Source: Okeania sp. SIO2F4
GTDB lineage: Bacteria; Cyanobacteriota; Cyanobacteriia; Cyanobacteriales; Microcoleaceae
Direction: 5' to 3'
Length of the DNA stretch: 32,144 nucleotides
Assembly (NCBI RefSeq): GCF_010672385.1
Contig: NZ_JAAHGT010000030.1
Span: forward strand, 1 to 32,144
The stretch's first letter is position 1; the number at the start of each line of letters is the position of its first letter. The notes beneath the pieces are model-generated. The model ran no database searches. It was not told the DNA's origin and saw nothing but the letters and a program-made list of their open reading frames with translations. Positions 1 through 32,144 of the stretch are shown one piece after another. The translations under genes and the position numbers were made by a program.

Positions 1-114
1 GCTGTATAATAATTATTATCCCATAACAAATAGTGCTAAAATTTGATAGTCAATATAAACAAGAAAATTATTGATTTATAGAATCAATTTTAGTCATAAA
101 TCAACAGGTGAAAT

Positions 115-657
115 ATGGCAATACTGAAACTAGAAGACGGTACAATTTACACTCAACTCAACGATATTTCTCGTGAACTTGAATCCTTAAATGTGCAACT
201 GAATCATTGGCCTGTAGGAGACAATCCAGAAATTCATAATATACTGGCAAAAGATGTACTCAGCGATGATGAAAAAAAACGATTATTACAAAGTTTGGAT
301 AACTATTTTGAGCAACTAAAAGAAACTGCTGGTTATCAGTCACGAGACTTAGTGGCAATACATCCAGAAATTCCTAATCTTGATGCAATGTTATCAAAGT
401 TCGATAAATGTCATACCCATGCAGATGATGAAGTGCGTTATATTGTGGCAGGAGAAGGTATTTTTGGTTTTGTACGTCCTGATGATAGTCAAGTAGAATT
501 AACAGTACAGCCACAAGAATATATTAATGTACCAGCTAATACAGAACATTGGTTTTATTTGACACCAGAAAAGCGAGTTAAAGCTGTGCGATATTTCGTT
601 TCGACAGAAGGTTGGGTTCCTCATTACACTGGTACAGCAATTCGTTTTAATCAATAG
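115..657 (+). CDS. mtnD: acireductone dioxygenase (ARD), methionine salvage
   Basis: The 180-residue product is a cupin of the ARD family. It oxidises acireductone with O2 to the keto acid precursor of methionine plus formate (the Fe form; the Ni form gives an off-pathway product) in the cytosolic methionine salvage pathway. The metal site is visible: His100, His102 and Glu106 in CHTHADDEVRYIVAGEG and His145 in NTEHWF, matching the His-His-Glu-His set known for this family. The length is normal and nothing is truncated. No other methionine-salvage gene lies in the window, so it stands alone here. No strong ribosome binding site precedes the ATG. The upstream gene, if any, lies outside the window. 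Family assignment is confident; metal choice cannot be read from sequence. Confidence 0.95.
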   Translation: MAILKLEDGTIYTQLNDISRELESLNVQLNHWPVGDNPEIHNILAKDVLSDDEKKRLLQSLDNYFEQLKETAGYQSRDLVAIHPEIPNLDAMLSKFDKCHTHADDEVRYIVAGEGIFGFVRPDDSQVELTVQPQEYINVPANTEHWFYLTPEKRVKAVRYFVSTEGWVPHYTGTAIRFNQ

Positions 658-741
658 AATATAAGGTATTAATTGAGGTAACTATAAACTACTAAAAAAA
701 ATAGTAGAAAAACTAACTCATTAATTCACAACCAAACTATT

Positions 742-768
742 GTAGGGGTTTGGTATTCAAACCCTTAT
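742..768. terminator. GTAGGGG-type hairpin downstream of mtnD
   Basis: GTAGGGGTTTGG and CAAACCCTTAT pair around a short loop about 85 bp after the mtnD stop. It belongs to a set of similar hairpins at 8687, 12319 and 31117. It is probably a factor-independent or attenuating terminator, though no long T-run follows. Confidence 0.45.
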
Positions 769-800
769 GATAAATTTAATATCCATTGCATCAAAGAATA

Positions 801-939
801 TAGCAATTCCCAAAAAGCGTGAGGTATAAAATTAGTTGGTTTTAGGGAGTAGGGAGTAGAAAGCAGGGAGTAGTAATTCGGGTTATATGGGAATAGAAAA
901 GAAGAAAAAAACTGTACCTCAGTAACTTGATAAACGCTA
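801..939. mobile_element. MITE-like element, family B copy 1 (TA target duplication)
   Basis: This 139-bp non-coding element begins TAGCAATTCCC and ends AAACGCTA, with TA on both flanks (799-800 and 940-941). Just inside the ends the arms carry GTGAGGTA and its reverse complement TACCTCA. The interior holds an irregular tandem array of GGGAGTA-like units (about 846-873). Related copies lie at 26216-26338, 26637-26887 and 30048-30195. TA duplication is the habit of IS630/Tc1-mariner transposases, so mobilisation in trans by such an enzyme is an inference. Confidence 0.6.
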
Positions 940-1510
940 TATTAAAAATAGTATAGGCAATAAAAATTTAATTTTTCATCAGGAAGATAGGAAAGTTTTT
1001 AGTTGAGGAAGTTAAAGAAAAAAAGGTGGTCCAATTGTAGATTTTATTGCTCAATAAGCCTGACTAATAAATAAGGTCTCAAGCCTCCCCTTCCAAGGGG
1101 ATAAAAAAGGAAAGAAAATTTCGGATTTCAAGCCTCCTGCTGAAGATAAAGGTACTGATAACTGTTAAGGCAGTTCCTCCGATAGGAGGCTAACTGATAA
1201 CTGAAATGACAAGCATATCTAAATAAATATCATATTTTATTGTTTACTATCAAAAAAAAATAAGCATTCAGTCAGCTATCAGCTAATTGCCTTTATCAGA
1301 GGCATTCTTATTAACAGATTCAGCAAAAATCATTTGGCTACAAATTCCTGAAAATTCCCTATTTGTCATCCCCGAACCTTCATACCCTAATATTAATGCT
1401 AAATGCTGACTTCGCTCGAGCTGAATGGTTACCAAAAAACAACTATAAATATTTTCATTATTCCCATAAATGCTAGGATAAAATTAGATAATTTACTAAA
1501 AAACAAACCG

Positions 1511-2548
1511 ATGAAATACAACAAACTTGGCGATAGTAACCTCAATGTATCAGAAATTTGTTTGGGCACCATGACCTATGGGCAACAAAATACTATTGAA
1601 GAAGCTCATCAACAACTTAATTATGCTGTTGCTGAAGGTATTAATTTTATTGATGCAGCAGAAATGTATCCAGTACCAACTAAGGCTGAAACTCAAGGAA
1701 AAACAGAAGAATATATTGGTGAATGGTTGGTTAAACAACAGCGCGATAAATTAATTATTGCTACAAAAATTGCCGGACCAAATCCTAAAATGACTTGGGT
1801 TCGTGGAGGAAATAATCAAGTTAATCGCCCTAATATTCAGCAAGCAGTAGAAGATAGTTTGCGCCGTCTTCAAACTGACTATATTGACCTCTATCAAATT
1901 CATTGGCCTGACCGTTATGTGCCTTTATTTGGTGCCCCCGATTATGACCCAAATAATGAGCGAGATACAACACCTATTGCCGAACAATTGGAAGTATTTG
2001 CCGAGTTAATTAAAGCTGGAAAAATTCGTTATTTAGGAGTAAGTAATGAGACAGCCTGGGGAGTATGTGAATTTTCTCATCTAGCAGAAAAATTAGGTTT
2101 ACCAAAAATAGTTTCAATTCAAAATGCTTTTAGTTTAGTTAACCGTGTTTTTAATATAAATATAGCTGAAGCTTGTCGATTTAATAATGTGGGATTAATG
2201 GCTTATAGTCCTCTAGCTTTTGGTCTTTTAACGGGTAAATATTTGCATGGAGTTCCTGAAAATTCTCGTGTAGCTTTGTTTCCTGGATTTGAGCAACGTT
2301 ATCGTAAAACAAATTTGACTGAAGCAATAACAGCTTATGTAGAAATTGCCCATAAAAATAATATGACTCCGGCGCAATTAGCATTAGCTTATGTGCGTTC
2401 CCGATGGTTCGTAGCTAGTACAATTATTGGGGCAACAACTATGGAACAATTGAAGGAAAATATTAGTAGTGTAGAGATAAATTTGACTGAAGAAATTATT
2501 GCTGAAATTGATGAGGTTCATGCTAAATATCCGAATCCTACACCTTAG
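1511..2548 (+). CDS. tas: aldo/keto reductase, Tas-like
   Basis: The 345-residue product is an NADPH-dependent aldo/keto reductase closest in character to E. coli Tas, which it matches almost end to end from memory (MTYGQQN, EMYPVPTKAETQG, SNETAWGV, ATTMEQLKENI). The catalytic tetrad is present: Asp48, Tyr53 (FIDAAEMY), Lys86 (IIATKIAG) and His132 (QIHWPD). I chose the ATG at 1511 because it gives the family's normal N-terminus MKYNKLGDSNL. An open frame extends 36 codons upstream to 1403 but is low-complexity and unrelated. The physiological substrate is unknown; a cytosolic carbonyl reductase is the safe description. It converges on xisI, with only a small repeat element between the two stop codons. 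Confidence 0.9.
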   Translation: MKYNKLGDSNLNVSEICLGTMTYGQQNTIEEAHQQLNYAVAEGINFIDAAEMYPVPTKAETQGKTEEYIGEWLVKQQRDKLIIATKIAGPNPKMTWVRGGNNQVNRPNIQQAVEDSLRRLQTDYIDLYQIHWPDRYVPLFGAPDYDPNNERDTTPIAEQLEVFAELIKAGKIRYLGVSNETAWGVCEFSHLAEKLGLPKIVSIQNAFSLVNRVFNINIAEACRFNNVGLMAYSPLAFGLLTGKYLHGVPENSRVALFPGFEQRYRKTNLTEAITAYVEIAHKNNMTPAQLALAYVRSRWFVASTIIGATTMEQLKENISSVEINLTEEIIAEIDEVHAKYPNPTP

Positions 2549-2551
2549 AAT

Positions 2552-2734
2552 ATAAGCATTCAGCTATTAGCAGTCAGTTCTCAGCTTTATTAATGAATGA
2601 AGCAATCATTTCGTTTAATTTCTACAACATTTTCAACCAAAGAATTGAAGCATAATTAATGATAACCTTGATTTGCCAATTACAGGTAATGTAGCTAATA
2701 GCTGATAGCTAATAGCTGACTGCTGAATGCTTAC
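2552..2734. mobile_element. MITE-like element, family A copy 1, between converging genes
   Basis: The 183-bp sequence is bounded by TAAGCATTCAGC on the left and its exact reverse complement GCTGAATGCTTA on the right. Runs of the heptamer TAGCTGA and variants lie inside both arms. It starts 3 bp after the reductase stop and ends 4 bp before the xisI stop, so it fills the whole tail-to-tail gap. No convincing target duplication is visible. It may act as a terminator for both genes (inference). Confidence 0.6.
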
Positions 2735-2738
2735 AAAA

Positions 2739-3074
2739 TTAATTCACTGCAAACCCTGTATGAGGACGAATTTCTGGTGGATGAAACCCCAAGACAATTT
2801 TGCTTTTAGGAATACCTGCATTCACTAAATCTAAAGCTATTCCATCTTCCATTCCATCTTCGTAAATCCATATTTTATCATTGATAATTTCTAAGTGAAC
2901 GACGCAACCATGTACTCTTTTTCCCTTTAAATATCCCACAGTTAATAACAAATAATTTTTGTGGTCTTCACTAATAATAAACTTTCGTTCTAAGTTCCCG
3001 TAAGCATAGGGTAATTTGGCATATTCCCCTAGAATTTCAGTAATAATTTGATGATAATTATTTATGGTATCCAT
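2739..3074 (-). CDS. xisI: XisI family protein
   Basis: The 111-residue product matches the XisI family (fdxN element excision controlling factor) along its whole length, including the typical start MDTINNYHQII, the middle GYLKGKRVHGCVVHLEI, and the C-terminal VLGFHPPEIRPHTGFAV. In heterocyst-forming Anabaena, XisH and XisI are needed with the recombinase XisF for excision of the fdxN element. Here no recombinase or nif gene is seen, and the pair occurs widely in cyanobacteria without such an element, so the actual job is unknown. Its start lies inside the end of xisH (13-bp overlap) and AGGAG precedes it, so translational coupling is likely. Confidence 0.9.
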   Translation of the reverse strand: MDTINNYHQIITEILGEYAKLPYAYGNLERKFIISEDHKNYLLLTVGYLKGKRVHGCVVHLEIINDKIWIYEDGMEDGIALDLVNAGIPKSKIVLGFHPPEIRPHTGFAVN

Positions 3075-3478
3075 TGAAAAATCATCTCCTGTTTAGCATC
3101 AAAAATAATTAAACTAAACCGTTTATTTTTTAATAAAACTTGACCGATAGGTTCTGCAAAAATTTCTTCAAAAACACTTTCTGTAATTGCTACATATAAT
3201 AAACGATCTGGTTCTACTTCCTGGATAATATCATAATATAGGATATATTGACCTAATGCTTTTTCTAAATCATTAACTCGCGATGAACTGGTAAAACTTT
3301 TAACTTCAACAGCAATTTTTTGGTTTCCCTTTGCAGCAGAAATTAATTTCTCTGCTCCTAAATCGACAAACAAATCTCTTTTCCCAATTGCCAAAATATA
3401 AGGGTCGTCAGTAATATTCCAACCATCTTTCATTAAGGCGTTTTTTACAGTTTCGTGATACAAATCTTTAGCTGGCAT
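3062..3478 (-). CDS. xisH: XisH family protein, PD-(D/E)XK nuclease-like fold
   Basis: The product starting at the ATG at 3478 is 138 residues and begins MPAKDLYHETVKNAL, the usual XisH N-terminus. An in-frame GTG at 3505 would add nine residues not found in the family. The family has a restriction-endonuclease-like fold. Candidate site residues are visible as an Asp in DLFVDLGAE and the Glu/Lys of IAVEVKSF. XisH is normally encoded just upstream of XisI, as here, and the two overlap by 13 bp, suggesting an obligate pair. A role in controlling excision is documented only for the Anabaena fdxN element; a nuclease-plus-partner function in other settings is inference. Confidence 0.88.
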   Translation of the reverse strand: MPAKDLYHETVKNALMKDGWNITDDPYILAIGKRDLFVDLGAEKLISAAKGNQKIAVEVKSFTSSSRVNDLEKALGQYILYYDIIQEVEPDRLLYVAITESVFEEIFAEPIGQVLLKNKRFSLIIFDAKQEMIFQWIP

Positions 3479-3728
3479 TTGCGTATTTTTTTCTAAAATT
3501 TTCACGTTTATCTTGAGACTTTTATTAATAAATTATAGGAAGCGATCGCTATTAAAGTTAGATTAATTGTAGCTTCTGAAGTTTGGCTCATTAATTGATA
3601 ATGGATAATTACCTCTGGTTAAAACCGTAATATAATAAGTCCCATTCTTGGCCAACTTGAGGCATATAAATTTTTTACAGCGCTTTTGCTAGTTGATAAA
3701 CTACATCGTCACAACCAAAACAGTGTAC

Positions 3729-3749
3729 GGGAAAATGGCCATTTGTCCC
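3729..3749 (-). terminator. hairpin downstream of the WD40 gene
   Basis: An imperfect palindrome centred on AATGGCCATT lies about 30 bp past the stop of the minus-strand WD40 gene, with GGG/CCC at its edges. It resembles the GTAGGGG hairpins elsewhere in the window. Terminator function is plausible but unproven. Confidence 0.35.
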
Positions 3750-3778
3750 TACTTTAGTCTACTTTACATAGGAAATCC

Positions 3779-6700
3779 CTACTTTATCATGGTAGCCCCC
3801 AATGTGAGGAGAGTTTCTTTTTGGCCTTCAGTTAATCCTGTAGCACCTGTAATATTCATTCCTTCATAGAGGCGTTTTGCTTTGAGGGTTTTAATGCAGC
3901 TACCTGTTTGAGTATTCCACAGTTTAATGGTCTGGTCTTCGCTACCACTTGCAAGCATCGAGCCGTCACCACTAAAAGCCACAGAGCGAATAGTATTTTC
4001 ATGTCCTGTTAAGGTTTGCCAGAGTTTGCCACTGTCAACATCCCAAAGTTTGATTGTACGATCATCCCCACCACCTGCTATCAGATTACTATTAGGACTA
4101 AATTCAATTGTTCTAATTTGCTCGGTATATTCTGTTAAAGTATGCAGACATTCTCCTGTACTGACATTCCAGAGTTTGACAGTGAGGTCATCACTAGCAC
4201 TGGCAATAATTTTACCATTAGAACTCCAAGCAACTTGACGCAACTTATCTTGATGTTCTCCTATATCTGTAAGTCTTCCAGTTTCAATATTCCATGTTTG
4301 TAATAATTTTCCATCACTAGCGATCGCTAAATTCTGACTATCCGGACTTACAGCAACCGACCACAACCAGTTTGGATAATCTTTGAAAGTTTGCAGACAG
4401 CTATTTGTATTCATATCCCACAATTTAATACAGCGATCGTCTCCAACACTAATCAGTTTTTTTCCTTGCTCATAAAAAGCAACTAACCAGATCCAGTCTC
4501 CATGTCTTTCGGGAAGAATTGAGCATTTCCCAGTGGCAATATCCCATAGTCTAATCTGACCATCATTTCCACCACTAGCTATTTTTGTTCCTTGAGGATG
4601 GAAAGCAACTGATTGAACGCGCTTTGTATGACGACCTAAAATTCTACTGTTACCTGTTTCAATATTCCAGAGTCTAATTGTGCAGTCGTCACTCCCACTC
4701 ACTAAAGTTTGACCGTCAGGAGAGAAAGCAACTGACCAGACTCTTTGAGTGTAACCGTTGATAGTCTTCAAAGGTTCACCTTTGGGGATATCCCATAACC
4801 TGACACTTTGATCGTCGCTCCCACTAATTAGAGTTTTACCATCACTACTAAAGGTTATCGCTCGGACTCGTCGATTTTTTTCCGGTAAAGTAAGTAATAA
4901 TTTACCTGTTTCGATATCCCATAACTTCACAGTTTGATCTGTACTACCGCTAGCTAGAGTTTGATTGTCAGGACTAAAAACAACTGACCACACTCGTCCG
5001 TTGTGTCCTGAAAAAGTTTTCAGACAGTCACCAGTATGGATATCCAGTAACCTGACAATTTTATCGTCGCCACCAGTAGCTAGAGTTTTTCCATCAGGAC
5101 TAAATGCGATGGAGCGAACGGGATGATTATCTTGTTTCCAAGTTGTGAGACGTTCACCATTCTGAACATCCCATAATTTTACTGTTTGATCTACACTAGC
5201 ACTAGCTAAAATTGTTCCTTGAGGATTGAAAGCAACTGCTATTACCCAATAACGATGCTCTGGTAAAACGTGAAGACATTGATGAGAGTTAATATCCCAC
5301 AATCTTACGGTACCGTCATTACTAGCACTAGCTAAAGTATTACCGTCTGGACTCAAAGCAATAGACCAAATGTGACCAGTGTGTCCTTCTAATGTAGCAA
5401 GACATTCACCTGTATCAATATTCCATAACTTTATAGTGGAGTCGTTACTACTACTAACTAAAATTGGTTTTTGAGGATGAAAAACAAGAGACCTTACCCA
5501 ATTAGTATGACCTAAACAATTAGTTATAAATTGACCGTCCGCTACTCGCCAAATATAAATATTTCTATCTGCATCTCCGGTCGCCCAAAGTTTGCCATCA
5601 TAACTAAATGCGACGCAAAGAATACTGCCTAAAGGTTCGGAAAAAATTGATTTAGATAAATTAGAATTGGTAAAGTTAACCTCATGTAATTCAACTCCTT
5701 GAAGATATGCTTGACAAATAGTTAAATAAGAAAAATCGTAGTTGGTTAAATCGGTATTGAGCTGAGACAATATATTGAGAAGATTCCCTCCTAAATATCC
5801 AGGAGCTAAAGGAGATTTATTTTGGCAATTTGAGATAATTTGTTGGAGTTTATTTTCGACATTTATTTTTCCTCCTAATTCTTGAATTAATCTTTCTAGT
5901 AGTGGTTGGATAATCAGGCGAATTTGAGTTTCTCGAATATAATCTTTAGCCGTTGCTTTGGAGAGACAGTAGTCATTAAAAAGTTCTATTTGAGCAGTCT
6001 TAATTTCTTGGCAAACTTCATCTATTAATCGAGCAATAATATATTCCCTAATTACAGGTAGGACTGTATATCCTAATTCGGTAGTTTTGATGAGCGATCG
6101 CCGTTTTAAAGATATTAATGATTGGAGTAATTCTTGTTTGGTTTGCCATGAAATAATATCTTCTTTTAGTTCTGTATCTGACGCTGGTTCATAATTAATT
6201 GCCAGCCAATACATAATTTCCTGTTCTGAGGTACATAGACGATTAAACTGACGTTCATATAAATCGTTAATCTCCTCGAATTTTAGCTGCCCTAATTTTA
6301 AATAATCTTCTACAAATTTAGATAAATTTCCCCCTAAACCTTCTTGAATACCTGCTGCTACAATTTCCAAAGCAGAAGGATTACCTCCATAATGTTCAAT
6401 AATTAATTTCCATTCATCTTCTGAGCCTTCAAATTCTCCATATTCTGTAAATATTTTTTGACTGTTTTCTAGATTTAACCCTTCTAATTCTAAAATTTTT
6501 ATAGTTTTAGTTTTTTTAGCAATTAAATCAATTGCTTGTGGTTTTTCTCGGCTGGTAATTAACAAAAAACTTTTATGAGATGATTCAGCTATTCGCCTGA
6601 CTAAATTACCATAGCCTTGATAACCTTCTCGATATTTACCTGTTTTATTGCCAATTTCAAGGATTGATTCTGCATTATCCAGTATCAGTAAACAACGAGA

Positions 6701-7348
6701 GGATGCAAAATAATTAATTAGTATGGTTATTTTTTCATCTAAAGTTTCTGGCAGTATAGTTTCTTGCTGATTAGAAAAGAATTTAATTGAATCTTCCAGA
6801 ATGTTTTCTATTTTTGGAGATGCTTCAAGACTTCGCAAAATTATATATTCAAAATTATTCAGAACTTTGTTTCTTAATTGAATTGATAAACTTGTTTTCC
6901 CAATACCTCCTCGACCAAGCAGCAAAATTAACTTACATTTTTCCTGCAAAATAGATTTGTTTAATTCTTCTAATTCCTGAGTACGTCCGAAAAAGTGAGA
7001 AGTAGTAGGAGCATTTTTTAAATCCAAAGATACAGTAGGAGCATTTTTTAAATCCGAAGATAAAGGTTGAATATTATCAACTATTTCTTTCCAATTTAAT
7101 TCCAAAACTTGGCAGAATGCTTGAAAATATTTGGGACTTACACCCGTATTTCCTCGGAATCTCTTCCAGGTGCCAATTGAAACAGTACCCGGCACTTCTT
7201 TCTTCCCATTTTTAACCATAGGTAGAAACTTACTAGCTTCATCCAGCCAATTTTCATTATCTAACGCCCATCCCTTTTCTGCTTGGATTTGCTTGATAGT
7301 TTCATTAATTTTTTTAAGTCCTTCAGATGAGGATCTCAGAGTTTTCAC
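3779..7348 (-). CDS. STAND-type NB-ARC ATPase with 14 C-terminal WD40 repeats
   Basis: The 1189-residue protein has four parts. Residues 1-95 form a small helical domain ([33 protein letters not shown]) common at the front of cyanobacterial NB-ARC proteins. An NB-ARC NTPase spans about 117-440, with P-loop GRGGIGKTS (145-153), Walker [10 protein letters not shown] (about 220-228), LLITSREKP, and GNPSALE (about 323-328). A linker of pentapeptide-like character ([12 protein letters not shown]) leads to 14 WD40 repeats from about residue 570, enough for two seven-bladed propellers. The tail [15 protein letters not shown] is typical of this class. Such proteins sense ligands through repeats and oligomerise on NTP binding; defence, cell-death or signalling roles are known for relatives, and the role here is unknown. 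The start is GTG at 7348, preceded by AAGG at good spacing. It is divergent from the RTX-like gene. Confidence 0.9.
7004..7060 (-). repeat. 30-bp in-frame tandem duplication inside the NB-ARC gene
   Basis: Two copies of a 30-bp unit lie head to tail, nearly identical, encoding [19 protein letters not shown] around residues 99-117. This is the linker between the N-terminal domain and the NB-ARC domain, so the duplication lengthens a hinge without breaking the frame. Confidence 0.75.
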
Positions 7349-7426
7349 TTAACACCTTACTCCCTGATTGTCAAGAACAAATTTAGATCATTATACACGA
7401 AATCTAACCGATCTGTTTTTGTGCTG
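7341..7426. promoter_or_regulatory. upstream module, copy 1 (resembles 9081-9166)
   Basis: This stretch, shared by the divergent NB-ARC and RTX-like genes, aligns with 9081-9166: TTCACTTAACACCTTACTC here against TTCACATAACAACTTACTC there, then TAGATCATTATACACG against TAGATCATTATGCACA, and both end in TTTTTGTGCTGG. The inverted repeat that is perfect downstream is degenerate here (roughly 12 of 16 arm bases match). A shared promoter or operator is an inference from its position in front of two genes with related leaders. Confidence 0.5.
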
Positions 7427-7500
7427 GCGATCTGATGAAAGCCAATGTAAAACTTAAAAGTAATTAAATCTATTCAGTTAATTCTGAAAGGATGAACATA

Positions 7501-8664
7501 ATGAATTTCTCTTCACTTTTTCAAAGCATAAATCAAACTATGGTGATGAATAGTCCTAATAATCGTACTCCATCAATGAGTATTTCTTCACCTTTTGGAA
7601 ATATGGTTATGAACACAAATCAGACTTCCATTTCTAATTCCAATAGTAACTCATCTCAAATTTCCATTTCTAGTTCCAATACTAATAGTAATTCATCAAC
7701 CACAACGAGTATTAATAGCCCAAATTCTGTTCCTAACATTAATGTTGGTGGTTCTACTAATGGGTCTTCTATAATTTCTATTTCTAATTCCAATGTTGGT
7801 GGTTCTGGATCGTCAAACATTTTTGAAGGTACCAATGGTAACGATGTTATCAACGGTAATAGTAGTAGCAATATTATTAAAGGATTTTCCGGCAATGATA
7901 GACTCAATGGTTTAAACGGCAACGATATTATTAATGCAGGTTCTGGCAAAGATACTTTAATAGGTGGTAATGGTAATGATATTCTCAATGGAAATTCTGG
8001 TAATGATAGGTTAAATGCTGGAAATGGTAACGACATTCTCAATGGAGGTTCGGGTAACGACATTCTCAACGGAGGTTTGGGTAACGACATTCTCAATGGA
8101 AGTTCGGGTAATGATAGGTTAAACGCTGGAAATGGTAACGACATTCTCAATGGAAGTTCAGGTAATGACAGGTTAAATTCTGGACTGGGTAACGACACTC
8201 TCACAGGTGGATCTGGGCACGATCGATTAGTTGCTGGTGGAGGAGATGACTTACTGATTGGTGTTAATGCTAATGTGAGTAGAATTACAAATAATGGAGT
8301 CTCAACTGTTACCATAACTAGCACTGGCAATCCTGGACGAGGAGAAAGAGATCGCTTAACCGGAGGAACAGGACCCGATGAGTTCATACTTGGAGACAAC
8401 AGCAATGTCTATTATAATGATCGTAACTCTTCAACTTCTGGTAAAAGAGACTATGCTATTCTCCAAGATTTTAATCCTAGTGAAGATAAAATTCAACTGA
8501 ATGGAGCAGCAAGTAATTATGTCTTAAAGGAGGTATCGGGTCATACTCGAATTTTCCTGGATGATGATGGAGTTTCTGGTTTTAGTCGTCAGGACGAATT
8601 AATTGGAATTGTGAGAAATAATACGAGCTTGAATTTAAACAGTAGCTCTTTTGAATTCGTCTAA
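7501..8664 (+). CDS. calcium-binding RTX-repeat protein, probable type I secretion substrate
   Basis: The product has a Ser/Asn/Thr-rich leader (about 1-105) containing [11 protein letters not shown]. About a dozen glycine-aspartate nonapeptides of GGxGxDxLx type follow ([18 protein letters not shown] and variants, about 108-265), then a C-terminal domain ending [11 protein letters not shown]. The nonapeptides form Ca2+-binding beta-rolls in RTX proteins. The C-terminal end resembles those of cyanobacterial type I secretion substrates, and no Sec signal peptide is visible, so export by an ABC exporter is inferred. Of two adjacent ATGs (7492, 7501) I prefer 7501: GAAAGG lies 9 bp upstream of it, and its product starts MNFSSLF, like MNLFSSF of the neighbour at 9308. 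No catalytic domain is seen; a surface or S-layer-like role is possible. Confidence 0.85.
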
Positions 8665-8686
8665 TATCAATTTGATAAATTAACAG

Positions 8687-8714
8687 GTAGGGGCAAACAG
8701 CCGTTTGTCCTTAC
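8687..8714. terminator. GTAGGGG-type hairpin after the RTX-like gene
   Basis: GTAGGGGCAAAC pairs with GTTTGTCCTTAC around a four-base loop, 22 bp past the stop codon. Its position and its similarity to hairpins at 742, 12319 and 31117 support a terminator role. Confidence 0.55.
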
Positions 8715-8771
8715 TACTCATTGATATAAAAATTCATTTATCACATCACATTTAAGAGTAAATATTTCACC

Positions 8772-9107
8772 TTTTTTCAATAAAAAATATATCATGCTCT
8801 TCACATAACAACTTACTTATTATCCGGTTTACACGGGAGCTTTATTATGAAGGTAACGCAGAAAGTAGAAGGCAGAAGGAGAAGGCATAAAAGTTGGAAT
8901 GATTTAGAAAAACTAGCTTTTCATAAGTATATTTGGTATGAAAGCAAAGATTTATTATTAAGTCCGCAAAAAGAGAAATACCCAAATGCAAAACCTGGAA
9001 AAACTGTTCCTCCAAATTGATCGGGACTTGCGCAAATATCCTATATATATCTAACGTTTTTTCAATAAAAAATCTATCATACTCTTCACATAACAACTTA
9101 CTCATTA
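8772..9107 (+). repeat. direct repeat pair (8772-8822 and 9057-9107) around a small gene
   Basis: About 50 bp containing TTTTTTCAATAAAAAAT and CTCTTCACATAACAACTTAC occurs twice, with only a few mismatches, on either side of the 57-codon frame at 8847. The second copy runs directly into the palindrome upstream of the 9308 gene, and the region before the 7501 gene carries a more diverged copy of that end. Local duplication of a promoter-bearing segment is the likely cause. Confidence 0.75.
8847..9020 (+). CDS. small basic protein, 57 residues, unknown
   Basis: The frame MKVTQKVEGRRRRHKSW... ends KPGKTVPPN. It has a good Shine-Dalgarno GGAG eight bases before its ATG and sits behind a copy of the repeat that also precedes the 9308 gene. 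The N-terminal third is strongly basic, followed by an aromatic patch (FHKYIWYE). I do not recognise a family. The strong ribosome binding site argues for translation. The short length and duplicated context allow the alternative that this is the trimmed remnant of a third member of the neighbouring leader-sharing genes, although it lacks the Ser/Asn leader. Confidence 0.45.
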   Translation: MKVTQKVEGRRRRHKSWNDLEKLAFHKYIWYESKDLLLSPQKEKYPNAKPGKTVPPN

Positions 9108-9114
9108 TTCATCA

Positions 9115-9166
9115 AGCACAAAAATAGATCATTATGCACAGATTCAAAATGATCTATTTTTGTGCT
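9115..9166. promoter_or_regulatory. perfect 19-bp inverted repeat upstream of the hydrolase gene
   Basis: AGCACAAAAATAGATCATT (9115-9133) and its exact reverse complement (9148-9166) flank a 14-base loop. It lies about 140 bp upstream of the gene start, behind no annotated stop except the small gene at 8847. It could be a terminator for that small gene, a DNA operator, or an RNA leader structure. The corresponding site before the 7501 gene is recognisable but imperfect. Confidence 0.65.
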
Positions 9167-9307
9167 GGAATATTTTGGAACCTCATGTCAGACTGAAACA
9201 AATCAAATTCATTCAACCACTTCTAATATTAGAATCAACTTATTAATTTAGGTTAATTTTCAGTATTAGAGAAGTCTGAATCACTAAAGATTAAGGATAA
9301 ACTTAAT

Positions 9308-10609
9308 ATGAATCTTTTTTCATCTTTCGGAAGTATGCAGATGAGTAGTCCCTTTAATGGCAGTTCATCAATGAGTATTTTTTCACCCTTTGGAAATATG
9401 CAGATGAATAGTCCCTTTAATGGCAGTTCATCAATGAGTATTTTTTCACCCTTTGGAAATACATTAACGAATAGTAATCAGATTTCCATATCTAACTCCA
9501 ATACTAACAATAACTCATTAACAACTAGCATCTTCTCTACAGCAAATACCACTAACAGTAGTTCATCAACTACAACAATTGTTAATGATTCCTATTCCAA
9601 CACTTCTACTAACATTAATCTTGATAATCAAGCTCAGGATATTCTGACAGAATTTACAGAAAACGAGCCACTGGTTACAAATAATAACTTTGACCAAATA
9701 ACTGGTGAAATTGTAGTTCCCGATCTAACTCAAGATGAACCTTTAATACCAGATACTTCTAATCAAGAAGCACCGATTCACTCATTCTATATCAATGGTG
9801 TTAATAACACCTTAGCAGACTACCAAAATACCATCCCATTAGTAAATAATTTACTAACCGCAACAGGTATTAATTCTCAGATTCAGGAAGAAACATATAA
9901 TCTATCAGGCAAACCAAAACCTATTAACTTCGACTTTGCCCAGTCTATTGTTCAAGCTGTTACTTCAGGAAATGATTTTGAAGGTACACAATTTACCAAC
10001 AGTGTAGTGGAAAGAATTCAAAATATTGACCAAGGAAATACTTTGGAAGATAAATTTTTAATTGTCGCCCACTCCCAAGGCAACTTCTTTGCTGAAGATA
10101 TATATAATCAACTACCTGAAGATATTCAACAAAGAACAAGAATATTAGCTTTCTCTCCCTTTACAGATTTCCAGGGAATTAGTTCCGATAATGTTGACTA
10201 TTTATTACGAGAAGATGACTTTCCTAACCGTCTGAAAAATCTACCAGGAATAGCTGTTCCCCAAGACCAACATAATCTTCCTAGTTGGCCTGGGAACTTT
10301 ATACAATCTTTCTTTCCAGGAGATAGAGACTCACACAAAATCGAAAATTATCTAGATATCAATCAATATCCCCAGGGAAGTCAAGAAGATTTATTAGTAG
10401 AAGAATCATTCGAGCAAGCGAAGGTAAAAATCCAGGAGTTAATGAATTTTGACTCTGGTATAAATCAAGAGGAACAGACAATTAACCAGGGATTTGAAGA
10501 TTCAAATTATGACTCATTTTTTGGATTGCCAATTAATAACAGCAATGATACTTTCGCAGGTATTGGTAATCTAATATCTGAAGGAAGTAGCTTTATTTTT
10601 GGTTGGTAA
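9308..10609 (+). CDS. Ser/Asn-rich leader fused to an alpha/beta-hydrolase (lipase-like) domain
   Basis: The 433-residue protein has a low-complexity leader (1-105) with SMSIFSPFGN twice, an acidic linker (105-155), and a hydrolase-like domain (about 157-375). Supporting motifs are the strand-turn FYINGVNNT (160-168), the nucleophile elbow VAHSQGNFF with Ser256 (a G/A-x-S-x-G variant), and a candidate catalytic His343 in DRDSHKIENYL. The acid residue is not certain. Esterase or lipase activity is therefore likely but the substrate is unknown. No Sec signal peptide or membrane segment is visible. AAGGA lies about 10 bp before the ATG. The leader is shared with the gene at 7501, which suggests a common targeting route or surface location (inference). 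A short hairpin at 10654 ends the unit. Confidence 0.75.
   Translation: MNLFSSFGSMQMSSPFNGSSSMSIFSPFGNMQMNSPFNGSSSMSIFSPFGNTLTNSNQISISNSNTNNNSLTTSIFSTANTTNSSSSTTTIVNDSYSNTSTNINLDNQAQDILTEFTENEPLVTNNNFDQITGEIVVPDLTQDEPLIPDTSNQEAPIHSFYINGVNNTLADYQNTIPLVNNLLTATGINSQIQEETYNLSGKPKPINFDFAQSIVQAVTSGNDFEGTQFTNSVVERIQNIDQGNTLEDKFLIVAHSQGNFFAEDIYNQLPEDIQQRTRILAFSPFTDFQGISSDNVDYLLREDDFPNRLKNLPGIAVPQDQHNLPSWPGNFIQSFFPGDRDSHKIENYLDINQYPQGSQEDLLVEESFEQAKVKIQELMNFDSGINQEEQTINQGFEDSNYDSFFGLPINNSNDTFAGIGNLISEGSSFIFGW
9335..9460 (+). repeat. 63-bp tandem duplication in the hydrolase leader
   Basis: Units 9335-9397 and 9398-9460 differ by a single base (AGT versus AAT) and encode MQMSSPFNGSSSMSIFSPFGN-type blocks of 21 residues. 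The gene at 7501 has one diverged block. The near identity suggests a recent event. Confidence 0.95.
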
Positions 10610-10653
10610 TATAGCGCTCTTCAGGTTTGCTACGACGAGTAGAAAGTCTTAGG

Positions 10654-10669
10654 AAACCTGCTAGGTTTT
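10654..10669 (+). terminator. short hairpin after the hydrolase gene
   Basis: AAACCT-GCT-AGGTTT forms a compact stem with a triloop followed by T, 45 bp past the stop. It overlaps a TTG that could otherwise open the next frame, which favours the ATG at 10716 as the start of that gene. Confidence 0.4.
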
Positions 10670-10715
10670 GAATCTTATAAAATTATTGGTAATCCTTGTA
10701 GCAAAAATCATTGAA

Positions 10716-10940
10716 ATGATTAAAAAATCCCCAGAACTAAGAATATCCGATATCGAAGAAAAATACCCTAATCAATGGGTAGTAGTAGACATTACTGAAA
10801 AAGATAAGTATGGTTTTCCTGTTAGTGGAAAAGTATTATTGCAAGAAAGTTCGATTGATTTGATTTTGAACAAAATTGAATCTTTTCAAGGGGATTTGTA
10901 CACATTCTATACTGGCAGTATTGATGGCAAGGTTGAGTGA
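10716..10940 (+). CDS. small conserved-looking hypothetical protein, 74 residues
   Basis: The frame from ATG 10716 gives MIKKSPELRISDIEEKYPNQWVVVDITEKDKYGFPVSGKV..., ending TGSIDGKVE. The pattern (a Trp-Val core strand, then a polar turn and a glycine-rich end) recalls short cyanobacterial proteins found near toxin-antitoxin genes or proteases, but I cannot name a family. An in-frame TTG at 10668 would add 16 hydrophobic residues; I reject it because it lies within a hairpin and has no ribosome binding site. A terminator-like hairpin follows at 11001. Confidence 0.55.
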   Translation: MIKKSPELRISDIEEKYPNQWVVVDITEKDKYGFPVSGKVLLQESSIDLILNKIESFQGDLYTFYTGSIDGKVE

Positions 10941-11000
10941 GGTAAACTGAAATATTCAATATTATATAGATAACGATAAGTATAATTTTAGTAAGGAAAG

Positions 11001-11031
11001 AGTTTGTCGAAAGTTGCATCTCCGACAAACT
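11001..11031 (+). terminator. hairpin after the 74-residue gene
   Basis: AGTTTGTCG and CGACAAACT form a perfect nine-base-pair stem about 60 bp past the stop. There is no T-run after it, so it may be a stabilising 3' structure or a factor-aided terminator. Confidence 0.5.
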
Positions 11032-11210
11032 TAAATTATGGCTAATACCTGTTACCATAAATATTTACTCATTAATAACCTTAAATTTCGATAATATATC
11101 AACATTCGATAAAAAAAGGCTGAAACTTTTACCTGTAAAGGCTTTGAGGCTATTAACTATTGTCCAACAGATGAATAAAACATCAATCTATAGAAAGAGA
11201 GTGATATAGA

Positions 11211-11348
11211 AGCCATTTGGTATCTCCAGAAAATAAAGCGATTAGTCAAAAATCACTCTTAGATATCATGGAAGAAGCGAGTCAACAAGCTATTGCTAAT
11301 GGAATGACTCCAGAGATTTTAGAATCAATTCTTAATGATGAAAACTAA
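11211..11348 (+). pseudogene. remnant of an antitoxin-like gene (low confidence)
   Basis: An open stretch without a plausible start reads ...VSPENKAISQKSLLDIMEEASQQAIANGMTPEILESILNDEN and stops at 11348. The C-terminal half looks like a real protein end (helical, acidic), and a TAG sits directly upstream in frame at 11208. It resembles short cyanobacterial antitoxin-like proteins from memory only. It lies immediately before an antitoxin-toxin pair, consistent with a decaying addiction-module cluster. Confidence 0.35.
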
Positions 11349-11371
11349 GCGTATGATATCTAATTAAAACT

Positions 11372-11605
11372 ATGAACACAAAAGAACAAATAAATCAACA
11401 GTTGAACCAATTAAATGAAGAGCAACTTAACCAAGTTGCTGACTTTATCGCCTTTCTAAAATTCAGAGAAAATTCAATTAAACCTAACCTAGATACAGAA
11501 AAATTAGCTCAACTTTATCAAGAATTTGCAGAAGAAGATCGTCAACTTGCCGAAGAAGGAATCAATGAATATGCCGATCTATTAACTCAAGAAGATAGAC
11601 TATGA
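11372..11605 (+). CDS. antitoxin-like protein, partner of the MazF/PemK-type frame
   Basis: The 77-residue product MNTKEQINQQLNQLNEEQLNQVADFIAFLKFREN... begins with a helical segment typical of DUF2281-like antitoxins, followed by an acidic tail (LYQEFAEEDRQLAEEGINEYADLL). Its stop overlaps the start of the toxin frame as ATGA, the usual arrangement in type II modules. The antitoxin would bind and neutralise the ribonuclease and repress the operon. This gene is intact while the toxin is interrupted by a stop codon, so it may now be an orphan antitoxin. Confidence 0.7.
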   Translation: MNTKEQINQQLNQLNEEQLNQVADFIAFLKFRENSIKPNLDTEKLAQLYQEFAEEDRQLAEEGINEYADLLTQEDRL

Positions 11606-11946
11606 AAACTGAACGAGGAGAAATTTGGATTGCCACCCTTAATCCCACACAAGGTTCTGAACAAGCAGGAATTCGTCCAGTCATTATCTTTCAATAAAAT
11701 ACAATTTCTCAATTTACTACAACTATTATTACCAGACCTTTAACCACAAATTTGAAACGAAGTTCCTTACCTAGTTGTTTACTCATTCCCAAAAATGGAG
11801 GCGGATTAAATCAAGATTCAGTTGCTTTATGTCATCAATTAAGAGTATTAGATAAAACTCGTTTAGGTCGCAAGTTAGGAAAACTTAGTCTAACCATCAT
11901 AAATGAATTAGAAAGTATTGTATTATTTACTTTAGGTTATCAATGA
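11602..11946 (+). pseudogene. MazF/PemK-type toxin gene with an internal stop codon
   Basis: The frame opens MKTERGEIWIATLNPTQGSEQAGIRPVIIFQ, the standard N-terminus of MazF/PemK endoribonucleases, then meets TAA at 11695-11697. It continues in the same frame as NTISQFTTTIITRPL..., with the typical core (SLPSCLLIPKNGGGL, DSVALCHQLRVLDKTRL), to a stop at 11944-11946. No frameshift is needed, so one nonsense change (probably from GAT or AAT) is the only lesion. The full product would be about 114 residues, normal for the family. Inactivation of the toxin with retention of the antitoxin is the simplest reading; a sequencing error is the alternative. Confidence 0.8.
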
Positions 11947-11956
11947 AAAATATATT

Positions 11957-12188
11957 TCATTGCTCTAAAATTTTCCTCGCCTCAGCTAAAGCTTCTTCTC
12001 CTGATATAGGTAACACATTACTATTATAGATTTCATATCGAAGTTTTTTAGCTTCACTTATCCAAGCTTTTTTAATTTTTTCATCTATATCAAACTCTAG
12101 ACTTTCTACCAGTTTTTATGCTAAATAAAGCTCTCTGTGTATTTGATAAAGATAAAGCTTATTTCATTAGTTCATCAATAGATAGCAT
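11957..12188 (-). pseudogene. degraded addiction-module component gene
   Basis: Read from ATG 12188 on the minus strand, the frame gives MLSIDELMK, then TAA, ALSLSNTQRALF, a disrupted stretch, and then SLEFDIDEKIKKAWISEAKKL...SGEEALAEARKIL to the TGA at 11957. The whole matches the putative addiction-module component family (about 75 residues, MLSIDELMKEAL...). It carries both a stop codon after residue 9 and at least one frame change. No RelE/ParE-type partner toxin is visible beside it. Confidence 0.7.
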
Positions 12189-12296
12189 GATTATTCTTTT
12201 CAAGATTACAAATACTTAAGTTTGAGCGTAAATATAGCATTTCCGAATCTATGATTATTGTTTTTTTAGAGATTTCAATAATTACTGTAAGTATTC

Positions 12297-12438
12297 AGCT
12301 ATAACCCTGTAGGGGCGATTCGCCAATCGCCCCTACAATTATCTACCGACATGAAAACTGCTGTAATTATGACTCAATTATTAAAGTTTTTATCCAAAAC
12401 CACAAACTAATAGCTGATAGCTGACTGCTGAATGCTTA
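12297..12438. mobile_element. MITE-like element, family A copy 2, abutting uvrB
   Basis: The 142-bp element starts GTAAGTATTCAGC and ends GCTGAATGCTTA, with TAGCTGA heptamers inside the right arm and a perfect hairpin at 12319-12346 in its interior. Its right end is the uvrB stop codon (TAA on the minus strand). AATTAC occurs just outside both ends and may be a decayed target duplication. Confidence 0.6.
12319..12346. terminator. perfect GTAGGGG hairpin downstream of uvrB
   Basis: GTAGGGGCGATT pairs perfectly with AATCGCCCCTAC around CGCC. It sits within the family A element about 90 bp past the uvrB stop and would work on either strand as a strong stem. Confidence 0.55.
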
Positions 12439-14436
12439 AGAATTACCCACTAATTTATCCCGCAAATATTTAATTCTATCCCGCAATTTAGCTGCCTCTT
12501 CAAACTCTAAATTTTTCGCCGCTTCCTTCATCTGATTTTCTAACTTTTTAATCCACTCTGGCAGTTCCTCCAAAGACAACTCATCCACCTGTTCATAAAC
12601 CTCTTCCAACTGTTGAGAATTTAAACGGCGCGACACATCTAAAAACGCCAAAATTGAATTACTTTGTTTTTTCACAACAGGCTTCGGCGTAATATTATTC
12701 ATCTTATTATATGCCAACTGAATTCCTCGCCTTCTTTCAGTTTCATCTATGGCTTTAATCATACTATCTGTCAAATTATCAGCATATAAAATAGCCTGAC
12801 CCCGAACATGACGCGCTGCCCTACCAATAGTCTGAATTAAAGAACGTTCCGCTCGTAAAAATCCTTCCTTATCCGCATCTAAAATAGCTACCAAAGAAAC
12901 CTCTGGCAAATCCAAACCTTCCCTTAATAAATTCACTCCAATTAATACATCAAACTCTCCCTCTCGCAACGCCTGTAAAATCTCAATTCTCTGAATAGAA
13001 TTAATATCAGAATGCAAATAACGAACCTTCACATTTTGCTCCTGTAAATATTCAGTCAAATCTTCAGCCATCCGCTTAGTTAAAGTAGTAATTAAAACCC
13101 TCTCTTCGAGCTTAACTCTTTCCCTAATTTCACCCAATAAATCGTCAACCTGACCTTCAGTCGGACGCACAAAAATTTCCGGGTCAACCACACCAGTCGG
13201 ACGAATAATTTGCTCAACAATTCTATCCTCAGATTTTTCTATTTCCCAATCTCCAGGAGTAGCAGAAACCAAAATACATTGATTAACCTTTTGCCAAAAT
13301 TCCTCAGATTTTAAAGGTCGATTATCTGCAGCACTAGGCAAACGAAACCCATGCTCAATTAAAACTCTTTTCCTAGCTTGGTCGCCATTATACATTCCTC
13401 GAATTTGCGGAACAGTCACATGAGATTCATCAATAATTAATAACCAATCTTTCGGAAAATAATCAATCAAACATTCCGGCGGTTCCCCTGCTTTTCGACC
13501 TGCTAAATGCCGAGAATAATTTTCCACTCCATTACAATATCCCACCTCCCGCAACATTTCTATATCGTATCTACAACGCTGTTCCAAACGTTGAGCTTCT
13601 AATAACTTTCCTGTTTTTTCTAACTCCTCTAATTGCTCATTTAATTCCACTTCAATATCATTACAAGCCTCTTCCAATCTTTCTTCAGGAGTAACAAAGT
13701 GACGCGCCGGATATACATTCAAAGACTCCAAACTTTGAAGAATCTTTCCAGTTACAGGGTCAACATAACGAATAGCATCTATTTCATCCCCAAAAAATTC
13801 TACCCGAATAATTCTATCCTCATAAGCAGGTCCGATTTCCAAAACATCCCCCTTAACTCTAAACTTTCCTCTACCCAAATCTAAATCATTTCTACTATAT
13901 TGAACTGTCGCTAAATCTCTCAAAATTTGTCGTTGATTAATTTCTTCTCCCACTTCCAAAGAAATAGCAGCTTTTAAATATTCAGCAGGCATTCCCAAAC
14001 CATAAATACAACTAATCGAAGCCACAACAATTACATCTCGGCGCTCAAAAAGAGACCGAGTTGCCGAGTGACGCAACATATCAATCTCATCATTAATAGA
14101 AGCAGTTTTTTCTATATATGTATCTGTCACCGGAATATAAGCTTCCGGCTGATAATAGTCATAATAACTAATAAAATATTCCACAGAATTATCAGGGAAA
14201 AAATCCCTTAACTCATTACATAATTGAGCAGCCAATGTTTTATTATGAGCCAAAACCAACGTCGGTCTGCCAACATTTTCAATTACAGAAGCTATAGAAA
14301 AAGTCTTACCCGTACCAGTAGCTCCTAGTAATGTTTGAAAATTATGTCCAGCTTCAATATTAGAAGTTAATAGAGCGATCGCTTGAGGTTGGTCACCAGT
14401 AGGTTTAAAAGGAGCTTGCAAATAAAATTTTTCCAT
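12436..14436 (-). CDS. uvrB: excinuclease ABC subunit B
   Basis: UvrB is the damage-verifying helicase-like subunit of nucleotide excision repair; it is loaded by UvrA and recruits UvrC. The 666-residue product has Walker [10 protein letters not shown] (38-46), the beta-hairpin [12 protein letters not shown] (about 91-102), the DESH box ([14 protein letters not shown]), helicase motifs [11 protein letters not shown] and [12 protein letters not shown], and the C-terminal UVR motif that contacts UvrC ([14 protein letters not shown]). I place the start at ATG 14436 ([16 protein letters not shown]), the family's normal N-terminus; an ATG at 14550 adds 38 unrelated residues. It is probably monocistronic: uvrA and uvrC are not nearby. 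The stop codon coincides with the end of a family A repeat element. Confidence 0.97.
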
Positions 14437-14836
14437 GAAAATTTCAGAATCAATTGTATTATTATTTAAGCATTTTAGAATGCTGCACAAACAGCTTAAT
14501 GAATAATAACAAATCCGGTTATTATAGAACCCATTTGGTATCTTTACCAAGATTCAATTTTTTAGCAGGAGTTGTCCTTGAGAAAAAGCACTTGCAGAAA
14601 AAGATTGAAAAATTCTCCCTATCTCCCCTACTTTTAAGATTGGATTTTTCCCATCATAAAATCTTTCCATCTGTACTTCCTTAGTGGAAAATCACAAACA
14701 TTTTCATTTTATGAAGCTCCAAAAAAAAATGGCGTGTCAAAGGATTTTCGGTTGCATCCTCACGAAAATTGTGATATCTTTAATTTAGATGGGGTTACTT
14801 GCCTACATACATGACTTTTTATTCAACAATTTGTAG
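14437..14836. other. uvrB upstream region and left flank of the outer tnpB element
   Basis: No gene is supported here. A possible hairpin ATTTTCG...CGAAAAT lies near 14742-14767, and TTTAA occurs at 14779-14783. Either could relate to the unidentified left end of the outer IS element, but I could not fix that end. The uvrB promoter should lie in the first part, without a convincing match to a sigma-70 site. Confidence 0.4.
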
Positions 14837-15660
14837 ATGCTTAATCTGACTTACGAATTTAAACTCAAACCCACTCCACAACAGGCTCAAGAAATTGAGC
14901 GCATTCTGGAAGTGTGCCGTCGTGTCTGGAATTACGCTCTAGCCGAACGCAAAGATTGGATTCGCTCTTCTTTAGTCACCGATTAACGCTTGTTCCCTAT
15001 TTGGTGAGTACATCATTCCAGCAGACCAACCCTATCCCAATTATGCCCGACAATGTCAAGCTCTAACGAAAGCCAAAAAAGATTATCCCGAACTCAAAAC
15101 CGTTAATGCTCAGGCTTTACAGCAAGTCTTAAAAACCTTAGAGACAGCCTTTGTCGATATGAAACGCAAAGGGATGGGTTTCCCTCGCTTTAAGAAAGCG
15201 CGACGAATGCGCTCATTTGTGTTCCCACAAATGCTAAAAAACTGCGTTCAGGGGATTTATTTGAAACTCCCTCAATTGGGGCGAATTGAATATATTAAAT
15301 CGAGGGCAATTCCTGAAGGGTTTAGGGTAAAACTTGCCCGAATCATCCGAAAAGCCAGTGGTTACTTTGTCGCTCTGTGTTTAGAGTGTGATGTGGATGT
15401 TCCCGATGTCCCCCCTCATGGTTATCCCATAGGGATTGATTTGGGACTCGATAAATTCCTAGCCACATCAGAGGGAGAATTAATTAAACGACCCAGATTC
15501 TTTAACAGTTTGCACCGCCAGATGAAATTACTGCAACGCAGACTCAAGAAGAAACAGATTGGGTCAAATAACTGGCAAAAGTTAAGCAAGATTATTGCTC
15601 GTTTACACGAAACGATTGCCAATACTCGAAAAGACTTCCATTTTAACTAATGAGGGGTTC

Positions 15661-15720
15661 GGGGAGCTATAAGTCCCGCGCTGTATGCGTAGCATCAGCG
15701 TCGGGATACATGGACTCCCC
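15661..15720 (+). repeat. left-end hairpin of the nested element
   Basis: GGGGAG...CTCCCC encloses a second stem, CCCGCGCTG with CAGCGTCGGG (15675-15705), topped by a bulged T, a four-pair ATGC/GCAT stem and the triloop GTA. The inner structure is repeated at the right end with different but compensating bases. Confidence 0.75.
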
Positions 15721-15794
15721 GCGCTTGTCGATTCGGCTCGATGCCGATGAGACAAGCATTTACCAGTAGCTATAGCTTGTGGTAAACTACAGCT

Positions 15795-17066
15795 ATGCTG
15801 ACGATGAACTACACCTACCGAATCTATCCAGATGCCAACCAACAGACTGAACTTTTGGATTGGCTTGAGACGTGTAGAGGCGTGTATAACTACGCTTTGC
15901 ACGAACTCAAAGACTGGATTGCTTCGCGATCTGGTCTGGTAGACAGGTGCTCGTTGGAGAAGGAGTACATCATTCCTGCCGATGAGCCATTCCCGTCTTA
16001 CCATCGTCAACAAAACAACCTGCCCAAAGCTAAGAAGCAATTCCCGCGTTTGGGCCAGGTGCATTCTCAGGTGTTGCAGACTACTATTCGTAGACTGCAC
16101 GACACCTGGGAAGCTTTTCAGAAGCGGGGTCATGGATTTCCGCGCTTCAAAAAGTTTGGTCAATTCAAGTCTTTTGTGTTTCCTCAGTTCAAAAGCAACC
16201 CCATCAACGGATTCGCTATCAAGCTACCGAAAATCGGGGAAGTGCCTATCAACCTGCATCGCCCCATCCCTGACGGATTCAAGGTAAAGCAGGTGCGGGT
16301 ACTGTCCAGGGTGCGAGGAACCCAATGGTATGTGGTCGTCACCATTGAATCGGAGGTATCGGTTCCCGATGCGCCCGTGCATGGTCGAGCGATTGGGATT
16401 GACCTGGGATTGGAGCGATTCTTGACGGCTTCCGATGGCAGCTTCCAGGAGCGTCCTAAGTTTTTCAAGTCGAAGCAGCGCAAGCTGAAATTGCTGCAAC
16501 GCAGAGCGACGCGAAAACAAAAGGGGTCTCAAAACTGGGAGAAGGCGCAAATCGAAGTTGCCAGAATGCACCATTGGATTGCAAACTGTCGTAAAGACTT
16601 CCATCTGAAGACGGCTCACAAACTTTGTGACCAAGCACAAACTATCTTTGCAGAAGACCTCAATACCAAAGGGTTGACGCGAGGGATGCTGCGAAAAGAT
16701 TGTGTGGATGCTGCCTTTGGGCAATTCTTGTCTCTAACGGAATGGGTGTGTTGGAAACGAGGTGTCTACTTCGCTAAGGTCAACCCCAACGGCACCAGCC
16801 AAACCTGCCCTAACTGCTTTGCGACGGTCAGCAAAGGGTTGGAAGTCAGAGCGCATGATTGTCCTGAATGTGGGTATCGAACGCATCGTGACCATGCCGC
16901 AGCAGAGATGGTTTTGCATCGTGGACTAGAAAACGTAGTAGCCCAGGGACTCTGGGGAACGGAAACAGCCTGTCAAGTCGGTCTGTCGGGGGTCTATGAC
17001 CTAGATAAGTGGCGTGGGGCAGGAATACCCAATTGCGAGATTGGGAAGCCCGCGCTGTACCCGTAG
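15795..17066 (+). CDS. tnpB: TnpB, RNA-guided nuclease of an IS200/IS605-group element
   Basis: The 423-residue protein is full length. It has the N-terminal TnpB/OrfB region (YRIYPDANQQTELLDWL), the central FPRFKK motif, and a split RuvC-like nuclease with Asp203 (IGIDLGLERF), Glu287 (FAEDLNTKG) and Asp366 (THRDHAAAEM). A zinc ribbon is formed by Cys338, Cys341, Cys356 and Cys359. TnpB uses an RNA derived from the element's right end to cut DNA next to a target-adjacent motif, which helps the element persist after excision. All catalytic residues are present, so activity is plausible. No TnpA transposase is encoded here, so movement would need one in trans. The outer copy is a diverged relative, not a duplicate. 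Confidence 0.92.
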   Translation: MLTMNYTYRIYPDANQQTELLDWLETCRGVYNYALHELKDWIASRSGLVDRCSLEKEYIIPADEPFPSYHRQQNNLPKAKKQFPRLGQVHSQVLQTTIRRLHDTWEAFQKRGHGFPRFKKFGQFKSFVFPQFKSNPINGFAIKLPKIGEVPINLHRPIPDGFKVKQVRVLSRVRGTQWYVVVTIESEVSVPDAPVHGRAIGIDLGLERFLTASDGSFQERPKFFKSKQRKLKLLQRRATRKQKGSQNWEKAQIEVARMHHWIANCRKDFHLKTAHKLCDQAQTIFAEDLNTKGLTRGMLRKDCVDAAFGQFLSLTEWVCWKRGVYFAKVNPNGTSQTCPNCFATVSKGLEVRAHDCPECGYRTHRDHAAAEMVLHRGLENVVAQGLWGTETACQVGLSGVYDLDKWRGAGIPNCEIGKPALYP

Positions 17067-17110
17067 GGTCAGCGTCGGGAGGATGTCACGTTAGCCCATC
17101 ATTTATGCGA
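16940..17110 (+). ncRNA. predicted omega (right-end) RNA with guide (boundaries approximate)
   Basis: In this group the guide RNA is transcribed across the 3' part of tnpB and the right end, and the first bases past the element act as guide. Here that means scaffold sequence up to 17089, including the hairpin at 17049-17079, and a guide starting at 17090 (GTTAGCCCATCATTTATGCG). The guide would match the outer tnpB itself, with TTTAA as the target-adjacent motif. The existence and ends of the RNA are inferred from the family. Confidence 0.4.
17049..17079 (+). repeat. right-end hairpin of the nested element
   Basis: CCCGCGCTG pairs with CAGCGTCGGG, then a bulged T, an ACCC/GGGT stem and the triloop GTA. 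The lower stem, bulge and loop equal those of the left-end hairpin, while the upper stem differs by paired changes. Confidence 0.8.
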
Positions 17111-17616
17111 CCAAGCAGGAATGATTTTTGTTGAAGACCTTAATTTTCAGTCATGGGCCAAAGGAATGTGGGGAAAACATACCTTAGATGCAGGTTTCGG
17201 TCAGTTTGTCACCATCCTGCAATGGGTTTGTTGGAAGCGAGGAGTCTATTTCGGGAAGGTCAATAAAGATTATACTTCTCAAATTTGTCCCAATTGCAGT
17301 GCTCATACAGGGAAGAAAAAACTCACTCAGAGAGTTCATTCTTGTCCTGAATGTGGTTATATGACTCATCGAGACGTGGCCTCCGCGCTGATTGTGAGAA
17401 ATAGAGGGGTGTCTGAGGTGGGGCGCATCTTGGACGTTAAAGAAGTTGCCTGGGGAGGCGGTCTGACGGGGACTAGAAACGGTCTAGTTAAGAGCCTAAG
17501 AAACAGGAAAAAGGGTGGAGAAGCGTGGATTTATCCCGCTTCGTAACATCCGCCTGAGAATCCCCGTGCATTTATTTATGCCGGGGAGTACGTCAAAAAA
17601 GCTGTACCTCACTGAA

Positions 17617-17937
17617 ATGAAATGTGCTGCATCAAAAATTAGCAACTATATCTATAAATATCTATCAGGATTTCTCGTGGTAAACGCTACACAAAAAAGA
17701 CCAGTAAAGTACGCAGATTCAAATATTGCCCTATTACTGACTCCATCCCTACAAAAATTAGCAAAACTACTATATCGCACTTATCTAGAGACCCATCCTG
17801 ACCAAGTTAGACCACCCCTAGGCGTAGCCATTAGTCCCGTTAGTTATCGAGCTGGTCTAATATTCTCCCAACAGCCAATTTTGTTACCAGGTGAATTTTT
17901 TGTCCCTGTAGAATTCATTGAATCAAAAATTTATTGA
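17617..17937 (+). CDS. hypothetical protein, 106 residues, possibly 5'-truncated
   Basis: The frame MKCAASKISNYIYKYLSGF... to ...FVPVEFIESKIY stays open from inside the outer IS element. I take the first ATG past the element's right end. The composition looks coding (SLQKLAKLLYRTYLETH, GVAISPVSYRAGLIF), but I recognise no family and no ribosome binding site precedes the ATG. The element's right end is only about 20 bp upstream, so the gene may have lost its original start and promoter to the insertion. Confidence 0.4.
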   Translation: MKCAASKISNYIYKYLSGFLVVNATQKRPVKYADSNIALLLTPSLQKLAKLLYRTYLETHPDQVRPPLGVAISPVSYRAGLIFSQQPILLPGEFFVPVEFIESKIY

Positions 17938-18314
17938 TAAATTAGCTTCGATTTAAGCACTTAGCTATCAGCTATCACCTTATGGGCAATTGGTACACTA
18001 TACCGATTAACTTAATAAATATATTGGTGTAATATTTACTATACTCAAAGCAATTGGAAAATATTGGAAGAAAGCAATCTCAAAATAGATAAATATCACT
18101 TTGAACTTTTGATAATTATATGGCAATAGAGTTCATATAAGACCAAAACTTATAAACTATGAAACTATTAGATTATTTTTTCAGATTACAGCAAAAAGAA
18201 AAAAATCCTTAACTGAACTTGAACTGTATCTATACTATAAACTCATCTACCTTCCTACTTCCTGCTTCCTTCTTGCCTCTTCAAAAAATCCTTAATTTAA
18301 CTCTATTGAATTAT
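17938..18314. other. gene-free interval upstream of pilD
   Basis: It holds a lone family A-like arm (AGCACTTAGCTATCAGCTATC near 17956-17976), AT-rich sequence, and a pyrimidine-rich stretch CTTCCTACTTCCTGCTTCC before 18275. An in-frame extension of pilD to 18219 runs through this low-complexity part and is rejected as coding. No promoter can be assigned. Confidence 0.4.
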
Positions 18315-19142
18315 ATGGACTTACTCAAAATATGGCTATTTGTTCTAATTGTATTTGCCCTGGGCGCATCCATCGGTAGCTTTCTCAACGTTGTTATCTA
18401 TCGGATACCCGCAGGACTATCTATACTTTGGCCTCCATCCCACTGTCCCCAATGTCATAGTCGATTAAAAACCACAGAAAATGTCCCTATATTTGGTTGG
18501 CTATGGTTGCGCGGACGTTGTGGACATTGTCGAAATCCTATTTCTATCCGCTATCCAGTAGTCGAATTAATGACAGCCTTACTATTTTTAGTTGTTTTCT
18601 CGAAATTTGGGATTACCATCTCGACTCTAGGCTATTGGGCTTTTTTTAGTTGGCTACTAGCTTTGTCTATAATTGACTTGGACACAATGACATTGCCTAA
18701 TCCTCTAACCCAATCAGGATTAATCTTAGGTTTAGGTTTTCAAATAACTACCACATTAGAGACAAATTTTCAAGTCAATAATCTAGTCAGTTATTTAATG
18801 GTAGGTATTATTGGAGCAGTAGTTGGTCTATGGCTCCTTGACTTAATATCTATATTTGGTTCCATAGCTTTTGGGCAAACAGTTATGGGTGGAGGAGATG
18901 CCAAACTAGCAGCAATGATAGGAGCTTGGTTAGGGTGGAAATATTTACTACTAGCTTGTTTTCTTGCCTGTGCTATGGGAGCATTTGTCGGCGGAGGAGC
19001 GATCGCCCTAGGTTTACTAGACCGACGACAACCAATGCCATTCGGACCGTTTTTAGCAATGGGGGCTGGTTTGACAGTTATCTGGGGTAGCAATATATTA
19101 TCTACTTACCTTAATATATTTTTCCCTGGGTTCTTATCCTGA
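18315..19142 (+). CDS. pilD: type IV prepilin peptidase / N-methyltransferase
   Basis: The 275-residue polytopic inner-membrane protein cleaves the leader of type IV prepilins and related pseudopilins and methylates the new N-terminus. The methylase-region zinc motif is present as CPQC (44-47) and CGHC (69-72). The two aspartyl-protease residues are Asp121 (SIIDLDTMTLPNP) and Asp195 in the GGGD motif (MGGGDAKLAAMIGAWLG). Several hydrophobic helices are evident. ATG 18315 gives the standard start MDLLKIWLFVLIVFALGASIGSF. In cyanobacteria this enzyme serves pili used for motility and DNA uptake. No pilus gene is adjacent, which is common. Confidence 0.93.
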   Translation: MDLLKIWLFVLIVFALGASIGSFLNVVIYRIPAGLSILWPPSHCPQCHSRLKTTENVPIFGWLWLRGRCGHCRNPISIRYPVVELMTALLFLVVFSKFGITISTLGYWAFFSWLLALSIIDLDTMTLPNPLTQSGLILGLGFQITTTLETNFQVNNLVSYLMVGIIGAVVGLWLLDLISIFGSIAFGQTVMGGGDAKLAAMIGAWLGWKYLLLACFLACAMGAFVGGGAIALGLLDRRQPMPFGPFLAMGAGLTVIWGSNILSTYLNIFFPGFLS

Positions 19143-19496
19143 TTTTAAAAAACAGTGGATTTTGGCCATAGTCTCGGAGTTGAGAGACGCTACAACTAAT
19201 AACATCATCATATAAATATAAAACTATAGGCTAAATCAACACTCATCAAGCCAAACTTTTCCAAACGTTACAAAAATATCTTTAATTTTATAGTCAACCA
19301 AGAGAAGTTTAGGATATAGAATTGCGATAGTATAGCAAGGTATTTCGTCAGTGTATCAATCCAGAATTTAAAATATTACTCTAACCTTAACCTGTGGTAC
19401 TATAGCTCTGTTACTAGACAAGTTACCTGAATAGGTATAGAATACCGGGCTTTACCAAAAATTTAATCACTAAATAATTAATTCAAAAATATTTTA
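19143..19496. other. interval between pilD and accD
   Basis: A small hairpin GTCTC...GAGAC at 19171-19188 may end pilD. The remainder is AT-rich and should contain the accD promoter, for which I see no clear consensus boxes. Confidence 0.35.
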
Positions 19497-20477
19497 ATGT
19501 CTCTATTTGATTGGTTTGCAAATCGACAAAAATCAGCCCAGAACTCTCAACAAAGACCTGAACGAGAAATTTCTGATGGACTTTGGCTCAAATGTGAAGC
19601 TTGTGGCACTCTAACTTACACAAAAGACCTCCAAGCAAATCAAATGGTTTGCCTAGAATGTGGACACCATATACGAGTATCTAGCGAAGAGCGGATTCAG
19701 CAGTTGATAGATGGTAACACCTGGATGCCAATTAACGAACAAGTCAGAGGAACAGACCCTTTGAAATTCCGCGATCGCAAAGCATACAGCGATCGCCTCC
19801 AAGAATATCAAAGAAAAACTGGACTTCTAGATGCTGTACAAACAGGTATCGGTAACATTGAAACTGAACCTGTGGCCTTGGGAGTTATGGATTTCGGATT
19901 TATGGGAGGAAGTATGGGTTCAGTTGTTGGAGAAAAACTGACCCGATTAATTGAAAAAGCTACTCAAGAGAGTTTACCCGTAGTAATTATTTGTGCTTCT
20001 GGTGGAGCCAGAATGCAAGAAGGAATGTTGAGCCTAATGCAAATGGCCAAAATATCTGGTGCCCTAGAACAGCATCGAGAAGCTAAACTGCTATACATTC
20101 CAGTTTTAACTCATCCGACTACAGGTGGCGTAACTGCCAGTTTTGCCATGCTAGGAGATATTATTATCGCTGAACCCAAAGCAACAATAGGTTTTGCTGG
20201 ACGACGAGTTATCGAACAAACAGTTCGTGAAAAGTTACCCGACAACTTTCAGACTTCTGAGTATCTATTGGAACATGGTTTTGTAGACGCAATTGTACCT
20301 CGTACCCAATTAAAGAAAACTTTGGCTCAGTTAATTCGCCTTCATAAACCTCATTCTGCGATCCTTAGTTCTGCCGAGTCATTAGAAGCCGGACCATATT
20401 GTCATTTACCCCTTCAGACAGAACAGCATAATTCCTTGACAAATGAGAATAAGATTCAAGCTACACCTCAGAATTAA
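19497..20477 (+). CDS. accD: acetyl-CoA carboxylase carboxyltransferase subunit beta
   Basis: AccD forms the carboxyltransferase with AccA and transfers CO2 from carboxybiotin to acetyl-CoA, giving malonyl-CoA for fatty acid synthesis in the cytosol. The 326-residue protein has the N-terminal zinc ribbon (Cys33, Cys36, Cys52, Cys55: KCEACG and CLECGHH) and the crotonase-fold core with [39 protein letters not shown] and [11 protein letters not shown]. It is full length with a short variable C-terminal tail ([13 protein letters not shown]). The other acc genes are elsewhere, as usual in cyanobacteria. The small IF2_N-like gene follows 68 bp downstream. Confidence 0.97.
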
Positions 20478-20545
20478 ATTCTGGGAGCTTCAAAGGAATT
20501 TTTTAGCTGGCTCGATCTAATTAATAAATAGAGTGAAAAAAATTT

Positions 20546-20731
20546 ATGGGTTTTGCTGATATATCAATCCAAGAAATAGCAGAAGACTTTAATGTCCATG
20601 TAAATGAGGTGCTTCGTCTTTGTGACCAAATGGGGATATCTTATAAGCATTCTCAAACCCGTTTGGCCTTAGAGGATGCTAAGGCAATCATGTCTCACAT
20701 ATTGGCCCAACAACGAAAGTCTGATTCCTAA
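20546..20731 (+). CDS. small IF2_N-like protein, 61 residues
   Basis: The product MGFADISIQEIAEDFNVHVNEVLRLCDQMGISYKHSQTRLALEDAKAIMSHIL resembles the small helical domain at the N-terminus of translation initiation factor IF-2 (IAEDFNV...VLRLCDQMGI) standing alone. Such short proteins are common in cyanobacteria with no established role; binding to RNA or the ribosome is a guess from the fold. It lies between accD and psbV on the same strand, 68 bp after accD, and could be cotranscribed with accD. Confidence 0.75.
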   Translation: MGFADISIQEIAEDFNVHVNEVLRLCDQMGISYKHSQTRLALEDAKAIMSHILAQQRKSDS

Positions 20732-20901
20732 TAAAACTAGCTAAATACTTGACTAATTGACACTTGAACACTGATAAATAAAAATTAGATCAAAGTTCAA
20801 TAAATCTGAAGTTTTGTTACTTCAGGTTTTTACGGAAATATTTCCATTAATGAACATATCTGTGTTGGTTGATTAACTTGCCAGTTTTAAGGAGAAGAAA
20901 C

Positions 20902-21390
20902 TTGAAAAAATTTTTCATCGCTGTAGTTACCATAATATTCCTAACGTTTCAAACGTTCATCAACAGTGCCACTGCTGCCGAATTAACTGATAACGATCGG
21001 ACTTTGCCTCTCAATGAGGATGGTGAAGAAGTCGTACTTACTATTAAGGAATACACAAGAGGCAGAAGGGAATTTAATAATGTTTGTTCTCAGTGTCATG
21101 TAGGAGGAATTACTAAAACAAATCCTGATGTTTCTCTAGACCCAGAAGTTTTATCATTGGCCTATCCAGCACGAGATAACATAGAAGGTCTGATAGACTA
21201 TATGGAAAACCCTACTACTTATGATGGGTTTACCGAGATATCTGAATTTCACCCCAGCATTAAGAGTGCTGATATTTACCCAGAAATGAGAAATCTCACA
21301 GAGGATGATTTATACGCGATCGCTGGTTACATTTTAGTACAACCTAAAGTTCTAGGCAAACAGTGGGGAGGCGGTAAAATCTACCGTTAA
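20902..21390 (+). CDS. psbV: photosystem II cytochrome c550, TTG start
   Basis: Cytochrome c550 is the extrinsic lumenal PSII subunit that stabilises the oxygen-evolving Mn4CaO5 cluster. The 162-residue precursor has a Sec signal peptide (about 1-25, KKFFIAVVTIIFLTFQTFINSATA) with cleavage before AELTDNDRT. The covalent haem motif CSQCH is at 62-66. The second axial ligand His117 (SEFHPS) is present; counted from the mature N-terminus, the ligands fall at His41 and His92, as in known c550. No ATG is available near the signal peptide. TTG 20902 follows AAGGAG with 7-bp spacing and gives the normal length; a TTG at 20869 would add 11 residues. The terminal GKQWGGGKIYR is typical. Confidence 0.95.
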   Translation: MKKFFIAVVTIIFLTFQTFINSATAAELTDNDRTLPLNEDGEEVVLTIKEYTRGRREFNNVCSQCHVGGITKTNPDVSLDPEVLSLAYPARDNIEGLIDYMENPTTYDGFTEISEFHPSIKSADIYPEMRNLTEDDLYAIAGYILVQPKVLGKQWGGGKIYR

Positions 21391-21420
21391 AATTCTTTTT
21401 TCTTTGAAATATTGATTAAT

Positions 21421-21500
21421 GATTTTAGATTATTGGTTTTTTGATGGGAGACAAAAAAATTTGATTTGGTTTTCTCTTCATTAAACCCTAATCTAAAATC
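21421..21500. promoter_or_regulatory. long inverted repeat between psbV and psbV2
   Basis: GATTTTAGATTA (21421-21432) and TAATCTAAAATC (21489-21500) are exact complements. They are extended inwards by GGTTT/AAACC and a weaker GAGA/TCTC pairing, giving an 80-nt hairpin. It begins 30 bp after the psbV stop and ends 47 bp before psbV2. It may stabilise or end the psbV message, so that psbV2 is expressed less (inference). Confidence 0.55.
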
Positions 21501-21547
21501 TGTTATTTATATTTGATATTTGTAGTTACCAAAATAATAAAAGTAGT

Positions 21548-22048
21548 ATGTTGAATAAATCATTACTAATTCGTTTTATACTAACAATATTGATTATTGT
21601 TCAGGTAATAATTTTTAATACTCAATCAGCTCAAGCTGCTGTAGATTCTTATGTAGAAAGATATTTAGATGCTAAACAACCAGTAGAAATAAAACTGAAC
21701 GAGCAAGGTGAAACAAAGAAGTTTTCTGCTGAAGATTTATCTGATGGAAAACAAATGTTTGCCAAAAATTGTCTCAACTGTCATGTAGGAGGAGCAAATT
21801 TAGTCAACCCTCCAATATCTCTATCCTTAAAAAACCTAGAGGGAGCAACACCACCACGAGACAATCTTGATAATTTAGTTGCTTTTTTCAGAAACCCGAT
21901 GATATATGATGGCAGTGATTATACATATTTCTGTCGTCAAGTTACTGAAAATTGGATGTCTCAAGAAGTAGTAGAAAAAATGGGTGCATTTATTTTAAGA
22001 GCAGCACAAAAAGCTCCTGTTTGGGGAGTAGAAGGGATTCAACAATAA
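21548..22048 (+). CDS. psbV2: cytochrome c550-like protein PsbV2
   Basis: The 166-residue precursor has a signal peptide (about 1-30, ending SAQA), a mature part sharing the c550 fold (GKQMFAKNCLNCHVGGANLVNPP, PPRDNLDNLVAFFRNPMIYDG), and the haem motif CLNCH at 75-79. At the position of the second haem ligand of PsbV (SEFHPS) it reads YTYFCRQV, so Cys129 replaces His. The C-terminal region also diverges (AAQKAPVWGVEGIQQ). PsbV2 is encoded directly after psbV in several cyanobacteria and its function is not settled; it may replace c550 under some conditions. No ribosome binding site is evident at the ATG. A hairpin at 22156 separates it from the converging kinase gene. Confidence 0.92.
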   Translation: MLNKSLLIRFILTILIIVQVIIFNTQSAQAAVDSYVERYLDAKQPVEIKLNEQGETKKFSAEDLSDGKQMFAKNCLNCHVGGANLVNPPISLSLKNLEGATPPRDNLDNLVAFFRNPMIYDGSDYTYFCRQVTENWMSQEVVEKMGAFILRAAQKAPVWGVEGIQQ

Positions 22049-22155
22049 ATTAAGCAGGAAAAAAATAATCATTAAATAATTGATTTGAAAAGAAGAAAGA
22101 GGCAATAGCGATCGACAATACGATTCAAATTAAATTATCCTAAATTTAAGGTGTA

Positions 22156-22183
22156 GTAGAGACCTTGAAATCAAAGTCTCTAC
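22156..22183. terminator. hairpin between converging psbV2 and wzc-like genes
   Basis: GTAGAGAC and GTCTCTAC form a perfect eight-pair stem with a 12-base loop, 18 bp from the kinase gene's stop and about 110 bp past psbV2. It is placed to serve both strands. Confidence 0.55.
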
Positions 22184-22200
22184 AGTTATAAAAGCTATTA

Positions 22201-24411
22201 TTAACTATTAACCTGGGTTACCACTCCTGCTGTAGATGCTGTAGCTCCAATGCTAGTTTTAGGTGAATCAGCAATCTGTGGTTCAGAGAGATCCAAATAA
22301 TCCAATGTTTCCAATGCAAACTCTACAGGAAGATCGGCCCCGTTGACCACAACTCCTAAAAACTTAGGACCAGACTTAGTAGATTCATCCTCTTCATCAT
22401 TTGTTAGCTGTTCTATAACTTCTGTCAACATACCTGATAGAGTATACTGTGGTCGAGTCACAATAATCATCCCATCAGTATATGGCTCTAGAATAAAAGC
22501 ATCATTGTTCTGAGTCATACAAGGAGCATCTAGGATAACAAAGTCAAAACGATGTCGCGAGTCCGAAAGCAGCCTTTGCATTTCACTTGATTCAATGATT
22601 CTTCCTGGTTGTTTGACAACACCAGGACTAGGTACCACATAAAGATTTTCTATCTCTGGTACTTGTCGAATACAATCATTAATATCCCCATAATAACGAA
22701 GTGGTTCAGCATAGCTATGTGGATGAGGAAGAATTTTGAGAGACTCAGCGTTTGATGGAGACCTTAAGTCTGCTTCGATGACCAGTGTTCGTTTGCCTGC
22801 TCGTGCAGCAGCGATCGCCAAATTATAAGCACAAAATGTTTTCCCTTCTCCTTTAGCTCCACTACTTAAGACCAAAACTTTTGGAGTTTGACTTCCCTGA
22901 CGGTGCAAATTTGTCCGCAACTTTTCATAGAATTGTAGATAAGGTGAATTACGCTCCAATAACAAAGGCATTTTCTCTAGATCCATATCTATATCTAGGT
23001 CAAAAAGCATCACATCAGGCAACAAACCCAATAACGGCACATCTTTTTCCTTTAAAGCTGTTTTGATTTCTTCCCAAGAATAGAACTTGCCAGAAAGCAT
23101 TCCCAAGACAAAAATTAAACCTCCACCAACAACTATCCCTGCTAGTCCTCCTACTGCCATCATTAAAGGCATACTTTTTTCTCCTACCTCACCTTTCTTA
23201 GCAACAACAGCTTTTTGAGCAATGGCTAAACTGCTAGTTATCTCTGCCTCTGCTGCCTCAGCATCTTCTAAAGTAGTTTGCATATTATCAAGACGAGACT
23301 TCTTCAAAGCAACTTCTTCTTGTAAATTAGCTAATTCTAATTGCTTATCAGGGATAGTTTTATACTCAATTTCCAATTCCTTCTCAGTTTCAATAGTTGT
23401 TTGTAGCTGTCGTTCTAACTGCTCCTTTTGAGCTTTCAGAGAAATTAGGGTTTCTGACAACTGTTGTCTTGTAGGATCTAAAGAAGCATCAACTCGAATT
23501 TGATCTACCTGTCTCAATGGTGCTGCAATACCATTACCTCCTAAAACTTCTGCCGCACGTTGTTGTAGTTGTTTTTCTGCAACTTGTTTTTGCCTACGCA
23601 ACTCAACTACAGGTGGATATTGTTCTGTAAAATCTAATAATAACTTATCTAACTCATTTTCTACTTGATACAACTGCACTCGGAGATTTGCTATAATTGG
23701 ATCGGCAGCGAGTGCGCGCGCTACATAAGCTTGATCTGCAGTTAACCCTAACTGTTCCTCTAAACTATTAATTTGAGCTTCTACCCCTTCTAACTCTAAC
23801 TTAATCTGAGTTTGTTGTTGTCGGACACCTGCGATCGCTGCTGGTAAAGCAGCAGCTCTTGATGTGATCAACAAAGCTTCTTCGTCTCTTTCAAATTTCT
23901 TTAGTTCCTGTTGAGCGTTTCTCAATTCTTCAATTGCTCCAGGCAAACGTTTTTTTACTTCATCAATAATAGTTGTTTGATAAGTAGCATTAATTTTTCT
24001 GCTTTGCTTGACGATTTCTGCCATCAGTACATCTACTGCTTCTACAGCTTTTTCTGCATCTGTATCTTCATAAGATACATAGTATATACCTGATTTTACA
24101 ACTAATTGTGCTCCCTTCAGCTTTCTTGGGTCTACCAAAACCTTTTCTGCTGCTGCCTGTCTAACTTCATCATTTAGCAACATATCTGGGGTAACTGCCG
24201 CAGCTCTTTCTTGGATTGTACTACCAGTATTAGAAAATAATATAGGAGGACTAATACTCCTCAATGTACCTAGAATTGTATGTTTTGGTTCAGGAACTGG
24301 CTGCAAAGCAACTATTCCTGAAACACCTACTGCTACTGCGAAAGTTGCTACTCCCACCCACTTGTATTGCTCTAAAGCAATTAAATAACGTTTAACAATT
24401 GGTATAGCCAT
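22201..24411 (-). CDS. Wzc/CpsD-like polysaccharide co-polymerase with C-terminal P-loop kinase domain
   Basis: The 736-residue inner-membrane protein has a first membrane helix (about 17-36), a long Wzz-type periplasmic region with coiled coils (KRLPGAIEELRNAQQELKKFERDEEA; LEGVEAQINSLEEQL), a second helix near 415-440 (GGLAGIVVGGGLIFVLGML), and a cytoplasmic BY-kinase-like domain. The latter has Walker A GAKGEGKTF (near 520), Walker A' VIEADLRSP, and Walker B FVILDAP. Such proteins control chain length and export of extracellular or capsular polysaccharide. The C-terminus lacks the Tyr cluster that is autophosphorylated in Wzc; the last 55 residues contain a single Tyr (LDYLDL). No polysaccharide genes are adjacent. 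The gene converges on psbV2. Confidence 0.88.
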   Translation of the reverse strand: MAIPIVKRYLIALEQYKWVGVATFAVAVGVSGIVALQPVPEPKHTILGTLRSISPPILFSNTGSTIQERAAAVTPDMLLNDEVRQAAAEKVLVDPRKLKGAQLVVKSGIYYVSYEDTDAEKAVEAVDVLMAEIVKQSRKINATYQTTIIDEVKKRLPGAIEELRNAQQELKKFERDEEALLITSRAAALPAAIAGVRQQQTQIKLELEGVEAQINSLEEQLGLTADQAYVARALAADPIIANLRVQLYQVENELDKLLLDFTEQYPPVVELRRQKQVAEKQLQQRAAEVLGGNGIAAPLRQVDQIRVDASLDPTRQQLSETLISLKAQKEQLERQLQTTIETEKELEIEYKTIPDKQLELANLQEEVALKKSRLDNMQTTLEDAEAAEAEITSSLAIAQKAVVAKKGEVGEKSMPLMMAVGGLAGIVVGGGLIFVLGMLSGKFYSWEEIKTALKEKDVPLLGLLPDVMLFDLDIDMDLEKMPLLLERNSPYLQFYEKLRTNLHRQGSQTPKVLVLSSGAKGEGKTFCAYNLAIAAARAGKRTLVIEADLRSPSNAESLKILPHPHSYAEPLRYYGDINDCIRQVPEIENLYVVPSPGVVKQPGRIIESSEMQRLLSDSRHRFDFVILDAPCMTQNNDAFILEPYTDGMIIVTRPQYTLSGMLTEVIEQLTNDEEDESTKSGPKFLGVVVNGADLPVEFALETLDYLDLSEPQIADSPKTSIGATASTAGVVTQVNS

Positions 24412-24803
24412 AATCCAGTTTGTATTGATAAATAGAATATATTCAGAATTTAGTTTTTAGCTATTCGAGCCATTGAATGTTTTATTCGATTAAATTTTTT
24501 TGCCAATATCCCTACCTTCAATAGATAGTCATATTTAATTTTAAATTGACTTGATTAGCTAATTACTTTACTACGTTAAAACAGAAAATCAATTCACACA
24601 ATTAGATTGTAACAGAGGAAATAATCGCTTCAGAGCAAAGGCCACAGTTCTAGAGTGGACTAAGTTAGTGAACTTTCCAGTTTGGCCTTTTTATTGTCCC
24701 TCAGAGCTACTGTTCAACTTAGCCTTATACTGCTTCATAAAACCGATATAAAAGGTCATATAGGGATATTTTACTGTTTACTTCCTGTCTCTTGGTCAGC
24801 ATT
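24412..24803. other. interval upstream of the wzc-like gene
   Basis: AT-rich sequence containing the presumed promoter of the minus-strand kinase gene (not identifiable) and the hairpin at 24637-24690 with a T-run on the plus strand. No plus-strand gene ends here. Near 24792 a 15-bp string TTGGTCAGCATTCCC recurs at 26700. Confidence 0.4.
24637..24690 (+). terminator. orphan plus-strand terminator-like hairpin
   Basis: AAAGGCCA and TGGCCTTT pair over a loop holding an inner AGTTC/GAACT stem, and the outer stem is followed by TTATTG, giving TTTTT across the end. It looks like an intrinsic terminator for a plus-strand transcript, although no plus-strand gene is seen between 22048 and here. Confidence 0.45.
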
Positions 24804-24828
24804 CCCTTGCGTCTTACGCCGACGCGGG
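24804..24828 (-). repeat. end hairpin of the decayed tnpB element
   Basis: CCC-TT-GCGTC and GACGC-GGGG pair just past the 3' end of the tnpB relic, in the position of the right-end hairpin of an IS200/IS605-group element. Confidence 0.5.
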
Positions 24829-24829
24829 G

Positions 24830-25895
24830 TCTGACCGCCTTCCACCGGAACTGTCGGCAGCACTCCGTCCACAGGTATTAACGATCGAGCTGACCGCATT
24901 TTTTAAATTTATACTTGCATTCAAATCTCTATCCATTGACAACCCACACTCGGGGCAATCGTAATTCCTGATATTTAAGGGCATATCTTGGACGTGACCG
25001 CAGTTTGAACAAGTTTTTGATGATGGAAAGAATCTATCAACGATTACTAATTCAGAGTCATGCCATCGTGTTTTATATTCTAGCTGTCTCGGAAATTCAT
25101 AAAATTACTATCTGCTAACTCCTGCTAGCTAATTTGTGGTTAGTTAACATACCGCGAACATTCAAATCTTTTATGACAACAGTGCCGTGGTTCAAGGCTT
25201 ACGTATGAGCGTGTCTTTACGAATGTTAGCTACCTTCGTGTGCAGTTTGGCAATTTTAAGTTGTGCTTTTTGCCAGTTAGCAGAACCTATTTCTTTGTGA
25301 CGATTTAGATATTGACATCTAGAGAGTTTAGCCTCAAAGAGCTTATAGGACTTAGGGCTAACAAAAACTTCTCCCGTGTTTAAAGTTGCTAATGTCTTAA
25401 TGCCTAAATCTACATCTACAACTTCAGTTTTGTTGGGTGTGGGGTCTGAATTAAATTCAAGGCTACAGCTAAGATACCAAGGTGATTAAATTAGTTATTG
25501 CTTCAATAGGTTCATAGGTTTTCACAACACCAATAAAAGGTAATTTATGACACCAATCATTAAGTTCTATTGATTTTCCACAGTTGTTAATTGTGAAGGA
25601 ATCAGATTTACCTTTCTTATTAAACCTTGGATATTTACCGAACCCTTGAAAGAATCTTTTAAATGCTTCACCTAAGTTGATGAAAGCGTATTGATAAACC
25701 TTAGAGGACAAGTTTTTTATCCTTGGATAAAGAGGTTTTGTGTGATTGGTAAAAACTTCTCTAAGTTTTCGAGCATTAGGTTTATAGCCGTCTTTATGAG
25801 CAGCATTCTATTTATCAAGAGAGTTTGGGATTTGTTTGGGGTTGAAATTTGCTAAAGTTTTGGTAATAACTTTCCCATACTTACGAGAAAAAGTC
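24830..25895 (-). pseudogene. tnpB relic of an IS200/IS605-group element
   Basis: Read on the minus strand, fragments in changing frames give SRKYGKVITKTLANFNPKQIPNSLDK, a stop, GYKPNARKLREVFTNHTKPL, FKRFFQGFGKYPRFNKKG, VVDVDLGIKTLATLNTGE (RuvC-like Asp), IRKDTL, VVIKDLNVRGML (the usual Glu replaced by Lys), and the zinc ribbon CSNCGHVQ...CPECGLSMDRDLNASINLKNA. Several stops and a small deletion (near 25090-25130) are present. The longest surviving frame is 25469-25711. It belongs to a different tnpB lineage from the pair at 14.8-17.5 kb. The N-terminus abuts another transposase relic at about 25900. Confidence 0.8.
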
Positions 25896-25903
25896 AGGTA
25901 ATT

Positions 25904-26404
25904 GTGTTACCTTTAGGTAAAGATATTGTTGATGTCGAAGCTGGAAAACCAGGAAAAAAGAGTGACATAAATTTTTTTCGTGAGACACAACAAAAATTAT
26001 CTGAAAAACAAAAATTTAATGGGGATAAAGCTTATGTGGGAGAATCAGCAATAAAAACACCTAAAAAAAAGCCCAAAAATCAAGAATTAACCAGTCAAGA
26101 AAAGTGTCAAAATAAAGACCTTGCTGCTCAAAGAATTTTTGTAGAACATATAATTAGATTAATAAAAATCTGCGCGGGTAGCCCAAGAAAGATTTAGACT
26201 AAATCCTGAGAAATATAGCATTTCCCATAGTCATAAGGTACACCTAATACATCTTATATTTAACTCCTGTCTCCTGACTCCTGTCTCCTGACTCCTAAAG
26301 TTAAAAAACTTTGTACCTCACAAGTATGGGAAGTGCTATATACACAAATAATTATGACTATTTGTGGTCTTGTTAGATTACGAATAGGTACATTGATTTT
26401 GTAG
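25904..26404 (+). pseudogene. DDE-type transposase relic interrupted by a family B element
   Basis: The 5' part is missing; the frame opens at about 25904 with LPLGKDIVDVEAGKPGKKSDINFFRETQQKL and KFNGDKAYVGESAIKTPKKK, and continues to RIFVEHIIRLIKI. This resembles the C-terminal half of DDE_Tnp_4-type (IS5-like) transposases. A one-base frameshift follows near 26171-26178, then VAQERFRLNPEKY. After the 123-bp element at 26216-26338 the frame resumes with TQIIMTICGLVRLRIGTLIL and stops at 26404. The catalytic Glu is a candidate in FVEHIIR; the upstream Asp residues are mostly lost. It is inactive. Confidence 0.8.
26216..26338. mobile_element. MITE-like element, family B copy 2, inside a transposase relic
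   Basis: The 123-bp element begins TAGCATTTCCCATA and ends TATGGGAAGTGCTA (13 of 14 bases complementary) with TA on both sides (26214-26215 and 26339-26340). Removing it with one TA joins GAG AAA TAT ACA CAA, restoring the transposase frame (EKYTQIIM). The interior carries tandem CTCCTGTCTCCTGA units (about 26265-26297) and GTACCTCA near the right arm, as in copy 1. Confidence 0.85.
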
Positions 26405-26636
26405 TATTAAACTAACCTAACTGGAGATAGCAATTATTGAAATGATATGCCTATTTTGAGCTGCAATGTAAATAGTAAATATCTATAACACTGATTTTAC
26501 GATCAAAATTAACTATCTTAGAGAGGTAGCGATCGCTCCCCAAAAGATAGTTATAGTAAGTGTTCGACTATTTTCGGAGATGTCTATTAGGAAAAATCAA
26601 ATTTTTTCCTTTTTTGACAATTTGAAATATTGTTTA

Positions 26637-26887
26637 TAGCGATTTTCCAAAATGTTGACTTGCATTGCTTCTGCCTCACAGGAGTGCGCATTCCCTATAT
26701 TGGTCAGCATTCCCTATCTTGGTGCGCGTTCCGCAAGCGAGCTGTCGCACCCCGCGCTATCCCATCGCTTGCGTCTAACGCACCCCGTAAGATATGACCG
26801 CTTGGGTCTGTCGCACCCCGCGGTATCCCATCGCTTCTAGTGCCTTTAAGCCAAAATTTCTGTATTCTATGTTAATGAAAAGCGCTA
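26637..26887. mobile_element. MITE-like element, family B copy 3, with GC-rich interior
   Basis: The 251-bp element begins TAGCGATTTTC and ends GAAAAGCGCTA (10 of 11 complementary), flanked by TA at 26635-26636 and 26888-26889. It is longer than its relatives and contains the GC-rich repeat block at about 26685-26836. Confidence 0.55.
26742..26836 (+). repeat. GC-rich 29-bp repeat pair
   Basis: CTGTCGCACCCCGCG followed by TATCCCATCGCTT occurs at 26742-26770 and 26808-26836 with one mismatch, in a block much richer in G+C than its surroundings. The same block shares TTGGTCAGCATTCCC (26700-26714) with 24792-24806. Confidence 0.8.
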
Positions 26888-27072
26888 TAATTCCTTGGCT
26901 ATTTTCTTGAATGAAAAATATCATTTCGTCGTTCATGGTGTTAATATAAGTAAGGTTAAGGGTTAAAAGTAAACAGTCAAAAACGATGCTACCCGACATG
27001 ATATTAAACTTTCTTACTTCTTATTTCTTCTTTCTCCATTACTTTCACTATATTTAAGTGAATCGGTATTTA

Positions 27073-28305
27073 TTAAAAGCAACAGAGGTTAATTTTTCCG
27101 AAATTAGTGCTTAAAGCAACATTGAGAGTCTCCATAGATTTAACTAGCCACCAAACCTTACCAGAAGTCGATCCTTGATAATGGTTAAACAGAATGGAAA
27201 ACCTTTGTTCTAAATGAGGTTTAGCTTGGCGACAAAAGAGTACAATTTTTAATAACATACCAATAACTTTTATCGTCCCCAGATTATTAATTAAGTCATA
27301 AAAAACAAAATGTTTAGGTTTTTCTAGACTATCGATAACTATAAAATTTAATAACTTTTTACAAGTAGTTAAAATTAGAAAATCATTAGGTTTATTACTA
27401 TTATTTTGAGACAAGGTATTTTGCAATTTATGATATAGTTTATGATTAAATTTTCGTTTGCCGTAACTATAGTCAATTGTATCAGTTAAGTATTCATATA
27501 AACCATCTTTAAAACTGCGATAAGAATAAGTTAAGTCACAATAGCAACGAAACATTTCAGCTTCGTTTCGCAATGTTTGACGACCATCAACTTTTCCAGT
27601 GAAATATTGGATAGCATCATTTAATTCTTCGTTTTTCATTAGAGTAGGATTTTCGACAGAATTGCTTTTTCTGGGCAACCTTTGATAAGTAATATATTTA
27701 GATAAATCTACTTCATATTTTTGTTGCTGCTTTTGTCTGATTTTTATAATTTCTTCTCGCTCTTCATCAGTGGTATCCTTATTGATAAAGCTGTTTTCAT
27801 ATAGATATGGATATCGATTAATTAATTTTCCCAGCGTCTTATCTTCAATTTTTGAATTTTCTTCAACTTCTTTGATAAACATCTGAGCCAAACGTTTTAA
27901 GGCCAGATATTTTTCAGTTTCAGTAAAACTGCTAGTCAAAGTCCGTATACGTTTAGAAGTCCAACAAGTAGCCAGGCGATTTGGTTTCAGCTGGAAAAGA
28001 TTGACTAAGTCTGGAATTGATTTTTGCAGTTGTGGGGTTTGTAACCAACGGTTAATTAATATGTAGCAACTTCTGTTGAGGATATTATGAAAATCTTCTT
28101 CTTCAGGATCGGCATCAATAATTGTTTCCATTGCCTGCCAAATTTCGGGGATAAAGTATCCAGAAGCATCAATAAATAGAGTCTTAAAATTATCAATCGA
28201 ATCTTCAGGCTCTTGGTGGCGGGCTAAATGTTGTAAATGCTGATAAAGTTGCTGTTCTTCTTTGGTGGATTTACGATTATTTTTAGTTGATAAATAGTTT
28301 GACAT
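27073..28305 (-). CDS. unrecognised 410-residue protein
   Basis: I do not recognise this protein. It starts at ATG 28305 behind GGGAG at 10-bp spacing, and has a polar, Gln-rich N-terminus (STKEEQQLYQHLQHLARHQEPED). A largely helical body follows (FIPEIWQAMETIIDADPEEEDF, ILINRWLQTPQLQKSIPDLVNLF), with a charged stretch near 165-215 (DEEREEIIKIRQKQQQKYE) and a C-terminal part with a hydrophobic segment (GTIKVIGMLLKIVLFCRQ, about 350-367), ending INLCCF. No catalytic motif, signal peptide or clear transmembrane set is visible. The length and ribosome binding site argue strongly for a real gene. It stands alone between long AT-rich intervals. Confidence 0.8.
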   Translation of the reverse strand: MSNYLSTKNNRKSTKEEQQLYQHLQHLARHQEPEDSIDNFKTLFIDASGYFIPEIWQAMETIIDADPEEEDFHNILNRSCYILINRWLQTPQLQKSIPDLVNLFQLKPNRLATCWTSKRIRTLTSSFTETEKYLALKRLAQMFIKEVEENSKIEDKTLGKLINRYPYLYENSFINKDTTDEEREEIIKIRQKQQQKYEVDLSKYITYQRLPRKSNSVENPTLMKNEELNDAIQYFTGKVDGRQTLRNEAEMFRCYCDLTYSYRSFKDGLYEYLTDTIDYSYGKRKFNHKLYHKLQNTLSQNNSNKPNDFLILTTCKKLLNFIVIDSLEKPKHFVFYDLINNLGTIKVIGMLLKIVLFCRQAKPHLEQRFSILFNHYQGSTSGKVWWLVKSMETLNVALSTNFGKINLCCF

Positions 28306-29626
28306 TTGTATAATACTCCCTGAAATTAATTATCAACTAATTTCAAGATGCTTTCAAAAAACTTAATTTTTGTGAAAATAAATTATTATATTTACTGGAA
28401 TAAATCTTATAATCTATGTTCAATTGTGATTTAAAAGATATTAATAAGAGTAGTTCAAGCCAAATCTTTGAGATAATTGTAGTAAATTTAACTACTCTAA
28501 AATATTATTTATATTTGTATTTACAACCAAATATTCACGGCGGAATAGATATCCAAGACGGAAGAAATTTGTCAAATATAGGTTACACCCTTATAGGTCG
28601 ATTATAGTCTAGAATCACTTAGCTTTATATGAAGATTTGGTAAAGAATTTGAGAGTAGGGCAGATTTTTTTTATGATAAATATACTGAGATACTTTCAAC
28701 ACAAATGTCTATAGTTGAGTGTTAATACGGATAATTTGTAATCAAATAATCACTAATAACCTATTTTTCACTATAAATATATAGGGGTTCTAATATTAAT
28801 GAGGTATGGTATTTTTTTCTCTTCCTATTCCCTAAAATCCAAAAATTTTATACATTAATAGAGTGAACAAGGCTATAAGCAATTTGTCGTAAAATTGAAC
28901 AAAAATTATAATTTGTGAGTAACATTAACTTTAGCAATTACTTCATAAACTAATGTATGAAGTTTGATATTCAAATTTAACAACTGGATTATTTTTGATA
29001 AAAGTTATTCAGCTTTGCTCTCCTGGTTAATAACAGAAATAAATATTATATATAGTTTTTTTTAATAATTATAAAATAAGTAGAAAAGAGAATAAGAAAA
29101 ACTAATTCTAACTCCGTTTATAGTAAACAAATTTTATTTCAATTGTTTGATTAGGATACCTGCAATTTTCTATCTTTTGAAAGGTCAATTCAATAGTAGT
29201 TGATATTTTGTAATATTATAGGTACTTTCTAATCGGGAAATTTTAAAATTTATACTGTTTAGATAAATATTTGCGACAAATCTATATATACACAGTTTTG
29301 TAACATTTTTTAATCAAATTGGCACTGTATATGTAGACATTTTATTGTTAATGTGTAAGTATTCAGGTCCTATGGAAAAGCCTATAAATCTTGATGGATC
29401 AGTATTTCCAGCAATTTCCTTCAAAATCCTATTCTCAATTAAAGATTGCTACAAGCCTTTATTTTCCTGATTATTGAGAATGAGGCTTTTAAATTGCTGA
29501 GTCATTCGTTTTCAGAAGTCTCTCTATAACTGGGTTTGAGATACCTGAATCCTTACGTTAATGTAGAAAAATCTTGATTAATGTAGCAAAATAATAATCA
29601 CAGAAATCAGAGCAACAGAGGATAAG
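28306..29626. other. 1.3-kb gene-free AT-rich interval
   Basis: Two genes are divergent across it (27073 minus, 29627 plus). A 63-codon frame at 28416 lacks a ribosome binding site and coding character. An inverted repeat ATTCTCAAT/ATTGAGAAT (about 29431 and 29476), and GTAAGTATTCAG near 29355 that recalls a family A end, are the only structures I noticed. Long regulatory leaders or an RNA gene could hide here, but nothing is supported. Confidence 0.4.
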
Positions 29627-30028
29627 ATGACAAATGTTTTGGTGGTAGAAGATAATTCATTTAATTGGAAAGTATTTGAAAAAGTTTTGACAAAATTGGG
29701 TGGTTTTGCTGCTCAACTGAGGGAAGATGTAGAAACAATCATAGAAATTGTTAAAGCTAATAAAGCAGACATTATTCTAATGAATATTTGTCTGGAAAAT
29801 AGTTATTATAATGGCAAACCAATCAATGGAATTGAAATTACTAAATTGTTAAAAGCAAATCCCCAAACCGCCAAAGTGTCTATTATGTTAGTCACCGCAA
29901 TTGGCACTATACAGGATAGTGAACATTATATTAGGCTTAGTGGAGCAGATGGTTTTATGGGTAAGCCAATCGTAGATAATCAAATGTTTATCTCGCAAAT
30001 AAAATCACTGATTTTTGCCAAATACTAA
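29627..30028 (+). CDS. receiver-only response regulator lacking the phospho-acceptor Asp
   Basis: The 133-residue protein is a single CheY-like receiver domain: acidic pair in VLVVEDNSFN (Glu8, Asp9), Thr in LVTAIGT, and the conserved Lys in GFMGKPIVD. The phospho-acceptor position after the third strand reads IILMNICLENSYY, so Asn53 replaces the Asp found in relatives. It therefore cannot be phosphorylated in the usual way and is either constitutive, an atypical receiver acting by protein contact, or a recent loss-of-function allele. GAGG lies 5 bp before the ATG. No histidine kinase is nearby. Related single-domain receivers in cyanobacteria often sit beside hybrid kinases; here it is isolated. 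Confidence 0.9.
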   Translation: MTNVLVVEDNSFNWKVFEKVLTKLGGFAAQLREDVETIIEIVKANKADIILMNICLENSYYNGKPINGIEITKLLKANPQTAKVSIMLVTAIGTIQDSEHYIRLSGADGFMGKPIVDNQMFISQIKSLIFAKY

Positions 30029-30047
30029 TTTTGTTTTTTTGCCACTA

Positions 30048-30195
30048 TAGCAATCCTATTTTATTCGTGTCAAAAATCTTACTGCTTTTTAGGGAACACT
30101 TAACTGGGAACAGGCAACAGGCAACAGGGAACAGGTGGGAGTTTCAGTTTTTTTTATTTACTTTTTGATTACCTGCGACCTATTTAGGATTGCTA
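30048..30195. mobile_element. MITE-like element, family B copy 4
   Basis: The 148-bp element begins TAGCAATCCTA and ends TAGGATTGCTA, an 11-bp perfect inverted repeat, flanked by TA (30046-30047, 30196-30197). The interior has GGGAACAGGCAACAGGCAACAG-like tandem units. It starts 19 bp after the response-regulator stop. Confidence 0.75.
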
Positions 30196-30427
30196 TATTA
30201 AAATCATCGTTGCTCATTACTCAAATATTCAAAAAGTATCAAAAAAACTATAGTCCCTAAAAAATAATAGTAGGGATTCCTATTTTACCGCTCAAATTTT
30301 GAGTATTAATAGGGAATTTTTCCTGACAAATAAAACCGCAGCTATAATTTACTTGTCAAAACTAAATATCAGAACTATGATATGACTATATTTGCCTAAT
30401 ATAGATTATCTTTCAAAAGCGATCGCT

Positions 30428-30841
30428 ATGCTAGAAACACAAGCAATTCTATGGCCGAGTTTAGTCACAGTTGCCAGTTTATTAATGTATTTTGTTATAA
30501 CTATCAATGTTGGTAGAGCTAGAGCTAAATACAAAATTATGCCGCCTCAAATGACTGGAGACAAAAATTTTGAGCGGGTAGTAAGAGTACAACAAAATAC
30601 TTTAGAACAACTAATTGTATTTTTACCTTCTTTATGGCTTTTTTCTCTATTTGTTAGTCGAGTATGGGGTGCTGGTATAGGTTCGATTTGGGTATTGGGG
30701 CGCATCTTATTTGCTTGGGGTTATTATCAGGCAGCGGAGAAACGAACTCTAGGGTTTGGTATTAGTTCTTTAAGTACTATAGCTTTACTTATAGGTGCTT
30801 TGGTAGGAATAATACTACCTCTGTGGAAAACTATTTCATAG
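30428..30841 (+). CDS. MAPEG-family membrane protein
   Basis: The 137-residue product has four hydrophobic segments (about 5-26, 60-80, 82-104, 112-133). It also has the MAPEG signature region FERVVRVQQNTLEQLIVFLPSLWLF, with the Glu and Arg residues that in eukaryotic relatives bind glutathione. MAPEG proteins include microsomal glutathione transferases and leukotriene C4 synthase; the bacterial substrates are mostly unknown, so only a membrane glutathione-dependent or related role is inferred. I chose ATG 30428 within the HIP1-like GCGATCGCTATG; an in-frame TTG at 30392 would add 12 polar residues without a ribosome binding site. The interval 30196-30427 contains a weak GTCCCTA/TAGGGATT hairpin at about 30255-30280. 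Confidence 0.85.
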   Translation: MLETQAILWPSLVTVASLLMYFVITINVGRARAKYKIMPPQMTGDKNFERVVRVQQNTLEQLIVFLPSLWLFSLFVSRVWGAGIGSIWVLGRILFAWGYYQAAEKRTLGFGISSLSTIALLIGALVGIILPLWKTIS

Positions 30842-30919
30842 CTATAATAAATTTAGATAGAGGTGAGTTAAAATAGCTTCTATCTAATTTTAATTTTTGT
30901 TCAACATGAGGAAAAAACA

Positions 30920-31081
30920 ATGTCTGAAAAACCGGTATTTAAGATTAATCAAAAACTTTTTAACCAACTGAATAATTGGCAAGAAAAAATGGAGGCGAAA
31001 GAAAAAAATGAAGCAGAAGCAGAAATAGATGTAAATAATCAAGATAAAAAATTGATTGATTCTCAGAAAGAAAAAGATTAG
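30920..31081 (+). CDS. small charged protein, 53 residues, unknown
   Basis: MSEKPVFKINQKLFNQLNNWQEKMEAKEKNEAEAEI... ends DSQKEKD. A GAGG motif lies 8 bp upstream of the ATG, 78 bp after the MAPEG gene, and a hairpin follows at 31117. The C-terminal two thirds is highly charged and probably helical or disordered. No family is recognised. The ribosome binding site, position and following terminator support a real gene. Confidence 0.6.
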   Translation: MSEKPVFKINQKLFNQLNNWQEKMEAKEKNEAEAEIDVNNQDKKLIDSQKEKD

Positions 31082-31116
31082 GGTGGCTTAAACAATTTGG
31101 AAAAAAGATTGTTAAG

Positions 31117-31143
31117 GTAGGGGTTTAGTTACTAAACCCTTAC
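31117..31143 (+). terminator. GTAGGGG-type hairpin after the 53-residue gene
   Basis: GTAGGGGTTTAG and CTAAACCCTTAC pair around TTA, 35 bp past the stop codon. It is nearly the same sequence as the hairpin at 742-768. Confidence 0.55.
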
Positions 31144-31205
31144 AGATGCTAGGTAGGAGGTTTTAAGTAGTAGGTAACTCTTAATGCTACGACCATACTA
31201 AATTC

Positions 31206-31434
31206 GTAAGCATTCAGCTATTAGCATTCAGCTAGCCTCCTGCGGAGGAACTGCGTTAACAGCTGTTAAAATAATCAAGCAAAGACTAAGATTAGCTGAG
31301 AGAAATATTTCATTTCCTGCGGAATACTGCGAAACATATTTCACTCCTTGACTACTAATTCCTTCTTCCCAGGTAACGAGTTAATAACTCATAGCTGATA
31401 GCTGATAGCTGATAGCTGACGGCTGAATGCTTAC
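31206..31434. mobile_element. MITE-like element, family A copy 3, with 8-bp target duplication
   Basis: The 229-bp element is bounded by GTAAGCATTCAGC and its exact complement. CTAAATTC lies immediately outside both ends (31198-31205 and 31435-31442), a perfect 8-bp duplication. TAGCTGA is repeated in tandem in the right arm (about 31391-31419). The interior contains a CCTCCTGCGGAGG hairpin that matches sequence near 1173-1193. No coding frame is present, so it would need a transposase in trans. Confidence 0.85.
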
Positions 31435-32144
31435 CTAAATTCAGTTTATCTTATTCCCAATCCTATTAGTTATTGCTCAGATTATTTGATAAAATTAGTA
31501 TTAGACAGTCATCATAAATTTTAGATATTGACTTAAAAAAATAATTAAAAATTTCCACCACCGGGCAGCAAATTTTCCTATAAAAATAACCTTAAATGGT
31601 TAGTTATGTGGGAGCAATATTAACTCATATTAAGCTTAAGTAATAACAATTTCATAAAATGTTGCTAAGTAGTCACGCAAAATTAATTATACATACTCTC
31701 AAAGTTAAAAGCAGATTTTTTAAAGGTAATTGATTTTACCTAGGCACTTATAGCAGTGAGCTCTGGTATATTTGCAGTCCAAACCCTCTAAAGTAATCCT
31801 GAGTCAACCAAAATTGTAAATACATCAGCGCACTTTGCTATGTATTGACTTTACTGGTAGGTGGAGCTGATAAATGTAAATATCTTAAATAGTTTTGTAC
31901 AGGATTTTAGTCTCACTATCTTTTGAAAATTTGGTATGATTTTTCTAATATCCACACTCTAAAAAAGCTACAAACAAATATTTTTGACCAGTAATCAAGT
32001 AGGTGGGTGTAAAAAAATATAAAACCAATAGGCAGATGCCAGATGAGCTCAGAGAAATTGTTTAATTACTATCCACAGTTATTACGTTCCGGTTTTCCCT
32101 CTCAACAATCATTTTCTATTTAATTTGACCTACCTACTTAAGTA
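31435..32144. other. gene-free right end of the window
   Basis: AT-rich sequence with no supported gene, hairpin or repeat beyond the end of the family A element. It may be the leader of a gene outside the window. Confidence 0.4.

Follow-up and report, generated by a model that had tools for sequence, protein, structure and literature searches.

A cyanobacterial MITE with heptamer arms and IS66-type ends, and its probable derivation from a small transposon carrying an S23 gene

The element and its relatives in the window

Within the window (the whole stretch of DNA that was analysed, 32,144 nt), positions 31206-31434 hold a short non-coding element, the parts of which are given in Table 1. 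Its 13-bp ends form a perfect inverted pair and the 8 bp on either side, CTAAATTC, are an exact duplication; both features had been noted in a preliminary description of this DNA and are exact on direct reading. The left and right arm are 83% complementary, and a long stem is predicted for the element (RNA fold, z = -5.3). Two short nested inserts are present, at 31233-31260 and about 31311-31335. Such inserts (e.g. CCTCCTGCGGAGGAACTGCG and TTTCCTGCGGAATACTGCG) are also seen in the related loci L215, L049 and L048 and appear to represent a further, very small type of dispersed repeat.

The 13-mer has 12 matches in the window at no more than two mismatches, against 0.8 expected. Two further copies had been proposed, and both are recovered: one at 2552-2734 and one at 12287-12439 (12297-12438 in the preliminary description). 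The former has one mismatch in the left end, lacks a target duplication (flanks CTTAGAAT/AAAATTAA) and is placed between an aldo/keto reductase gene and a XisI gene. At the orthologous reductase locus this repeat is absent in four sister species, in the sense that it is missing just past the reductase gene, though contiguity of the right flank is not seen in every case. The XisI-like gene itself (2739-3074, minus strand) has many related copies across the genus according to flank queries.

The copy at 12287-12439 is flanked by the octamers TAATTACT/GAATTACC; uvrB (12436-14550, minus strand) takes its stop codon from the terminal TTAA of this copy. The flanks of the fourth copy are alike at six of eight positions, but are A-rich; its end overlaps the predicted start, at 1403, of the aldo/keto reductase ORF. 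Finally, the window contains a related IS66-type MITE in which heptamer arms are absent and the duplication GTTAATGT is complete (8/8). A gene for an IS605 OrfB/TnpB-like protein is found at 15795-17066 (plus strand).

Table 1. Positions of the element, its parts and its relatives in the window
Feature	Position	Strand	Remarks
Target duplication CTAAATTC, left copy	31198..31205	.	Direct reading; identical to right copy
MITE, 229 bp; non-coding, two short inserts nested inside	31206..31434	+	
Left terminal inverted repeat GTAAGCATTCAGC	31206..31218	+	Direct reading
Left arm: terminal repeat followed by the in-phase heptamers TATTAGC ATTCAGC	31206..31234	+	
Right arm: terminal inverted repeat preceded by TAGCTGA heptamers	31392..31434	-	
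Right terminal inverted repeat GCTGAATGCTTAC	31422..31434		Direct reading
Target duplication CTAAATTC, right copy	31435..31442	.	Direct reading; exact match to left copy
Second copy	2552..2734	-	Interior is the 3' end of an S23 gene; S23-gene profile E = 2.8e-16
Third copy, decayed ends	12287..12439	.	One mismatch per end; duplication 6/8
Fourth, degenerate copy	1260..1432	.	Ends ATAAGCATTCAGT / GTAACCATTCAGC
Related IS66-type MITE	29355-29556 (29347..29564 with duplications)	.	Ends GTAAGTATTCAGGT / GTAAGGATTCAGGT

Copy number, target duplications and empty sites

The host genome is a 10.18-Mb draft in 1512 contigs. The exact 13-mer occurs in it 300 times (153 + 147), against none for the reversed control; the copy statistics below rest on the subset of loci that was extracted. 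For short inward-facing pairs, the flanking octamers are identical in 26 of 35 cases and agree at seven of eight positions in four others (30/35 with at least 7/8), and across these 35 pairs flank matching is seen at the 8-bp length only. Taking all loci of the host genome and its relatives together, 123 non-redundant elements have a duplication of at least 7/8, with a median length of 186 bp; 217 of the 297 unique ends fall in such pairs. The 13-mer ends are also present in records named Okeania, Hydrocoleum and Trichodesmium.

Empty sites were sought in sister species with queries in which both flanks are joined and one octamer is kept. They were found for four host elements: no gaps interrupt the junction-spanning alignments of L053, L063 and L050, and the alignment of L013 is ungapped at the junction itself. 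Some sites are common to species, e.g. L006, both flanks of which match in G003 at a distance of about 195 bp.

The family thus combines short length, a non-coding interior, near-perfect inverted ends, many copies, a constant duplication length and empty sites. We class the element as a MITE because of its inverted ends, copy number, 8-bp duplications and precise empty sites, and that the family of 31206-31434 is mobile is certain for practical purposes. The preliminary description had proposed non-autonomous transposition in place of a mere tandem repeat, and the many duplicated flanks together with the sister-species empty sites bear this out: other copies do carry duplications, and orthologous sites can be empty. 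Its view of the heptamers as arms of a transposing unit holds as well; in addition, they run in phase with the terminal repeat. Of 246 arms, 215 have an AGC exactly 7 bp on from the terminal repeat (+7) and 181 have one at +14. Given this 7-bp phase, the heptamers resemble the inner part of the terminal repeat copied in tandem, and the arms may add putative transposase-binding sites.

No transposase gene was found adjoining the unpaired ends that were screened. Several widely spaced pairs were considered as carriers of a transposase and rejected: L046 and L045 (ends 898 and 1207 bp apart) have no duplications and contain ordinary genes, and the 917-bp pair L003 and the 550-bp pair L029 contain nested repeats and no transposase.

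The S23 cassette and the candidate transposase

A longer form of the element exists as a cassette of about 430 bp with the same ends and heptamer arms, which carries an S23/IVP gene (PF05635). Copies with a coding or decayed-coding gene are found in the host genome and five relatives, and the PF05635 profile has 14 matches in the host genome. The host copy L202:1161-1591 (431 bp) is bounded by TTAAGCATTCAGC and GCTGAATGCTTAA; a GGAGG motif precedes its S23 frame, in which one late frameshift is seen. A like arrangement is observed in G002 (L214, with an open frame matching PF05635 at E = 8.9e-39) and G013 (L215), and also in G001 and G004 (L228 and L222), where it represents one shared old insertion. 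In G010, a 430-bp element (L068/L216) has the same ends, an exact 8/8 duplication and a broken S23 gene; among the coding copies with this family's ends it is the only one with a clean 8-bp duplication (L214 shares 5 bp, L202 none). The S23 frame of the coding copies reaches with its end into the right arm. Pairwise dN/dS between these copies is 0.20-0.70 (the minimum, 0.20, is for L214/L215), which points to coding constraint during part of the history of S23; several copies are decayed. The S23 protein also gave a match to bAvd that is weak and below threshold. A seemingly clean empty site at an S23 locus by an Obg-like gene was discarded: the sister species retain S23 3' remnants, and the site reflects loss.

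Remnants of this gene can be recognised in the MITEs themselves: many of them, the copy at 2552-2734 included, retain ends of the S23 gene. The S23 core is matched by 30 of 123 interiors at E<1e-2 and, after iteration, by 49 of 121 at E<1e-3, with no matches among shuffles; for about half of the interiors S23 is not recognisable. The match of 31206-31434 is weak directly (E = 0.002) and clear with the MITE models (6e-7 at the first iteration). Clustering of the interiors is confounded by the arms. Read by eye, the deletion junctions differ among several MITEs, which suggests repeated shortening of the parent. Overall, the MITE is likely to stem from the S23 cassette and not simply to be a shrunken IS, a parentage absent from the preliminary description.

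For candidate enzymes we searched 2.5 Mb of sequence for 14-bp end pairs, 0.7-3.5 kb apart, with exact 8-bp duplications. The matches with MITE-like ends are IS66-family (PF03050) elements of relatives: a 1820-bp element with a broken ORF in G005 of the same genus (L179, duplication 8/8), a 1547-bp element with a 498-aa frame in G021 (L176, also 8/8) and several 1493-bp copies in G043 (L175, L184, L188 and others). The ends of L179, L176, L175, L188, L193 and L195 read GTAAGGATTCAGG or GTAACYATTCAGG, with duplications of 8/8. IS66 ends of the same genus and family are identical to those of the MITE at 11-12 of 13 positions and depart from them at positions 6 and/or 13; the Okeania copy L177, ending in GTAAGCATTCAGG, agrees at 12/13. 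An IS66 with exactly GTAAGCATTCAGC ends was not found in the sequence searched (host and relatives). The preliminary description had named IS66, along with IS6 and IS256, as a family that could supply the transposase and had called for an IS with the same terminal sequence. The near-identical ends and 8-bp duplications fit IS66, the one of the three that was sought by family, and the terminal sequence was traced to within one base (12/13 at best), with no exact match.

Judged from these ends and duplications, an IS66-family transposase is the likely mover of the MITE. The draft host genome yielded no intact IS66 transposase, only two partial PF03050 matches; these remnants (L031/L032) are without GTAAGC, and L031 has a decayed IS66-type end, CCAAGGATTCAGG. 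Since the host has only these two remnants, our claim is of IS66-type ends that would be mobilised likewise, and not of descent from a resident IS66. No IS66 match was obtained in G002, G003 and G013, though 210, 221 and 123 exact ends are present there; the enzyme may have been lost, missed in the drafts, or belong to another family.

S23 genes are also found on other elements. For 25 S23 loci outside the family (same genus, family and order), the inverted exact flank matches have a median of 20 bp against 8 bp for 253 control ORFs (one-sided p about 3e-15), and these flanks have 7-bp periodicity. A phylum sample tested against shifted controls gives p = 2e-4 for 12 loci of the order and p = 4e-10 for 16 more distant ones; all these tests concern best-scoring loci, with controls not matched for intergenic length. 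S23 genes are flanked phylum-wide by inverted arrays of 7-9-bp units. In distant groups (L385-L413) the period of these arrays is often 8 bp.

Other genera have IS66-type elements with an S23 gene: L411/L414 in G101 (610 bp, intact 121-aa S23 ORF, ends GTAAGAATTCAGG/GTAAGGATTCAGG, exact duplication GATTTTAA) and L427 in G123 (419 bp, one stop in the S23 gene, exact duplication ATTTATGT). In G207, an S23-only element of about 547 bp occurs in two copies (L453:1377-1923 and L454:1399-1945) with ends GGGAGC(A/G)A(C/T)GCGATTTTGTGA and 8-9-bp duplications. In G179, S23 is the second ORF of a 1.9-kb ISL3-family IS (PF01610, E = 2.6e-67), present in seven nearly identical copies (L444-L450) which indicate recent activity; six have exact 8-bp duplications and the seventh is one base off. 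As IS66-type, GGGAGC-type and ISL3 elements all carry it, S23 appears as a recurrent companion of 8-bp-duplicating elements.

Origin of the element and comparison with known systems

In our reading, which we give a probability of about 0.78, the MITE is a deletion derivative of a non-autonomous S23 transposon of about 430 bp with IS66-type ends, moved in trans by an IS66 transposase. The parent would consist of 13-bp IS66-type inverted ends, in-phase heptamer arms and just one gene, encoding an S23/IVP four-helix-bundle protein (PF05635), and internal deletion would have produced the MITE. An IS66-family DDE transposase acting in trans would recognise the ends, and insertion at a staggered cut would create the 8-bp duplications. 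S23 would then be cargo or an accessory factor and not the recombinase.

It might be argued that an IS66 shortened by internal deletion gave rise to the element as an ordinary IS66 MITE, in which S23 genes are later chance passengers. The IS66-like ends would fit, as would the MITE at 29355-29556, which is of IS66 type without heptamers or S23. Nevertheless we consider this unlikely: remnants of S23 occupy corresponding places in many MITEs from several species, the S23 frame of the coding copies continues into the right arm, and the combination of S23, heptamers and IS66 ends recurs in other genera. Alternatively, the S23/IVP protein itself (perhaps with host enzymes) might recognise the heptamer arms and move or amplify them, the IS66-like ends being a relic or convergence. 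The phylum-wide position of S23 genes between inverted arrays of 7-9-bp period, the 8-9-bp duplications of the S23-only GGGAGC-ended elements and the genomes with hundreds of MITEs yet no IS66 match speak in favour of such a role. Against it, no nuclease or recombinase fold is known for S23, and the relatives with solved structures, 2gsc and 2rld, are uncharacterised. In addition, Okeania genomes with up to 658 ends hold no close S23 relative (the best is 58-59%), and the S23 gene of G179 is carried inside an IS having its own ISL3 transposase. All in all a moving role of S23 seems quite improbable.

Static STRR-type tandem repeats, which change by replication slippage and are not mobile, would explain arms of heptamers varying in number. 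The 8-bp duplications at scattered sites and the sister-species empty sites with a single octamer already refute this view, which keeps virtually no probability. A broader idea, tentative and to us rather doubtful, is that S23/IVP genes, each between inverted arrays of 7-9-bp units, form widespread small mobile cassettes that can use several unrelated 8-bp-duplicating systems (IS66-type ends, ISL3 in cis, GGGAGC-type ends). S23 would then aid spread via the arms or RNA, and heptamer repeats and rRNA intervening sequences would be two products of such cassettes.

The IVP/S23 genes known so far come mostly from the intervening sequences of rRNA genes. That MITEs are mobilised by related ISs and that IS66 ends come with 8-bp duplications is already known. 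In the open-access literature we found no paper on the 13-mer, nor any on IS66-type MITEs that contain S23 or on heptamer arrays enclosing S23 genes; as far as this literature shows, the S23 parent, the heptamer phase and the recurrence of S23 on several element types are new. S23 genes can travel on small transposons, and here they are joined with heptamer repeats in one transposing unit for which we have defined ends, target duplications and empty sites as well as a candidate family of transposases. Because both occur in this one defined unit, the movement of S23 and the spread of the heptamers become testable questions. The element also explains many non-coding insertions in large genomes of the Trichodesmium/Okeania type.

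The MITE shares with the IS66 ISs of relatives the 13-bp ends of the form GTAAG-ATTCAG- and the 8-bp duplications. Unlike them it has no transposase gene, differs from most at positions 6 and 13, and has heptamer arms with an S23 gene or its remnants inside. There is some likeness to REPINs, which RAYT proteins are thought to move or amplify: in both cases a small gene family is flanked by inverted short repeats, and short non-coding elements share the ends. The S23 MITE differs by its 8-bp duplications and IS66-type ends, and S23, unlike RAYT, is not known to be an HUH transposase.

As in the cyanobacterial STRRs, among which TAACTGA heptamer repeats are known (PMC4679880), 7-bp tandem units are dispersed between genes. 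For repeats of this kind reported from cyanobacteria and Beggiatoaceae, no mechanism of spread was evident (PMC4679880); in the MITE, unlike in STRRs, the heptamers make up the arms of a unit that transposes and keep in phase with its terminal repeat. The 23S rRNA intervening sequence of Coxiella burnetii, with 428 nt, an S23p ORF and complementary borders (PMC4990558), is the closest described counterpart of the S23 cassette and resembles it in size (430-445 bp for most coding copies), in its one S23/IVP gene and in its borders. We do not class the cassette as an intervening sequence, because the examined copies of cassette and MITE are located in the gaps between protein genes or at the ends of such genes, and not in rRNA genes. 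The cassette is further set apart by its terminal inverted repeats, its 8-bp duplications and its hundreds of deletion derivatives.
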